Of a stretch of DNA of 53,265 nt, positions 1-53,265 are shown piece after piece. The notes beneath the pieces were generated by a model. That model had not been told where the DNA came from. It made no database searches and saw only the letters and a program-made list of their open reading frames with translations. The DNA lies in assembly GCA_902605365.1 (NCBI GenBank), contig CACLCM010000011.1, positions 1 to 53,265 of the forward strand. The letters are read 5' to 3'. This stretch comes from an uncultured Candidatus Poseidoniales archaeon (GTDB lineage Archaea > Thermoplasmatota > Poseidoniia > Poseidoniales > Poseidoniaceae). How positions within the stretch are numbered: position 1 is the stretch's first letter; every line of letters starts with the position of its first letter. Both the position numbers and the translations under genes were made by a program.

Positions 1-699
1 GGATACTGCTGGACAATTGAAAATTCAATGTTAGTAGAAGGCGTGCATTATCCACAATGGGAATCAAACCACTTCGTGGTATCGAATTACCATATTGACG
101 GTGACCTGTTGTTTCTTGGGATGATATATTCAGAATGGATTGATGATAGTGGCGTTGTCGTAGACACTGATTATGACGATAAGCCAACAGAATGTGATGT
201 ATATTTCACGGAAGGGGCTTTTGCAGATGAACAAACGCTTCATGCAGCAATCAATTCAACCGCTAAGCCAGAATTCTGTACCTGGATTTGGGCGGACCCT
301 AGCGGAGCTAGCCCCACTGATGCTTGGAATGCCACATACCTAGCGCTAGATCATTCAGATATGGTTTCGACTTCAACGGATGACAACTTGATGACTATTG
401 AGTTGGATGAGTTTTATGGAGAAATTGATTGGTATGTATCTGAAGGATATTTCGGTTTCTGGGTTGAACTGACCATCGCAGGTCAAACCCACCAATGTGA
501 TACTTATTCTAGTTCAGATTGTATGATTACTTTCTCGGGAGTTGATGAGTACTATGCTGTTTGGGAAGATGGAGAAATTGCAACATTGAGCGAAAATGGT
601 GTTGATATATGTTCGGTCACATGTGATATTGAGATTACTCGATTCGGAGTTAGAGAGGAAGATACTTTGGCGGGAACTGAAACAATAACAATTCAATAA
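1..699 (+). CDS. Exported/surface protein, C-terminal part (5' end outside window)
   Basis: The reading frame is open to the first base of the window, so the gene begins upstream; the ATG at 28 is probably internal. The visible protein is acidic, rich in Trp, Tyr, Asp and Cys and has no membrane segment in this part. Its last ~75 residues (Cys pair, W-E-x-G-E, then ENGVDICSVTCDIEI) closely resemble the C-terminus of the small lipoprotein at 33104-33538, including the ENGVDICSxxC core, so both carry the same small Cys-containing domain. The four cysteines probably form disulfides outside the cell (inference). Function unknown. Confidence 0.7.
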   Translation, partial: GYCWTIENSMLVEGVHYPQWESNHFVVSNYHIDGDLLFLGMIYSEWIDDSGVVVDTDYDDKPTECDVYFTEGAFADEQTLHAAINSTAKPEFCTWIWADPSGASPTDAWNATYLALDHSDMVSTSTDDNLMTIELDEFYGEIDWYVSEGYFGFWVELTIAGQTHQCDTYSSSDCMITFSGVDEYYAVWEDGEIATLSENGVDICSVTCDIEITRFGVREEDTLAGTETITIQ

Positions 700-728
700 T
701 TTGTCCAAAGAAAAGTACAACCCATTAA

Positions 729-1304
729 GTGCTAACCCCAGTAGAACAGGCTATGGAAGTCACTAGGGAATTCATTCGGAAATTCACTTTCATCGCTGGA
801 CCACTAGTTTTGATCAGTTACGCATTCGCTCTTTCTCGCTTAGATGATTGGGATTCATTGTGGGGAGGGGTTCCAGAAACTTGGATTACATACATCGTAC
901 CATTCATGTTCCTTGCAGCGATAGGATTCTTGATGTACTGGTGGGTTGCATTATTCAAACTCGATGTTGCGGTATTCGAATCTCTTAGATGGCCATGGAG
1001 TGAATCGGATGGCAATGGTGGTATGAGGTTGTTACTCGCATATGCCCTATTCTTGATCCCATCAATGCTCTGGATTGACAGTACGATTTTCCACATGAAT
1101 AATTCATACTCTTGGACGCCAATTTTAGTTATCGGAATTCTAGCATTGGCGTCTGTTGGAAATATAATGCTAGGACTCCTTGCGTATGGAGCTATGCAAG
1201 ATGGAGTAGACGGTTCAAAAATAATGCTACTCGGTTCGGTATTCCTTGGAATCCAAGTCATACTCAATGACCTGATTATTTGGTCTGCTAAGTTCCCCTG
1301 GTAA
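729..1304 (+). CDS. Polytopic membrane protein, unknown function
   Basis: A 191-residue protein with about five hydrophobic helices (roughly residues 20-38, 52-76, 99-115, 129-153 and 167-185) joined by short acidic loops. I recognise no catalytic motif. GTG at 729 gives the longest frame; ATG at 753 is an alternative start. It follows the preceding exported-protein gene by 29 bases on the same strand and may be co-transcribed. It ends at 1304, directly against the stop codon of the convergent enoyl-CoA hydratase gene. Family not recognised. Confidence 0.65.
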   Translation: MLTPVEQAMEVTREFIRKFTFIAGPLVLISYAFALSRLDDWDSLWGGVPETWITYIVPFMFLAAIGFLMYWWVALFKLDVAVFESLRWPWSESDGNGGMRLLLAYALFLIPSMLWIDSTIFHMNNSYSWTPILVIGILALASVGNIMLGLLAYGAMQDGVDGSKIMLLGSVFLGIQVILNDLIIWSAKFPW

Positions 1305-2069
1305 TTAGGAGAAGTCTGGTTTACGTTTGTTCAGAAAAGCATCTATTCCTTCTGCGAATGCAGATGTGGTTCCTGCTGCTTCAATCAATGTTCTCTCATG
1401 CTTTAGATGAGTTTCAAGGTCATTGACATTTTGAGCGAGTAAGAGATGCTTGGTTGCTTCTTTAGTATGACTCCCCCATTGCGACCAAGTGTTGGCTACT
1501 TCGACCGCTCTTTCAATTAGAGAATCTTCTGGAACTACTTCATCAATGGCACCTTTGGCAAATGCTTCTTCTGCGCTCCAAACTTCATTTTCAAAGAAAA
1601 ACTTCCTTGCTACTTGCTCGCCAACAAGTCTTGGTAATAGCCAGGTGGTTCCACCATCTGGAGATAGCCCGATACCGGAATATGAAGCCGCCATTTTACC
1701 GCCTGGGCTTGCTATTCTTGCATCACATGCTAGTGCCAGTCCAAGTCCGCCTCCTGCTGAAGCACCATTTAGAGCCGCTACGAAAATTGTCTCTGAGGAA
1801 CGCATCTTCAAAAGAAGCGGATGGAGTATGCCTGTGAGGTATCTGATCAGTTCTACACTATTGCCTTCATCTATCGATTTTTGGAATGCCACAAGGTCTG
1901 CACCTGCTGAAAAGAATCGACCCTCTCCTGTAATGACAATTGCTTTGCAACCTATGTGTTCCAAAATCACATCCCTAATTTTGGGAATATATTCTCTACT
2001 GAAGGATTGGGTGGCTGAGCCTCCAGTCAACTGGATTACAGTAACGCCGTCTTTTTGGCTTACATTCAT
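1305..2069 (-). CDS. Enoyl-CoA hydratase/isomerase family protein
   Basis: A 254-residue crotonase-fold protein. The oxyanion-hole segments are visible: FSAGADL near residues 53-59 and NGASAGGGLGLALACDARIAS near 100-120, followed by GLSPDGGTTWLLPRLVG. The first catalytic-Glu position of classical hydratases is not clearly conserved in this motif, so isomerase or another crotonase activity on acyl-CoA thioesters is possible. The gene lies 4 bases downstream of an aldehyde dehydrogenase on the same strand, which suggests one degradative operon oxidising an aldehyde and processing a CoA ester. Exact substrate cannot be told. Confidence 0.85.
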   Translation of the reverse strand: MNVSQKDGVTVIQLTGGSATQSFSREYIPKIRDVILEHIGCKAIVITGEGRFFSAGADLVAFQKSIDEGNSVELIRYLTGILHPLLLKMRSSETIFVAALNGASAGGGLGLALACDARIASPGGKMAASYSGIGLSPDGGTTWLLPRLVGEQVARKFFFENEVWSAEEAFAKGAIDEVVPEDSLIERAVEVANTWSQWGSHTKEATKHLLLAQNVNDLETHLKHERTLIEAAGTTSAFAEGIDAFLNKRKPDFS

Positions 2070-2073
2070 AGAA

Positions 2074-3510
2074 TCACAACTTCACATTGACGTTCTTTAC
2101 CTTGGTATAGAAATTGAGGGCATCCTTAGATTGCTCGATTCCAATACCAGATTTCTTCCAGCCGGTGAAGGCTGTTTGAGGGAAAGTTATCGGATACTCA
2201 TTGATAGTGACCATACCTGACTCAACATCTCTTGCAAAGCGATGAGCGCGAGATAGGTCGTTTGTCCAGATTCCATTCAATAATCCAAATGGAGTATTAT
2301 TTGCTAGTGCAAGTGCTTCAGAATCCTCACTAAACTTAGTTACTGCAAGAACAGGCCCGAATAATTCTTCTTGGAATAGTAGATTATCAGCAGACACTCC
2401 AGTGACCACTGTAGCTTCCATGAATGCTCCTTCACGGTCTAATGCGTTTCCACCGCAGACTACTTCTCCGCCTTGCTCCAATCCCTTAGCAAGCATGTTT
2501 AGCACATCATCACGATGAGTTGTATGAACCATACTTCCCATACGAACTCCTTCTTCCATTCCTGGCCCAACTGGCCACTTGGAAATCTCAGCGACTACTG
2601 CATCTACCAATTCATCGTGAACATCTTCGTGAACAATGAGTCGGGACCCAGCCCAACACATCTGTCCTGCATTCATGAATATACCAAAGCAGATCGCCTT
2701 AGCACAGTGACGTAAATTAGCATCTGAAAATACAATATTTGCACCCTTTCCACCGAGTTCAAGTGTTACGGGGGTTAGGTTCTCACTGGCCTTAGCCATA
2801 ACAGCCTGACCGGTTGGAACTCCACCTGTCAAAACTACTCCATCAACTCCAGAGTGACCTGCTAGAGCATCTCCGATTAGGCCACCAGAACCTGTGATTA
2901 CTTGTAAGACTCCAGTAGGAAGGCCAACTTCTGCATCTTCCATTGCCTTAGCCCATGCTAGTAGCGATAGAGGCGTCCAAGATGCTGGCTTAGCGATCAC
3001 AGTGCAACCCGCTGCTAGAGCGGGTGCGATAGAACGAATTGCAAGTTGTAGCGGGAAATTCCACGGCACAATATGGGCTGTAACTCCAAGAGGTTGTCTC
3101 AAAGTGTAATTCAGACGGTTTCCAGGAACTGGGATTGTGCTTCCTTCAATTTTATCAGATAACCCTGCAAAATACTCCAATGTCCAAGCGCCATAACGGA
3201 TTTCGCTTAGGGCTTCACGGAATGTTTTACCATTATTCGAAGATTCCAATGCAGCTAAACTCTTTGCATTTGCATAAGTTGCAGCAGCCATTTTTTGTAA
3301 AACCCTACCTCGTTGTGCAGGGTCCATTGCCGCCCAGTCTTTCGATTGTAATGCCGCTCTTGAAGCGGAAACACATTTCTCGACATCTCCAATTGTAGCT
3401 TTAGGAGTTTTTGCGATTACTTCACCGGTAGCAGGATTCAAAACATCAGCAGTAGCACTATCTTCAGCATTACACCACTCGCCAGCAATCAACATCTGTT
3501 CGCTCGTCAT
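2074..3510 (-). CDS. NAD(P)-dependent aldehyde dehydrogenase
   Basis: A 478-residue ALDH-superfamily enzyme, full length for the family. Visible motifs are the cofactor segment VPWNFPLQLAI, the general-base Glu in LELGGKGANIVF, and the nucleophilic Cys in NAGQMCWAGSRL; the C-terminal FGPVLAV and the PFGLLNGIWT region are also present. The start is placed at the ATG at 3510 (MTSEQMLIAGEW), where family similarity begins; a 13-codon upstream extension is not ALDH-like. It oxidises an aldehyde to a carboxylate; betaine-, gamma-aminobutyraldehyde- or aromatic-aldehyde-type substrates are all possible. Probable operon with the downstream enoyl-CoA hydratase. Confidence 0.92.
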   Translation of the reverse strand: MTSEQMLIAGEWCNAEDSATADVLNPATGEVIAKTPKATIGDVEKCVSASRAALQSKDWAAMDPAQRGRVLQKMAAATYANAKSLAALESSNNGKTFREALSEIRYGAWTLEYFAGLSDKIEGSTIPVPGNRLNYTLRQPLGVTAHIVPWNFPLQLAIRSIAPALAAGCTVIAKPASWTPLSLLAWAKAMEDAEVGLPTGVLQVITGSGGLIGDALAGHSGVDGVVLTGGVPTGQAVMAKASENLTPVTLELGGKGANIVFSDANLRHCAKAICFGIFMNAGQMCWAGSRLIVHEDVHDELVDAVVAEISKWPVGPGMEEGVRMGSMVHTTHRDDVLNMLAKGLEQGGEVVCGGNALDREGAFMEATVVTGVSADNLLFQEELFGPVLAVTKFSEDSEALALANNTPFGLLNGIWTNDLSRAHRFARDVESGMVTINEYPITFPQTAFTGWKKSGIGIEQSKDALNFYTKVKNVNVKL

Positions 3511-3590
3511 AGTGAGGGCGAGAAGGAACTGCCTCAAAGCCTCTCCCATCTAGGGTTGTCTTGATTAGCCAGCAGGAACAGCAAGGTCTG

Positions 3591-4253
3591 ATGGCGAAGA
3601 GGATAGGTATCGCTGAAGCGACGACGACTAAAGTTACGGGACGACCTCCTATTCTAGTCCTAATCGCAGGAGCCACAGGCGTAGGCAAGTCAACTACTGC
3701 CGTTAAAATTGCAAATGAGCACTCATTTGCAAGACTTCTTTCAACCGATGCAATTAGAGAAATAATGCGAGTGGTAGATACTTCACAGTCACCTGCGCTA
3801 CATCGCTCCTCATTCTCTCGAGGCGAATCTGGTGATGCGGTTCTTGATTGGCAGGATACGTGTAAAGCGGTAGAGGCAGGAGTTTTGGCAACCATTGAAA
3901 GAGCTCGAAGAGAAGGTATTGACCTGATCTTAGAAGGCGTGCATATTGAGCCAAGCGCAAGACTTCTGAGATCGTGGCGAGATGCAGGTGGAATTGCCAT
4001 AGGTATTGTAATGCATGTCGAAGATATATCCCAGCACACAAGTTTCCTCAAACAAAGAGAAAGTCATTCATTTAGAAATGCAGATAGATACATCTCATCA
4101 CTACCACGCATCAGAACGATTCAGGAATCTCTGAAAGAAAAAGCAAGACTTGCTGACTGGAATACTTTGGACCCAACAAGAGTCAAAGACACATTGGAGC
4201 GAGTTGGACATTGGTTTGACCTAGCTTGGAACGAGTGGCGTAAATCCAACTGA
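3591..4253 (+). CDS. P-loop kinase of the 2-phosphoglycerate kinase (COG2074) type
   Basis: A 220-residue single-domain P-loop protein. The Walker A motif is GATGVGKST, followed by LLSTDAIREIMR, the arrangement seen in archaeal 2-phosphoglycerate kinases and related small-molecule kinases, and by LILEGVHIEP, a Walker-B-like strand. In methanogens the family makes 2,3-bisphosphoglycerate for cyclic diphosphoglycerate; whether a mesophilic marine archaeon makes that solute is uncertain, so the substrate is left open. ATG 3591 is preferred over a TTG at 3561. The gene diverges from the aldehyde dehydrogenase and ends with its TGA directly abutting the stop codon of the convergent pilin-like gene. 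Confidence 0.6.
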   Translation: MAKRIGIAEATTTKVTGRPPILVLIAGATGVGKSTTAVKIANEHSFARLLSTDAIREIMRVVDTSQSPALHRSSFSRGESGDAVLDWQDTCKAVEAGVLATIERARREGIDLILEGVHIEPSARLLRSWRDAGGIAIGIVMHVEDISQHTSFLKQRESHSFRNADRYISSLPRIRTIQESLKEKARLADWNTLDPTRVKDTLERVGHWFDLAWNEWRKSN

Positions 4254-4688
4254 TTAAGCATCTAAATCAATTTCAAAAGAAAGAGTTCTGGTCAACATTG
4301 AATTGCGGTCTGCTGCTCCTAATTCTGTACTAACAGATACTATTCCATCTGATTCAATCACTGTTATGTTGAGTAATTTTAACTCTACCCCGCGGATTTC
4401 ACCATGATGTAGCACATCATCATGAAGTGAATTAATTGATTTTTCAACACTTTCAAGTTCAGACAAACCAGCATCATACCAAATCTGGGCACGTGCTTCA
4501 GTTAGAGCAGGTAGATTGTCAGCAATATCGCCTGACGCTTGGATTGAATCATCTCCTGCCGTATCATGAGGCATTGAGATACCAGCCATCTTTACTCCAA
4601 AGATTGCCATGGATAACAACGACATCATCAGGACTATCCCAGTCGCCAACAACATTTGACCGCGGTCATTCTTGCTACTGTCACGCAT
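4254..4688 (-). CDS. Pilin-like membrane-anchored protein of the pilus operon
   Basis: A 144-residue protein with a short polar N-terminus ending in DRGQ, then one hydrophobic helix (about residues 11-36) and an extracytoplasmic domain predicted to start with an acidic stretch. The polar head plus RGQ plus hydrophobic helix layout is that of archaeal TadE/minor-pilin-like proteins found with type IV pilus-like ATPases. The ATG at 4688 overlaps the upstream gene's TGA by one base (TGATG), so translation is probably coupled. It is the last gene of the operon starting at 9239. No canonical class III signal peptide cleavage site is obvious. Confidence 0.6.
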   Translation of the reverse strand: MRDSSKNDRGQMLLATGIVLMMSLLSMAIFGVKMAGISMPHDTAGDDSIQASGDIADNLPALTEARAQIWYDAGLSELESVEKSINSLHDDVLHHGEIRGVELKLLNITVIESDGIVSVSTELGAADRNSMLTRTLSFEIDLDA

Positions 4689-5125
4689 CAAGCACCACGC
4701 TCCCATAAATCAAGACTTATTGTCCACAGATGACCATCTACTGCAACTAAACCGTGTGCAGTCACTGTATTGGAGCCAGGGTTAGCGGTCTCACCATATG
4801 GCTGAGAAGTTGCTGAATCTTTTGCTAGCCAGCAATTCGCTTCTACTCCAGTTGCAAGATAATTCTGAACTAACTCACATGCTTCATCTTTATCGCCTGA
4901 AGCAAGAAGTTCTGCTAACCTAGAGTCGTAATTTGCATCTTCTGAACTTGTACCTAGGCCGAGGTTAATCGCATCCTCTCCCGCAAATTGCATCTCAGCA
5001 TCCATAGAAATACTGGGCTCATCAGGAACATGAACTGTGATTAGAAATGCAGCAGTCATAAAAAATAACCAAAACAAAGTCAACATCTCTAGGATGTGAA
5101 TTTGCGCATTTTCATCATTTTGCAA
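4688..5125 (-). CDS. Pilin-like membrane-anchored protein of the pilus operon
   Basis: A 145-residue protein with a polar N-terminus followed by a hydrophobic helix near residues 13-30 and an external domain with two Cys residues (CELVQNYL and NCWLAKDS) that could pair. The TTG start at 5125 is supported by a GAGGTG ribosome-binding site about 5 bases upstream, which itself overlaps the stop of the preceding platform gene. Position in the operon (after ATPase and two TadB/C-like proteins, before another single-helix protein) suggests a minor pilin or pseudopilin. I could not assign a named family. Confidence 0.55.
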   Translation of the reverse strand: MQNDENAQIHILEMLTLFWLFFMTAAFLITVHVPDEPSISMDAEMQFAGEDAINLGLGTSSEDANYDSRLAELLASGDKDEACELVQNYLATGVEANCWLAKDSATSQPYGETANPGSNTVTAHGLVAVDGHLWTISLDLWERGA

Positions 5126-5134
5126 TTAAACACC

Positions 5135-6646
5135 TCATGGTGAGAAGGTTCCTGCTGAAGGTTTCAGAGCAGGCAGGGTAGTAACACCAATCAGGTCAGG
5201 AGTGAATACAATGAGATTGAAACAAACCATTGACATAAGTATCATCATTCCGGAATGTTTCATTCCACTACTAAATCTTCCATTAGCCATCAAACCAGCC
5301 ATTGAACCATTTCCTAACGCTTGCATCGTAACTCCATAATAGAAAATTGTCAGGAAGAAGAGTGGTTCGATATTTCGGATAACCATGTTTCCTAATTGTT
5401 GGCCGCCACCTGCTGCATCATCACTACTCGGTTCTGAGTTCGAGCCTGCAATAGCTGGAATGAAAACTTTAGCCAGTACTACAATAACACCCAGGAATAC
5501 ACCATAAGAAGTCCAGATAACCGAAATATACGATGAAATTGTACGTTTTCTTTCACCTTCAAGGAACTTAATTTCGCGACTGTCATTTGCCGCTGTAACA
5601 AGAATATCGGAGATCTTACCACCTGCACGATTCGCTTCAGAAATTAACGATATAGCACGCATGACAAGCGGAGTACCGACTCTTACTGCGAACATCTCGA
5701 TAACATCTCCGAACGAAACACCCCATGATAGTTGGTCACTCATTTTTTTGACTTCGTCATTCAGGGCACCGTATTCGCTGGTAGCCAAAGTTTGAACTGC
5801 CACTGTCATAGACAGACCTCCCTTCCAATATTCAGCCAAGTCTCTTAAGAAATCAGGGAATTTCTCTTCCATTCGGTTGATTTTAGTTTTTACTCGATCC
5901 CAGTAAAAGGATGCTGGCCAGAAGGTGACGAAGAAACCTAGGCCAAAGAAATTGAGGAAAATTGTCGGTCTGAGAGATAGTCCACCCAGATTGATTTCAG
6001 GACCTATCCATTGAGACTGATTATTCATATTCTCGGGCACGCCGTCGAAATAATCCATTTCAAGCCGATATGAACCTTCTTGAACAGCCTCATCTGAAAT
6101 GATTATGACTTGGTAAAGATTACCCTTTTCCATATTGATGACTTCCAAATAACAATCATCATCTCCGCTACCTGAGTTCCCGTCATATCTAGCAATTTCC
6201 ACACCTGCGGGGTCCTTGAGAATGAATGAATAATCTGAAGGAACTGCTGTTGTTACAGAACAAGTTGCTACCAAAGGCTGAGGTGGTCTCACATCAGAAA
6301 TATTTTCGTCCATACCTGGAACATCGAACATCTGGCCAAGAGATTTGAAGTCAACCCAACTGTCTTCGGGCTCCATAACTAAAACATCTGGTTCGTCTTT
6401 GAGAATTGAACAGGACTCATTGTCTGCAAAGGTTGGAATGTAATTCATGTCATATTGACATACTGTGTTAACGAATAGGGGTTGCCCGTTAGGAGATGTT
6501 GTAAAATGAGAATTGGTGACCCAGAATGTAAAACATGCCAAACCTAAGAAAATACTAGCTGCAAGTATTGCATACAACTTAGTCAATGTTGTATCGTCTT
6601 TAGGAAGATCGAGTTTCACGATGATTTTTTCTTTCTTACGTGCCAT
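5135..6646 (-). CDS. Type II/IV secretion platform protein (FlaJ/TadC-like) with an extracytoplasmic insert
   Basis: A 503-residue inner-membrane protein. A basic N-terminus (about 1-24) precedes a first helix (25-45); residues ~46-220 form a soluble domain with several Cys and a beta-rich look, then the T2SSF-type cytoplasmic domain (FPDFLRDLAEYWKGGLSMTVAVQTLA, GALNDEVKKMSDQLSWG, AGGKISDILVTAA) followed by three or four C-terminal helices. The platform would be moved by the ATPase at 7716-9239. A GGGGGTGAG ribosome-binding site precedes the ATG. The large external domain near the N-terminus is unusual for TadC/FlaJ proteins and may dock to a pilin or cell-surface partner (inference). Confidence 0.8.
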   Translation of the reverse strand: MARKKEKIIVKLDLPKDDTTLTKLYAILAASIFLGLACFTFWVTNSHFTTSPNGQPLFVNTVCQYDMNYIPTFADNESCSILKDEPDVLVMEPEDSWVDFKSLGQMFDVPGMDENISDVRPPQPLVATCSVTTAVPSDYSFILKDPAGVEIARYDGNSGSGDDDCYLEVINMEKGNLYQVIIISDEAVQEGSYRLEMDYFDGVPENMNNQSQWIGPEINLGGLSLRPTIFLNFFGLGFFVTFWPASFYWDRVKTKINRMEEKFPDFLRDLAEYWKGGLSMTVAVQTLATSEYGALNDEVKKMSDQLSWGVSFGDVIEMFAVRVGTPLVMRAISLISEANRAGGKISDILVTAANDSREIKFLEGERKRTISSYISVIWTSYGVFLGVIVVLAKVFIPAIAGSNSEPSSDDAAGGGQQLGNMVIRNIEPLFFLTIFYYGVTMQALGNGSMAGLMANGRFSSGMKHSGMMILMSMVCFNLIVFTPDLIGVTTLPALKPSAGTFSP

Positions 6647-6662
6647 ATTCTCACCCCCTTAA

Positions 6663-7682
6663 TCACATCTTTTGTTCTTCACTAGAAGACCAAACAATGA
6701 ATGCAAACATTGCATGAATCATTGGAAGTACCAATAGTACGACCAGATACAATGTACTCTCTTCTAATTGTGCACCAGCACCACTTACCCAGAACATAAT
6801 TACAAGCATTACAATCAAGAACAGTGGCATTGCAACTGCTACAACGATATATGATTCCGCTAACATAGCAAGGGATTCCAAGAACTCGTGCAAGCGAGTT
6901 CGGTTCTCACGCATGTAATGTTCTGCACGATTTAGGAAGTACAGTTTTAGTGAACCTCCAGCTGTCAAAGTCCCGACCATACCTTGGAAAAATTCTGTCA
7001 TCCATGGTGATGCGGCCCGATCTACAGCCATCTTCATCGCGGTTAGCAAATCATATCCAAGTAACGATACGTCTCGATAAATCATCGCAGAGTCATAGGC
7101 TATTTCGCCATAGATGTCTTCATTGAGTGCTAATGACCTGAAGATTTTGTGAGGTGTCGCATTTGCAGCCGCCATTGCTGCAGTGTATGATGCTGCATAT
7201 GGCAAGTATTTCTCAAGAGCAACTCCGCGCTGGTGAGCGGCACGGCCAGCAGCACCTTTCAGAAATCTGTAGGTGCCAAATGGCACTAAGAAACCAAGGA
7301 TTACAGGGATTAGTATTTTGGCAAAGAATGGGAATTCCATGTACTTGAAATATGGACACCCACGGCTCTCTAATGTCTCATCTACAAGGTCTGCATTCCA
7401 ATATTCCCATTCGAAACATGCCAAGGCCGTTGATTCATCAGCACGTGATTCATACCAATCGATCAAACCGATTTCAGGCATGTAAACTGCTGCAATTAGC
7501 ATACCACAGATGATGGAAACTGCTACTGTAGTGACGAATACTTGTGCTAAGTATACCTCCGGCATTATCGGAATATTACCTTTAACTAAATCTTCTGAAA
7601 GGGTCTTATCATTGCGGGCTTTTTTCTTGAATGCCCTGCCCAGAATACGGTGACATATTTTTTGCCAAGCCGTTAATTCCAT
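6663..7682 (-). CDS. Type II/IV secretion platform protein (FlaJ/TadB-like)
   Basis: A 339-residue polytopic protein, second platform subunit of the operon. A cytoplasmic head (1-45) leads to a helix (47-66), a short external loop with two Cys (residues ~88 and 109), another helix (117-140), the T2SSF-like cytoplasmic domain (LPYAASYTAAMAAANATPHKIFRSLA, then SPWMTEFFQGMVGTLTAGGSLK) and two C-terminal helices. Two paralogous platform proteins beside one ATPase is the Tad-type arrangement; archaella use a single FlaJ. A strong GGAGGG ribosome-binding site lies upstream of the ATG. 16 bases separate it from the next gene. Confidence 0.8.
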   Translation of the reverse strand: MELTAWQKICHRILGRAFKKKARNDKTLSEDLVKGNIPIMPEVYLAQVFVTTVAVSIICGMLIAAVYMPEIGLIDWYESRADESTALACFEWEYWNADLVDETLESRGCPYFKYMEFPFFAKILIPVILGFLVPFGTYRFLKGAAGRAAHQRGVALEKYLPYAASYTAAMAAANATPHKIFRSLALNEDIYGEIAYDSAMIYRDVSLLGYDLLTAMKMAVDRAASPWMTEFFQGMVGTLTAGGSLKLYFLNRAEHYMRENRTRLHEFLESLAMLAESYIVVAVAMPLFLIVMLVIMFWVSGAGAQLEESTLYLVVLLVLPMIHAMFAFIVWSSSEEQKM

Positions 7683-7715
7683 TCATATCCCTCCTTTCAT
7701 TAATTTTTAGCGAGT

Positions 7716-9239
7716 TCAACGAAGACCATCAACACGTGCTAAAATTTCATGCGGTCTTACGTAATATTCAGTAATTATTTGACTGACTTGGTCAGCCTTA
7801 CGGATGTCATTTAGTACCATCCATTCTAAAATTCGCTTTCTTGTACGAAGTTCTCTTCTCATCTCATCTTGGCTGTAATTGATTTTAACCATGATTTTCT
7901 CAAGGACATATGACTTACCTGAGAATATGAAATCGTCATTGGTTACATTCCATCGGAAAACTTCGTTTGTGATAATTTCCATCGAGTTAGGGTCGATACC
8001 AACAATTTCTACAATTTGCTTAGTTCTTCTAACACGTCGTCCGTTAATACGAGTCTGGATCTGAATACAACAACCTTCCAAAGCAGGCAACAATACACGA
8101 GGGATATCAATCGGTTTATTCTCCAATCTGTGAACTAGAGATGCTACAGAATCAGCGTGCACTGTCGAATAAGCGCAGTGCCCTGTAGCCATTGCCTGGA
8201 ACAGAACATATGCTTCAGCACCACGGATTTCACCCACGATGATGTACTCAGGTCGCTCTCTGAGAGCCGCCTTTAGCAACTCGAATTCTCCAATTTCACC
8301 TTCATTGGATTCACCACCGAATCCTTGTCGAGTTAATCCAGGAACCCAGTTAGGCTGAGGAATGTTTACTTCACGAGTTGATTCAATGCTGACAATCTTC
8401 ATCTGCCATGGGATGAAAATACACATTGCATTGAGTGTAGTTGTTTTTCCAGACGCTGTACCTCCTACGAATAGCAGTGGAACTTCATTCTGGAACGCAA
8501 CCCAAAGATATGCTCCCATCAGTGAGGACAGAGTTCTGAATGCAATAATGTCACATGGAGAGAACGGGTCGTCCTTGAATCTTCGAATACAGAATGCTGA
8601 ACCACGGGTTGATACTTCACGGCCTAATTTCATGACAATTCTGGAACCATCCATTAGCGTAGCATCGAGTAGCGGATCTGCAACGGAAATGTGCTTACCA
8701 CATCGTTGAGCCAATTTGATTACATAAGATTCCAATTCATGGTCAGTTTCCCAAAGACAAGTTGTCTCTACCGATTCGAATTTTCGGTGATAAGCGAAAA
8801 TTGGGACATTGGTACCGTCGAGGGATACGTCTTCTACGTTAGCATCGTTCATCAGAACATCCATCTTTCCGTATCCAACTAAATCTCTTCGCAGATAGTA
8901 GAATAGTTTGGATTTAGATTTTTTATTTACCTTCATCCCGTACGCTTTGATGACTTTGTCCATCGCAGTTCGCAAGTAAGCTGTAGGGTCTGCATCGATT
9001 TCTTCAATATTGGCGGTTAAGGAACGGATGAAAATATCAAGAAGCTCATCTCTCCACTCCTGTTCTTTCTTGTTCAACGGTGGTTCAATAATTTGGTAAA
9101 TGATGTTCAGTGTCCTCTTATCACGAACAATTCGTGCAAAAGCATGAGGCGGCATAACCGGATACTTGTCGAGTTCATCATACATTGCACGTTGCTGGTT
9201 ACGTTGCCTCTTTTGGCCACCACCACTCTTTCTCGCCAT
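7716..9239 (-). CDS. Type IV pilus/archaellum-type secretion ATPase (FlaI/TadA/VirB11 family)
   Basis: A 507-residue hexameric-type secretion ATPase. The N-terminal domain (~1-230) precedes the motor: Walker A GGTASGKTTTLN, the Asp-box-like IVSIESTREVNIPQPNW, Walker B EYIIVGEIRGAEAYVLFQAMATGH and the His box YSTVHADSV. These are the four signature motifs of GspE/FlaI/TadA enzymes. ATG 9239 is chosen because a long G-rich ribosome-binding site lies just upstream and a very basic N-terminus (KSGGGQKRQRNQQR) follows. It is the first gene of a five-gene operon with two platform proteins and two pilin-like proteins and would power assembly of a pilus-like fibre. No archaellin or FlaH is present, so an archaellum is unlikely. 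Confidence 0.9.
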   Translation of the reverse strand: MARKSGGGQKRQRNQQRAMYDELDKYPVMPPHAFARIVRDKRTLNIIYQIIEPPLNKKEQEWRDELLDIFIRSLTANIEEIDADPTAYLRTAMDKVIKAYGMKVNKKSKSKLFYYLRRDLVGYGKMDVLMNDANVEDVSLDGTNVPIFAYHRKFESVETTCLWETDHELESYVIKLAQRCGKHISVADPLLDATLMDGSRIVMKLGREVSTRGSAFCIRRFKDDPFSPCDIIAFRTLSSLMGAYLWVAFQNEVPLLFVGGTASGKTTTLNAMCIFIPWQMKIVSIESTREVNIPQPNWVPGLTRQGFGGESNEGEIGEFELLKAALRERPEYIIVGEIRGAEAYVLFQAMATGHCAYSTVHADSVASLVHRLENKPIDIPRVLLPALEGCCIQIQTRINGRRVRRTKQIVEIVGIDPNSMEIITNEVFRWNVTNDDFIFSGKSYVLEKIMVKINYSQDEMRRELRTRKRILEWMVLNDIRKADQVSQIITEYYVRPHEILARVDGLR

Positions 9240-9298
9240 ACTAGAACCCCCCCTGACAGCCAAGACACGGTTCCGCTCGGTTATGACCTTTCGCCATT

Positions 9299-9324
9299 GT
9301 GAGGGGCCCTACGGGCCCTCTCAC
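9299..9324. terminator. GC-rich stem-loop between nucleotide kinase gene and pilus operon
   Basis: GTGAGGGGCCC and GGGCCCTCTCAC face each other across a TAC loop, giving an 11-bp stem with one bulged T. It overlaps the stop codon of the minus-strand kinase gene (9321-9323) and lies 60 bases upstream of the pilus operon start. No U-tract follows, so it may be a processing or mRNA-end structure, or separate the two transcription units. Similar GTA/TAC-looped GC hairpins occur before thrS; see 52838-52854. Confidence 0.5.
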
Positions 9325-9866
9325 AGACTCTTGAGCCAAGCGGTAACAGATGTTTCTAATTCATCAAGACCGGCTTCATTAGAGAATATTTGGTCAGCCT
9401 CGGAAATTATTACATCGAGACCCCAACCTGTCTCTCGAGCATCTCGACGTTCTAAATCAGAAAGACTTCCATCTTCTGAACGTGCTCTAGAAACTACTCT
9501 TTGAAATCTCAAATCCTTCGATGCTGAAACTGCTACAACTATGAAATCATTAGACCAGTGATTTGCGAATACCTCTCGCTCCGCAGTACCACGAAGGCCT
9601 TCAATCAGAACAATTGGATTTTCTAATAATAATTCATCGACTGCTGAAGTCAGGCGTTGGGCCAGAACATCCTCTCCATGATCCGCCCTCATTTTAGCCG
9701 CCACCTCTCCAAATACATGAGGCAACTCTTCAACACCCAAGGCCTTTACTTCGGCTCTAACCATGTCACCCATTGAACGGACTGGAATCCCATGAGATGC
9801 GAGTATTGCGGCAAATTCTCCTTTGCCTGCAGCAGGCAATCCACTGACTGCAATTACTAGCCCCAT
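9321..9866 (-). CDS. P-loop nucleotide kinase, UPF0200/dephospho-CoA-kinase-like
   Basis: A 181-residue P-loop protein beginning GLVIAVSGLPAAGKGEFAAIL and continuing GIPVRSMGDMVRAEV, the hallmark of the archaeal UPF0200 group, distant relatives of dephospho-CoA and adenylate kinases. The Walker A reads GLPAAGKGE (Lys present, Ser/Thr after it replaced by Gly, as in adenylate kinases). A LID-like arginine-rich region (RFQRVVSRARSEDG, ERRDARETGW) follows. It likely phosphorylates a nucleotide-like small molecule. It lies 18 bases downstream of an ABC permease gene and may share its transcript. Confidence 0.65.
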   Translation of the reverse strand: MGLVIAVSGLPAAGKGEFAAILASHGIPVRSMGDMVRAEVKALGVEELPHVFGEVAAKMRADHGEDVLAQRLTSAVDELLLENPIVLIEGLRGTAEREVFANHWSNDFIVVAVSASKDLRFQRVVSRARSEDGSLSDLERRDARETGWGLDVIISEADQIFSNEAGLDELETSVTAWLKSL

Positions 9867-9884
9867 GTTGGGTTCGGAACGGTT

Positions 9885-11492
9885 TCAATTGTTGAACTCT
9901 GCCCTTCCCCACTTACGATCAAGTAGTTTCAGCAACACCAACGCGGCAGCCACTAGTCCAACGCTTACTCCAAGAATTCCTTTGAATCCCGCAGCCACCC
10001 TTTCTTCGTCATAGACTGCAGCTTCAGCATCCAAACCTTTGTCTCCAACTTGGTCTGCCCAATTCTCGTAAAATGAAACATCTCCCTGAGTGAAAGAAAG
10101 AAGGAATAGAGAAAGTAATGGAATAACTGTTCCAATCCAAAACCAAGTCATAATTTTGGCATCGAATATTGCTTTATTCGGTGAAAGCCCCATCAGGAAA
10201 GCGGTGAGGCAAACGATGTAGATGCTGTTTGCAATCATTACCACTAATCCTACGGGGAGTACTGCCCATTCATCTAACTTCCAAGCCATCAAGCATAGGA
10301 AAATAACTGATATCCAAGTCGTAGCCAAGAAGTAAACTGTAACTTTTGCACGAATCAATTGTGGAACACTAAGTGGCAATCCATTCATGTGTTCTGGCGA
10401 ATCTAATGCGGTTAGCCAAGAATAGAAATTGAATCCAAAGAATCCTAAGAATGGCGCATAGGATAGCAAATTTATCGGAATTGGAGCTTCGGCAAAGTCG
10501 ACGAGCCAAGCCATCAGGAGTAAGACTATCAGAGGGACTGAATACGATACTGTCATTTTCTTAAGAGAACCTGAGCGGATGAGATCAACCGCCTCTTTAG
10601 CAACTAGTAGACGTAATGTTCCGTTTCCGAGGAAACCTAGTCTGCTCCATGCCGGAAGGAAAATTTCTTTCTTTGAAATTACTTTGACTTCGAAATCGTC
10701 ACGAACTAATTCCGAAGCAGCCCATGCTAAGAAAACCGAGGTTGCTAACGCAGGGATCGCAAGAAGGATTCCTTCAGGCTGCTGAGTTGAAAGTCCCCAA
10801 AGAATGTACTCTTTAGGAACGAAACCGAGCCCAAGCGCAGTTCCTAATGCGATGACCACTAATGGAGTCATCCTGCTGAACCATCCACCAAGTAACCAAA
10901 GTGAAGATGCTATGAATGAAAATGCTAGGCCTTGTGCCAAAGTCACAACCATTGCCACCCAGGTTCTTGGAAGGCTGCTGAATTCTAGTGGCGTACTTAC
11001 ATCTGTGAAATTTTCTAATGCAATACCGATGGCCATTCCTGAAATAACTGGAGTCAAAATTAGCATCACATAATAGGATAAATCCTTCATGTAATATGCG
11101 AAATGAGCTATTGAATTAGTTAGGGGCTGTAGTGCTGGTGAAGCCAATAGGTAATTCTTGGTCCCTGTTCTTGACAACACCTTCTCTCTACCGAGAAAAG
11201 CGAATGAGCCCATCCCTAAACTAAACATCAAGAGTGGCAAATGTAGTCCTAACCTCAATTCTCCCCAACTAAAGTTTTGAGAGTCTGATATCGAGTCTGC
11301 GCCTTGCGCAGCCCCTTCTCCTACTAGGAATTGTAAACCAATTGTGGCAACCATTGTAACCAATGCAACCAGTAATGGGAATAGCAAAATCCTTCTTTTC
11401 TTTGCGAAGTCTAAATTTTCACGGAACTCTTCAACAAACATAACTTTGAAAGTTGCAGAAAATGCACTGTACCCTGCTAAAGGAGTGTGCAA
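9885..11492 (-). CDS. ABC-2 type transporter permease
   Basis: About 535 residues with at least twelve hydrophobic helices in two blocks separated by a cytoplasmic segment (around residues 280-310), the size of two ABC-2 permease halves fused. The N-terminus MFVEEFRENLDFAKKRRILLFP is typical of ABC-2 permeases: an amphipathic helix before the first membrane segment. The start shown is a TTG; the frame stays open back into the ATPase gene without a standard start codon, and ATG 11441 is an internal alternative. Forms an exporter with the ATPase immediately upstream; substrate unknown. Confidence 0.82.
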   Translation of the reverse strand: MHTPLAGYSAFSATFKVMFVEEFRENLDFAKKRRILLFPLLVALVTMVATIGLQFLVGEGAAQGADSISDSQNFSWGELRLGLHLPLLMFSLGMGSFAFLGREKVLSRTGTKNYLLASPALQPLTNSIAHFAYYMKDLSYYVMLILTPVISGMAIGIALENFTDVSTPLEFSSLPRTWVAMVVTLAQGLAFSFIASSLWLLGGWFSRMTPLVVIALGTALGLGFVPKEYILWGLSTQQPEGILLAIPALATSVFLAWAASELVRDDFEVKVISKKEIFLPAWSRLGFLGNGTLRLLVAKEAVDLIRSGSLKKMTVSYSVPLIVLLLMAWLVDFAEAPIPINLLSYAPFLGFFGFNFYSWLTALDSPEHMNGLPLSVPQLIRAKVTVYFLATTWISVIFLCLMAWKLDEWAVLPVGLVVMIANSIYIVCLTAFLMGLSPNKAIFDAKIMTWFWIGTVIPLLSLFLLSFTQGDVSFYENWADQVGDKGLDAEAAVYDEERVAAGFKGILGVSVGLVAAALVLLKLLDRKWGRAEFNN

Positions 11493-11584
11493 ATGTTCAC
11501 CACCAGCTGAAGAACCGAGAGATTCTGAAACGTTTGAATCAGAAACCTCAGACCAATCTCGACTGGTGATTACTGCTGGCAGAA

Positions 11585-12364
11585 CTATTCCTCCTCTTTC
11601 GCACCTTCATCGCTCAGTCTTTCCGCTTCTTCGATAGAATGGCCTACAAGGCGAATAAATACATCTTCAAGTGTCTCACTATCATTTTCCTTCAAGCCTT
11701 TTACAGTACCTGCTGCAAGTACCTTACCATTGTTTATTATCGCCATTCTGTTACACATTCTTTCTGCCATTTCAAGAACGTGAGAGCAAAGGAAAATTGT
11801 CCCGCCATTTGCAACCATGTCCAGTAACCACTGGCGGCATTTTCTCTGATAAATTGGGTCTAAATTTGCAAATGGTTCATCTAAAAATAGCAATCTTGGC
11901 TCATGGATAAATGCCGATGCTAGCATGACTTTCTGGCGTTGTCCCTTTGACAAATCCTTACACATAGTATCTCTTTTCTCATCGAGACCAAACCAATCCA
12001 TCCAGTGTTCGACTTTGTTTTCTAAATCTTCAACTCCTCGAAGTTTGCCAACAAAATGTAGAAATTCACTCGGAGTAAGATATGAAGGAGGAGATTCTGA
12101 TTCTGGAACGATTCCAATATTCGCTTTGAGTTTTTGAGGGTCTCTAGCAGCATTAATCCCCAGAACTTCTACTGCACCAATACTAGGGCGTAGTTGCCCG
12201 GTTAACAATTTTATAAAAGTTGATTTCCCAGCCCCATTTGGACCAAATACTCCGAAAAACTCTCCTGAACTTACTTTAACATCAAGAGGATGAAGGGCAA
12301 TAAAGTCGCCATATCTTTTTCCCAAATCCTTTGCTATCACCAATGAGTCTTCGGTGTCGGACAT
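11585..12364 (-). CDS. ABC transporter ATP-binding protein
   Basis: A 259-residue ABC ATPase. Walker A GPNGAGKST, Q-loop region NIGIVPESE, signature DLSKGQRQKVML, Walker B LLFLDEPFANLDP and the H-loop His in FLCSHVLE are all present. The sequence resembles ATPases of ABC-2 exporters (CcmA/NatA type). It is the first gene of the transporter pair, with the permease following within about 90 bases, and its start lies 73 bases from the divergent enoyl-CoA hydratase at 12438. The last residues are acidic. Confidence 0.93.
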   Translation of the reverse strand: MSDTEDSLVIAKDLGKRYGDFIALHPLDVKVSSGEFFGVFGPNGAGKSTFIKLLTGQLRPSIGAVEVLGINAARDPQKLKANIGIVPESESPPSYLTPSEFLHFVGKLRGVEDLENKVEHWMDWFGLDEKRDTMCKDLSKGQRQKVMLASAFIHEPRLLFLDEPFANLDPIYQRKCRQWLLDMVANGGTIFLCSHVLEMAERMCNRMAIINNGKVLAAGTVKGLKENDSETLEDVFIRLVGHSIEEAERLSDEGAKEEE

Positions 12365-12437
12365 AACCCAAGGGTGGGCCTCTCAAACTTCAATGTGTGC
12401 TTACAAGTTGATTTGCTATGACCTCCTCGGAGGTGGC

Positions 12438-13262
12438 ATGAGCGAAGTTTTGATTATCGAAGAAATACCTTGCGAAAACGGTGACGGAGTGATTGCGAAG
12501 GTCACCATAAATCGCCCAGACAAATTAAATTCATTAAATAACGAAGTAAGAACTAAACTCAAAGAAATGTGTGACTGGGCGGATTCAAATGATTCCGTAA
12601 GATGCGTAGTTATTGCTGGAGCCGGGCCAAATCCACCTCAAGAAGGAAAGAGAGCTAAGCCGAATGCATTTGTTGCCGGAGCCGACATTACAGAATTCGT
12701 GGGTAAAGGATCTGAAGAAATTAAGGAAATATTTACTGACAATGCGATTGAAGCTATCTGGGACTTATCTAAACCAACTATCTCAATGGTAGACGGTTTC
12801 GCTTTGGGAGGAGGTTGTGAAGTAGCATGCGCTTGTGATATTCGCATAGCCAGTACTCGAGCAATATTTGGAACTCCTGAAATTAAGTTAGGGTTGATAC
12901 CAGGATATGGTGGAACTCAAAGGTTAGTTCATCTCGTTGGATATGGAAAAGCGATGGAGATGATGATGACTGGAAACAACTACGATGCAGAAGAAGCATA
13001 CCGATTAGGCATTGTAAATCAGATATATTCACCAGATGATTTGGAAAGTAAGACTATGGAAATGGCTCAGAACATCGCTTCGAAATCAATGCACACATTA
13101 CGAGTTGCGAAGGTTGCAATTCGTGCTGCATTAGACAATGGTATCACAAAGGGCGTGGAATTTGAAGCAGAGGTTTTTGCAAAACTTTTCGATTCTGAAG
13201 ACCAGAAAATTGGAGTTCAAGCATTCATTGACAGAACGAATCCTGAATGGAAGCACCGATAA
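12438..13262 (+). CDS. Enoyl-CoA hydratase
   Basis: A 274-residue crotonase-family enzyme. RPDKLNSLN at ~28-36, the first oxyanion segment AFVAGADI, and the second GFALGGGCEVACACDIRIAS are followed by GTPEIKLGLIPGYGGTQRL, containing the second catalytic Glu of true hydratases. It should hydrate 2-enoyl-CoA in beta-oxidation. ATG 12438 is chosen over an upstream in-frame ATG (12354) because a GGAGGTGG ribosome-binding site at 12429-12436 precedes it and family similarity starts here. Some members carry an extra loop like the NPPQEGKRAKP insert. Its TAA abuts the stop of the convergent gene at 13263. Confidence 0.92.
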   Translation: MSEVLIIEEIPCENGDGVIAKVTINRPDKLNSLNNEVRTKLKEMCDWADSNDSVRCVVIAGAGPNPPQEGKRAKPNAFVAGADITEFVGKGSEEIKEIFTDNAIEAIWDLSKPTISMVDGFALGGGCEVACACDIRIASTRAIFGTPEIKLGLIPGYGGTQRLVHLVGYGKAMEMMMTGNNYDAEEAYRLGIVNQIYSPDDLESKTMEMAQNIASKSMHTLRVAKVAIRAALDNGITKGVEFEAEVFAKLFDSEDQKIGVQAFIDRTNPEWKHR

Positions 13263-14147
13263 TCAATCGGATGCCATTTCATCTCTTAGTGCCGCTAGAG
13301 CACCTGATGCTCCCGGTGCCGGCGGTGCAGGAAGTGGAGGGAGTCCTAATTCTTCAGGAGAAGGAATTCCTTCTGGCAAGACCGGCTGTTCAGGACCGCC
13401 ATCTACAGAAACATATCCTGAATCCAACGGGATTCTAAGTTTGAGAATGGTAGATGCATCGATTCTAACAAGCGTTGCACCATACACGTGTCCTGCTTCT
13501 GCGGTAGCTGGTTCAATCAAGATATTGTGGCCGTGGTTTTCACTTTGAATTACACTAACTAAATCTTCACCAGAAGAGTGCTCTTCCCACATCTTTGCAG
13601 TTGATGCTCTGATTTCTGCCATCTGGGAGCGACGACGCTCTTCGATTCTAACTCGGATTTTGTCATGGCGCTCTCGCTTTTGGTCGATGTGTGCAGCGAT
13701 ATTTGCATCTTCAATCGATTGTGGTGAAACCTCTACGACGAATTCATCAGCAACGTGGACTTCTTCGATAGATACTGCGACCTCTTCTAGGTCGTCATCA
13801 GGCTCTACTGATATCATGTTCTCTTCGTTTTCAGCCTGAGATGCCGAAACCTTGGCCATTTTTCTTTCACGCAATGACGCTCCATCCATTGAATCTTCAG
13901 TTACAACTTCTGGGATGTCCACCTGAGGCTCTGTTGTTTCTTTCACAACTTGCTGGACCTGGCGCTTCTTTTGAACAGGCTTTGCTGCTTTTGCAGTGTC
14001 TCCCAAATATACCCAGACAATTGCCAACAGTAATGCGAAACCAACTAACGCCCATCGACCATTCTCATCAAAATCATTCTGCATTGTGAAGAAGACAATA
14101 ATGTCTGAAATCAACAGAAATAATACGACAAGTCTCGATAATTTCAT
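13263..14147 (-). CDS. Membrane-anchored charged protein of unknown function
   Basis: A 294-residue protein with two N-terminal hydrophobic helices (about 4-24 and 34-51), then an acidic disordered-looking segment (70-130), a basic helical segment likely to form a coiled coil (QKRERHDKIRVRIEERRR), a compact C-terminal domain (about 195-255) and a Pro/Ala/Gly-rich tail. No family recognised. The C-terminal domain contains a predicted beta-strand pattern (HGHNILIEPATAEAGHVYGATL). ATG 14147 begins directly before the first helix; an upstream in-frame start at 14177 is less likely. Neighbouring the dITPase gene on the same strand. Confidence 0.6.
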   Translation of the reverse strand: MKLSRLVVLFLLISDIIVFFTMQNDFDENGRWALVGFALLLAIVWVYLGDTAKAAKPVQKKRQVQQVVKETTEPQVDIPEVVTEDSMDGASLRERKMAKVSASQAENEENMISVEPDDDLEEVAVSIEEVHVADEFVVEVSPQSIEDANIAAHIDQKRERHDKIRVRIEERRRSQMAEIRASTAKMWEEHSSGEDLVSVIQSENHGHNILIEPATAEAGHVYGATLVRIDASTILKLRIPLDSGYVSVDGGPEQPVLPEGIPSPEELGLPPLPAPPAPGASGALAALRDEMASD

Positions 14148-14186
14148 CCTGCTCAACTCAACCCAGTACGACCGCACTCAAGAATA

Positions 14187-14831
14187 TCACCCCAGTCTGT
14201 CGAGGTTTGAAAGTAGGCTAGAAAGTGCTCTCCGGCGATGAGAATAGAGCTGCTTTTCTTCTAGCGATATGCCGCCAAATGGTGTACCATGAGTACTTGT
14301 AGTTCCAATCTGGCCTACTTCTAAGGAATTACCCTCGTCATCTAAATCTGCAGGAATGAAGATTGGGTCGAACCCGAAACCTTTCCCCTCTACAGGTTGA
14401 TGGGAAATTCGACCAGGACATACCCCCTCTGCGACTGTAGTTTGCCCTTTGTGATAGAGAACTGCAACGGCCCTAAACTCTGCACTTCGCAAGTTGCCAT
14501 CTTGTATTGGGTCTTCACTTTGAAGGTGATCCATCAATTTTAGAACTCCATGAACATCTAGTGTTTCTAAAACATAAGACGAATATACGCCTGGAAAACC
14601 GTTCAATGCATCTATGAATAAGCCCGCATCTTCGACTAGTAACATATCATCTGGACTAGGAAGATGGGGAATTGCCTGCTCAATTTTTGATAAGGCTACG
14701 ACTTCTAAGTTGTCGGCCTGAGGCTCATCAGCTTCAAATTCAAATTGCCTAACTGCAATACCGTGATGCGAAAAGTGCTCTCTAGCTTCGTCAACTTTAC
14801 CTTGATTGCTCGTCATAAACCATAAGGTCAT
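14187..14831 (-). CDS. rdgB: XTP/dITP diphosphatase (non-canonical purine NTP pyrophosphatase)
   Basis: A 214-residue HAM1/RdgB-family protein. The N-terminal FMTSNQGKVDEA matches the family's T/S-x-N-x-x-K substrate loop; LLVEDAGLFIDALNGFPGVYSS and GKGFGFDPIFIP are the conserved metal and nucleobase segments, and SHRRRALSSL near the C-terminus is the conserved SHRxxA motif. It hydrolyses ITP, dITP and XTP to monophosphates, keeping damaged purines out of nucleic acids. In many archaea the gene neighbours bud32/kae1; here bud32 is 1.6 kb away. Confidence 0.92.
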   Translation of the reverse strand: MTLWFMTSNQGKVDEAREHFSHHGIAVRQFEFEADEPQADNLEVVALSKIEQAIPHLPSPDDMLLVEDAGLFIDALNGFPGVYSSYVLETLDVHGVLKLMDHLQSEDPIQDGNLRSAEFRAVAVLYHKGQTTVAEGVCPGRISHQPVEGKGFGFDPIFIPADLDDEGNSLEVGQIGTTSTHGTPFGGISLEEKQLYSHRRRALSSLLSNLDRLG

Positions 14832-14896
14832 AATTCACTGCTGTAATGGAAGGCACTTGAGGATGATTGATAGAGCCCCCTCTAAGAGAGGTGTTT

Positions 14897-15250
14897 GTGA
14901 ATTCATATCTTGCAGTGGGTTTGGGTGGAGCAATAGGTGCAATACTTCGTTTCGTAGTATCAGAATGGGTTGGTAATCCTCAAGGAACACTATTAGTGAA
15001 TGCATTAGGCTCGCTATTACTTGGAGTTTGCATGGCTGCACTTGCAAGTGAAATGATATCCAAGGAAATGACTCTATTACTCGGAACTGGCATTTTAGGA
15101 GCATTCACTACAATGTCTACATTTTCTGTCGAGACTATTGAATTGTGGAGCGATGACCAAATGAAAGCCGTAGGATATGTATTGGCAACTATGATTCTAT
15201 GCCCACTACTAGCATATGCTGGTTGGAAAGTAGTAGAAATTACTGCTTAA
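14897..15250 (+). CDS. crcB: Fluoride ion exporter CrcB
   Basis: A 117-residue protein with four hydrophobic helices. AVGLGGAIGAILRFVVS, GTLLVNALGSLLLGV and GTGILGAFTTMSTFSVET are the CrcB/Fluc signature segments, including the N in the second helix and the phenylalanine-box TFS in the third. It forms a dual-topology dimeric fluoride channel. GTG 14897 (VNSYLAVGLGG) is chosen because family similarity starts there; GTG 14891 and TTG 14867 are alternatives. Only one copy is present here. No crcB/fluoride riboswitch consensus was found upstream. The 3' end overlaps nadA by 11 bases. Confidence 0.92.
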   Translation: MNSYLAVGLGGAIGAILRFVVSEWVGNPQGTLLVNALGSLLLGVCMAALASEMISKEMTLLLGTGILGAFTTMSTFSVETIELWSDDQMKAVGYVLATMILCPLLAYAGWKVVEITA

Positions 15251-16370
15251 TCGAAAGCATTCTTTCCAGAGCTATTTTCGCTCCCTTCTGAACTGATTTC
15301 CCAACTATGACTTGATTAGGAACTTCACCGTCTACAAGTCGCTCTAAAACATCCATCAAATAGGCCGGATGAATCATGTACATAGTTGAACAAGGACAAA
15401 CAGTTGGTTCTAGACACTGAACGTTGAGGTCCTCATGCTGTGAATCTAAACGGGCAACCATGTTGATTTCTGTACCTACCGCAATATGAGTTCCCGGCTT
15501 CTGCTTTGCTACAAATCGGCGGATATATTCCGTACTACCATTGGCATCTGCTGCTTCCACAACTTCCATCGGACACTCAGGGTGAACTACTACTAACCCC
15601 TCTGGATGTTGTTCTCTAAAAGCTTCAATCTGGCCAACTGTAAATCTTTTGTGAACTGAACAGAAACCATGCCATAATACGATTTTAACATCCTCAGGAA
15701 GCGTATTATCTTGGCCAGGAGTCCATACTGCCATCTGTTCCAGAGATATCCCCATAGATAATCCGGTATTGCGACCAAGATGCTGGTCTGGGAAAAATAG
15801 TACTGCACCGTTTGGACCCGCTCGATCATATGCCCATTGCAAGATTCCTTCAGCATTGGAGGAGGTACATACGATTCCACCGTGTCTGCCACAGAAATCT
15901 TTCAATTCAGCTGCACTATTCATGTAGGTAACTGGAATAAGGCATGAATCTCCCTCTTTTGCTGTTGCAGGGTCGCTTAATCCAGAACGTTCCAAGATAT
16001 CTTTCCAAGCAACTTCAACATCTGGTAAGGCCGCCATATCAGCCATTGAACAACCTGCACGCATGTTCGGAAGTATCACATTTTGTTCATCCGAAGTAAG
16101 TATATCTGCAGATTCTGCCATGAAATGTACACCGCAGAAAATGATGTTTTTTGCGTTGGATTTTGCCGCTAATTCTGAAAGTAAAAACGAGTCACCAAGT
16201 AGGTCAGCATGCATTACAATCTGGTCTCTTTGATAGTGGTGACCAAGTATCAACAAGTCTTCACCCATCTGCTCTTTTAACTCCGCAATACGCTCTGCGA
16301 TTGCGGCCTCTTCGGGACCCATTGCGTCATTGGTGAAGTCAATGGCGCACATCGGCAATGACATGGTCAT
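15240..16370 (-). CDS. nadA: Quinolinate synthase A
   Basis: A 376-residue NadA. LILGHHYQRDQIVMHADLLGDS is the conserved N-terminal substrate loop; IIFCGVHFMAESADIL, LPNMRAGCSMADM, VHPECPMEV and CPCSTMYMIHP carry the conserved residues including the Cys ligands of the [4Fe-4S] cluster. With NadB (not in the window) it makes quinolinate from iminoaspartate and dihydroxyacetone phosphate for NAD synthesis. The ATG at 16370 gives a slightly long N-terminus; the core begins near residue 20. It overlaps the convergent crcB by 11 bases. Confidence 0.96.
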   Translation of the reverse strand: MTMSLPMCAIDFTNDAMGPEEAAIAERIAELKEQMGEDLLILGHHYQRDQIVMHADLLGDSFLLSELAAKSNAKNIIFCGVHFMAESADILTSDEQNVILPNMRAGCSMADMAALPDVEVAWKDILERSGLSDPATAKEGDSCLIPVTYMNSAAELKDFCGRHGGIVCTSSNAEGILQWAYDRAGPNGAVLFFPDQHLGRNTGLSMGISLEQMAVWTPGQDNTLPEDVKIVLWHGFCSVHKRFTVGQIEAFREQHPEGLVVVHPECPMEVVEAADANGSTEYIRRFVAKQKPGTHIAVGTEINMVARLDSQHEDLNVQCLEPTVCPCSTMYMIHPAYLMDVLERLVDGEVPNQVIVGKSVQKGAKIALERMLSIKQ

Positions 16371-16412
16371 AGGTGTGCCTCGTCAATCGGTGCAGGCACT
16401 CCTTTTTCAACC

Positions 16413-17111
16413 ATGCACTATAGCCGCTTCATGATGGAAGCGTGGAATGGGGGGGAAAGGCTCCATTTGGGGGCTGAGGCCGAAGTGATTTCAGGATCTT
16501 GGTTCGGGCGTCCAGCAATCCTGAAAAAGAGAAGACCAAGGGCCTGGAGGCATCCAGAACTAGACAACACTCTAACTCGAAAAAGGATGACAAATGAAGT
16601 AAAACTCACTATCTGGTTGGCAGGAATGGGGGCTCCGGTTCCTGCAATATGGGATGTTGACATGGATGAGTCGGTCATCATCATGGAAAAAATCGAAGGC
16701 AAGCCCTTAATTGAAATTCTTAGAGCAGGAGAATATAATGATGAATTACTGTTCAAAGTTGGCAAATCGATTAGAGAATTCCATCGCCATGCTGTTAATC
16801 ATGGAGATTTATCAACAAATAATATCTTAATCACAAAAGAGGGAGATGCTATTCTTATCGACTTAGGTTTAGCATCAAGAGAATATGAATTGGAAGGTTT
16901 TGGAATCGACCTCCATGTCTTGCATGAAATTTTCAGAGCAAGCCATCCCGATGTTGAAAATGCAATGGACCTAGTTCTCGAAGGATACCTCGCCCTAGAT
17001 AATGAGCTTGGAAAGCCTCTACCCGCACCTGGCGGACAACCTCCTAGTGCTATTGATATAATCAAAAGGTTAGAACAAATCATGAAGCGAGTTCGCTATC
17101 ACGGTGGCTAA
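16413..17111 (+). CDS. bud32: Kae1-associated kinase Bud32
   Basis: About 230 residues (a little shorter if ATG 16431 or 16434 is used). The atypical small kinase shows the GAEAEV glycine-loop substitute, ILKKRRPRAWRHPELD, catalytic loop VNHGDLSTNNIL (HGDLxxxN) and IDLGLAS in place of DFG. This is Bud32 of the KEOPS complex that makes threonylcarbamoyl-adenosine at tRNA position 37. In many euryarchaea it is fused to Kae1; here it is stand-alone and Kae1 is not in the window. It ends inside the last codons of the convergent PAP2 gene. Confidence 0.95.
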   Translation: MHYSRFMMEAWNGGERLHLGAEAEVISGSWFGRPAILKKRRPRAWRHPELDNTLTRKRMTNEVKLTIWLAGMGAPVPAIWDVDMDESVIIMEKIEGKPLIEILRAGEYNDELLFKVGKSIREFHRHAVNHGDLSTNNILITKEGDAILIDLGLASREYELEGFGIDLHVLHEIFRASHPDVENAMDLVLEGYLALDNELGKPLPAPGGQPPSAIDIIKRLEQIMKRVRYHGG

Positions 17112-19164
17112 CAGAGTTCGCTTCATACTGCCTCTGCATGATATTTATGAATATTAGAGCGACAACTAAAATCACTCCGAATTTTAGGATATTCGAAGTA
17201 TATGGTTGCAATTTAGGCTCTTTCTCTTGAACTTCAACACTAATATCGCCATTTTCACTGAGTTGCTGATACACAAAGTGGTCCTTCAGGACCACTGGGC
17301 CCCATTGGTCTAATTCATCAGCAGTAAGTTGAGTTGTTAGATTAGATTTTAGATCGTGAATCATAATCTCTCTATCTGTTTCTTTGATCGAAGCATTTGT
17401 TGGGTCAATATTTTGGTATGCTGAGAACATTAGTATCCCGTGCCCCATATTTGGGTCATAAGCAGCATATTTTGGGTCTGAAATTATTTGGCTGTCGCCT
17501 GTACTAGTATCCAATAGAATCAATCTTGAAGTTGCATTTACATCGATAGTAACTGCTAATTTATTCTCATAAATAGCGACATCAGTAATCGTAGCATTCT
17601 CCAAGTCTACTAGAAACCCTGAATTTTCTAATATTTCATCTTCGATTGGATTAGCTGTGGCGTTGATGTTTATCGCAATCAACCCCTCACCATCGACTAA
17701 TCCAAGATGAACGGAATCTGGGTCACTATTGAAGACTAGTGCTATCAAATCATCACTTGATTCGAATAACAAAACCGAATCATTTTCTGTTGCTTTTGGA
17801 CCATCTAATTCCATTCCTTCAAATGACCAATATCTTACCTGGCCATTTTCTACAACTGCAAATCTATCATCAGAAACAAAACTTACCTTACTGGGATTAT
17901 CTACTGAAAATGCAGTTTTTATTTGCCCGGGAGAATTTAAATCTACCAAAATAATCTGAGTAGAGTTTGCCATTAGGAGCATATCGTCTCTGACATCATA
18001 GGTCGAATTAGAATCCAATATTGGTTGAACTACGTCTATTTCAAAATCCAAATCAGACAAATCATGAACCACAACTAATGCACCTTCACCTCTATCATCC
18101 AAAGTAACTAACCAGCCATCTGCAGCTGCTACGCCAACCGGGGCATCTACGCCTCCTGCAGGGAATGATTGGTGAGTCAAATCCCATGTTATCACTCCAG
18201 CAACTGCTATCATGACAACTGTCAACATGACACCAGTCTCCTTGCTAGTAGGGCGAATATATCTTGAGAAAACTTCTGTAATGCTTTTCTTTATTACCCC
18301 AAATGCACGTTTTGGATTAGTCAGTAATGTTGCTAACCGGGCATTTATTGTCCTCTCATCCAAAATACGCCACATCGGGTCTGCAACTTTGTTAGCCAAG
18401 TGAACTGCTATTGCTGCAACAATCATGCCGCCGATGATATCCATGAACCAATGAATACCAAGATAGAGAATACAAAATGCAGTCATTAATACATACACAA
18501 ATACGATTCTGCGATAGGTGGTCCATCGTCCATCAGAATCAAAGCGAAGTAGACACAGCCAAACTGCGAATGGGAAACCGATATGCAAACTTGGCATTCC
18601 ATTGGTTAAAGGATCGATTCTATGGAACCAATCATTGATTTCGGGAGTATGGTCATATGCGAGAGTTTGCATTCCGGGAATATAATTCCCGGTAACATGA
18701 ACATTGAAGAATAAATAAAACGGTATTGCTAAGATGTAAACCCAAAAGATTGTCAGACTAATTCTATCTGCCATATATCTGTCATCGAAGTAAGCGAAGT
18801 AAAAGATTGAAACATAGCAGATAACCATGAATCCTACTACGTAAAAGTGAGTCATGAAAGCCGTTAGCCAATCAGACATGAAGGTCTCTTGAACCCACAA
18901 TGCCATGTCTCCTTCAATGGCATAAATCCACGGAGTCATGTTTAGCATTCCATCTGTGTTGGCCATTAGTATCCTATCTACTTCATCAAGGAAATCTTTA
19001 GCATTGTAAATTAGTAATACGATTCCAATGTGTAACCAATACCTTCGTAAAAAGTCAATAAAACCGTGCGAAGTCACCTTTGCCCAAGGTGGCTTTACAA
19101 TTGGCATTAACAGCACACCAATAGCCAATGCCGATATCAACCAAGTCAGATATACTCCTTCCAT
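17080..19164 (-). CDS. PAP2-superfamily membrane phosphatase/transferase fused to an extracytoplasmic beta-propeller-like domain
   Basis: A 694-residue protein. The N-terminal ~260 residues hold five or six membrane helices and a PAP2/Aur1-like active site: GMPSLHIGFP (Ser192-Leu-His194) and GIHWFMDIIGG (His238, Asp242). After a linker and another helix (about 315-335) comes a ~320-residue beta-rich domain with repeated short blades resembling a propeller, then a final membrane helix near the C-terminus (about 665-682). The PAP2 part probably acts on polyprenyl or lipid phosphates, or transfers a phospho-headgroup. The gene overlaps convergent bud32 by 32 bases. The fusion to a sensor-like external domain is unusual. 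Confidence 0.75.
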   Translation of the reverse strand: MEGVYLTWLISALAIGVLLMPIVKPPWAKVTSHGFIDFLRRYWLHIGIVLLIYNAKDFLDEVDRILMANTDGMLNMTPWIYAIEGDMALWVQETFMSDWLTAFMTHFYVVGFMVICYVSIFYFAYFDDRYMADRISLTIFWVYILAIPFYLFFNVHVTGNYIPGMQTLAYDHTPEINDWFHRIDPLTNGMPSLHIGFPFAVWLCLLRFDSDGRWTTYRRIVFVYVLMTAFCILYLGIHWFMDIIGGMIVAAIAVHLANKVADPMWRILDERTINARLATLLTNPKRAFGVIKKSITEVFSRYIRPTSKETGVMLTVVMIAVAGVITWDLTHQSFPAGGVDAPVGVAAADGWLVTLDDRGEGALVVVHDLSDLDFEIDVVQPILDSNSTYDVRDDMLLMANSTQIILVDLNSPGQIKTAFSVDNPSKVSFVSDDRFAVVENGQVRYWSFEGMELDGPKATENDSVLLFESSDDLIALVFNSDPDSVHLGLVDGEGLIAININATANPIEDEILENSGFLVDLENATITDVAIYENKLAVTIDVNATSRLILLDTSTGDSQIISDPKYAAYDPNMGHGILMFSAYQNIDPTNASIKETDREIMIHDLKSNLTTQLTADELDQWGPVVLKDHFVYQQLSENGDISVEVQEKEPKLQPYTSNILKFGVILVVALIFINIMQRQYEANSVSHRDSELAS
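17083..17126. terminator. Inverted repeat across the bud32/PAP2 convergent ends
   Basis: ATGAAGCGA (17083-17091) and TCGCTTCAT (17118-17126) are exact inverted copies separated by 26 bases that contain the bud32 stop codon. The left arm lies in both coding sequences. It could fold in either transcript and act as a shared 3'-end structure; no U-tract is present. Confidence 0.4.
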
Positions 19165-19242
19165 GGCAAGACCTCTAATTGATATCGTGTATGAATGGCA
19201 TACAAGTGCGTTACTACGACAAATACGACCTTACAGGTTGTT

Positions 19243-19590
19243 TCACCATGCACCATGGACGTATGGTTTACCGTTATCTGGGTCTTGATTCTCTCCGAGG
19301 CGCCAAATTCTCTCGAATCGATGAATGCCTGCTGAGCATCCTGTTTTCCAGTCGAATGATAATGCATAATTCCCTATGGTGCGTACCGATGGTTTTTCAT
19401 TAGGTAATCTCTCAATATTACGACGAAGACTCTTGGATGATTCGTCATCGTTACGCTGAGGTGAGCAATTTGCGCAAGGACAAGCGTGCCTCAGGTCATC
19501 ATAGGTGATCTCATGTTCAGTTCCATCTGACCATGTCAGATGCATATCGAACTCTCTGCGTTCTAAACGATTTAGTTCAGGAATATCCAT
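19243..19590 (-). CDS. DUF971 (GBBH-like) domain protein with CPCxxC motif
   Basis: A 115-residue single-domain DUF971 protein. LTWSDGTEHEITYDDLRHACPCANC carries Cys37, Cys39 and Cys42, and NYALSFDWKTGCSAGIHRFERIW is the conserved C-terminal strand with Cys85. The family is found N-terminal in gamma-butyrobetaine hydroxylase and C-terminal in the chloroplast Fe-S carrier HCF101, where it follows an Mrp-type ATPase. Here it is the gene immediately after the Mrp gene (9 bases apart), so the two probably work together, most likely in Fe-S cluster transfer (inference from gene order and family). Confidence 0.85.
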   Translation of the reverse strand: MDIPELNRLERREFDMHLTWSDGTEHEITYDDLRHACPCANCSPQRNDDESSKSLRRNIERLPNEKPSVRTIGNYALSFDWKTGCSAGIHRFERIWRLGENQDPDNGKPYVHGAW

Positions 19591-19599
19591 AACGAAACC

Positions 19600-20628
19600 T
19601 CAGATTATTTCCAACCCGGGTCCGTTTGAACCAGATTCGACAATGTCTTGGATTTCTGTAACTACTTTGGCGAATGCCACAGAAGATTCTCCCTCAGGTT
19701 CTGAAACAATACGGTGAACTCCATCATCACCACCGCGTACAAACCCTGGGTCGAATGGTAATTTACCTAAGAATGGAACACCGAAATCATTGGCTGTTCT
19801 TTCGCCACCACCCGCTTTGAATATGTCTAGAGTTCCTGCCCAATCTCCATTATCATCAGTAGTTAATTTGATTGTTTTACCACCAGGCGCTGCGAGTTCG
19901 ATTGCAGTTCCTGCTGGAGCTTTGCCTCTTATTGTGTAACCACTCATATTCTCGACAACTCCTATGACATCAACCTTTAGAGAATTGGCGAACGTTATCG
20001 ACTTTCTTGAGTCTAGGAGAGCGACATCTTGAGGAGTCGTTACGATAACCATACCATCAATATCCGGTAGGTTTTGAGCGACGGTTAGTGGTTCATCAGA
20101 AGTTCCTGGAGGGAAATCGATAATCAGATAATCCAACCCTCCCCATTCCACATCGCCAATGAATTGCTGAATTGCCCCTAACTTGATTGGACCTCTCCAA
20201 ACAACAGGAGAATCTTCATCCTCTAGTAAAAAGGCCATTGAGATGACTTTTACGCCAAGGTGTCCTTCGGCAGGATGGATTCTACCACCCTCTACATTCA
20301 GGCGCCTGCCGTCCAGCCCCATCATTTTAGGCACATTCGGCCCGGTTATGTCGATATCTAGTAATCCAACTTTGAGTCCTTTTTGTGCTAGAGATAGTGC
20401 AAGTCCAGTAGCCACTGTTGATTTGCCAACTCCACCTTTTCCAGATAGAACCATAATTTTGTGTTTAATCGTTTTACCCATCTCAGATATTGCCATCTTT
20501 CGCTTCATCTGAGCATATGCTGCTTCCATCTTTTTCTGATCTTCAGGAGTTGCAGGCTCAGGAGCGCCGCCGGGATTGTTAACCTTCACAGGAGAGTCAG
20601 CCATCAGTTGCATCGGCGGGTTTGACAT
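19600..20628 (-). CDS. Mrp/ApbC-type ATPase lacking all cysteines
   Basis: A 342-residue Mrp/Nbp35-family P-loop ATPase: deviant Walker A SGKGGVGKST (62-71), switch I DIDITGPNVP, Walker B DYLIIDFPPGTSDEPLT and TTPQDVALLD. Family members usually follow ENMS with a CPxC motif that binds a bridging [4Fe-4S] cluster. Here ENMSG (226-230) is followed by about 38 residues without Cys (YTIRGKAPAGTAIEL onwards), and the whole protein contains no cysteine. The DUF59 domain common at the N-terminus is also absent, replaced by ~50 polar residues. A GAGGG ribosome-binding site precedes the ATG. Probably a cluster-carrier ATPase that has lost its own cluster site. Confidence 0.9.
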   Translation of the reverse strand: MSNPPMQLMADSPVKVNNPGGAPEPATPEDQKKMEAAYAQMKRKMAISEMGKTIKHKIMVLSGKGGVGKSTVATGLALSLAQKGLKVGLLDIDITGPNVPKMMGLDGRRLNVEGGRIHPAEGHLGVKVISMAFLLEDEDSPVVWRGPIKLGAIQQFIGDVEWGGLDYLIIDFPPGTSDEPLTVAQNLPDIDGMVIVTTPQDVALLDSRKSITFANSLKVDVIGVVENMSGYTIRGKAPAGTAIELAAPGGKTIKLTTDDNGDWAGTLDIFKAGGGERTANDFGVPFLGKLPFDPGFVRGGDDGVHRIVSEPEGESSVAFAKVVTEIQDIVESGSNGPGLEII

Positions 20629-20658
20629 ACTTCAACCCTCTTTCAGTTAGGATATGAA

Positions 20659-20934
20659 TTATGATAGTAGAAACCATCCACAATAGTATACTCCAACTAG
20701 GCTCCATACCCGCATATGCCCATCCCAAACCGGCCTCAAAGCAACGATTGGGAACCTAGCGTGGCGAACATCTCCGCCGAGAAGATGGAGAATTAACCCT
20801 GCAAATAATGTTTGAATTGATATCAAGGTTGCAATAACTTGGAAAATTAGTTGTAAATCGTTTGCAGCAGCCATAATATGACTAACAAATAATGCGATGA
20901 ACACCGCAGAATAAACCAATATTGGCCTCCACAT
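20659..20934 (-). CDS. Small membrane protein, unknown function
   Basis: A 91-residue protein with three hydrophobic segments (about 4-22, 28-50 and 76-90) and a short polar loop containing GGDVRHARFP. No family recognised. It lies 30 bases upstream of the Mrp gene on the same strand and could be the first gene of the Mrp-DUF971-PAP2 transcription unit. Its start is 53 bases from the divergent arsC-like gene. Confidence 0.55.
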   Translation of the reverse strand: MWRPILVYSAVFIALFVSHIMAAANDLQLIFQVIATLISIQTLFAGLILHLLGGDVRHARFPIVALRPVWDGHMRVWSLVGVYYCGWFLLS

Positions 20935-20987
20935 CTATTGAGGCTACATGCCATTGGTTCATATGTCTCTTCTGCTCACAGCATGTC

Positions 20988-21350
20988 ATGCGCCTACTCT
21001 TCGTATGTGTTGGAAACTCCTGCCGCTCTCAAATGGCAGAGGGTATTGCTAGAAGTCTTGGTCATGATGCCGCAAGTGCGGGCACTCATCCTGCAAACAG
21101 CGTTAGTCCCAACGCGTTGAAGGTCTTAGAATCCAAGGGAATTAGTACACAGGGACTTCACCCTAAACTAGTCGATGATATAGATTGGCAATCTTATGAC
21201 ATGGTAATATCGATGGGATGTGGAGTAAGTTGCCCCCTGATTAAAATAGATCAGGATTGGAATCTAGAAGACCCTATAGGTCAATCACTCGAAGTCTTCG
21301 AAGCTTGTGCTGAGACCATTGAAAATCATATCAATAATCTCGAATCATAG
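20988..21350 (+). CDS. Arsenate reductase (thioredoxin type) / low-molecular-weight protein tyrosine phosphatase family
   Basis: A 120-residue protein starting LLFVCVGNSCRSQMAEG, the CxxNxxRSxMAE phosphate-binding loop of the LMW-PTP fold. The pair MGCGVSCPLIK further on supplies the two extra cysteines used by thioredoxin-coupled ArsC enzymes, and DWNLEDPIGQ matches the ArsC segment around the conserved Asp-Pro. Arsenate reduction to arsenite is the best guess; a tyrosine phosphatase role is less likely given the extra Cys pair. ATG 20988 is chosen because the P-loop starts within ten residues. Confidence 0.82.
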   Translation: MRLLFVCVGNSCRSQMAEGIARSLGHDAASAGTHPANSVSPNALKVLESKGISTQGLHPKLVDDIDWQSYDMVISMGCGVSCPLIKIDQDWNLEDPIGQSLEVFEACAETIENHINNLES

Positions 21351-21354
21351 AGGG

Positions 21355-21360
21355 TTTTTT
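21355..21360 (+). terminator. T-tract terminator after arsC-like gene
   Basis: Six consecutive T start 5 bases after the arsC-like stop codon, within gggttttttg. Archaeal RNA polymerase terminates at such T-runs. It separates this gene from the heme operon. Confidence 0.5.
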
Positions 21361-21491
21361 GTAACCATTGGACGACTGAGGAATTAATTTTCTTTATCGC
21401 TAAAGTTTCAGGTTGATCGGGATTAAAGAACAGTCAGAATAAACTGAACTTCATAAGGTAGTAATGTGCGGATTTGACTAGAGGGGAGTAT

Positions 21492-22883
21492 ATGAAAGAT
21501 TTAGGTCACCCTAATATCGACCTGACGCGTTTTCTAAATGCCCCTGTTGTTCATGAAATAAATGGCCAGAAAGTCGATGCTGAGGAATTGATGAATAATA
21601 TCTCCATGTTGACTATGAAAATAGATTCAGATAATGTTGAGCATGTAAAGCACCTGACTACTGAAGGCCTTAACAAACAACAAAGATTAGAATTTATTAG
21701 AGATTTATCCAAAGCCTCAGAAACCGAAATTTTTGAGTTTTCAACATGCAATAGAGTCCTATATGTTGGCTTTGGTATTGATTCAGAAAAATTACAAGCC
21801 AGTATTTTACATTGTACTTCACTGAAATCCGTTCCTTTTGAGATTTATAGCGGGCTTGATGTTTGGAGACATTTGGTGAAAGTTTGTAGTGGCCTTGATT
21901 CTTTTATGATAGGTGAGTTACAAGTTATGGCTCAGTTTAGAAGTTCTGTAGCATGGCACAGGAAACACGATTTGGTTAGCGACATCAACAGTTCATTTTT
22001 TGATCACGTAATTTCAGCCAATCGTATGATTAGAAGAGAATTAGGATTTAATCAAACGACAGGGTCGATGATTAGTCTAGCAAGAACTGCCATTGAACAA
22101 CAGCTATCTGCAGAAAACCATTCGAATTCTGTGGTTCTTGGTTTCGGAGGAATGGGTAAGAAGGCCGCTGAAGTTCTGTTCTCACTAGGAGAAAAGGAAG
22201 TCACTGTAATTTGCAGAAATTATGAGAAGCATATTAATTCAGAAGAGAATCTTCCAGAAAATATAAAATTTATTTCATTCAATCAGTGGAAAGATTCCAA
22301 ACTCGACGCAAGCCTGGTGATCTCCACAATTCGAAACATAACACCAACCTTTGACATGGATAATCCAATGCCAACTAAATGTGAATCCACGATAATGGAT
22401 TTCTCTTGGCCGCCTTCCATCGACGAAAAAGCACTACATGCAAAGCAAAAATTATTCGGAATGAAGCACTGGATTCAAGCATCGCACAGTCTCGAAAAGG
22501 AGTGGGATTATTGCTCTGCTATCACCAAAAGCGAGGATTTAATCGAACAGATTGAGAAGAAGTACCTTTCAGCTTTAACCGATCGTAGTAATGCTAAGTT
22601 CCGTTCAATGATGTACACAACATTGGAAGAATTATCCAACAAATGGATTAATTCAACCGATTTGGAAGATACCAAAGTATCACAATTAGGGCCTTTCTCT
22701 AGAGAGATTGCCACTTGGATTTGCAATCAACAAGGGCCGTTCGGTCTTGGCGATTTAGATGACATGGTTCAATCAACCCCTCGCAAGATAAATCCAACTC
22801 TTCTTAAGCGAGTGTCTAGTGATGTAACCGAGACGATAATCCGAATTAACCAGCGGGCGAATCTCTCGGGGGCTAAACTTTGA
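21492..22883 (+). CDS. hemA: Glutamyl-tRNA reductase
   Basis: A 463-residue GluTR, first committed enzyme of C5 tetrapyrrole synthesis. EFSTCNRVLYVG holds the nucleophilic Cys that takes glutamate from tRNA-Glu; SGLDSFMIGELQVMAQFR and the Rossmann segment VVLGFGGMGKKAAEVL (NADPH) follow, with the C-terminal dimerisation helices. The N-terminus carries ~50 extra residues before the catalytic domain. ATG 21492 with GAGGGGAG at 21481-21488 is preferred over TTG 21474. It opens an operon whose genes overlap or lie within about 15 bases of each other down to hemY. Confidence 0.94.
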   Translation: MKDLGHPNIDLTRFLNAPVVHEINGQKVDAEELMNNISMLTMKIDSDNVEHVKHLTTEGLNKQQRLEFIRDLSKASETEIFEFSTCNRVLYVGFGIDSEKLQASILHCTSLKSVPFEIYSGLDVWRHLVKVCSGLDSFMIGELQVMAQFRSSVAWHRKHDLVSDINSSFFDHVISANRMIRRELGFNQTTGSMISLARTAIEQQLSAENHSNSVVLGFGGMGKKAAEVLFSLGEKEVTVICRNYEKHINSEENLPENIKFISFNQWKDSKLDASLVISTIRNITPTFDMDNPMPTKCESTIMDFSWPPSIDEKALHAKQKLFGMKHWIQASHSLEKEWDYCSAITKSEDLIEQIEKKYLSALTDRSNAKFRSMMYTTLEELSNKWINSTDLEDTKVSQLGPFSREIATWICNQQGPFGLGDLDDMVQSTPRKINPTLLKRVSSDVTETIIRINQRANLSGAKL

Positions 22884-24586
22884 CCACAATCAAAATTGGC
22901 ACTAGAACTTCTACATTAGCAATGTGGCAAGCCAATAAGGTTAGTCAATTGCTTAATAAAAATGGATTTGATACTGAAATAATTGGAATCTCATCCAAAG
23001 GTGACCAATCATTAAGTGGAGATTTAGCAAGTTCTGTTGGGCAATTCATCCATGCAATTGATGCCAAACTAATCGATGGAACAGTCGATATATCGGTGCA
23101 TTCGAGTAAGGATGTACCTGTGGACTTTAGTGATTCAATAGAATGCCTAGCCTTTCTAGAGAGAGGTAGTACGAATGACCTGTTGATTTTTCCAAAACGT
23201 GAAGATTTACCTTCACTTGCAGAGGTATTGGAATCATCGGGCTCAACTGATGTTGAGACTGCCCTCTCCTTTTTGCCCCACACAGGTATGGTCGGCACAG
23301 TTTCTGGCAGAAGACAATCCTTCTTGCTTAGCAATAGACCTGATGTGATACCTATTGCAGTTAGAGGTCAGATCGAAACTAGATTAAAGCGTCTATTCCA
23401 GAAAAGAGTAGACGCGATAATTCTTGCAGAAGTCGGGCTTCAAAGACTGAATAGTATAGATGCTTTAGATTCTTGGATGTTGGAATTTAGTGCGATAAGG
23501 CTCGATGATTTTCAGTGGCCAACTGCACCTGGCCAAGGTGCAATTTCGGTTCATTATTTATCATCACAATCGTCGGAGTTAATCCAATCCTTGAGAGAGG
23601 TTCTCAATCACAAAAAGACCGAAGATGATGTGATTGGTGAGAGAAAACTGCTGAGTAAAATCGGTGGGGGATGTCTTTATCCTGCTGGAATCAAAGTGAA
23701 TGGAAATAATGTGTCATTACAGATATCTCCAATGAATTGGCGTGAAACCTTTTGCCAAGGTAGAAGTTTTCCGACCAATGAATATCATGGAGAGTTATCA
23801 TCTGCCAATTTAGAACTTCCACAAACCCAACCCAGTCCAACTTTTTCTGTTGACAACGGGCCTAAATTAATTTCAACACTCAATTCAGATAGATTGGCAA
23901 ACATCCTTCAAAACGATGGAATAAACGTGCTAAATAAACCAGTGATTAGTTTAGTTCCTAAAGAAGAGAATTGGCCTAAAAACTTCATCGACGACAGTGT
24001 TTCGCGTTCTCAGTGGCCCTATCTTGTGTTAACATCTCCCTTCGCAGCAAAGTGTGCAATAAAAGTCGCACAAGAAAATGGCGATATCAACAGAATACAA
24101 TGGTTAGCAATCGGTGAAGGAACGGCTAGAGCATGTTTCAAGCAAGGTGTGACCGTATCGATTTGTGCTAAATCAAGGAATTCAAAAGAATTAGCAGATT
24201 ACATTGAAAACAATATTGATAAATCGACTAAATTGATGTTGCCTCGCTCAGATGTAGCCCCCGAATATTTGCTTAAACGATTAACAGAATCTGGATTCGA
24301 GGTAGAATATTGGGTTGGCTATGAGAATAAAACAAAGACTCTTGAATCATTCGATGTTAATCCAGATGATGTCCTTTTACTGTCATCTCCATCATCTGCC
24401 AGATCTTGGTTTGAGAACTCTTTACCCATACCTAAAAATATATTGTGCATGGGGAAATCTTCTCAAGAGGAGATTGAATCGATGGATTATTTCGCCGATT
24501 CAGAAGTTGAAATCCTAAAAGGACCAACAGCAGAATTCCTTTCGAAATGGTGGAAAAAAAGCAGGGGGGAAACAAATGAAGATTAG
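22880..24586 (+). CDS. hemCD: Porphobilinogen deaminase-uroporphyrinogen III synthase fusion (HemC-HemD)
   Basis: A 568-residue fusion. Residues ~1-310 are HemC: GTRTSTLAMWQANKV, HSSKDVP, AVRGQIETRLKRL and GGGCLYP with the dipyrromethane-attachment Cys265. Residues ~325-568 are HemD-like: NGPKLISTLNSDRLANIL, then WPYLVLTSPFAAKCAIKVA and VLLLSSPSSARSWF. Together they turn four porphobilinogen into uroporphyrinogen III without releasing hydroxymethylbilane. The TTG start at 22880 overlaps the hemA TGA, which points to translational coupling. HemC-HemD fusions are known in some bacteria; stand-alone genes are the rule. Confidence 0.92.
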   Translation: MTTIKIGTRTSTLAMWQANKVSQLLNKNGFDTEIIGISSKGDQSLSGDLASSVGQFIHAIDAKLIDGTVDISVHSSKDVPVDFSDSIECLAFLERGSTNDLLIFPKREDLPSLAEVLESSGSTDVETALSFLPHTGMVGTVSGRRQSFLLSNRPDVIPIAVRGQIETRLKRLFQKRVDAIILAEVGLQRLNSIDALDSWMLEFSAIRLDDFQWPTAPGQGAISVHYLSSQSSELIQSLREVLNHKKTEDDVIGERKLLSKIGGGCLYPAGIKVNGNNVSLQISPMNWRETFCQGRSFPTNEYHGELSSANLELPQTQPSPTFSVDNGPKLISTLNSDRLANILQNDGINVLNKPVISLVPKEENWPKNFIDDSVSRSQWPYLVLTSPFAAKCAIKVAQENGDINRIQWLAIGEGTARACFKQGVTVSICAKSRNSKELADYIENNIDKSTKLMLPRSDVAPEYLLKRLTESGFEVEYWVGYENKTKTLESFDVNPDDVLLLSSPSSARSWFENSLPIPKNILCMGKSSQEEIESMDYFADSEVEILKGPTAEFLSKWWKKSRGETNED

Positions 24587-25547
24587 ACCTCGAATAAATC
24601 GTTGGACTCAAGCCAGGAGAAACCTTGTGCTTGAATCATCCATCAACAGCTCATTGGTCCAGCCCCATTTTGTTGTTGATGGGCAAGGAGTAAACGACGA
24701 AATTATTTCTATGCCAGGTATATTTCAGCAGTCTGTAGATGTTTTGATAGAGACTATTTCCAAAGATGTAGAATTTGGAATAAACAATCACATGCTATTT
24801 CCTGTAATCGATTCATCACTCAAAGACCCGTATGCCTCTGCTGCTCATGTAGATGATATGCCTTTACAAAATGCGGTCAGATTGTTGAGAGAAAGGTTCG
24901 GAGACAGTATCGTAATATTGACCGATGTCTGTCTTTGTACCGCAACTGACCACGGTCACTGTGGAGTTATTCATAATGAGGTGATTGACAATGATCGAAC
25001 TATTCCTATATTGTCGAAAATTGCCTTGTCACACGCTAAAGCAGGTGCAGATTATGTCTCAGCATCGGATATGATGGATGGTAGAGTAAAATTGATTCGA
25101 GAAGAATTGGAGGCAAATGGATACTCCAATACTGGAATCCTATCATATTCTGTAAAGTATTCTTCATCTTTCTATGGCCCATTTAGAGAGGCAGCCTCTA
25201 GTTCACCATCATTTGGTGATAGGTCAAGCCATCAAATGGATATCAAATCGGGATATCCTGAAGCGATTCTTGAAGCGACCACAGACGTTCAAGAAGGAGC
25301 AGACATAATCATGATAAAACCAGCATTTACCTACCTAGATGTAGTCAGAGAAGTGTCTAAAGAAATTACTAGGCCAGTCGCTGTATACAATGTAAGTGGG
25401 GAATATTCAATGGTAATGGCTGCCACTACTGACGTGCAATCTCGCAGAAAAATGGTCAGCGAAATCTTTCATTCATTCAAACGAGCAGGTGCTGATGTAA
25501 TCGTGAGTTATCACACCCGCGAAGCAATGGAAAATAATTGGTTTTAG
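24576..25547 (+). CDS. hemB: Delta-aminolevulinic acid dehydratase (porphobilinogen synthase)
   Basis: A 323-residue HemB, zinc type: LTDVCLCTATDHGHCG supplies Cys119, Cys121 and Cys129. The Schiff-base lysines lie in YSVKYSSSFYGPFREA and MIKPAFTYLD. It condenses two 5-aminolevulinate to porphobilinogen. The ATG lies inside the end of hemCD (11-base overlap) and a GGGGGAAA-type ribosome-binding site precedes it. Full length for the family. Confidence 0.96.
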   Translation: MKIRPRINRWTQARRNLVLESSINSSLVQPHFVVDGQGVNDEIISMPGIFQQSVDVLIETISKDVEFGINNHMLFPVIDSSLKDPYASAAHVDDMPLQNAVRLLRERFGDSIVILTDVCLCTATDHGHCGVIHNEVIDNDRTIPILSKIALSHAKAGADYVSASDMMDGRVKLIREELEANGYSNTGILSYSVKYSSSFYGPFREAASSSPSFGDRSSHQMDIKSGYPEAILEATTDVQEGADIIMIKPAFTYLDVVREVSKEITRPVAVYNVSGEYSMVMAATTDVQSRRKMVSEIFHSFKRAGADVIVSYHTREAMENNWF

Positions 25548-25558
25548 GGAGGAATGTA

Positions 25559-26845
25559 ATGGATCGAAGTAATTCAAATAAACTTCATCTCGAAGCAGAA
25601 AACCATCTGGTTGGAGGTGTTAATTCACCAGTACGTGCCTTCAAATCAGTACACGGTAGCCCTGTTTATTTCCAAAAGGCATCTGGCGCTATAGTCACAG
25701 ATGTTGACGGGAATGAATTGGTTGATTTCATACAATCTTGGGGCCCACTAATTCACGGTCATGCAAATTCGCAAATCATAGATGCCGTAGCTTTGAAGAT
25801 GCAAAATGGTACTTCTTTTGGAGCGCCGCATATGGGCGAACTTGAACTTGCCAAGAGAGTAAAACAAAGATTTCAATTCATGGACAAAGTACGATTCGTA
25901 AGTTCGGGAACTGAGGCAGTAATGAGCACTGTTAGACTGGCTAGAGGGCATACTGGAAGAGACTTGATCATCAAATTCGAAGGATGTTATCATGGCCATG
26001 TCGATTCCTTGATGGTCAGCTCAGGAAGTGGGCTAGCAACCTTTGGAATTGCAAGCAGCCCAGGAATTCCAAAAGATACTGTCGCTACTACTTTGGTTGC
26101 TCCTCTTGACGATGAAGAAATTTTGGAATACCTATTCTCACAACATGGTAGTGAGATTGCTGCTGCAGTAATAGAGCCACTTCCTGCGAATAATGGATTA
26201 CTGATTCAGCGCAAGGGGTTCTTGTCGAAATTAAGAGATTTATGCACTGCTAATGGTGCATTATTGATTTTTGATGAAGTGATAAGTGGCTTTAGATTTG
26301 AGCAAGGAGGATATGGTGGCTATGTTGGAATAGAACCAGACATCACCGCTTTAGGAAAAGTAATCGGTGGAGGATTGCCTGTCGGTGCTTATGGAGCCAG
26401 AAGTGAGATTATGGATAAATTATCACCTATAGGTCCTGTCTATCAGGCTGGCACATTATCTGGAAATCCATTGGCTATGGCTGCTGGAATTGAAACTCTG
26501 GATATGCTTTCTGAAGAATCTTACCAATTATTAGAATCGCTGGGTTCAACCCTTGAAAGTGCGGTGAATAAGGTGCTTGAGAAGCATAATTTCCCAATGA
26601 GAATCGTTCGATTAGGCAGTTTATTTTGGTTCTCACCTGGTGATGGGAAACCACCTAACAGGGCTGACCAAATCCCTAGTAATGCTGGAGTAATGTTTGC
26701 AAAAATCCATCAAGGTTTACTCGAAAGAGGATACATGCTAGCACCCTCTGCTTACGAAATAGGTTTTATCTCTACGGCACATCAAGAGCATCATGTCCTA
26801 GGCATGGTCTCTGCACTAGATGACGTGCTAGAAAATTTGGAGTGA
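25559..26845 (+). CDS. hemL: Glutamate-1-semialdehyde 2,1-aminomutase
   Basis: A 428-residue PLP enzyme. VGGVNSPVRAFKSV opens it, FVSSGTEAVMSTVRLARG binds cofactor phosphate, LLIFDEVISGFRF is the cofactor Asp segment and ALGKVIGGGLPVGAYG holds the Schiff-base lysine. It isomerises the HemA product to 5-aminolevulinate. ATG 25559 is chosen over an upstream in-frame start because GGGAGG at 25548-25553 lies at good spacing. Next gene in the hem operon. Confidence 0.96.
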   Translation: MDRSNSNKLHLEAENHLVGGVNSPVRAFKSVHGSPVYFQKASGAIVTDVDGNELVDFIQSWGPLIHGHANSQIIDAVALKMQNGTSFGAPHMGELELAKRVKQRFQFMDKVRFVSSGTEAVMSTVRLARGHTGRDLIIKFEGCYHGHVDSLMVSSGSGLATFGIASSPGIPKDTVATTLVAPLDDEEILEYLFSQHGSEIAAAVIEPLPANNGLLIQRKGFLSKLRDLCTANGALLIFDEVISGFRFEQGGYGGYVGIEPDITALGKVIGGGLPVGAYGARSEIMDKLSPIGPVYQAGTLSGNPLAMAAGIETLDMLSEESYQLLESLGSTLESAVNKVLEKHNFPMRIVRLGSLFWFSPGDGKPPNRADQIPSNAGVMFAKIHQGLLERGYMLAPSAYEIGFISTAHQEHHVLGMVSALDDVLENLE

Positions 26846-26850
26846 GAAAA

Positions 26851-27882
26851 ATGAATGGCAAAGAGAGAATAGTTTCAGCACTTAATCTCAAGCCTGTTGA
26901 TAGAACTCCTGTCTGGTTTATGAGACAAGCGGGAAGACATCTCCCCGAATATCGAAAAATTGCTGCTGAGAATTCATTCTGGGAGCGATGCATGGATGCA
27001 GACCTATGCTCAGAAATCACTCTTCAGCCGATAGAACGTTACAAGACAATTGATGCTGCAATTATCTTTAGTGACATTCTAACTCCATTGCCTAGTTTAG
27101 GATATACAGTAGAGTATGGTGGCGGAATTAGAATCGACAAATTCGAACTTGAAGACATTGATGACTGGATTGACTTCTCTGCAAGAAAGCATGCTCCTTG
27201 GGCTGCGGATGGCCTCAAATCTCTTGGTGAGAAGTCTGATAATTCGATTGCACACTTAGGATTTGTAGGATCTCCATGGACCATTGCAATGTATCTTTTA
27301 TCGGGAGGAACTGGTGACAAAGATTTTCACAATGCTAGATCAAAGGTATTCTCTAATCCTGATATGGCGCAAGAACTGTTTTCAAAAATGGGTTATATCG
27401 TTGGTGATTTATTGGCCGACCAAGTAAATTATGGCGGCGCAGATGCTGTTCAAATTTTCGATACTTGGGCTGGTTTGCTTAACACAGAGAATTATCGCAA
27501 GTTCGCAATGCCTGCTACCGCTAAAGCGATCGAAGTATTTCGAGAGAAGTGTGAAAGAAAAGTACCTTTGATTCACTATGCCAAGGGTTCAGGACATCTT
27601 CATTCCTCGATTAGGGAACTTGATTTGGAAGCTATTTCTCTCGATTGGCGAGATGACTTAGCATTGAATCGTGAACAATTCGGTGACAAGTTAGCATTCC
27701 AAGGTAATCTCGACCCTTCACTATTGCATGGTTCTCCAGAAATGGCAAGTCTTGCTACTCGCAAAGTTCTCGATGCTGCTGGAAATTCTCCTGGTCACAT
27801 ATTCAACCTTGGACATGGATTCGCACCTTCAGCTAGAATTGATTGTGTCGAATCTGTTTTGCGTACTATTACTGGTGAATAA
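26851..27882 (+). CDS. hemE: Uroporphyrinogen decarboxylase
   Basis: A ~343-residue HemE. PVWFMRQAGRHLPEYRKI is the N-terminal signature with the substrate-binding Arg pair; IIFSDILTPLPSLG holds the catalytic Asp region; GFVGSPWTIAMYLLSGG, IHYAKGSGHLH and FNLGHGF with its His follow. It decarboxylates uroporphyrinogen III to coproporphyrinogen III. GTG 26842, overlapping the hemL stop, is an alternative start. hemF begins one base after its stop codon. Confidence 0.96.
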   Translation: MNGKERIVSALNLKPVDRTPVWFMRQAGRHLPEYRKIAAENSFWERCMDADLCSEITLQPIERYKTIDAAIIFSDILTPLPSLGYTVEYGGGIRIDKFELEDIDDWIDFSARKHAPWAADGLKSLGEKSDNSIAHLGFVGSPWTIAMYLLSGGTGDKDFHNARSKVFSNPDMAQELFSKMGYIVGDLLADQVNYGGADAVQIFDTWAGLLNTENYRKFAMPATAKAIEVFREKCERKVPLIHYAKGSGHLHSSIRELDLEAISLDWRDDLALNREQFGDKLAFQGNLDPSLLHGSPEMASLATRKVLDAAGNSPGHIFNLGHGFAPSARIDCVESVLRTITGE

Positions 27883-27883
27883 T

Positions 27884-28789
27884 ATGCGAGATAGAATGGC
27901 TGACATGGTCTACAGAGTCCAAGACATCATCTGTCAAAAATTAGCTGAATTCGACGATGTTGAGTACCGTGAAGACATTTGGGAAAGAGAAGAAGGCGGC
28001 GGTGGAAGAAGCCGTGTATTTAGTGATGGAAAAGTGTTTGAAAAAGCCGGTGTGAATGTGAGTGTAGTCTATGGTACACTTAGTCCACAAGCCGCAAAAA
28101 GCATGGGCGGAGGTCATGTATTAGGCGATGAAGACTTGGACTTCTATGCAACTGGCCTAAGTCTTGTTCTACATCCAAAAAATCCTATGGCTCCTACTGT
28201 TCATGCAAATTATCGCTACTTCGAGAGAGGAGATGGCACCAAGCCAGGAAGTTGGTGGTTTGGAGGTGGTGCTGATTTGACTCCAAGTTACTTATTTGAA
28301 GAAGATGCAATTCATTTTCATCAAGTACACAAAGATGTTTGTGACCGCCATGAAGTGGCCGACTTCCCTAAATTTAAGCAGTGGTGTGACGACTATTTTT
28401 ACATCAAACATCGCGGTGAAAGTCGAGGTCTTGGAGGCATATTTTTTGATAATATAAATCAAGCAAGTCAGGATGAATGCTTCGACTTTGTTGAGGATTG
28501 TGCTCTATCTTTCTTGAGTTCTTATATTCCAATATTAGAGAGAACAATGAATCTGGATTATACTCCCGAGCAAAAGGATTGGCAGCAAATTCGCAGAGGT
28601 AGATATGTTGAATTTAATTTAGTATATGACCGAGGTACGACATTTGGGCTAACTACCAATGGCAGAATAGAGAGCATCCTAATGTCACTACCTCTAACCT
28701 CACGGTGGGAATACTGCCATTCTCCACAGGAAGGAAGTCTAGAATCTGAACTTTTACAGGTTCTTAAAAACCCAAAGGATTGGGTATGA
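27884..28789 (+). CDS. hemF: Oxygen-dependent coproporphyrinogen III oxidase
   Basis: A 301-residue HemF, the aerobic enzyme, not the radical-SAM HemN. EREEGGGGRSRVFSDGKVFEKAGVN, LVLHPKNPMAPTVHANYRYF, WWFGGGADLTPSYLFEEDAIHFHQ, GESRGLGGIFFD and RRGRYVEFNLVYDRGTTFGL are the family's conserved blocks. It uses O2 to convert coproporphyrinogen III to protoporphyrinogen IX. ATG 27884 is one base after the hemE stop; the frame is open far upstream into hemE but similarity begins here. Its presence implies an oxygen-exposed habitat. Confidence 0.96.
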   Translation: MRDRMADMVYRVQDIICQKLAEFDDVEYREDIWEREEGGGGRSRVFSDGKVFEKAGVNVSVVYGTLSPQAAKSMGGGHVLGDEDLDFYATGLSLVLHPKNPMAPTVHANYRYFERGDGTKPGSWWFGGGADLTPSYLFEEDAIHFHQVHKDVCDRHEVADFPKFKQWCDDYFYIKHRGESRGLGGIFFDNINQASQDECFDFVEDCALSFLSSYIPILERTMNLDYTPEQKDWQQIRRGRYVEFNLVYDRGTTFGLTTNGRIESILMSLPLTSRWEYCHSPQEGSLESELLQVLKNPKDWV

Positions 28790-28804
28790 GTTCGAGCGAT
28801 TAGT

Positions 28805-30064
28805 ATGACTGAATTGCAGGATTGGATTCAACACGGAGCGGAAATGCGCCGTCCACTATTAGCCAATCCCAATTTAAGAGATGAACAAAAAATAGTAATC
28901 ATTGGAGGGGGACTTTCTGGTCTTTGTACAGCATTTAGACTAGGGCAAAAGTATCCAGATAAGAATTTGATTTTGGTTGAAAAATCAGACAGATTGGGCG
29001 GAGTGATTCAGTCTTGGAAAAAGAATGAATGGATTTGTGATTTGGCAGTAAATGCTTCAAGGCCGCACCCTGCAATGTGGAGACTCATAAACGATTTAGG
29101 ATTGGCAGAATTATGGAAACCATCAACTGACAAAGTCAATTCTAGGTGGGTCTGGCTCAACAATTCCAAACATAAGATCTCACCACTCTCATTATTCAAG
29201 ATCGGGCCATTGAAACTAAGAAAAGCCATTAGAAATTCACGTAAGGGGGTAAAATCTGTTTCACAATTAATTCCTCATCACAAAATATCTGATGCTCTTA
29301 CTCTTGGAATCGTGAATGATACATCGGACAATGTTGATGCAGATTTCTTGTTTCCATCGCTAACAAAATTTGGGCCAATTCAGCCAATCAGCAATAGAAA
29401 ATTATCAAAACTTATCGCTCCAACATATCCTATATTCCAGCCTAAAAGTCGTTCGATTGCATCCCTGAAAGGTGGAATGGAAGTATTGATTGATGCGCTG
29501 AAAGAGCGTATTGAAGCGATGAGCAATGTTGAGGTTTTGCTCAAACAAGATATCGAAAGCCCTCAATTAGCAAGTGAAAGGTTTGATACTCCTCTCGCCT
29601 CAATAATATGGACTGCTCCTGGTTTAATTGAAAATTATGAACAGACCTCGCTATCGATATTTGCGGTTGGGTTTGAACAAAAGCATGTGCAACAAATACC
29701 CCTTGGCTACGGACTTTTGATTCCGGATAAATCGATTCCAATAAGCGGTATTTTACATGAAAGTGACATACATTATTCTCAAAGAGCACCTGAAGGACAC
29801 AGGCTGTTTCGACTAATGGTTCCTCATGAACGCTGGGACCAAGATGATGCGACGGTGAAAAATTCATTACCGGAATTTTTTGGAAAAAATAAACCGGTAT
29901 TGTTTGAAAATATTGGAACCAGAATTATACCACGCTTCAAACCAGGTCATATGGATAAAATATCCAAATTGAGTTATGATTTCACCTATCTAGGTTGGTC
30001 TGTAAGTGGCGTATCGATTACCCATGTGGTCGATGAAGTTGAGCGTCTGGCTGAACTTCTCTAA
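28805..30064 (+). CDS. hemY: Protoporphyrinogen oxidase (FAD, HemY type)
   Basis: A 419-residue flavoprotein amine-oxidase-fold enzyme. The dinucleotide motif VIIGGGLSGLCTAFRLG and the following VEKSDRLGGVIQSW are the HemY/PPOX N-terminus; the C-terminal YLGWSVSGVSITHVVDEVE resembles the family's closing FAD motif. It is rather divergent and slightly short for PPOX (usually ~450-470). Position directly after hemF and the missing step in the pathway make protoporphyrinogen IX oxidation the clear role. Last gene of the operon; its stop overlaps that of the convergent hemH. Confidence 0.88.
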   Translation: MTELQDWIQHGAEMRRPLLANPNLRDEQKIVIIGGGLSGLCTAFRLGQKYPDKNLILVEKSDRLGGVIQSWKKNEWICDLAVNASRPHPAMWRLINDLGLAELWKPSTDKVNSRWVWLNNSKHKISPLSLFKIGPLKLRKAIRNSRKGVKSVSQLIPHHKISDALTLGIVNDTSDNVDADFLFPSLTKFGPIQPISNRKLSKLIAPTYPIFQPKSRSIASLKGGMEVLIDALKERIEAMSNVEVLLKQDIESPQLASERFDTPLASIIWTAPGLIENYEQTSLSIFAVGFEQKHVQQIPLGYGLLIPDKSIPISGILHESDIHYSQRAPEGHRLFRLMVPHERWDQDDATVKNSLPEFFGKNKPVLFENIGTRIIPRFKPGHMDKISKLSYDFTYLGWSVSGVSITHVVDEVERLAELL

Positions 30065-31182
30065 TCGTCGCTTTTCATTTTTTGCGGTTTCATTTCGTCG
30101 TAATCAGCCGCTGTAAGTTGATATTCAATGTCTTCTTTGTCTTGTGCAGACCCTTCGGCTTGCGTGAACGTATATTTTGCAAAATCTTTGCACCATTGTT
30201 GATTGGAATTGAGGCATTCTACTGGATGAACATTTCCTCCCCATTCCTTTGCTTCATTGACCAGTTCATGCCCGAGTTCATCGGTTGTTTCGAGACAATC
30301 GACCACGAAACTTGGAGAATAAATTACAATCTCTTTATTGCCATCTTTAACTAAATCTTCAACTACGCGCTCCGTGTATGGCGTGATCCATTCTTCAGAG
30401 CCAAATCGACTTTGGAAAGTCATCACAGCATCGCTCGCATCCAAATGTTCTAGCCTGTCAACAATGAGTCGAAACGTTTCGTAGCAGTGGCGATAGTAAT
30501 CGTCACCCTTTTCGACAATTCTTCGCTTTTGCATTCCGTGAAATGATATTACTAACTTGTCCGGTTCAACGCCGCTGTCTTTGATTTGCTTGAGCTTAGC
30601 GTCAACTTGACGTACCGAATTATCAATGAAGGCATGCGTTCGATGAAAGTTTGTAATTACTTCAAACGTCGGGATTTTGACACGCTTTGCGAGTTCACCT
30701 CCAAGCGCGTCGATTCCAGACGCAATGGTGCTTTCCGAGTATTGTGGAAACATTGGAATTACCAGCAATTTTGTTGCTCCCGTTCCGTTCGCTAAATCCT
30801 GCTCCCAACTGTCATAAACTTCGTGAACGTAAGGGGGTGAGAGTAGGAAAGCATGGTTCACTTCCACGTATCCAGACGGGTCGAGTGTTGTCAATTCATT
30901 ACGAACCTGCTCTGTGAAATCTGCCGTATTGGTGATAAGAGGAAAACTTTCTCCGTCCCAAATACGTGCATAAAGTTGGGCTGATTTTTTTGGTCGAAAC
31001 GGTAATACGAAGCAATTCAGAATTATTTTCCACACCCACGGGTTGATGTCAACGACGCGAGGGTCGCCAAGAAAACTTCGCAGGTACTTGCGAACTTCCT
31101 TGGTCGTGGGGTTTTTTGGCGAACCGAGTTGTACAAACACAACTTTGGTTTTCCTTTGAGGTGGGGTGTAATTCGATGCCAT
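30061..31182 (-). CDS. hemH: Ferrochelatase
   Basis: A 373-residue ferrochelatase. VVFVQLGSPKNPTTKEVRKYLRSFLGDPRVV is the N-terminal signature; FPQYSESTIASG, ISFHGMQKRRIVEKGDDYYRHC (metal-binding His) and the SPSFVVDCLETTDELG block follow. It inserts Fe2+ into protoporphyrin IX. It is transcribed toward the hem operon from its own promoter. Its arginine codons are mostly CGN, while hemA-hemY mostly use AGA, so it may have a different history from the operon. A charged C-terminal tail of about 35 residues follows the core. Confidence 0.95.
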   Translation of the reverse strand: MASNYTPPQRKTKVVFVQLGSPKNPTTKEVRKYLRSFLGDPRVVDINPWVWKIILNCFVLPFRPKKSAQLYARIWDGESFPLITNTADFTEQVRNELTTLDPSGYVEVNHAFLLSPPYVHEVYDSWEQDLANGTGATKLLVIPMFPQYSESTIASGIDALGGELAKRVKIPTFEVITNFHRTHAFIDNSVRQVDAKLKQIKDSGVEPDKLVISFHGMQKRRIVEKGDDYYRHCYETFRLIVDRLEHLDASDAVMTFQSRFGSEEWITPYTERVVEDLVKDGNKEIVIYSPSFVVDCLETTDELGHELVNEAKEWGGNVHPVECLNSNQQWCKDFAKYTFTQAEGSAQDKEDIEYQLTAADYDEMKPQKMKSDD

Positions 31183-31231
31183 ATTTTCACGTAACCTTGG
31201 TAGAAGAGGGCATAATTAGTAGGCTCTTAGC

Positions 31232-31247
31232 AAATTTATTTATTTCC
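31232..31247 (-). promoter_or_regulatory. Putative TATA element for hemH
   Basis: On the minus strand this AT-only stretch reads GGAAATAAATAAATTT, about 50-65 bases upstream of the hemH ATG. An archaeal promoter here would start transcription near 31205-31210, leaving a short leader. Pattern only. Confidence 0.4.
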
Positions 31248-31333
31248 TGCTAATAATGATTTGTCAACCATCAGTACTAACATTTCACAGTATAACTGGG
31301 TCTTCGCCCTATACGCGTTTTAATGCTGTGTGA

Positions 31334-31507
31334 TTAATTCCCACAGCCGCAACCTGAAATTTCACAGGAAGGCCCTGCTGTTTCTATTGCCGGAGTTTCT
31401 ATTACTGGAGATTTAACGGTCTTTTCGAGCTTCGCTTTTTCCAGTCTTTTCTTGAGACCTGAGGGGATTTTGACCTTGCGTTGAGTTTGAACTGTACGTC
31501 GACTCAT
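31334..31507 (-). CDS. Small basic protein with Cys-rich C-terminus
   Basis: A 57-residue protein: a basic N-terminal half (QTQRKVKIPSGLKKRLEKAKLEK) followed by a linker and the ending CEISGCGCGN, three closely spaced Cys that could bind a metal ion or Fe-S cluster. ATG 31507 is preceded by AAGG at ribosome-binding distance. A longer in-frame start at 31579 would overlap the small plus-strand gene at 31528 and is less likely. Family not recognised. It sits between ferrochelatase and the Fea1-like lipoprotein, in an iron-related neighbourhood. Confidence 0.55.
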   Translation of the reverse strand: MSRRTVQTQRKVKIPSGLKKRLEKAKLEKTVKSPVIETPAIETAGPSCEISGCGCGN

Positions 31508-31527
31508 ATCCTTACCACATCTATTCC

Positions 31528-31644
31528 ATGTTTGAAGATATCGCCAGGATGATTGAATCAGCTGGCGGTAGCGGACCAAGGGTTGAATTAATCGATGGAA
31601 GATTTGACATGGTTTGGTTCAAGAACCAAAGATGCACTTGTTAG
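31528..31644 (+). CDS. Tiny 38-residue protein ending in Cys-x-Cys
   Basis: ATG to TAG, 38 codons, diverging from the previous small gene with 20 bases between start codons. The protein begins MFEDIARMIESAGG, contains VELIDGRFDMVWFK and ends NQRCTC. The acidic helix, the coherent strand pattern and a codon mix like the neighbours suggest it is real. Two C-terminal Cys mirror the Cys-rich tail of its divergent neighbour. Function unknown. Confidence 0.4.
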   Translation: MFEDIARMIESAGGSGPRVELIDGRFDMVWFKNQRCTC

Positions 31645-31689
31645 ATTAGGAAATCTGAGGAGAAATCTCCAGCAGTAGTAACGAGAACA

Positions 31690-31713
31690 GGCACCCCCCC
31701 GAAGGGGAGTGCC
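31690..31713. terminator. GC-rich stem-loop downstream of the Fea1-like gene
   Basis: GGCAC-C-CCCC and GGGG-A-GTGCC pair around a CGAA loop (9 bp with one mismatch). It lies about 60 bases after the minus-strand lipoprotein stop at 31771. No T-tract follows; it may stabilise the 3' end of a strongly expressed mRNA. Confidence 0.4.
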
Positions 31714-31770
31714 GTTCAGTAACAAATTGAAGCTAATGCTTCAATCGATCTATTCTATTCTTTTACGACT

Positions 31771-32937
31771 TCACTCGTAGGTACCGATGTCATCAGACGT
31801 GATACCATAGTGTGCCCAAACGTGCTCTAAGTGAGCTGTGACATCGTAAGATGTTCCTAGTTGGGATGCGTCTTGCAGGTCCAGAATCTCGTTGATTCTG
31901 TTTGCACCGTAGTGTCCTTCAAAGGTTTCTCCTTCTGCGCATGCAGTTTCGTCGGAGTTTCCGACGTAGGTGACGTTATCGTCAGCAGCGATACATGCGT
32001 TGGTGTGAGCAGCCGAGTATGCTTCGATTGCCTTCCAGAATGCGTATCCTTCAACTTGGTACTTTGCAGCTGAGTCGTTACTATCCATCTTCGAGGTGTA
32101 CTTGAGTACAGCCTGAGAGTAAGTGATAACTACGTTCTTGACAACAGCATTTGCTGCTGCAGTGTATCCTTCAGAGTCTTCTGCTTGGAGTGCTGCAAGT
32201 CCGTCAATCATTGCGTTTTGGGAAGCGGTTAGAGCGTTTGAAACACCATCTGTTTCTGTGCCAAAGTCAGCAGCACGCTTCTTCATAACGTATGCTGGGG
32301 AACAGCTCCAGTCTTCATCCGGTCCGTGGAAGAATGCCCATCCTTCGTCCCAGTTGTGTGGGGCTCCAGAGTCATTGTCAACGTTACCAGAATCAGCCTT
32401 TGCGATTGCTGAGTTCAACTCGTGAATGGTGTAAGCAACCATTCCCATGTTAACGGTCAACTTTGCGATACCTTGGTATCGAACTGTGTCGGATGTACCA
32501 GCGAAATCACCAGTACCGTCCATTGCTGCAGTGATGTGCGCATCGACTGATCCAGCAGCGTCATAGTATGCATCGTAGCCGTGATTCTTACCTTCAGCAG
32601 ATGCGAAACCTGCAAGTGTGCGGAAGGAGCCATCGCTCTTTTCTGCATTCTTACCGTTCATGTAGATGTCCTTTGCAGTTGCAAAGTCGTAGCCGCCGTC
32701 AGAGCTGGCTGCGGCCTTGATGTCGCAGAGGTCCTTCATTAGAGAACGGTGGTTGTCAACATCTGACGCATAGGTGTAGCCGCCATCTGAAGCGTCCATC
32801 CCTACAACAGGGTCGGTTGGGTCCATTGTCTCATCTTCTTCGTCTTTATCATCATCATCCGACGACAAGCATCCTGCTAATCCAGAAACTGCCATCAGTG
32901 CAATCAATAATAATCCTTTCAATTTTGTGTACTTCAT
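31771..32937 (-). CDS. Fea1-like (low-iron-inducible) lipoprotein
   Basis: A 388-residue lipoprotein. The signal peptide ends in a lipobox, VSGLAGC (Cys23), followed by a Ser/Asp/Glu-rich linker. The mature domain has the motifs TAKDIYMNGKNA, RTLAGFASAEG, DAHITAAMDGTGDF, YTIHELNSAI, HNWDEGWAFFHG and VEGYAFWKAIE. As I recall the algal Fea1/H43 family (periplasmic proteins induced by iron starvation), this layout matches it; I could not run a search. Codons are strongly biased, as in highly expressed genes. Two DtxR/IdeR-like palindromes lie in the promoter and a ferrochelatase gene is nearby, both fitting iron uptake or iron binding at the cell surface. Confidence 0.6.
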   Translation of the reverse strand: MKYTKLKGLLLIALMAVSGLAGCLSSDDDDKDEEDETMDPTDPVVGMDASDGGYTYASDVDNHRSLMKDLCDIKAAASSDGGYDFATAKDIYMNGKNAEKSDGSFRTLAGFASAEGKNHGYDAYYDAAGSVDAHITAAMDGTGDFAGTSDTVRYQGIAKLTVNMGMVAYTIHELNSAIAKADSGNVDNDSGAPHNWDEGWAFFHGPDEDWSCSPAYVMKKRAADFGTETDGVSNALTASQNAMIDGLAALQAEDSEGYTAAANAVVKNVVITYSQAVLKYTSKMDSNDSAAKYQVEGYAFWKAIEAYSAAHTNACIAADDNVTYVGNSDETACAEGETFEGHYGANRINEILDLQDASQLGTSYDVTAHLEHVWAHYGITSDDIGTYE

Positions 32938-32950
32938 AGTAATACCTTCG

Positions 32951-32966
32951 TTTAGGGGGCCCTAAA
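32951..32966. promoter_or_regulatory. DtxR/IdeR-like palindrome 1 (start-proximal)
   Basis: TTTAGGG and CCCTAAA are exact inverted copies around GG, 13 bases upstream of the lipoprotein ATG. The arms share the TTAGG/CCTAA half-sites of DtxR/IdeR-type iron-dependent repressors. It would overlap or follow the transcription start. Confidence 0.55.
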
Positions 32967-32984
32967 TACCCTTTATTAATTTTG

Positions 32985-32998
32985 TTAGGTTGCCCTAA
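32985..32998. promoter_or_regulatory. DtxR/IdeR-like palindrome 2 (upstream)
   Basis: TTAGG and CCTAA flank TTGC. Together with the palindrome at 32951-32966 it brackets an AT-rich stretch (AAAATTAATAAA on the minus strand, 32973-32984) that looks like the TATA element, an arrangement suited to iron-dependent repression. Confidence 0.5.
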
Positions 32999-33103
32999 AA
33001 GTTACTTATTAATGTTGTTACAGTAAAATACAAATTTCTGAGACCCATATCTTTCACACTATCTCAAGCACACACCTAAATGAGTTAACCATGACGGATT
33101 TAC

Positions 33104-33538
33104 ATGGGCAGAGATTGGTTTATGCTATTTCTGATTCTTGCAGTTTCATTTTCAACTCCTGGTTGTTTTGATGAGAAAGAAGAATTCTACTATTCTGTAG
33201 ACGACTCCGAAGATGGAACTAACTCAGATTCGACCTCAGATGTGCTGTTTTCAATCACTCTTGATGACCAAGGAGGTATGGACATGGACTTTTCAGATCT
33301 AGTTGTAATAATTGAGAGAGATTCAGGCTCTCATAACTGTGCTACAACCGGAACGACGGGGAATTGTTCTGTCGTTCAACCATTAGATTCTGATGATTCA
33401 ATTTGGGAGATTGGTGAAACACTGAATATTACTGAAAATGGTGTAGACATCTGTTCTCAGCATTGTATTCTAGCATTCATTGTATCTGGTCCAGAAGATG
33501 CTAAAATTGTCGGACCAACTATACTCAACACTACTTGA
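33104..33538 (+). CDS. Small lipoprotein with ENGVDICxxxC domain
   Basis: A 144-residue lipoprotein: signal peptide followed by lipobox STPGC (Cys21), an acidic Ser/Thr/Asp linker (about 22-48) and a ~90-residue beta-rich domain with two Cys pairs. The end (WEIGETLNITENGVDICSQHC) matches the C-terminus of the exported protein at the window start. It is transcribed divergently from the Fea1-like gene, so the shared 166-base region could serve both. Function unknown; a surface-anchored binding domain is the most that can be said. Confidence 0.65.
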   Translation: MGRDWFMLFLILAVSFSTPGCFDEKEEFYYSVDDSEDGTNSDSTSDVLFSITLDDQGGMDMDFSDLVVIIERDSGSHNCATTGTTGNCSVVQPLDSDDSIWEIGETLNITENGVDICSQHCILAFIVSGPEDAKIVGPTILNTT

Positions 33539-33552
33539 TCTTTGTATTATGG

Positions 33553-33627
33553 TGGTGCGAGAGCCGGGACTCGAACCCGGGTTCAAGCGTTGGCAACGCT
33601 CGGTGATAACCACTACACTACTCTCGC
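33553..33627 (-). tRNA. tRNA-Gly (GCC)
   Basis: A 75-base cloverleaf including an encoded CCA. Acceptor arms GCGAGAG/CTCTCGC pair fully, discriminator A, D-arm with GTAGTGTAGTGGTTATCAC, anticodon stem GAGCG/CGCTT around loop TTGCCAA (anticodon GCC at 33592-33594), and T-arm CCGGGTTCGAGTCCCGG. No intron. Confidence 0.95.
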
Positions 33628-33653
33628 AAGTGTAACCATCGGATTGGACGGGG

Positions 33654-33661
33654 GTATAAAC
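33654..33661 (-). promoter_or_regulatory. TATA box of tRNA-Gly
   Basis: On the minus strand GTTTATAC ends 27 bases before the tRNA 5' end, the usual archaeal spacing for TBP binding at a tRNA transcribed without a leader. Confidence 0.65.
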
Positions 33662-33688
33662 CGTTGTCGATGACACGAAATAAGACTC

Positions 33689-36631
33689 TCAAGCGTCTCC
33701 AAAGCCACCTAGGCCACCTTCTTCATCAGACCCACGCATGATGTAAACTGCAGCGCCAACAATCACGAGTATTCCGAGACCACCTAGTGCAACATAAGTG
33801 AGCGTACTGCTGGAGGGACCGTCAGAGGAAACCGGGGTATCTGGCTCCTCCAAAATGATTGGAATGGATTCTTCAGCGGTTTGAGAACCGTAGGAATCCA
33901 TTGCTTTCACAAGCAGTTCGTGAGTACCAAGTGCTATGTGTTTCTTGATTGTAATTTGCTTAGAATATGTGCCATCTCCGTTTGAAGACATAGAGTACCA
34001 TGTAGTTGATTGACCGGGAGGTGCTAGGTTTCCTAACTTGACTTTGACCCAATTAAGACCATCATGGTCAGCCACAGTTATTGTCAAATTATATTCAACA
34101 TCTTCATCTCCTAGCTCGACCTTACGCAACTCACCAACATCGATTTGTGGAGGCTCATTAAGAACTGTAATTGTGATGTCTTCATCGTTTTCCGACTGAA
34201 TATGGTGAAGACCAGAAGTGATTGTTCTATCAACTGTAATTGTGGATTCAAAGGCATCAACCATTCTAATTGCCAGATTATGCTCACCTGGACTCATACC
34301 ATCTGGAACGGTGACTTGCCCAGCCCAAATATCTCCAACTCTGTTCAACTGTGAAAGATCACCTCCATAATTCCGCATATCAACCGAAACCGAAGAGACT
34401 CCATGTCCATCGTAAACTTCAGCATTGATTATCATAATTTCACCACGAGAAATTATCGAAGGTACAATTTCAATCGATGTCAATCTTGGTGCTTGATTAA
34501 GGACGGTTATATTTGTCGAGTTTGTATCTGATGCCTCGAAAACATCAGTCACTGTTACATTGATAGGGAGTTCTCCAAACTCAAGGCCTGGAACAGTAAT
34601 TTCGGCAGTCCAAATATCGTCACCGATTATCCTATCCCCTGATAGTCCCTTGTCGTTAAGAGCAATGAATGTGCCACCAATTGCTGAGATGTCTGCAATA
34701 ACTGAATCTATGTTGAAGTCAATATCTGAGACCGTTACTTCTAGGTATCCAGGTGCTCCATTTTCTCCTGTAACAACTCCTTGTGCTAGAGTAATCAAAT
34801 CGATACTAGGGTCACTATTATCGTGAACTGAAATTATCGAAGGAGACAATACTCGGTTTACAGATTGATTCTCTGTTAGGTTTACTAATTGCCCGTCCTC
34901 TCCAAATTCAATTTGGAAAGCACGATTGATTTGGACATTCAAACCGGATAGAGGACCGTCGATGATTAGATTTCCAGAAGCAATTCCGCTTACATCGGTT
35001 GAATAAACTCCAGACCAAGCAACAGTATCTACCATGTGCCCATCCATGGCAACGGTCTGTTCTAGACCAGCTGTGACAGTCAGTGCCATTCCTTCTTGAT
35101 GGTCAAGAGTAAACACATCTCCAGTTGCAGCATCGGTTGGGGCAAATCCTGATTCTCGGCTGATAGTAACATCACCAAGCCCTTCCTCGACGGTTGGAGC
35201 CTCTAACTCATTTTGTAATGGTGAATTTGTGTGAATCTCATCACCACTACTTGGATCAGGCCCTGTTTGGCTCCAAACTGTCCTAATTGTACGATTATCC
35301 CAATGCGCCTCTCTAGCATCATATGACCACGATTCATTGTGATGTGCACCTGCGCCTAGGTCTGAATTAGGGAGTGCGGAAATTCCAGTAAGATTGAACC
35401 AGTCTTCTTGGTGAACAATAATGACATCATACATTACTCCAGTATCATTAGCCTGAGTTGTTGAGTCTTCAATGGTTCTTACTACACCAAAGTTACCTTG
35501 AGCATCTCCTGTAATCAATCCATCAACATGTAAGTTATCAACCGTTACAAGGCCATCTTCTTGTTCTTGATGGAAATCATAGATTGTCCCATTTATCTGG
35601 ACACTAGCATTTTCATCTTCTCCCGTGAAACCAAACGTACCATGACCGACCATCTTACTCATTTGGTCTACTCGCTCTCCATCTTCCCATCTTTCTAAGG
35701 ATTCAAAAGTGTCTAAGGAAATATCCATTCTACTATCATTAGTATCCAAAATCAAGTCTGCTGTAGCCTCGAACTGTGTATGTGAAAGTCTCCTAGTGCC
35801 GTTTGAATCCCATGTTTCAATTAGAAGTACTGCTAATTCTCCTGAGAGGTCCATCCTCTCATCATCATCCTCATCGGAAAGAATTGAGATTGATCCATTG
35901 GCTTCTAATCTAAATCTTTCATCAACAATACCATTCACCATAGAACGGTTTATCCATGCGTCACTGACTACTCCCTGGATATCAACTGCACCTTCTGTCT
36001 CATCATTGAGTCCGATGACTCCACTTCCTCTAGCATCGAATACCTGGCCTGTCATTATTCCATTGACTGTTGTTTCATTTTTCCAAACCGAATCTAAATC
36101 TAACATCATAGACAAACCATTTTCGGCAGTGTTGGAAAGAACAGTCAGAGTGCCGTTACCCATCTCCCAAGAATCAAGTGTGTCGCCAATTCTTTGTTGC
36201 CACCCTTGACCATTGAATACTAAGATGTATTTTTGTGAGCCGTTTTCATTTTCCCACTGCTGATCCATCTCCCAATTAGAATCGAGTGTCACTTCGTGGT
36301 CAGCTAATGGCTGACCCCATAAGCCCACAGTAACCGCTCGAGAAACCTCTCCTGCATTTACAGTGATTGTATCGCCGTGAGAAAGAGTAGTGTTGAGAAT
36401 AATCCGTAGATTATCTCCAGTTGTATCATAGATTACTCCAGTATCAAGTTCCAATCCTTCATGCACATGATTTACACTTATTTCTGAAAGATTAACCTCA
36501 CCAGAGATAATGTAAGCGTGTTCGCCAGTCCAATCGACATTTATGGTCACTGAGTTGGCTTCATCTGCATTCACAATTGGAATGAGTGATGTCAAAAAAA
36601 GAAGAATCAGTAGACCTGCCCTTGCCTTCAT
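33689..36631 (-). CDS. Large cell-surface protein with signal peptide, Ig-like repeats and C-terminal anchor
   Basis: A 980-residue secreted protein. A signal peptide (about 1-22, ending VNA) leads to a long beta-rich region (25-600) with many short related strands (GTIYD, GVVSD, GIVDE and GLITGD motifs). Residues ~610-940 hold three Ig-like repeats, each ending in a strand like NITVLNQAPRL or ITVLNEPPQI. A Ser/Pro linker and one C-terminal helix (about 946-965) precede a cytoplasmic tail ending GGLGGFGDA. This layout fits a surface-layer-associated or adhesin protein. Numerous N-x-S/T sites suggest glycosylation. It is not a recognised enzyme. Confidence 0.75.
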   Translation of the reverse strand: MKARAGLLILLFLTSLIPIVNADEANSVTINVDWTGEHAYIISGEVNLSEISVNHVHEGLELDTGVIYDTTGDNLRIILNTTLSHGDTITVNAGEVSRAVTVGLWGQPLADHEVTLDSNWEMDQQWENENGSQKYILVFNGQGWQQRIGDTLDSWEMGNGTLTVLSNTAENGLSMMLDLDSVWKNETTVNGIMTGQVFDARGSGVIGLNDETEGAVDIQGVVSDAWINRSMVNGIVDERFRLEANGSISILSDEDDDERMDLSGELAVLLIETWDSNGTRRLSHTQFEATADLILDTNDSRMDISLDTFESLERWEDGERVDQMSKMVGHGTFGFTGEDENASVQINGTIYDFHQEQEDGLVTVDNLHVDGLITGDAQGNFGVVRTIEDSTTQANDTGVMYDVIIVHQEDWFNLTGISALPNSDLGAGAHHNESWSYDAREAHWDNRTIRTVWSQTGPDPSSGDEIHTNSPLQNELEAPTVEEGLGDVTISRESGFAPTDAATGDVFTLDHQEGMALTVTAGLEQTVAMDGHMVDTVAWSGVYSTDVSGIASGNLIIDGPLSGLNVQINRAFQIEFGEDGQLVNLTENQSVNRVLSPSIISVHDNSDPSIDLITLAQGVVTGENGAPGYLEVTVSDIDFNIDSVIADISAIGGTFIALNDKGLSGDRIIGDDIWTAEITVPGLEFGELPINVTVTDVFEASDTNSTNITVLNQAPRLTSIEIVPSIISRGEIMIINAEVYDGHGVSSVSVDMRNYGGDLSQLNRVGDIWAGQVTVPDGMSPGEHNLAIRMVDAFESTITVDRTITSGLHHIQSENDEDITITVLNEPPQIDVGELRKVELGDEDVEYNLTITVADHDGLNWVKVKLGNLAPPGQSTTWYSMSSNGDGTYSKQITIKKHIALGTHELLVKAMDSYGSQTAEESIPIILEEPDTPVSSDGPSSSTLTYVALGGLGILVIVGAAVYIMRGSDEEGGLGGFGDA

Positions 36632-36677
36632 AGTATACTGGTGGGCCTGCTAGTCTTCAAGACTTGTGGGGCCGTGT

Positions 36678-37100
36678 TCAGCCCCAATGGTCCGATGTGA
36701 ATGCGTTCGGGTTACGAGGCTTGTCGCCTTCTCGCATCCAGATACTACCTGCATCTCCGTATACGTCACCGAATGGGTCGACTTCTACAACTTCCACTTC
36801 GCGATTCATGTATGCTTCGACACGCTCGCGCAGTTCTGGCTTGAAGCGCCAGTAGTGAATCCTCCATTCTCGGCCGTCCCAAAGAGTAGTTTCTTCGGAT
36901 TCGGTTGTTAGGAGGTCGTAATCTTGGAACATGTAAAACAGGTTGCGGTCTGTTGGTTCTAGGGCATTATCGATGATTCTATCATAAAATCCAAAGAATC
37001 CCAATGCGTGCTCAGCCATACCGCAAGCTACTTCAGGATCCATTTCCATATCGATGTGTTGACGAATTGCTTCTGTTAGTTCTGCCATTGTCATTCCCAT
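36678..37100 (-). CDS. DUF6015-like archaeal protein
   Basis: A 140-residue acidic protein. The pattern AEHALGFFGFYDRIIDNALEPTDRNLFY, followed by LLTTESEETTLWDGREWRIHYWRF, matches my memory of the archaeal DUF6015 family: a helical N-terminus and a winged-helix-like strand pair. Function unknown; a small DNA- or protein-binding regulator is possible. ATG 37100 has GGTGAT upstream; ATG 37094 and 37088 are alternatives. It follows a 46-base gap from the surface-protein gene and diverges from agmatinase. Confidence 0.55.
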   Translation of the reverse strand: MGMTMAELTEAIRQHIDMEMDPEVACGMAEHALGFFGFYDRIIDNALEPTDRNLFYMFQDYDLLTTESEETTLWDGREWRIHYWRFKPELRERVEAYMNREVEVVEVDPFGDVYGDAGSIWMREGDKPRNPNAFTSDHWG

Positions 37101-37191
37101 GAAATCACCGCCGCGCCGGAATATATGTCGGGTGACATTTCCCCCTCTGCGCAGTAATATGTATAGGTCGAAGTCCCTAATTAACCCAGCG

Positions 37192-37230
37192 ATGATTTTG
37201 GCCCAATCGAGGACTTCAAAGGGGAAATAG
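37192..37230 (+). other. Possible 12-codon leader ORF upstream of agmatinase
   Basis: ATG at 37192 opens a frame of 12 sense codons ending in TAG at 37228-37230, 14 bases before the agmatinase ATG. It reads MILAQSRTSKGK. Upstream short ORFs regulate some polyamine genes in eukaryotes; no proof that this one is translated. Confidence 0.2.
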
Positions 37231-37244
37231 TCGCCGCAAGTGTC

Positions 37245-38135
37245 ATGGATGACGGGTTTGTTGAGGGTAATTTCCTCGGTTTAGCCGATTCTGACGGCAA
37301 TTCTGACGTCAATATTGCGTCCATTCCATACGAGTTAACTACCTCATATGGCCAAGGAACCGCGGAAGGGCCTGCTGCTTGTATTATCGCTTCAGGACAA
37401 GTTGAATTATTTGACGACTTACTAGGAGAGGAATTGCCAGCAGGAGCAGTAATACGTACTGTAGAGCCATGGAATGGAGAAGGTAATTCACTACAAGAAC
37501 AACTTGATGGTATAGGCAAATATGCTGAGAAACAGTATTCCAGCGGAGCGTTTCCAATATTTTTAGGAGGGGAGCACGGGATGCTGCCAGGAATCTTACG
37601 GGGATGTCCACAGAAGGTAACTCTGATTCAAATCGATGCACATGCGGATTTGAGAGATGAGTTAGATGGCGAGCCATATTCTCATGCTTGTGCGATTGCG
37701 CGTTCTCTTGATGAAGGCGCAATAGGAGTTCACCAAGTTGGCATCAGGGCATATTGTAGTCAAGAGAGAGACTATATTGAAAATGATGAGAGAGTAAATA
37801 CTTGGTTTGCTAAAGACGTGATGAGCCCAATTACGGGTCATAAGAAATGGGATGAATGGATTGAAGCAATTTCAAAAATCGAAGGGCCAGTTCATTTGAC
37901 GGTTGATATCGATGGACTTGATGGTTCATTGGTTCCGGCTACAGGCACTCCAGTCCCTGGTGGACTTTCTTTCTGGCACGTGGTGCAAACGATTGAGACT
38001 GCATTTGCAAATTGTGAGATAATTAGTGCCGATGTAAACGAGATTGTTCCGCAAAAGGATACCCCGCTCACTCAATTTACTGCTGCCATGATAGCAACTA
38101 AAATCACTGCAGCGTTTATCGCAAATAGGAGTTGA
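37245..38135 (+). CDS. speB: Agmatinase / ureohydrolase family
   Basis: A 296-residue arginase-superfamily enzyme. FLGGEHGMLPGILRG, QIDAHADLRDELDGEPYSHACAI and LTVDIDGLDGSLVPATGTPVPGGLSFW contain the His and Asp ligands of the two-metal centre. Agmatinase is favoured over arginase by family look and by the neighbouring SpeD-DHS gene. In some archaea agmatinase acts on agmatine or on aminopropyl/deoxyhypusine precursors rather than simply making putrescine. ATG 37245 is the first start codon in this frame after the stop at 37182. Four bases separate it from the next gene. Confidence 0.9.
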   Translation: MDDGFVEGNFLGLADSDGNSDVNIASIPYELTTSYGQGTAEGPAACIIASGQVELFDDLLGEELPAGAVIRTVEPWNGEGNSLQEQLDGIGKYAEKQYSSGAFPIFLGGEHGMLPGILRGCPQKVTLIQIDAHADLRDELDGEPYSHACAIARSLDEGAIGVHQVGIRAYCSQERDYIENDERVNTWFAKDVMSPITGHKKWDEWIEAISKIEGPVHLTVDIDGLDGSLVPATGTPVPGGLSFWHVVQTIETAFANCEIISADVNEIVPQKDTPLTQFTAAMIATKITAAFIANRS

Positions 38136-38139
38136 TTAA

Positions 38140-39438
38140 ATGGCACACGGCGCTCATATCATGCTCGACTGTAAGGGCGCTATTGGCGTCGATGGCTCTT
38201 GGATGCTAGCGCTGATGGAAAAAGCAGTTGATGCTTCTGGCGCACGCAGAGTGCATTCTCACAATGAGGATTTTGATGGTAGCGTATCTCCACTTGGTTT
38301 CGCAGCGGTAGTTTTGCTGGATGAAAGCCATGTTAGTGCCCATTGCTATTCTGAAAGTGGTTGGCTTGCTATTGATGCATTTACATGCGGAGGAACCGAC
38401 CCAGCGAGAATTATCGAGATTATCGAAAAGGAGTTACAAACAAACTATCCGGAGATGATTATCAACCGTAGAAAAAGAGTTGAAAGATTCCTTGACGGCC
38501 CATTAAATGGTGGCGTCAGAGGTTTTGTTGACAGGCATTTCAATCACTTCAATGCGGGAGCACTTCGTGATTGTGCGGTTTCATTAGACCAATTTCTAAA
38601 CGGAGGTGGCCGGCTCATGGTCACCCTCGCAGGAGCGATGAGCACAGCTGAAATTGGACGTTCGCTTGCACCGATGATTCGGTCTGGCAAGATTCATGCA
38701 ATCACATGTACCGGGGCGAATCTAGAGGAAGATGTTTTCAATTTAGTTGCCAATTCTCATTATGAAAGAATCCCGAATTGGCGTAATTTGACCGAAGAGC
38801 AAGATGCTGAATTACATGCAACTGGCTTCAATCGCGTAACGGACACTTGTATTCCGGAAGAAGAGGCTATCAGACATATTGAAGATAAAATTCTCAAACA
38901 ATGGCAGAGTGGACCTGCGTTTCCTCACGAACACCTGATGGCGATTTTAGATCAACTCGAAGCAGACATACCTAGAACTGATTCTTGGCTAATCGCTGCA
39001 AGAGATGCTGGTATTCCAGTCTATGTCCCTGGCTGGGAAGACTCTACTCTTGGCAATATCTTCGCTGCACATTGCATCAAAGGTGATGTTGAACAGAGCG
39101 CTGTCAAAAGCGGAATTGACTACATGATGCACTTGGCTGATTGGTACATGAATGCTGAACACCCAATCGGTTTCTTACAGATTGGTGGAGGAATTGCGGG
39201 TGATTTCCCAATTTGTGTCGTCCCTATGCTAAGACAAGACATGCAAGAGAAAGCACCACTGTGGGGTTGGTTTGCTCAGATTTCAGAGTCGACTGCATCA
39301 TACGGGGGATATTCAGGAGCCCCTCCAAGTGAGAAAATAACTTGGGGTAAATTAGCACCAGGAACCCCTATGCACATGATTGAATCAGATGCTACAATTG
39401 TAGCACCAATCCTCTTCTCATATATTCTAAACCGATGA
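38140..39438 (+). CDS. S-adenosylmethionine decarboxylase-deoxyhypusine synthase-like fusion
   Basis: A 432-residue fusion. Residues ~1-115 are a prokaryotic SpeD: HIMLDCKGA, then LDESHVSAHCYSESGWLAIDAFTCG, with the self-cleaving Glu62-Ser63 that yields the pyruvoyl group and Cys83. Residues ~119-432 are deoxyhypusine-synthase-like: GRLMVTLAGAMSTAEIG (NAD binding), then FLQIGGGIAGDFPICV and YGGYSGAPPSEKITWGKL. In classical DHS the lysine following GGG-x-P forms the imine; here the motif is GGGIAGDF without that lysine, the form seen in DHS-like proteins of some bacteria. One protein could decarboxylate SAM and transfer a butylamine or aminopropyl group. Four bases after agmatinase. Confidence 0.85.
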   Translation: MAHGAHIMLDCKGAIGVDGSWMLALMEKAVDASGARRVHSHNEDFDGSVSPLGFAAVVLLDESHVSAHCYSESGWLAIDAFTCGGTDPARIIEIIEKELQTNYPEMIINRRKRVERFLDGPLNGGVRGFVDRHFNHFNAGALRDCAVSLDQFLNGGGRLMVTLAGAMSTAEIGRSLAPMIRSGKIHAITCTGANLEEDVFNLVANSHYERIPNWRNLTEEQDAELHATGFNRVTDTCIPEEEAIRHIEDKILKQWQSGPAFPHEHLMAILDQLEADIPRTDSWLIAARDAGIPVYVPGWEDSTLGNIFAAHCIKGDVEQSAVKSGIDYMMHLADWYMNAEHPIGFLQIGGGIAGDFPICVVPMLRQDMQEKAPLWGWFAQISESTASYGGYSGAPPSEKITWGKLAPGTPMHMIESDATIVAPILFSYILNR

Positions 39439-39500
39439 TTGTCATCGGAGCCTGTGTAAACAATAGTCAGGTTGATGACTGAGTGTCTCTTGGAATAGAT

Positions 39501-40883
39501 ATGCGCAGTGCTTTCTTCATGCTTGGTGTCTTGCTTTGTGCAAGTTTTTCAGGCTTAGTTAGTGCAGAACAAGAATGGCCAGGAGAGCCAATAGACAATC
39601 ATGTGCACCTCACATGGGCCACCCTCACTCTTGAAGTCAATGAATGGGCTGATGACAATCCAGATATTGTCGATTTAACAAGTACTGGCCAATCGGAACT
39701 TGGAAAGACACTGTGGGTGGTTAGACTGTCTGACTGGTCGATGGAAACAAAGGCCAATGGCAGTGCAAAGGAAATCATCTACATCGATGGAGGGCATCAC
39801 GGTAACGAATATCTGGGAACCGCTTTAGCGTGGTTATCAGCAAAATGGTACATCAATGGTTGGAATGATGGTAATGAAGAAGCAATCCAAGTCTTACAAA
39901 ATTCCGAGATTCATATTCTGATTATGTTAAACCCAGATGGTAACGATATCGATACACGCTGGAATATTAATCAAGTCGATTTGAATCGAAACTATGACCA
40001 TTATTGGAATACCTGCCCTACAACACAGCCGGGAAGTAGTGCTTTCAGTGAATCTGAAACCGCTGCCAATTCGAATTACATGAACACAGAAGTCCCTGAT
40101 GCTGATCTCTATGTAACAATGCATACCGGCGTTTGGATAATGCTCTATCCGTGGGGCAAGTGGCCTGAGCAACCTTCGGATTGGGAGTTATTCCACTACA
40201 TCAGAGATGATGTGCATGAAAGTATCTCAGACATCCCAATCCAAAATGCAAACCAAGGTTTGTATCCAAATTGTGGAACTAGCCGAGACTACGGTTATGG
40301 CGTAATGGGATACCCTACATTCACATTTGAAACCGATGATGAACAATTTGTACCGGGTACATTCGAATCATTGCATGACAGATTGGGTGAGGAGATGGAC
40401 GTTATGAGGTACCTAATCGACAATGTTTGGTATTGGCGAGCACGTCTAGTGCTTGATGAACTATTAGTAGATGATGAAGACGTCACTTACACAATCAGTA
40501 ATCTTGGCCATGCAAGTACTAGAAACGCAACACTTCAGTACATAGATGGTACCAATATACTATGGGAGTCAAACAATTTCACAGCTAATGCAACCGACTC
40601 TTTCACTGCAACCTCCAGTGGATTCCCTTCTGTTGAGGGAGGAGAATGGAGGCTCTCATACCAGAAACGTGTAGTAGATTCCGCACAATGGGTTAACGAA
40701 ACTGTGGAACTCTCAACCCTAGAAGTATATTCTTTCTCTAATTCAGATATTACTCTGCTTTGGATATTACAATTCGGAGCTTTACCACTATTCGTTATTT
40801 GCTTCGCATTCTGGTGGAGTAGAGAAGAAAAACCGTTCCAACTGGGCGATGCTGAGCCATTAGATGCTGAACTAGTTGATTGA
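39501..40883 (+). CDS. Secreted zinc carboxypeptidase (M14 family), membrane anchored
   Basis: A 460-residue protein starting with a signal peptide (MRSAFFMLGVLL to VSAEQ). The peptidase core has GGHHGNEYLGTALAW (zinc ligands His and Glu), MLNPDGNDIDTRWNINQVDLNRNYD, LYVTMHTGVW with the third ligand His, and FTFETDDE with the catalytic Glu. A C-terminal beta domain (about 320-410) is followed by one membrane helix (414-435) and a cytoplasmic tail. ATG 39501 is preferred to GTG 39483 because it begins directly at the signal peptide. It would trim C-terminal residues from extracellular peptides, fitting a protein-degrading marine heterotroph. Confidence 0.88.
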   Translation: MRSAFFMLGVLLCASFSGLVSAEQEWPGEPIDNHVHLTWATLTLEVNEWADDNPDIVDLTSTGQSELGKTLWVVRLSDWSMETKANGSAKEIIYIDGGHHGNEYLGTALAWLSAKWYINGWNDGNEEAIQVLQNSEIHILIMLNPDGNDIDTRWNINQVDLNRNYDHYWNTCPTTQPGSSAFSESETAANSNYMNTEVPDADLYVTMHTGVWIMLYPWGKWPEQPSDWELFHYIRDDVHESISDIPIQNANQGLYPNCGTSRDYGYGVMGYPTFTFETDDEQFVPGTFESLHDRLGEEMDVMRYLIDNVWYWRARLVLDELLVDDEDVTYTISNLGHASTRNATLQYIDGTNILWESNNFTANATDSFTATSSGFPSVEGGEWRLSYQKRVVDSAQWVNETVELSTLEVYSFSNSDITLLWILQFGALPLFVICFAFWWSREEKPFQLGDAEPLDAELVD

Positions 40884-40939
40884 GACTTAGTGGGCGCATC
40901 TTCAAGAGCCAAGTGCCGCTGCCCCAATCAGGTGAGCCA

Positions 40940-42436
40940 ATGCAGGTAATAGTAAACACCAACGAAAATATCAACGGAACCTTAATCCTTCCATTATGGC
41001 AAGATAGTAAAAATATGGCAGATGGTAGCGGAGCAGGCGTCCATCGAAGTCTAAAAAATCAGATTGAAAATATCCTAGCGAATGGAGATTTCAAAGCCAA
41101 GGCAGGTACTGCTATGACTTTAGCGGGTACCGAAGGAGGAAAGGCCCTTTTGGTTGGACTCGGTAAGCAAGAAGATGCTACTCTACAAAGCATGAGAGAG
41201 TCTGGTGCTAAAGTTACTGCAAGTCGTGGAAAAATACACGGACGAACTCTAACTGTCAAATTCCACGGTGTCGATGGATCTCACATGGGAGCATTCATTG
41301 AAGGTATGATTATTCGTGATTATTCCTATGACAAATACAAGTCAAAAGATGAAGATGATGATTCTGATGACGGCGAGATTACTGTTCACGTTACTTGTGA
41401 AGCTGACAAAACTGACGATTTGCAAAAGTCCGCAAATCTGTCAAGTGCAGTTGCAACTGGAGTTTACCTTGCAAGAGACCTTGGAAACGCCCCACCTAAC
41501 GACCTTTATCCTATGGAGTTCGCACGACAGGCCATTGAATTTGGTAAAGAATACGAAAATGTAGAAGTCAAGGTAATCAATTATGAAGAAGCCAAGACTT
41601 TGGGAATGGGTGGACTTGTTGGAGTAGGTATGGGTTCATACCGAAAACCATGCATGGTAATTATGGAACTTAATGGAGACAAACCTGGACCAAGCCCTAT
41701 TATCGTAGGCAAGGGAATTACTTTCGACACTGGTGGAATCTCACTAAAACCGCCGCCCTCAATGGATGAAATGAAGTACGATATGCATGGTTCTGCTACT
41801 ACATTCGGTGTAATGAAAGCGCTTGCCGCTAGCGGTCACAAAGAGCGTGTAATTGGCTTGACTTGTATGGCGGAAAATATGCCGTCCTCTAACGCTCAAC
41901 GCCCTGGGGACGTCATTACCACATATTCTGGAAAGACTGTTGAAGTACTGAATACTGATGCTGAGGGAAGACTAGTTCTTTCAGACGGTCTATGGTATGC
42001 AGGCACTCATCTAAATCCATCTTACATGATTGATTTGGCAACACTTACTGGTGCTTGTGTAGTTGCACTTGGACACGAAGCAACTGGTCTTTGGTCCAAT
42101 GATGATGAACTCCTAAACAAGATCAAGGTTGCAGGAGAGCACTGTGGAGAAATCGCTTGGCCTATGCCATTGTTCAAAGCATTCGAGAAAGAGATGACCG
42201 ATTCGAAGATTGCTGATGTTCGCAATCTAGGCGCTGGCCGATATGGTGGCTCAAATACAGCTGCTGCATTCCTAAAGCAATTCGTTCCTAACATGGAAGG
42301 GACAGAGAAGCAAATTCCATGGGCACACATGGACATAGCAGGTACTGCATGGGGCGCTAAGTCAAACAAAATGGTAAAGACTGGCGCTACCGGAATCCAC
42401 GTCAGAACTCTACACCATCTAATCACTGGTTTGTGA
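40940..42436 (+). CDS. pepA: Leucyl aminopeptidase (M17 family)
   Basis: A 498-residue M17 peptidase. VGKGITFDTGGISLKPPPSMDEMKYDMHG, and NTDAEGRLVLSDGLWYA (the NTDAEGR signature) give the two-metal site and catalytic Lys/Arg. The N-terminal domain carries an acidic loop (KDEDDDSDDGE). It removes N-terminal residues from intracellular peptides; its partner upstream acts outside the cell. ATG 40940 follows a GGTGAG ribosome-binding site; an extended frame from 40880 overlaps the carboxypeptidase gene. The TGA abuts the convergent aminotransferase stop. Confidence 0.95.
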   Translation: MQVIVNTNENINGTLILPLWQDSKNMADGSGAGVHRSLKNQIENILANGDFKAKAGTAMTLAGTEGGKALLVGLGKQEDATLQSMRESGAKVTASRGKIHGRTLTVKFHGVDGSHMGAFIEGMIIRDYSYDKYKSKDEDDDSDDGEITVHVTCEADKTDDLQKSANLSSAVATGVYLARDLGNAPPNDLYPMEFARQAIEFGKEYENVEVKVINYEEAKTLGMGGLVGVGMGSYRKPCMVIMELNGDKPGPSPIIVGKGITFDTGGISLKPPPSMDEMKYDMHGSATTFGVMKALAASGHKERVIGLTCMAENMPSSNAQRPGDVITTYSGKTVEVLNTDAEGRLVLSDGLWYAGTHLNPSYMIDLATLTGACVVALGHEATGLWSNDDELLNKIKVAGEHCGEIAWPMPLFKAFEKEMTDSKIADVRNLGAGRYGGSNTAAAFLKQFVPNMEGTEKQIPWAHMDIAGTAWGAKSNKMVKTGATGIHVRTLHHLITGL

Positions 42437-43909
42437 TTATTGAGTAAAGTGCTTGATTGATTGACGAGTGATGTCGATTACTAGATCGACTTCTTCGCTT
42501 GTGATATTGAAATGTGGTGTGTACCTCAATGCATTCACTCCACCGTGAATTACCCCTAGACCGTGCTTTCTGCACCAAACTTCGACTTCGTCAAAGCCTA
42601 CCACAGTAAGTATGCTTGGTTCTAACTCTGCAGAGATTAGTAGACCTGTGCCTTGAACTTTGATTATAGTACCAGGTAACTCTTCGGCAAGAGCGTTCAA
42701 CTTGTCAACGAATTCATCACCGCGGTCACGGATATTTTTTCGTAATTCAGGAGTTATTGTTTCGAGTACCGCAACTGCTGTTTCTAATGCTCGAGGGTTA
42801 GTAGTCATCGTATTTCCATAAATTCCAACAACATACAACTCAGCAGCTCTTTCGTTCAAACCTAGTACAGAGAGAGGATATTGGCCAGCATTCAATGCCT
42901 TTGACCATGTTTCAAGGTCGGGGGCTTCTGCGTCTTGGAACCCTTCATAGTCAACTACAGACAATGTTCCTTGACCTCTAATTCCTGCTTGAATTGAATC
43001 TACAATCAACATGGAGCCATGCTCGTTAGTCAACCGTCTAGCTTCATCATAAAAATCACGCTCAATGCACTGGCCAGGGTTTCCTTCACCCTGCACAGGT
43101 TCTATCGACATAGATTCAATGAAGTAACCATTTTCATCAGCATGAGCAAATGCTGCTTGAAGGGCTTCAACATTGTTAGAAGGGACTAGAATCAGATTGT
43201 CTCTTTCTGAAAATGTTTTCAGATTCTTGTCATAACTTGCTTTACATGAATGAGAAATTTGTGCAGGCCTGTCGGTGCGACCGTGGAATGCCCTTTCGAT
43301 AGCCATAAGCATCACTGGTTTGCCTTCATGACGTCCCCCTTGGTCAGTCATTTTCTTGGTGTTGACATCACAAATACGCATTGCAACTGTCATTGATTCT
43401 GAGCCTGAGTTCATACAGATAAATTTGGAAAACGGACAACTACCTCTTGTATGGCCCAATTCTTTCTTCAAAGCAGCAGCCATACGAGCTTGACTAAATG
43501 AAGGCGTCATGACATTTGCCATAACATGGTTTTCACTCATAACTGAAATTATCTCTGAAGGTCCATGTCCCCCGCCAAGCATCCCGTATCCACCATTGTC
43601 GTGTAACACCGCACCGTGTGATGTCACAATCCATGGACCTCTACCTGCAAGTGCAACATACGGGTTAACTGTTGCAGGAGCGTAGAAATTGACATAGTCC
43701 TTCTGGAGTATTGTTACCAGATCTTTCTCATTCATCATCAGATGTTCAGATGGGTATTGTGATTGCTTTTCTGCTGCTTCTTGGACCGCTTGAACTAACT
43801 TATCATCTAGGCTAGCAAATTCTAGTATTACATCGTCAGGCAAACCGATTGTATCCATGTCTCCACTTGCGTTTCGCATTTGACTCAGCATTGCCATTAC
43901 GTCTGCCAT
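42437..43909 (-). CDS. Class III (PLP) aminotransferase
   Basis: A 490-residue PLP enzyme. SGSESMTVAMRICDVN binds cofactor phosphate, LIVDSIQAGIRGQGTLS holds the Asp that contacts the pyridine N (Asp in VDS), and ETWSKALNAGQYPLSVLG holds the Schiff-base Lys. GNTMTTNPRALE corresponds to the family's later TxxxNP block. The sequence is divergent from acetylornithine, GABA and GSA aminotransferases; a lysine-6- or other omega-aminotransferase is possible. ATG 43909 is chosen at the likely N-terminus; an upstream frame exists to 44008. A TATA-like element lies ~110 bases upstream. Confidence 0.85.
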   Translation of the reverse strand: MADVMAMLSQMRNASGDMDTIGLPDDVILEFASLDDKLVQAVQEAAEKQSQYPSEHLMMNEKDLVTILQKDYVNFYAPATVNPYVALAGRGPWIVTSHGAVLHDNGGYGMLGGGHGPSEIISVMSENHVMANVMTPSFSQARMAAALKKELGHTRGSCPFSKFICMNSGSESMTVAMRICDVNTKKMTDQGGRHEGKPVMLMAIERAFHGRTDRPAQISHSCKASYDKNLKTFSERDNLILVPSNNVEALQAAFAHADENGYFIESMSIEPVQGEGNPGQCIERDFYDEARRLTNEHGSMLIVDSIQAGIRGQGTLSVVDYEGFQDAEAPDLETWSKALNAGQYPLSVLGLNERAAELYVVGIYGNTMTTNPRALETAVAVLETITPELRKNIRDRGDEFVDKLNALAEELPGTIIKVQGTGLLISAELEPSILTVVGFDEVEVWCRKHGLGVIHGGVNALRYTPHFNITSEEVDLVIDITRQSIKHFTQ

Positions 43910-44023
43910 GTTCAAAAGGCGTCGGAGGCGTATATTCAACATTGTCCTGTAACTGTTCAATAATTCACAGAAATGTGATATTGTGGATTGGGTTTCTAAC
44001 CTTCTCAAAAGGCTCTAACTGAT

Positions 44024-44033
44024 GCTTTTATGC
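44024..44033 (-). promoter_or_regulatory. Putative TATA box for the aminotransferase
   Basis: GCATAAAAGC on the minus strand, preceded by a purine-rich stretch. It predicts a start near 44000 and a leader of about 90 bases. Confidence 0.4.
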
Positions 44034-44081
44034 GGTCGTATGATCATGTTGACCTTTAGCGCAATACCATTCATTTGGTAA

Positions 44082-45962
44082 TCAGTCTTCGTCTTCATCG
44101 ACTACTTCGAAATCTGCGTCTACTACACCATCATCGGATGACTCTTCACCAGACTCTTCTTGTTCTGCCATTTCAGCAGCAGCTGCTTCGTAGAGTTTGG
44201 CAGAAATTGCATGCATTCCTTCCTCGATTTCCTTGACCTTAGCCTGAACTGCAGCCTCATCGATTTCATCAAGTTCCTTAGCAACTCCTTCTTCGTTTTG
44301 AAGTAGACTTTCTAATTCATCAACCATTGACAGAACTGGGTCCTTATCCTCATCACTGAGTTTTTCACCGGCTTCCTCGATTGTTCGACGGGTTTGATAG
44401 ACAATCTGGTCTGCCATATTCCTCATCTCAACCTGTGCTTTCAGACGCTTGTCTGCTTCAGCAAATTCTTCGGCTTCAGCAATCTTTGATTGGATCTCAT
44501 CTTCAGAAAGAGAAGTACTGGATTCTATCTTAATCGACTGCTCCTTACCGGTTCCTTTGTCCTTTGCAGATACATTGACGATTCCGTTTGCGTCGATATC
44601 GAAGGTGACCTCGATTTGAGGAGTCCCACGTGGAGCGGGTGGTATTCCCATCAAGTGGAATTGGCCTAGGCTTACATTGTCCTTAGCGAACTCTCTCTCA
44701 CCTTGCAAAACGTGAATTTCTACTGCTGGCTGATTATCGCTTGCGGTAGAGAATACTTCAGAGCGGCGACTAGGGATTGTAGTGTTACGTTCAATCATAG
44801 TAGTAGTCACGCCACCAAGTGTTTCAATACCCAAGGTTAGAGGTGTTACGTCGAGAAGAAGAATATCTGATACTCCTTCGTCACCCGCAATAATTCCTGC
44901 TTGTAGCGCTGCACCCATTGCAACAGCCTCATCAGGGTTTATTCCCTTGAATGGAGATTTACCAGTCTCTTTCTCAATCGCACTTTGAACAGCAGGAACA
45001 CGTGTTGAGCCGCCGACAAGAATTACCTTGTCAACCTGGCCTTTGGCAAGTCCTGCGTCTTTCATTGCTTGACGGGTCGGTTTCATTGTTTTCTCAACAA
45101 GCGGTGCGATCAGTTCTTCGAATTTCGACCTTGAAACCGTTATGTCAAGGTGTTCTGGTTGTCCATCCTTCATAGTGATAAATGGTAGATTAACTTGAGA
45201 TTGGCCTGTACCGGACAATTCAATCTTAGCCTTCTCAGAAGCTTCCTTCAAGCGACTCATTGCTTGTACATCCTTTGCTAAATCGATTCCAGATGATTTC
45301 TTGTATTCAGAAACCAAATAATCGATTAGTACCTCGTCAAAGTCATCTCCTCCAAGTTTGTTATTACCTGCAGTTGCCTTAACTTCAATCTGAGGTTGTC
45401 CATCGACCTCATAGATTTCAAGAACAGATACATCGAATGTTCCTCCTCCTAAATCGTATACTAGAATTGTCTGGTCTTCTTCTTTATCGACACCATATGC
45501 TAAAGCTGCCGCAGTAGGCTCGTTAATGATTCTCAATACGTCAAGACCCGCAATACGTCCAGCATCTTTTGTTGCCTTTCTTTGAGCATCGGTAAAGTAT
45601 GCTGGGCAAGTGATTACCGCTTGCTTAACAGTGGTTCCGAGGTATGCCTCTGCGTCTGATTTGAGTTTTTGAAGAATGAATGCAGATACTTCTTGAGGAG
45701 TATATGTCGAATCATCTACCTTAGTAGACCAATCAGTACCCATGTGTCTTTTTACCGACAACATAGTTCTCTCATGATTGGTTACTGCCTGTCGCTTTGC
45801 GGTTACACCGACTAAGCGCTCTCCGCCATCTTTGGAGAATGCTACCACCGAGGGGGTTGTTCTTGCGCCTTCAGCATTAGCGATAACTACTGCTTCTCCA
45901 TTCTCTATGGTCGCTACACAAGAATTTGTAGTTCCAAGATCTATTCCAATTACATTTGCCAT
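44082..45962 (-). CDS. dnaK: Chaperone protein DnaK (Hsp70)
   Basis: A 626-residue Hsp70. [37 protein letters not shown] and [17 protein letters not shown] are the three nucleotide-domain signatures; the substrate-binding domain starts near [16 protein letters not shown], and the lid and an acidic C-terminus ([16 protein letters not shown]) follow. DnaJ and GrpE are not in the window. Archaeal DnaK genes are generally thought to derive from bacteria. AGGAAGTGG precedes the ATG. It lies 27 bases after the neighbouring Hsp20-like gene, probably one transcript. Confidence 0.98.
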
Positions 45963-45989
45963 GTTTCCACTTCCTAGAAATTACCCGAT

Positions 45990-46688
45990 TCAGAATATCG
46001 GGATTCCCCCATCTTCCTCATCGTCGTCATCATCTGCAAGGTCTAGGCTTACATCTGTAGAGGCTGGAGCATAATCATCTTCGACATCATTGTCGATATC
46101 TTCGCTTTCTGTTTCGGCAGCGGAGCCTTGTGGTGTCAGCTTTAGTGTGACATCCAGGATACCATTATTGAGAGACCAAGTGACAAGGTCGTCACACTGA
46201 TGGGGCAATTCTATCTGAATCAAAGGTGGTTCAGACGGGTCGGATAAAACATGAATCAATTCTCCGCCGCTAGATAAGGCGACTTCGATTTCTTCGGCAG
46301 GAGTTCTTGAAATATCGACCGTTACCGACATATTCCAGCCGGACAGGTAGATGTCATCAGCAGGTAATCGCTGAATTTCGGAACCTGGATGTTCATCTTC
46401 AATAGTAACTTCAGCAGGCGCAACATCGACTTTTACATCGAGGCCAAGATTGGAAAGCATATCTTCGATAGGCATTCCAGATTGGAAGAGTTTCATTAGG
46501 TTCGACATATCGAAATTGAAATTTACGTCACCTTTTGCAAAGCGCTCCGGGTCGATACCCATGGCATCGAATTGCGAACGGAATTGATCCATCAGGGTGC
46601 GCAGTTGGGCGATATCAACGCTCATTCCCATGTTTTGGAACATTTCAGCCATCTTCTCGAGCATCTTTTCTTCCCAGTCTTCTGCCAT
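45990..46688 (-). CDS. Putative small heat-shock-like (Hsp20/GvpH-type) protein upstream of dnaK
   Basis: A 232-residue acidic protein. The N-terminal ~100 residues are helical (MAEMFQNMGMSVDIAQLRTLM and a Met-rich segment); residues ~100-190 look like an alpha-crystallin-type beta-sandwich, with NMSVTVDISRT, IEVALSSGGELIHV and LNNGILDVTLKL, the last resembling the NGVLxVxL strand of small heat-shock proteins. The C-terminal 40 residues are strongly acidic and end GGIPIF, similar to the I-x-I tail motif. ATG 46688 is preferred over GTG 46697. Co-transcription with dnaK supports a chaperone role (inference). Confidence 0.55.
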   Translation of the reverse strand: MAEDWEEKMLEKMAEMFQNMGMSVDIAQLRTLMDQFRSQFDAMGIDPERFAKGDVNFNFDMSNLMKLFQSGMPIEDMLSNLGLDVKVDVAPAEVTIEDEHPGSEIQRLPADDIYLSGWNMSVTVDISRTPAEEIEVALSSGGELIHVLSDPSEPPLIQIELPHQCDDLVTWSLNNGILDVTLKLTPQGSAAETESEDIDNDVEDDYAPASTDVSLDLADDDDDEEDGGIPIF

Positions 46689-46737
46689 CAATTTCACCCC
46701 ACTACTTAACCATCGGTTGTATAGTCGGACCAGTAGC

Positions 46738-46747
46738 CCATATATGA
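46738..46747 (+). promoter_or_regulatory. Putative TATA element for the thermosome gene
   Basis: CCATATATGA lies about 60 bases before the thermosome ATG, in the short region shared with the divergent dnaK operon. Spacing predicts a start near 46770. Confidence 0.35.
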
Positions 46748-46805
46748 ACTAAACGCTTTTACAACTTCAACAGGTTTCAAGGTAGGCTGGCTATTCGCAA
46801 GGTCG

Positions 46806-48395
46806 ATGGCGGAGGATACTATTCTCGAATCTACGGAGAGAACAAGTGGCCGCGAAGCATTGCGCAAAAATGTGCAAGCGGCAATTGCACTCGCAGGAGC
46901 AGTTAGGTCAACACTTGGCCCGAAAGGCCTAGACAAATTGTTGGTCGACGACGAGGGAAGTACATTGGTTACCAATGATGGAGTGACTGTCCTAGAGACT
47001 GCTCGTGTAGAACACCCTGTTGCAAAAATGGTGATTAGTTCCTCTTCAACACAAGACAGAGTCGCACGCGATGGAACAACAACTACCGTGGTAATTTGCG
47101 CTGAAATGCTACGGAACGCTTGGCAACTAGTTCGTCAAGGAGTACATCCAGCTACTATCGCAAGAGGTTTTGCCTTAGCAGAAGATTTTGCACTCAATGT
47201 TTTGGAAGAACTATCCATTGAAGCGACAGATGAACAGATTCTATCTGCGATCGAAACATCACTTGCAGGCAAGTTAGATCAAGCAATGGAATCCCATCTT
47301 TCAAAATTAGCATTCGATGCTGGAAAAATTATTCTCAAAGATGGAAGAGCAGACCCCACCAGAGTGAAAATAATCAAACAAACAGGTGGTACTATGAAAG
47401 ATACTACACTCATTACAGGGCTTGCTTTGGCCAAAAGTAGAATCCATCCTGAAATGAATGAAAGAGGTGGAGCAGGCTCGATTCTCTTGCTGGATGGCGG
47501 TCTCGAGAAAAGAAAAACCCAACTAGATACAAAATTGAATATCACTACACCAGGCATGATAGAGGCTTTTAGAAAAGCAGAAACAAAGGGTCTCATTTCA
47601 CAAATTGAAAACTTAGTAGAAATCGGTTGTGATGTACTAGTATGCAAAGAAGGGGTCGATGAAGAGGCTAGACAGGCTCTTTGTGACAGAGGAATTCTGA
47701 CATACCGTAGAGTAGAAAAGAAAGATTTGGATTTGCTTTCCCGTGCATGCGGTGCAAATTTAGTTCCAGATGCTCAGAGGGCGACTAAGGGTGACTTGGG
47801 TTCATTTATTAACACTCGAGAAGAGTTGCGCGGCGGAGTAAATAATTGGATTCTAGATGCTGCTGAAGGAGGAGCGACTCTTATTGCAAGGGGAAGTACA
47901 GAAGGAGTTCTTGATGAAGTTGTACGATGCTTTGCAGATGGTTTAGGAGTTGCTTGTCAATTGTTGGAAAAGCCAGTACTACTCACAGGAGCAGGCGCAA
48001 CACAGGTTGCGTTAGGCAGAAGGTTGCGAAGGCATGCTGAATCGGTACCTGGAAGAGAGCAAATGGCTATCGAAGCGTGGGCAGATGCCCTAGAATCAAT
48101 ACCAAGAGCACTCGCTGCCAACGCTGGCTTTGACGGAATTGACTCGCTACTGAAATTGACTGCTGCTCAAAACTCTAGAGGAGATTCAATTGGGCTTGAC
48201 TTACAAAACGGTGAGCCAGAAGATGCGATAAAAAGGGGGATATTGGAGCCTCTTAATATCACGAAACAAGCGATTTCTGGAGCAACTGAAGCTGCGATTA
48301 GTATTTTGAGAATTGATGATGTATTATGGGCACAAATGGATGCTCAAGTACCCGATGGCATTCAAGAGCAAATGCAAGGATTTGGCGCTGAGTGA
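46806..48395 (+). CDS. Thermosome subunit (group II chaperonin)
   Basis: A 529-residue group II chaperonin. GREALRKNVQAAIALAGAVRSTLGPKGLDKLL, TNDGVTVL, DGTTTTVV, and in the second half GREQMAIEAWADALESIPRALAANAGFDGID and ATEAAISILRIDDVL. The usual GDGTT nucleotide motif reads RDGTT: the catalytic Asp remains but the preceding Gly is Arg. The C-terminal Gly-Met repeat tail is very short (QMQGFGAE). It folds proteins in a double-ring cavity. It diverges from the dnaK operon, giving a chaperone island. Only one subunit gene is in the window. Confidence 0.96.
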   Translation: MAEDTILESTERTSGREALRKNVQAAIALAGAVRSTLGPKGLDKLLVDDEGSTLVTNDGVTVLETARVEHPVAKMVISSSSTQDRVARDGTTTTVVICAEMLRNAWQLVRQGVHPATIARGFALAEDFALNVLEELSIEATDEQILSAIETSLAGKLDQAMESHLSKLAFDAGKIILKDGRADPTRVKIIKQTGGTMKDTTLITGLALAKSRIHPEMNERGGAGSILLLDGGLEKRKTQLDTKLNITTPGMIEAFRKAETKGLISQIENLVEIGCDVLVCKEGVDEEARQALCDRGILTYRRVEKKDLDLLSRACGANLVPDAQRATKGDLGSFINTREELRGGVNNWILDAAEGGATLIARGSTEGVLDEVVRCFADGLGVACQLLEKPVLLTGAGATQVALGRRLRRHAESVPGREQMAIEAWADALESIPRALAANAGFDGIDSLLKLTAAQNSRGDSIGLDLQNGEPEDAIKRGILEPLNITKQAISGATEAAISILRIDDVLWAQMDAQVPDGIQEQMQGFGAE

Positions 48396-48545
48396 GCGCA
48401 TTAAGCCGCTAGATTTCTAGTGGAACGGTCCTATAATCACAATTTCAAATACCTAATTATCTTCAATTAAATTTTCTGAACTATTTTGTTTGATACCTTT
48501 AGATTCAAGTAGCGACTATACTGTCGTAGGTTTATGGGGGGCCCT

Positions 48546-49478
48546 ATGGATAGACGAATCTTAGTGACTGGAGCCCTTGGCCAAATTGGTATGGAACTAT
48601 TGGATGCATTATCGGAGAAATTTGGTGCAGAAAATATTGTTGCAACCGATATCCGTGAACCAGATAATTTTGAACACACTGAAATCAATTTTTTGAAATT
48701 AGATGTTCTTGATTTTGATAAATTTGAGAATTTGATTACAGAGTATAATATCAACGAAGTGTATCATTTAGCCGCAATACTGTCAGCGTCTGGTGAGAAA
48801 AACCCAGAGTTGTGTTGGAAAATAAACATGGATGGATTGATGAACGTCCTAGAATTGTCTCGCAAATACAAATTCAGGATTTTCGCTCCGTCTTCCATTG
48901 CAGTATTTGGCTCAGATGTGGGTGATCTTGCTCGACAAAATTCCCCATTGAATCCATCTACAATATACGGAATCACGAAGGTTGCAGGTGAATTAATGGC
49001 AGAGTATTACCACTCTGCCCATGGAGTTGACATCAGAGGTCTGCGTTATCCAGGATTGGTTTCTTGGAAAGTTATGCCAGGGGGCGGAACTACTGATTAT
49101 GCTGTTGAAATTTTCCACAAAGCTGTTTCTTCTGAGAAATATGCCTGTTTTGTTGAAAGAGACACAAGACTTCCCATGATGTACATCGATGATGCGATAA
49201 GGGCAACCCTACAATTAATGGATGCTCCAAGTGAAAGTTTGACCATACGAGGAGGTTACAATTTACCTAGTCTGAACTTTACCGCTGAAGAATTATACTT
49301 CAAAATTAAAGAAAAAATACCTGCCTTTGAATGTACATTTGAGCCAGACCACCGCCAAGAATATGCGGACTCATGGCCAGATGAAACCGAGGGAGCATTA
49401 TCACAGAATGATTGGGGATTCGAACTAGAGTTTGATTTGGATTCAATGTGTGCAATAATGATTGAATCGCTGAGTTAG
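48546..49478 (+). CDS. NAD-dependent epimerase/dehydratase, L-threonine 3-dehydrogenase-like (SDR)
   Basis: A 310-residue extended SDR. The nucleotide motif VTGALGQIGMELL, VYHLAAILSASGEKNP and the catalytic SSIAVFG...IYGITK (Ser, Tyr, Lys) are seen. LRYPGLVSWKVMPGGGTTDYAVEIFHKA matches L-threonine dehydrogenases of the epimerase-like type, which oxidise threonine to 2-amino-3-ketobutyrate. ATG 48546 is preferred; ATG 48534 is in frame and four codons longer. A GGGGGGCC run lies in between. Confidence 0.85.
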   Translation: MDRRILVTGALGQIGMELLDALSEKFGAENIVATDIREPDNFEHTEINFLKLDVLDFDKFENLITEYNINEVYHLAAILSASGEKNPELCWKINMDGLMNVLELSRKYKFRIFAPSSIAVFGSDVGDLARQNSPLNPSTIYGITKVAGELMAEYYHSAHGVDIRGLRYPGLVSWKVMPGGGTTDYAVEIFHKAVSSEKYACFVERDTRLPMMYIDDAIRATLQLMDAPSESLTIRGGYNLPSLNFTAEELYFKIKEKIPAFECTFEPDHRQEYADSWPDETEGALSQNDWGFELEFDLDSMCAIMIESLS

Positions 49479-49509
49479 AAACCCTTAGAGTCTGGATTTC
49501 AAACATGAG

Positions 49510-49515
49510 TTTTTT
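49510..49515 (+). terminator. T-tract terminator after the SDR gene
   Basis: Six T 32 bases after the stop, before a 190-base AT-rich intergenic region leading to pyrG. Fits archaeal intrinsic termination. Confidence 0.4.
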
Positions 49516-49636
49516 CATTCGGCGTAATCATCATGATAGATATGATTACTTTCAGCACAAGTTTGTTTTGTTTCTAAAAAAACACGTAAATATCTCGCAG
49601 TAGTCTTTTCGTAAAAAATGTTCAAGACTCCTAACT

Positions 49637-49646
49637 GATTTTTATC
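49637..49646 (+). promoter_or_regulatory. Putative TATA element for pyrG
   Basis: GATTTTTATC about 65-75 bases before the pyrG ATG; a start near 49670 would leave a 40-base leader containing the AAGGA ribosome-binding site. Confidence 0.35.
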
Positions 49647-49710
49647 CTAAACCTGACGCGACCCAATGTTGAAATGGGAGGCGCGACGGCCTCAAAGCCC
49701 GTTGAAGGAC

Positions 49711-51327
49711 ATGAAATATGTCGTAGTCTCAGGGGGAGTTCTTAGTGGACTCGGAAAAGGAGTCACTGCTTCTAGCATTGGCGTTCTCCTGAAAAGTGCT
49801 GGATTAAAGGTCACAGCAATCAAGATTGACCCATACCTCAACAGCGATGCTGGAACCATGTCTCCGTTTGAACACGGAGAGGTTTTCGTCTTGGATGATG
49901 GTGGAGAAGCAGATTTAGATCTCGGAAACTATGAGAGGTTCTGTAATCTCAACCTGTACAAAGACAATAATATCACAACTGGTAAAATTTATTCAGAAGT
50001 AATTGAGGCTGAACGTCGAGGCGATTACTTAGGTAAAACTGTCCAAGTTATTCCACATGTCACCGATGCTGTTCAAGACTGGATTGAGCGAATTGCAGCA
50101 GTGTCTGCAGACGGTACTGGAGAGACTCCTGACGCCTGTGTTATTGAATTAGGAGGAACTGTTGGAGATATTGAGAGTTCTCCATTTATCGAAGCGCTAA
50201 GGCAGTTCCAATTCCGCGTAGGAAGGGAAAATGTTTGCTTTGTACACGTATCTTTAGTTCCAGTAATGGGGCCGGTTGGAGAGCAGAAAACAAAACCAAC
50301 TCAACATACTGTCAAAGAATTGAGAGGATTAGGAATTAATCCGGATGTTCTCGTTTGTAGAGCTGAGGCTCCTCTTGCACAAGAGACTAGAGAAAAACTG
50401 GCTGCCTTCTGCCATGTTTCTCCAAATGCAGTAATGAGTGCCCATGATGTTTCCAATATCTATCGAGTCCCACTACTACTTCGTGACCAAGGTATTTGTG
50501 AAGCATTAGATATCGATTGTAATGCAACTGACATGATGACTCGCTGGGAAGCAATGGCCGATAGGGTTGACAATCTTGGCGAAGACATTCATATCGCAAT
50601 GGTCGGAAAATATACCGGTTTAACCGATTCTTATCTATCTGTGATTAAGAGTCTACAACATGCATCTTATACTGTTAACAGGACTTTAGTAATCGATTGG
50701 ATTGAAGCAAGCAATCTAGAAGATAATTCCCATACGGATTGGGACACTCTAAAATCTGCAGATGGAATATTGGTTCCTGGTGGATTTGGAGATCGAGGAA
50801 TTGAAGGTAAAATATTGGCAGCAAATTACGCTAGAACAAGTAATACTCCATATCTTGGGATATGCCTAGGTCTGCAGGTTGCAACAATTGAATTTTGTAG
50901 GAATGTTCTGGGAATGAAGGATGCTAATTCAACTGAATTTGATGAAAATACTCCTGAGCCTGCAGTAGTATTCATGCCAGAGATTTCCAAGACTCACCTT
51001 GGAGGAACTATGCGCTTAGGAAGTAGACCAACAATCTTCCAAGTTGAAGATTGTATGACCAAGCGACTTTATGGTGGTCATTCACAAGTCGACGAAAGGC
51101 ATCGCCATCGTTACGAAGTCAATCCTGATTTGATTTCAAAAATCGAAGCTGAAGGATTGGTATTTGTCGGTAAAGATGAGACTGGACAGAGATGTGAAAT
51201 CTTTGAATTAGAAGGACACCCGTACTACGTAGGAGTTCAATACCATCCTGAATTCAAGAGCAGACCTGAGAAACCAAGTCCACCATTCCTAGGTCTTCTA
51301 ATGGCAGCAACTGGTAAGTCAATCTGA
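49711..51327 (+). CDS. pyrG: CTP synthase
   Basis: A 538-residue PyrG. The synthetase half starts [22 protein letters not shown] with the P-loop, then [35 protein letters not shown]; the glutaminase half has [16 protein letters not shown] (Cys nucleophile) and the C-terminal YHPEFKSRP (His, Glu). It aminates UTP to CTP with glutamine. ATG 49711 preceded by GAAGGA is chosen; 15 codons upstream are not conserved. Its end overlaps the convergent NAD kinase gene by 9 bases. Confidence 0.97.
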
Positions 51328-52440
51328 AGCCACTCGAATAATTCGAGTTGTCCGATAGCCTTGCAACATTTTCAAATATTTTTTCGCACGGATTTCAAGG
51401 TCTAATTCTTCATCGCCTGTATCGATTCTAACTTCATTCAAACCGAGTAACTTAGCAGGTGTAGCAATCCCCAAAAGATTCTCGATTCCAATCTCACGCA
51501 ATACATCCGGAGACAATTGTAAATTGCCTCTTCCTATCAAGAAGCCTTGACCTCCCATCGGAGAAAGAAGCAGAAGTTTTTCACCTTCGTGTTTGCTTAG
51601 ATGTCCAAGTAGACCCTGCTCATTCAGGTCCTTGTGCATCACTCCATTGTGCTGAATATCTATCCCCAATAAAGTAGACTCGTACCCTAATTCATGACAC
51701 ATTTGACGAAGAGTTCCACCACTTCCCCATACTACCATCAGGTCTGAATTGTCTTCTACAAGATTGCCAATGTGTAATGCCATAGCTTCGAGAGTTTCAC
51801 TTTCTGATTCTCGTTGGACTTGTTCTTTGGATCCTTGCATCCAGCGGGGACTTGCAGGAGTGAATGCTTCACCATACATTCTGACTTTCCATTCGCCTTT
51901 TTGGTAAACATCTTCATCCAAATCCATAACCTCAGTTCTTGCCAGCATCAAGTCCCCTGTCACGTATGACCATACTACTTCAGCAGCAGACTTTGGCGTT
52001 GTAGCAAAGCAACCACTATGCATTTTCACTCCTCCTGGAACTCCAACTATTGGTGTATCTCTATTCCCTAATGCCTCGACTATGTCACGAGTAGTACCAT
52101 CGCCTCCAGCATAAAGGAATAAGTCTGGTTGATGTGATTTTATGAATTCTGCAGTTGAATTAGCATTGGTTTGTGCTGGTGTTTGTCCTGTAGAAGTATA
52201 TTCGCCAGGTATCCAATCCCCACCCATCCTTCCATCCCATGCTAAAATTTCGATAGATTCGCTTTCGGATTTAATCGAATTCGTGATTTCGATTAATTTA
52301 TCCAAACACTGTTTCATCCGTGGCCCAGCCCTATCTTCTGCACCTGCAGCACGGGCTTCAGCAGCCCTTCCATCACTACCTTTGAAGCCCAATCTACCTC
52401 CAAGGCCGGCATCGGGATTGACTATGACCGCTAGGCGCAT
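51319..52440 (-). CDS. Archaeal-type ATP/polyphosphate-NAD kinase (COG3199)
   Basis: A 373-residue protein starting [24 protein letters not shown], with the diacylglycerol-kinase-like fold's [19 protein letters not shown] (the GGDGT signature) and the following [20 protein letters not shown]. This is the COG3199 group of predicted NAD kinases, distinct from canonical NadK. It would phosphorylate NAD+ to NADP+. The long frame upstream of ATG 52440 belongs to the divergent small gene's complementary strand and is not coding. Overlaps pyrG by 9 bases. Confidence 0.88.
51332..51348. terminator. Hairpin at the pyrG/NAD kinase convergent ends
   Basis: ACTCGAA and TTCGAGT, perfect 7-bp arms around TAA, five bases after the pyrG stop and inside the last codons of the NAD kinase gene. 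It could form in either transcript. Confidence 0.4.
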
Positions 52441-52504
52441 ATTACACTCCAAGTGTTCACGATACATCAAACCGATTATGTATATGCAGTTACAACGAAT
52501 ATGC

Positions 52505-52765
52505 ATGGAGAGACGTGCGGACGAATTTAGTTTCGAAGGTGCTTGGGCTAAACAATTCAAGGAAGAGAAAGAAAAACCGATTGTAAAAGAACAAGAAGAA
52601 GTCAAAAAACACGAAGCCCCAGAGTTTCGTGGCCAAAGAGATATCGTTGAAAAGAGGGTCGAATTCAAAATGAGTTCGAATAAAAAAACAACTCCCCCGA
52701 AGGTTACTGAAGCGTTAGATACAAACTCATCCCAACCTGAAGAGAATGGTACTACTGAATCATAA
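52505..52765 (+). CDS. Small charged, probably disordered protein
   Basis: An 86-residue protein, MERRADEFSFEGAWAKQFKE followed by a Lys/Glu-rich stretch, a conserved-looking EAPEFRGQRDIVEKRVEF and a Ser/Thr/Pro/Asn tail. No family recognised. In-frame ATGs at 52478 and 52484 are alternatives. It diverges from the NAD kinase and lies 100 bases before thrS. Composition resembles nucleic-acid- or ribosome-associated small proteins, but that is a guess. Confidence 0.5.
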   Translation: MERRADEFSFEGAWAKQFKEEKEKPIVKEQEEVKKHEAPEFRGQRDIVEKRVEFKMSSNKKTTPPKVTEALDTNSSQPEENGTTES

Positions 52766-52837
52766 TCTGGTTATACACGATTATTGAACAGACAGGGTTT
52801 ACCAGTTTATTTCAAGCGCCAAGGTGAAGAGTAGAAG

Positions 52838-52854
52838 CGCCCCCGTAGGGGGCG
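52838..52854 (+). promoter_or_regulatory. GC-rich hairpin just upstream of thrS
   Basis: CGCCCCC and GGGGGCG pair perfectly around GTA. The downstream arm runs into the GCGGAGG ribosome-binding region 7 bases before the thrS ATG, so the hairpin could hide the site or serve as a 5' structure. Its GTA loop resembles the hairpin at 9299-9324. Confidence 0.4.
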
Positions 52855-52865
52855 GAGGCACATGC

Positions 52866-53265
52866 ATGTCTATGATTTCTGTAACCCTGCCAGATGGTTC
52901 AATCAATGAATATACTACTGGGATTACTGCTGGTGAAATTGTAATTGATATCGAAGGTAGAAAGCACGATTGCGTCGCTGCAATGGTAGATGGTGAGCAG
53001 AAGGATTTCTCTGCAACCCTAGATTCGGATTGTTCTGTCACAGGTATTTCTGCCTTTGACGATGATGGGATGTACATACTTCGCCATAGCGCTGCCCATC
53101 TTTTAGCTCAAGCGATTACGTCACTTTATCCAGATGCTAAACCAACTATTGGTCCTCCTGTGGACCGTGGTTTTTACTATGATTTTGCAGATCTAAATGA
53201 TTTTGGAGAAGCCGACCTCAAAGCGGTCCAGAAAAAAATGCATGAACTTGCGAGGCGCAATTTAA
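52866..53265 (+). CDS. thrS: Threonyl-tRNA synthetase, N-terminal part (runs off the window)
   Basis: 133 codons visible. The start ATG 52866 follows GGAGG. Residues ~3-60 form a TGS domain (VTLPDGSINEYTTGITAGEI), then LRHSAAHLLAQAITSLYPDAKPTIGPP and VDRGFYYDF begin the N2 editing domain with its HxxxH motif. This is the bacterial/eukaryotic ThrRS layout; archaeal ThrRS usually carries a D-aminoacyl-deacylase-like editing domain instead. It charges tRNA-Thr. The 3' end lies outside the window. Confidence 0.9.
   Translation, partial: MSMISVTLPDGSINEYTTGITAGEIVIDIEGRKHDCVAAMVDGEQKDFSATLDSDCSVTGISAFDDDGMYILRHSAAHLLAQAITSLYPDAKPTIGPPVDRGFYYDFADLNDFGEADLKAVQKKMHELARRNL

Follow-up and report, generated by a model that had tools for sequence, protein, structure and literature searches.

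RESULTS

An Mrp ATPase without its cluster motif is paired with a four-cysteine DUF971 protein

In the window, by which we mean the whole stretch of 53,265 nucleotides analysed here, an ATPase of the Mrp/NBP35 family that lacks the CPxC motif, and in which a predicted β-meander takes the place of the cluster loop, is encoded next to a DUF971 protein with four cysteines. This combination, which occurs as a pair in family f1 of the Poseidoniales, is new. We favour the reading, with a probability of roughly 45%, that the pair is a single module for the maturation of Fe-S proteins, in which the parts of HCF101 exist as separate proteins and an ATP-switched Mrp would dock DUF971. The loss of CPxC, the insert, the intact Walker A motif, the order-wide conservation, the linkage of the two genes and their fusion elsewhere were all observed and support this reading; the unlinked genes of the second family, f2, and the weak structural model of DUF971 (mean pLDDT 69) count against it.

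The ATPase and the insert that replaces its CPxC loop

The Mrp gene (19600..20628, minus strand) encodes 342 residues, none of which is cysteine. The protein was assigned to the Mrp/NBP35 family of P-loop ATPases by PF10609 (E = 2e-87; 293 bits against a Pfam cut-off of 27.1), by an AlphaFold2 model (mean pLDDT 90.5, 40 sequences) and by the structures nearest to that model, ApbC 8zkc (Z = 34.0), Cfd1 6g2g (Z = 30.6) and Thermococcus kodakarensis HypB (TkHypB) 5auq (Z = 29.7). The deviant Walker A motif GKGGVGKS (residues 63-70; 20419..20442, minus strand) is intact and fits the pattern GKGGhGK[ST]. It was invariant in an alignment of 12 Mrps, its residues 63-69 were invariant across 40, and it was visible in 47 of the 48 Poseidoniales Mrps read, the remaining one being masked at this place. 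ENMS occupies residues 226-229, and the next 41 residues extend to F270. The accessible part of PMC6345978 describes the CXXC of Mrp/NBP35 proteins as bridging a [4Fe-4S] cluster; no such motif follows ENM in the window Mrp or in any of the 48 Poseidoniales Mrps read (50 loci, 2 not read). The first-pass annotation had described a 342-residue, Cys-free Mrp without CPxC after ENMS, and the window sequence bears this out. Total absence of Cys is not strict across the Poseidoniales: counted from the P-loop onward, 36 of the 48 proteins lack Cys, and the other 12 each have one stray Cys. Compared with the Mrp/NBP35/ApbC carriers (Cfd1 6g2g, ApbC 8zkc), the protein shares the fold, the deviant Walker A motif and PF10609, and it likewise has no second strong copy beside it in genomes that encode a SUF system. 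It differs in that CPxC is missing; in its place is a stretch of 41 residues predicted to form four strands.

This stretch (residues 230-270; 19819..19941, minus strand) was delimited by alignment and by the AlphaFold2 model, which predicts strands at residues 231-236, 242-246, 252-256 and 262-267, all with strand pLDDT >90. In the model, a β-meander of four strands stands where the CPxC loop would be, a feature that is new here. Canonical Thermoplasmatota Mrps have 14 residues at this place (GFxCPxCGxxxDIF), so that the 41 residues amount to a net insertion of about 27. An insert free of Cys had been proposed at about 38 residues; its existence stands, and its size is corrected to a stretch of 41 with a net gain of about 27. 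Among 46 distinct Poseidoniales inserts, 4 contain a stray Cys.

Searched alone against Pfam, the insert gave no match, and residues 211-268 matched the Ig-like adhesin repeat NF033510 weakly (E = 1.8e-4). A profile of the Poseidoniales inserts clearly matched a protein of family f31 (genome G117; E = 1.2e-5); its matches to two bacterial Mrps were weak (E = 0.017 and 0.11), as were those to bacterial inserts in a further search (E = 0.0015 and worse). No relative was found among the viral contigs searched. In the accessible parts of the literature on DUF971, on Mrp without CXXC and on Fe-S proteins of Poseidoniales, nothing was found on the insert or on a CPxC-less pair.

The DUF971 protein and its putative metal site

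The second gene (19243..19590, minus strand) encodes a DUF971/GBBH-like_N protein of 115 residues, for which PF06155 was the sole Pfam family matched (E = 2.6e-14; 54.2 bits against a cut-off of 22.8). A profile of 21 DUF971s matched the DUF971 protein 3luu (E = 5.5e-25) and human γ-butyrobetaine hydroxylase (GBBH) 3ms5 (E = 1.2e-6) with the CxCxxC motifs aligned, and a structure search with the weak AlphaFold2 model mentioned above placed 3luu first and GBBH third. The motif CPCANC (Cys37, Cys39 and Cys42; 19465..19482, minus strand) is kept in the order and aligns with CPCSDC of human GBBH. Cys85 (19336..19338, minus strand) lies where the GH motif has its His, as judged from the alignment to 3luu. 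The DUF971 neighbour had been noted for exactly these cysteines, and all four are present in 56 of 56 distinct Poseidoniales orthologues. According to the title of a paper by Rydzik et al., GBBH reportedly contains a structural zinc, the ligands of which we take to be Cys38, Cys40, Cys43 and His82. The window protein has the CxCxxC part of such a site, with Cys85 in place of the His. Compared with the same domain in GBBH (3ms5, 3o2g) and in 3luu, which shares the CxCxxC motif, the Poseidoniales protein is stand-alone and has Cys at the fourth position.

The fourth position is His in 20 of 20 DUF971s read from Candidatus Neomarinimicrobiota and in the other Cys-type bacterial DUF971s read except L268, from a Tectomicrobia genome (G208). 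L268 is the sole other DUF971 read with a fourth-position Cys, and the Mrp of that genome keeps CPQC. In a DUF971 tree built from few columns, L268 groups with the Poseidoniales (support 86) on a long branch, and the pair from the sister order groups with bacteria. On these sequences, the Poseidoniales DUF971 appears to have an all-Cys site, and the change from His to Cys does not seem to follow the loss of CPxC in general. Proteobacterial DUF971s without CxCxxC still keep the His, suggesting that this residue may serve more than metal binding. In L256 (Nitrospira) and L272 (Poribacteria), DUF971 carries a second CPCxxC motif after the domain, at the C-terminal end.

Pairing and conservation of the two genes in Poseidoniales

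In the window, the DUF971 gene lies 9 nt after the Mrp gene on the same (minus) strand, and a ribosome-site-like GAGG (19598..19601, minus strand) overlaps the Mrp stop codon, 8 nt before the DUF971 ATG. In 20 of the 29 f1 loci measured, 9-12 nt separate the Mrp stop codon from the DUF971 ATG. Our sample of the order comprised 61 genomes, 37 of family f1 (the window's own included) and 24 of f2; an insert-type Mrp, full or cut by a contig end, was found in 53 and DUF971 in 56. Both genes were present in 32 of the 37 f1 genomes, adjacent on one contig in all 32, and the other 5 had neither, a joint presence and absence that is expected from adjacency. In f2, DUF971 was found in 24 of 24 genomes and Mrp in 21, and the genes were adjacent in none of the 21 genomes with both. 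By eye, a gene for a Pus10-like tRNA pseudouridine synthase follows the two f2 DUF971 genes examined (L127:1349-2299 and L133:1430-2200). Conservation in f1 extends to the genes on either side of the pair, so that adjacency by itself carries modest weight as evidence. The expectation that the pair would be co-conserved in related genomes therefore holds for the presence of both genes across the order and for their adjacency in f1; in f2 they are unlinked. We consider the link between Mrp and DUF971 to be real, given f1 adjacency together with the fusions in the sister order and in proteobacteria, one of which lies in an Fe-S operon.

The window is a contig of a 1.45-Mb assembly that is 60% complete. 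Other PF10609 matches in this genome were weak (E = 7.4e-6 and 2.5e-5), and the first of them looks ArsA/GET3-like. A PF10609 search for a second strong Mrp in the Poseidoniales genomes likewise gave only weak further matches. A second, canonical Mrp, which the first-pass annotation had named as evidence against its proposal, was thus found neither in the window's genome nor in its relatives; since the former is 60% complete, this result rests on the relatives. Neither of the two refuting outcomes named by that annotation, the other being DUF971 cysteines that vary among orthologues, was therefore observed. Of the 61 Poseidoniales genomes, 59 encode SufB/SufD-type proteins and 57 encode an FSCA (SufT-type) protein that stands alone, its gene lying <3 kb from SufB and SufD in G036, for example; neither SufBD nor FSCA was found in the window's own 60% complete genome. 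FSCA, Mrp and DUF971 are all encoded in Poseidoniales, indicating that the building blocks of HCF101 exist there as separate proteins. About 3 kb from the pair, an ORF (15240-16370, minus strand) resembles NadA quinolinate synthase by eye. NadA is a [4Fe-4S] enzyme, and the ORF is a reminder of the need for clusters in this genome.

Relatives in the phylum, fusions and descent

DUF971 was found in 33 of 145 genomes of the phylum, 33 of the 37 in the window's class and 0 of the 108 elsewhere. Canonical Thermoplasmatota Mrps had CxxC in all 27 that were readable at the motif (30 loci). Of 18 further Mrp loci read from the phylum, only those of G117 (f31) and G157 (f35) lacked Cys at the motif. 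The G117 protein has an insert of the Poseidoniales kind in a genome without DUF971, and in the G157 protein (L152) the CPxC loop is deleted (ENMSGDVFGIGGG) and there is no Cys, in a 96% complete genome that also lacks DUF971.

Fusions of the two domains occur outside the Poseidoniales. In the sister order (f3, probably Marine Group III), genome G063 encodes FSCA, Mrp and DUF971 in a single chain (L115:1447-2874) with CPEC kept; G144 (L116) encodes an Mrp-DUF971 chain, its start cut by the contig end, in which CPxC is gone and Ala stands in place of the DUF971 His. Polaromonas sp. E5S has a CPHC-containing Mrp fused to a DUF971 with CRCALC...GH between NifU-family genes, in a plasmid operon with a cysteine desulfurase, SufU, BolA, Grx4, two NifU and lipoyl synthase, and Octadecabacter arcticus has a similar fusion. 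In a Gemmataceae bacterium (L223), the DUF971 gene lies directly upstream of a CPxC-less Mrp gene. The accessible part of PMC7980591 reports FSCA-ParA-DUF971 proteins in plants, algae and some bacteria. The association of Mrp with DUF971 is real and old.

The Mrp tree was a quick one, made without bootstrap and including no eukaryotic HCF101. In it, the archaeal half (99*) contains the Poseidoniales Mrps as one clade (100*), and the fusions L115, L155 and L156 fall in the bacterial half (99*), where the sister-order fusion groups with those of Polaromonas and Octadecabacter (support 85). The Poseidoniales clade includes L159 (Euryarchaeota archaeon UBA59) and L160; NCBI assigns UBA59 to Candidatus Poseidoniales, and on that ground we take the window's order to be this one (Marine Group II). 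The pair had been called a split HCF101. This name fits the architecture and not the history, since the Poseidoniales Mrp is archaeal and the fusions are in the bacterial half. Fission of a bacterial FSCA-Mrp-DUF971 fusion as the origin of the pair was rejected by the quick Mrp tree and not favoured by the DUF971 tree with its few columns. Measured against HCF101, the three domains are not in one chain, FSCA being stand-alone elsewhere in the relatives' genomes, and in the quick tree Mrp does not group with FSCA-Mrp-DUF971 proteins, whereas DUF971 is present and linked to Mrp in every f1 genome that has the genes. Relative to HCF101 and the bacterial FSCA-ParA-DUF971 proteins, as described in the accessible part of PMC7980591, Mrp and DUF971 are alike, FSCA/SufT is also encoded, and CxCxxC is present in most HCF101s; the Poseidoniales differ in having three genes rather than one, an archaeal Mrp and a Cys at the fourth DUF971 position.

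Loss of CPxC in a broader sample

A broader sample consisted of the best 80 of 581 Mrp loci, one genome per species, retrieved with the patterns SGKGGVGKS and PPGTSDEPL, and is not random. CPxC was absent from 23 of these best 80 of 581 loci, 2 from Poseidoniales and 21 from other organisms, mostly bacteria; L178 is one of the loci that keep CPHC. The 21 are drawn from 78 loci outside the order, and 11 of them have a Cys-free ATPase core, indicating that, within the best 80 of 581 loci, Cys loss in Mrp is not rare. Of the 20 genomes with a CPxC-less Mrp that were searched (best 80 of 581 loci), 19 had no other strong Mrp, and the cyanobacterium of the sample has two strong Mrps, the second also without CPxC.

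Both of these counts, together with the unlinked DUF971 of f2, favour an alternative in which the ATPase acts by itself, as one of a widespread class of CPxC-less and cluster-free Mrps, DUF971 is a separate zinc-domain protein and the f1 linkage is a relic. Against it, Mrp and DUF971 are repeatedly found fused or adjacent, in separate lineages and once in an Fe-S operon, and f1 genomes have both genes or neither, although adjacency alone would lead one to expect this. We regard this alternative as rather doubtful.

For the co-occurrence counts we left out L173 (same assembly as L165) and L205. DUF971 of any kind was present in 11 of 20 CPxC-less and 22 of 56 CPxC genomes from the best 80 of 581 loci (Fisher P = 0.29). 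Cys-type DUF971s were classed from the best matches only (capped at 30 and 10 loci) in the 33 genomes outside the order that have DUF971. They showed a slight excess among genomes with a CPxC-less Mrp (7/20 versus 7/56, P = 0.04; best 80 of 581 loci), but the excess was gone when the comparison was restricted to a subset (7/20 versus 6/27, P = 0.51; best 80 of 581 loci). The any-kind and restricted values give no firm tie between the loss of CPxC and the gain of DUF971, and DUF971 as a general replacement for the lost motif was rejected by these counts. DUF971 was absent from G117, from G157 and from 9 of the 20 CPxC-less genomes among the best 80 of 581 loci, indicating that it is not a required partner of CPxC-less Mrps generally.

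A second lineage with inserts is the order of Candidatus Neomarinimicrobiota around G194, to which one of the two bacteria weakly matched by the insert profile belongs; 40 of 41 genomes matched and loci were taken from 30. All 30 Mrps read (L304-L333) have an insert instead of CPxC, and many of these inserts are longer than that of Poseidoniales. Of the six proteins scanned, two matched the beginning of CarboxypepD_reg (PF13620, E ~2e-5), and Big_1 (PF02369, E = 1.2e-3) was matched as well by one of them; the suggestion that the Poseidoniales insert is Ig-like comes from its NF033510 match and from these inserts. A Marinimicrobia locus, L185, keeps CPHC, indicating that the insert-type Mrp does not extend to the entire phylum. 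The two groups are alike in having an insert, in some Neomarinimicrobiota CarboxypepD_reg- or Ig-like, for CPxC. In contrast to the Poseidoniales, the Neomarinimicrobiota Mrps have an N-terminal FSCA domain (6/6 scanned) and their founding member, L197, lies in the bacterial half of the tree, and their DUF971, found in 28 of the 41 genomes, keeps the His and is encoded apart from Mrp in the loci read. Insert-bearing lineages occur on both sides of the deepest split of the Mrp tree, and the starred branches force at least three changes. This distribution suggests that the same kind of element replaced the cluster loop repeatedly or was passed on as a segment; both courses would fit the Mrp tree, which does not tell them apart.

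No support for a move of the cluster site to DUF971

The first-pass annotation proposed that the cluster site had moved from Mrp to DUF971. In the corresponding two-component carrier, the four cysteines of DUF971 would hold the cluster and the Cys-free ATPase would only drive its loading and release. The point in favour is that the fourth ligand position, Cys in all Poseidoniales, is occupied by His in almost every other Cys-type DUF971 read, and the excess of Cys-type DUF971s at P = 0.04 leans the same way; the restricted and any-kind comparisons (all from the best 80 of 581 loci) show no such excess. The move is otherwise unsupported. CxxC and the DUF971 CxCxxC coexist in one chain in the G063, Polaromonas and Octadecabacter fusions, indicating that the two motifs are not substitutes. 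Some CPxC-less Mrps are found in genomes that lack DUF971, and in alignment the CxCxxC of DUF971 coincides with the motif of human GBBH, reportedly an enzyme with a structural zinc. The fourth-position Cys of L268 sits in a genome whose Mrp keeps its motif, and Neomarinimicrobiota with an insert-type Mrp retain the His. In the accessible part of PMC5890173, Arabidopsis HCF101 is described as binding a [4Fe-4S] cluster, although green-plant DUF971 lacks the CxCxxC found in most HCF101s, as far as the accessible part of PMC7980591 goes; the authors of the latter call the function of DUF971 elusive and consider that CxCxxC may bind divalent metals. We consider such a carrier unlikely. Quite unlikely, in our estimate, is the fuller scenario in which a cluster-free Mrp class arose more than once, with a half Ig/CarboxypepD_reg-like β-meander placed at the site of the [4Fe-4S] bridge, and a four-cysteine DUF971 took over the cluster in Poseidoniales, giving a true two-component, ATP-switched Fe-S carrier.

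DISCUSSION

We propose that the Poseidoniales Mrp no longer holds a bridging cluster of its own and that, at the dimer face, a β-meander may have replaced the CPxC loop. The protein would act as an ATP-driven switch that docks the putatively metal-binding DUF971, and probably clients too, through this former cluster face. The four-cysteine site of DUF971 would most likely bind zinc and serve as a structural or docking element. Clusters would be supplied by SufBCD/SufT, and the pair would take part in Fe-S protein maturation. The best reading is an ATP-switched partner system that may be HCF101-like in its parts and, by analogy, HypAB-like in its logic.

The analogy comes from T. kodakarensis. 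The accessible part of PMC7055735 describes TkHypB as a member of the Mrp/MinD family that has no nickel site, a new site arising only with HypA and ATP. HypA, small and with a four-cysteine zinc site, forms an ATP-dependent A2B2 complex with TkHypB; it docks on the side that faces away from the nucleotide and increases the ATPase activity threefold. On that description, the Poseidoniales pair resembles HypB-HypA in having an Mrp/MinD-type ATPase without a metal site of its own, and ATP-dependent docking of a small zinc-binding partner is the feature that we propose it may share. In contrast, the partner family is unrelated, and the metal there is nickel rather than Fe-S.

The likeness could be taken literally, with the pair being a HypAB-like metallochaperone for a metal other than iron that is carried by DUF971. 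TkHypB is among the closest folds, and the way in which its site arises with HypA and ATP would fit. However, DUF971 is not HypA, PF06155 being its only Pfam match, and the Mrp-DUF971 fusions known so far function in Fe-S biogenesis or are encoded in that context, making this alternative very improbable in our view.

For the family, the finding bears on the textbook mechanism of Mrp/NBP35 proteins, which rests on the CPxC-bridged cluster; the Poseidoniales, an entire order of marine archaea that are abundant in the ocean, and an order of Neomarinimicrobiota do without the motif. With a β-structured insert predicted at the CPxC position of what is, in Poseidoniales, the sole strong Mrp found, the ATPase role would be separable from the cluster role. 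DUF971, known as a domain of HCF101, becomes testable as a stand-alone partner.

Follow-up and report, generated by a model that had tools for sequence, protein, structure and literature searches.

A predicted iron-responsive Fea1-family surface lipoprotein under IdeR-type operators in Poseidoniales archaea

In Chlamydomonas deprived of iron, FEA1 dominates the periplasmic protein, and its mechanism is unproven even in algae (PMC8098128). Its Ostreococcus counterpart, Ot-Fea1, was found iron-loaded (PMC4855317), and the diatom phytotransferrin ISIP2a, a distant relative through the Fea1 domain, is a surface iron concentrator (PMC7676907, PMC4855317). Pfam labels this domain (PF07692) a 'low iron-inducible periplasmic protein'. 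For IdeR/DtxR regulators, Marcos-Torres et al. proposed in 2021 that the site of a single dimer is the 14-bp TTAGGNNNNCCTAA (PMC8464063). No published function was found for the NCBI family of FEA1-related lipoproteins, NF038033. Sunlit, iron-poor ocean water is rich in Marine Group II archaea, which are uncultured, and to our knowledge little has been recorded of how they acquire iron. Here we describe a Fea1-family gene, fea1, in a 53,265-nt stretch of Poseidoniales DNA (the window, meaning the whole stretch analysed). Taken jointly, the evidence leads us to give a probability of about three in four to the reading that its product is a lipoprotein that binds iron at the cell surface and concentrates it for ABC importers, and that iron starvation lifts repression of the gene.

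The initial annotation had likened the encoded protein to the algal Fea1/H43 family, and this was borne out by both profiles. The 388-aa product scored 104.1 bits against PF07692 (E 1.1e-29; gathering cut-off 25) and 317 bits against NF038033 (FEA1_rel_lipo, 'FEA1-related lipoprotein'; equivalog cut-off 250). Reading of the sequence revealed a signal peptide, an LAGC lipobox and an acidic linker, and the AGC of the lipobox is kept in nearly all Poseidoniales relatives; the protein is predicted to be exported and lipid-anchored outside the cell. The AlphaFold2 model is mainly helical (pLDDT 87, pTM 0.84). No solved relative was found in the PDB by sequence, and a Foldseek search with this good model gave no fold relative (best E 1.7). 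Among its matches, an iron-regulated protein of the imelysin type (TM 0.21) was rejected as noise. Because there is no solved relative by sequence or by fold, the metal site was not located. Eight invariant residues (H172, E173, H194, D197, E198, Y273, Y280 and E296) are candidate ligands.

Highly expressed codon use had also been ascribed to fea1, a claim that was weakly borne out. The gene ranked third among 37 ORFs in the similarity of its codons to those of DnaK, and its third-position GC was the highest (0.48), but its ENC of 52.4 is ordinary, so that usage is mildly DnaK-like and the bias is not strong. DnaK served as the reference because a search for ribosomal L2 failed to find it in this incomplete genome (1.45 Mb, about 60% complete), whose best matches are to Poseidoniales (Marine Group II). 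Downstream of fea1, a GC-rich hairpin may mark the end of the transcript. Divergent from fea1 lies a small lipoprotein gene (33104-33538, plus strand) without a family match in Pfam or NCBIfam.

Table 1. Coordinates of fea1, its promoter elements and the transferrin-like genes (window positions unless a locus is given)
Feature	Position	Strand	Description and basis
fea1	31771..32937	-	388-aa Fea1-family lipoprotein; Pfam PF07692, NCBIfam NF038033, AlphaFold2 model
Lipobox codons	32869..32880	-	L-A-G-C (Cys23), predicted lipid anchor; translation
Operator 1, TTAGGGGGCCCTAA	32952..32965	.	Perfect TTAGGN4CCTAA, 15-28 bp upstream of ATG
AT-rich TATA-like stretch between operators	32966..32984	-	Sequence
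Operator 2, TTAGGTTGCCCTAA	32985..32998	.	Perfect TTAGGN4CCTAA, 48-61 bp upstream of ATG
GC-rich hairpin 3' of fea1	31690..31713	-	Sequence reading; no T run
Transferrin-like genes	L122:2058-4001, L120:2078-4001, L113:274-2397, L110:922-1995, L121:982-2031, L046:6883-8982, L006:3735-4859; own genome L134:5409-6371		

The two palindromes reported earlier upstream of fea1 were both found to be perfect and to flank the TATA-like stretch. Their spacing is 33 bp, and the intervening sequence reads TTAATAAA on the coding strand. Orthologous fea1 promoters carry TTATAT(A) at the position of the AT-rich stretch, and the position of operator 1 is kept (-28, for example, in L004, L005 and L011). The motif is identical to the IdeR/DtxR single-dimer consensus TTAGGNNNNCCTAA (PMC8464063). 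Three perfect copies occur in the window, and when up to one mismatch was allowed we counted four sites against 1.24 expected from shuffles. The third perfect copy (21501-21514) overlaps the start region of an ORF (21474-22883) upstream of a run of heme genes, and it may be there by chance. Across the fea1-bearing genome nine sites were counted against seven for a reversed control motif; counts were likewise near the control in eight relatives, and genome-wide enrichment was dropped as support. With no genome-wide excess of the motif, it is the conserved placement, rather than frequency, that gives it significance.

Such placement was surveyed in the 200 bp upstream of fea1 at 69 related loci, all taken from GTDB genomes. 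The initial annotation had staked its reading on the palindromes recurring at orthologues, and they do. By manual tally, at least one perfect palindrome precedes 42 of 50 Poseidoniales fea1 genes, with two at 24 of them, and perfect copies are also found upstream of two Acidimicrobiales fea1 genes (L055, L056). Imperfect palindromes alone were seen at loci L008, L013, L020, L021, L026, L027 and L030. A stricter automatic count placed the palindrome at 23 of 26 fea1 promoters and at 5 of 283 other promoters of the same loci (Fisher p 8e-27, a value not to be taken literally because the sequences are related). Where operators are paired, their spacing was 33-34 bp in nine of 12 promoters, mostly around TTATAT.

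A look for the palindrome at further promoters had been suggested, and we found it ahead of genes for flavodoxin, transferrin-like proteins and a long Fea1 paralogue. Eight relatives hold 22 perfect sites, 17 of which are at promoters of fea1 (six), transferrin-like lipoproteins (seven), flavodoxin (three) or a pyridine-nucleotide oxidoreductase (one), with five elsewhere. In the fea1-bearing genome itself, two of the nine sites are those at the window fea1, one precedes the long fea1 copy and one is in a divergent promoter region with flavodoxin/quinone-reductase-like genes; at the other five no iron gene is evident. As to the DtxR/IdeR regulator that had been anticipated, 93 of 96 relatives have a DtxR-family gene (L116:2800-3459, for example), and both DtxR domains were matched; none was found in the genome at hand, which is only about 60% complete. 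DtxR-family proteins include manganese sensors, and NCBIfam does not distinguish the regulator as DtxR or MntR, the best score going to the MntR model. A regulon that responds to manganese or another metal, or a regulator of some other family acting at the palindrome, nevertheless seems improbable to us: that flavodoxin and transferrin-like genes share the motif suggests iron, the half-site agrees with the one published for IdeR, and the regulator, at about 220 aa in the relatives, fits IdeR/DtxR rather than the short MntR.

The transferrin-like members of this predicted regulon are lipoproteins with one lobe or two, mostly under a TTAGGN4CCTAA operator; they are archaeal homologues of transferrin (PF00405, and PhnD-like PF12974). 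Of 58 Poseidoniaceae genomes, 49 gave a Pfam Transferrin match above cut-off, as did none of 14 controls, and a profile of the archaeal proteins matched melanotransferrin (1.9e-33). Conserved among them are D103, Y131, Y225, H295 and an SCHT motif, which align with transferrin Asp63, Tyr95, Tyr188, His249 and Thr120 (human numbering). The carbonate-helping arginine of transferrin is replaced by Lys or Gly. The structure model of a transferrin-like protein was too poor for use (pLDDT 56). In the literature searched we found no paper on an archaeal transferrin. That the predicted regulon includes homologues of transferrin in which the four iron ligands are all conserved may be a bigger finding than Fea1 itself. 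If they bind Fe(III) with carbonate, iron uptake in the Marine Group II archaea could be sensitive to ocean acidification, like that of diatoms.

We found that fea1 is repeatedly linked to importer genes. In most Poseidoniaceae loci the order is fea1, a surface protein of about 780 aa (c2), Peripla_BP_2, FecCD permease, ABC ATPase. Loci of the Thalassarchaeaceae type have, after fea1, a binding protein that is transferrin-like, then an ATPase and a permease of the BPD type. The Chloroflexi relative L063 has SBP_bac_6 and FecCD genes after its fea1. The short fea1 copy of the window stands alone, without an importer operon. Its genome holds a longer second copy at C1:150255, where contig C1 ends within the gene. 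Contig C44 starts with a Fea1 C-terminus, followed by the surface protein and a FepB-like gene; contig C36 starts with FecCD, followed by FecE, a HugZ/CREG-like protein, a PhnC-like ATPase and a PhnE-like permease, with sorbosone-dehydrogenase-like and transferrin-like genes convergent to them. If these contigs are joined as C1-C44-C36, a join that we infer, the long paralogue appears to head an importer operon in this genome. The c2 protein (L015:6387-8747; L133:278-2626 in the same genome as the window) is secreted, carries CarboxypepD_reg domains and is usually encoded between fea1 and the FepB-like gene. Long Fea1 paralogues (L135:1732-3478, L112:212-2068) have C-terminal Cys-rich repeats of about 25-30 aa, of the type CYNMVSHxxxx...C, an array that is absent from the window copy and that seems to break assemblies.

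The repeated operon linkage to two kinds of importer bears on another account, in which Fea1 would be a structural surface coat protein with no role in metal transfer. Under stress the Fea1 proteins studied so far reach very high abundance, the Fea1 sequence reveals no identifiable metal site, and the acidic low-complexity linkers would suit a coat; with the importer linkage and the invariant H/D/E/Y cluster speaking against it, we hold this account to have little chance of being right.

For the iron-trap reading that we prefer, we propose the following mechanism, reasoning from algal FEA1 and Ot-Fea1 and from IdeR biology as to the bound metal, the action of the repressor at the palindromes and the hand-over to importers. 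In iron-replete cells, an Fe2+-loaded repressor of the DtxR/IdeR type would sit on both palindromes and block the TATA box between them. As iron falls, the repressor would be released, and fea1 would be transcribed together with flavodoxin, transferrin-like and iron-importer genes. Lipid-anchored Fea1 outside the Poseidoniaceae (Marine Group II) cell would then bind or concentrate ferric iron at the membrane. From there the iron could be handed to the FepB/FecCD/FecE importer that most relatives encode in their fea1 operon. Alternatively, it could go to a transferrin-like binding protein that works with subunits of the PhnC/PhnE type. Under iron shortage, Poseidoniales archaea thus probably coat themselves with an iron trap. 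A bolder version is tentative and, in our view, falls somewhat short of even odds: Marine Group II archaea would have a eukaryote-like iron trap, in which Fea1 and genuine Fe(III) binders of the transferrin type are displayed together on the surface, controlled by a single IdeR-type switch, and supply ABC importers with no need for endocytosis. The predicted binders would be the one- and two-lobed proteins in which the Asp/Tyr/Tyr/His ligands and the SCHT anion helix are kept. If this is true, these archaea, together with marine Actinobacteria and Chloroflexi, are prokaryotic homes of two iron-binding folds familiar chiefly from algae and animals.

The trapped iron might instead be organically bound. 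On this account Fea1 would capture heme or a ferric siderophore rather than inorganic Fe(III) and present the ligand to the FepB-like protein, and the HugZ/CREG-like protein would open heme in the cytoplasm. HugZ belongs to a heme-oxygenase family. The HugZ/CREG-like protein (CREG beta-barrel, DUF2470, PNPOx; L134:1664-2542, L113:10011-10847) is encoded beside FecE of the fea1-importer island, and a DUF2470/PNPOx HugZ-related protein follows the ATPase gene both in the genome at hand and in G007. The binding protein of the operon resembles ferrichrome-binding and heme-binding (IsdE) proteins, yet all of these NCBIfam scores fell far below cut-off. Moreover, the co-regulated transferrin-like proteins retain Fe(III) ligands, and the studied algal relatives, Fea1 and ISIP2a, act on iron itself (PMC4855317, PMC7676907). 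We therefore regard capture of organic iron, and with it the cytoplasmic opening of heme, as unlikely, though the likeliest of the alternatives to a trap for inorganic iron. A CREG1 homologue was co-localised with diatom phytotransferrin (PMC7972479).

It had also been proposed that the cargo of Fea1 feeds heme synthesis through the neighbouring ferrochelatase gene, hemH (30061-31182; PF00762, E 2.6e-79), which is adjacent to fea1 on the same strand. About 590 bp and a 57-aa ORF separate the two genes, hemH has no operator, and even in the 86%-identical orthologues (L003, L011) the neighbours of fea1 are other than hemH. Because hemH is neither a conserved neighbour nor under an operator, we consider its adjacency incidental, and channelling of Fea1 cargo to heme synthesis is very improbable. 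Any involvement of heme would, if at all, run in the opposite direction, via the HugZ/CREG-like protein beside the FecE gene. hemH ends a run of heme genes (24576-31182: hemB, hemL, hemE, hemF-like, protoporphyrinogen-oxidase-like, hemH) that indicates a protoporphyrin-type route. The product of the intervening ORF (31334-31507, minus strand) has the C-terminus CEISGCGCGN and is possibly a small metal-binding or modified peptide.

The nearest named orthologues of the window protein are Poseidoniaceae proteins, 86% identical. Within Poseidoniales fea1 is patchy, with 36 of 146 genomes exceeding the NF038033 cut-off, and outside the order one sub-threshold match was found among 117 genomes sampled across the phylum. 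In a first-look Fea1 tree, built without algal Fea1/ISIP2a sequences, the exact place of the window protein was weakly supported (80/77). Fea1-type iron acquisition had been put forward as undescribed for planktonic archaea. We found no paper on Fea1 in archaea in the literature searched, which largely excludes subscription papers, but NCBI already has a curated family model, and a Fea1-related lipoprotein family is therefore known in databases. What appears undescribed in that literature is the setting of the known Fea1 domain: archaeal, lipid-anchored, behind an IdeR box and tied to an ABC operon. Two uses follow from the locus. A conserved operator with named target genes offers a direct iron-stress marker for metatranscriptomes, and an algal family of unproven mechanism is now tied to importer operons of defined content in prokaryotes, which makes its role testable.

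Compared with described systems, the archaeal protein shares with Chlamydomonas FEA1/H43 and Ostreococcus Ot-Fea1 the PF07692 domain, secretion and a link to iron starvation, which in the archaea is the predicted operator. It differs in being a single-domain lipoprotein, whereas the algal proteins are soluble or TM-anchored, and in its partners, a predicted DtxR/IdeR-type operator and ABC importers in place of the FOX1/FTR1 or ZIP transporters of algae. ISIP2a works with endocytosis in diatoms, a route that these archaea lack; for them the step after capture is likely to be an ABC importer. With the NF038033 lipoproteins of Acidimicrobiia and others the archaeal proteins have in common a score above the family cut-off, and two Acidimicrobiales copies share the operator, but the archaeal proteins are 37-47% identical to those members and form a clade of their own with 100/100 support. 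Finally, the operator that fea1 shares with Actinobacterial IdeR/DtxR regulons, down to the 14-bp consensus (PMC8464063), is arranged differently: at fea1 an archaeal TATA box lies between two separate sites of 14 bp, spaced by about 33 bp, whereas Actinobacteria have one 19-bp two-dimer site.
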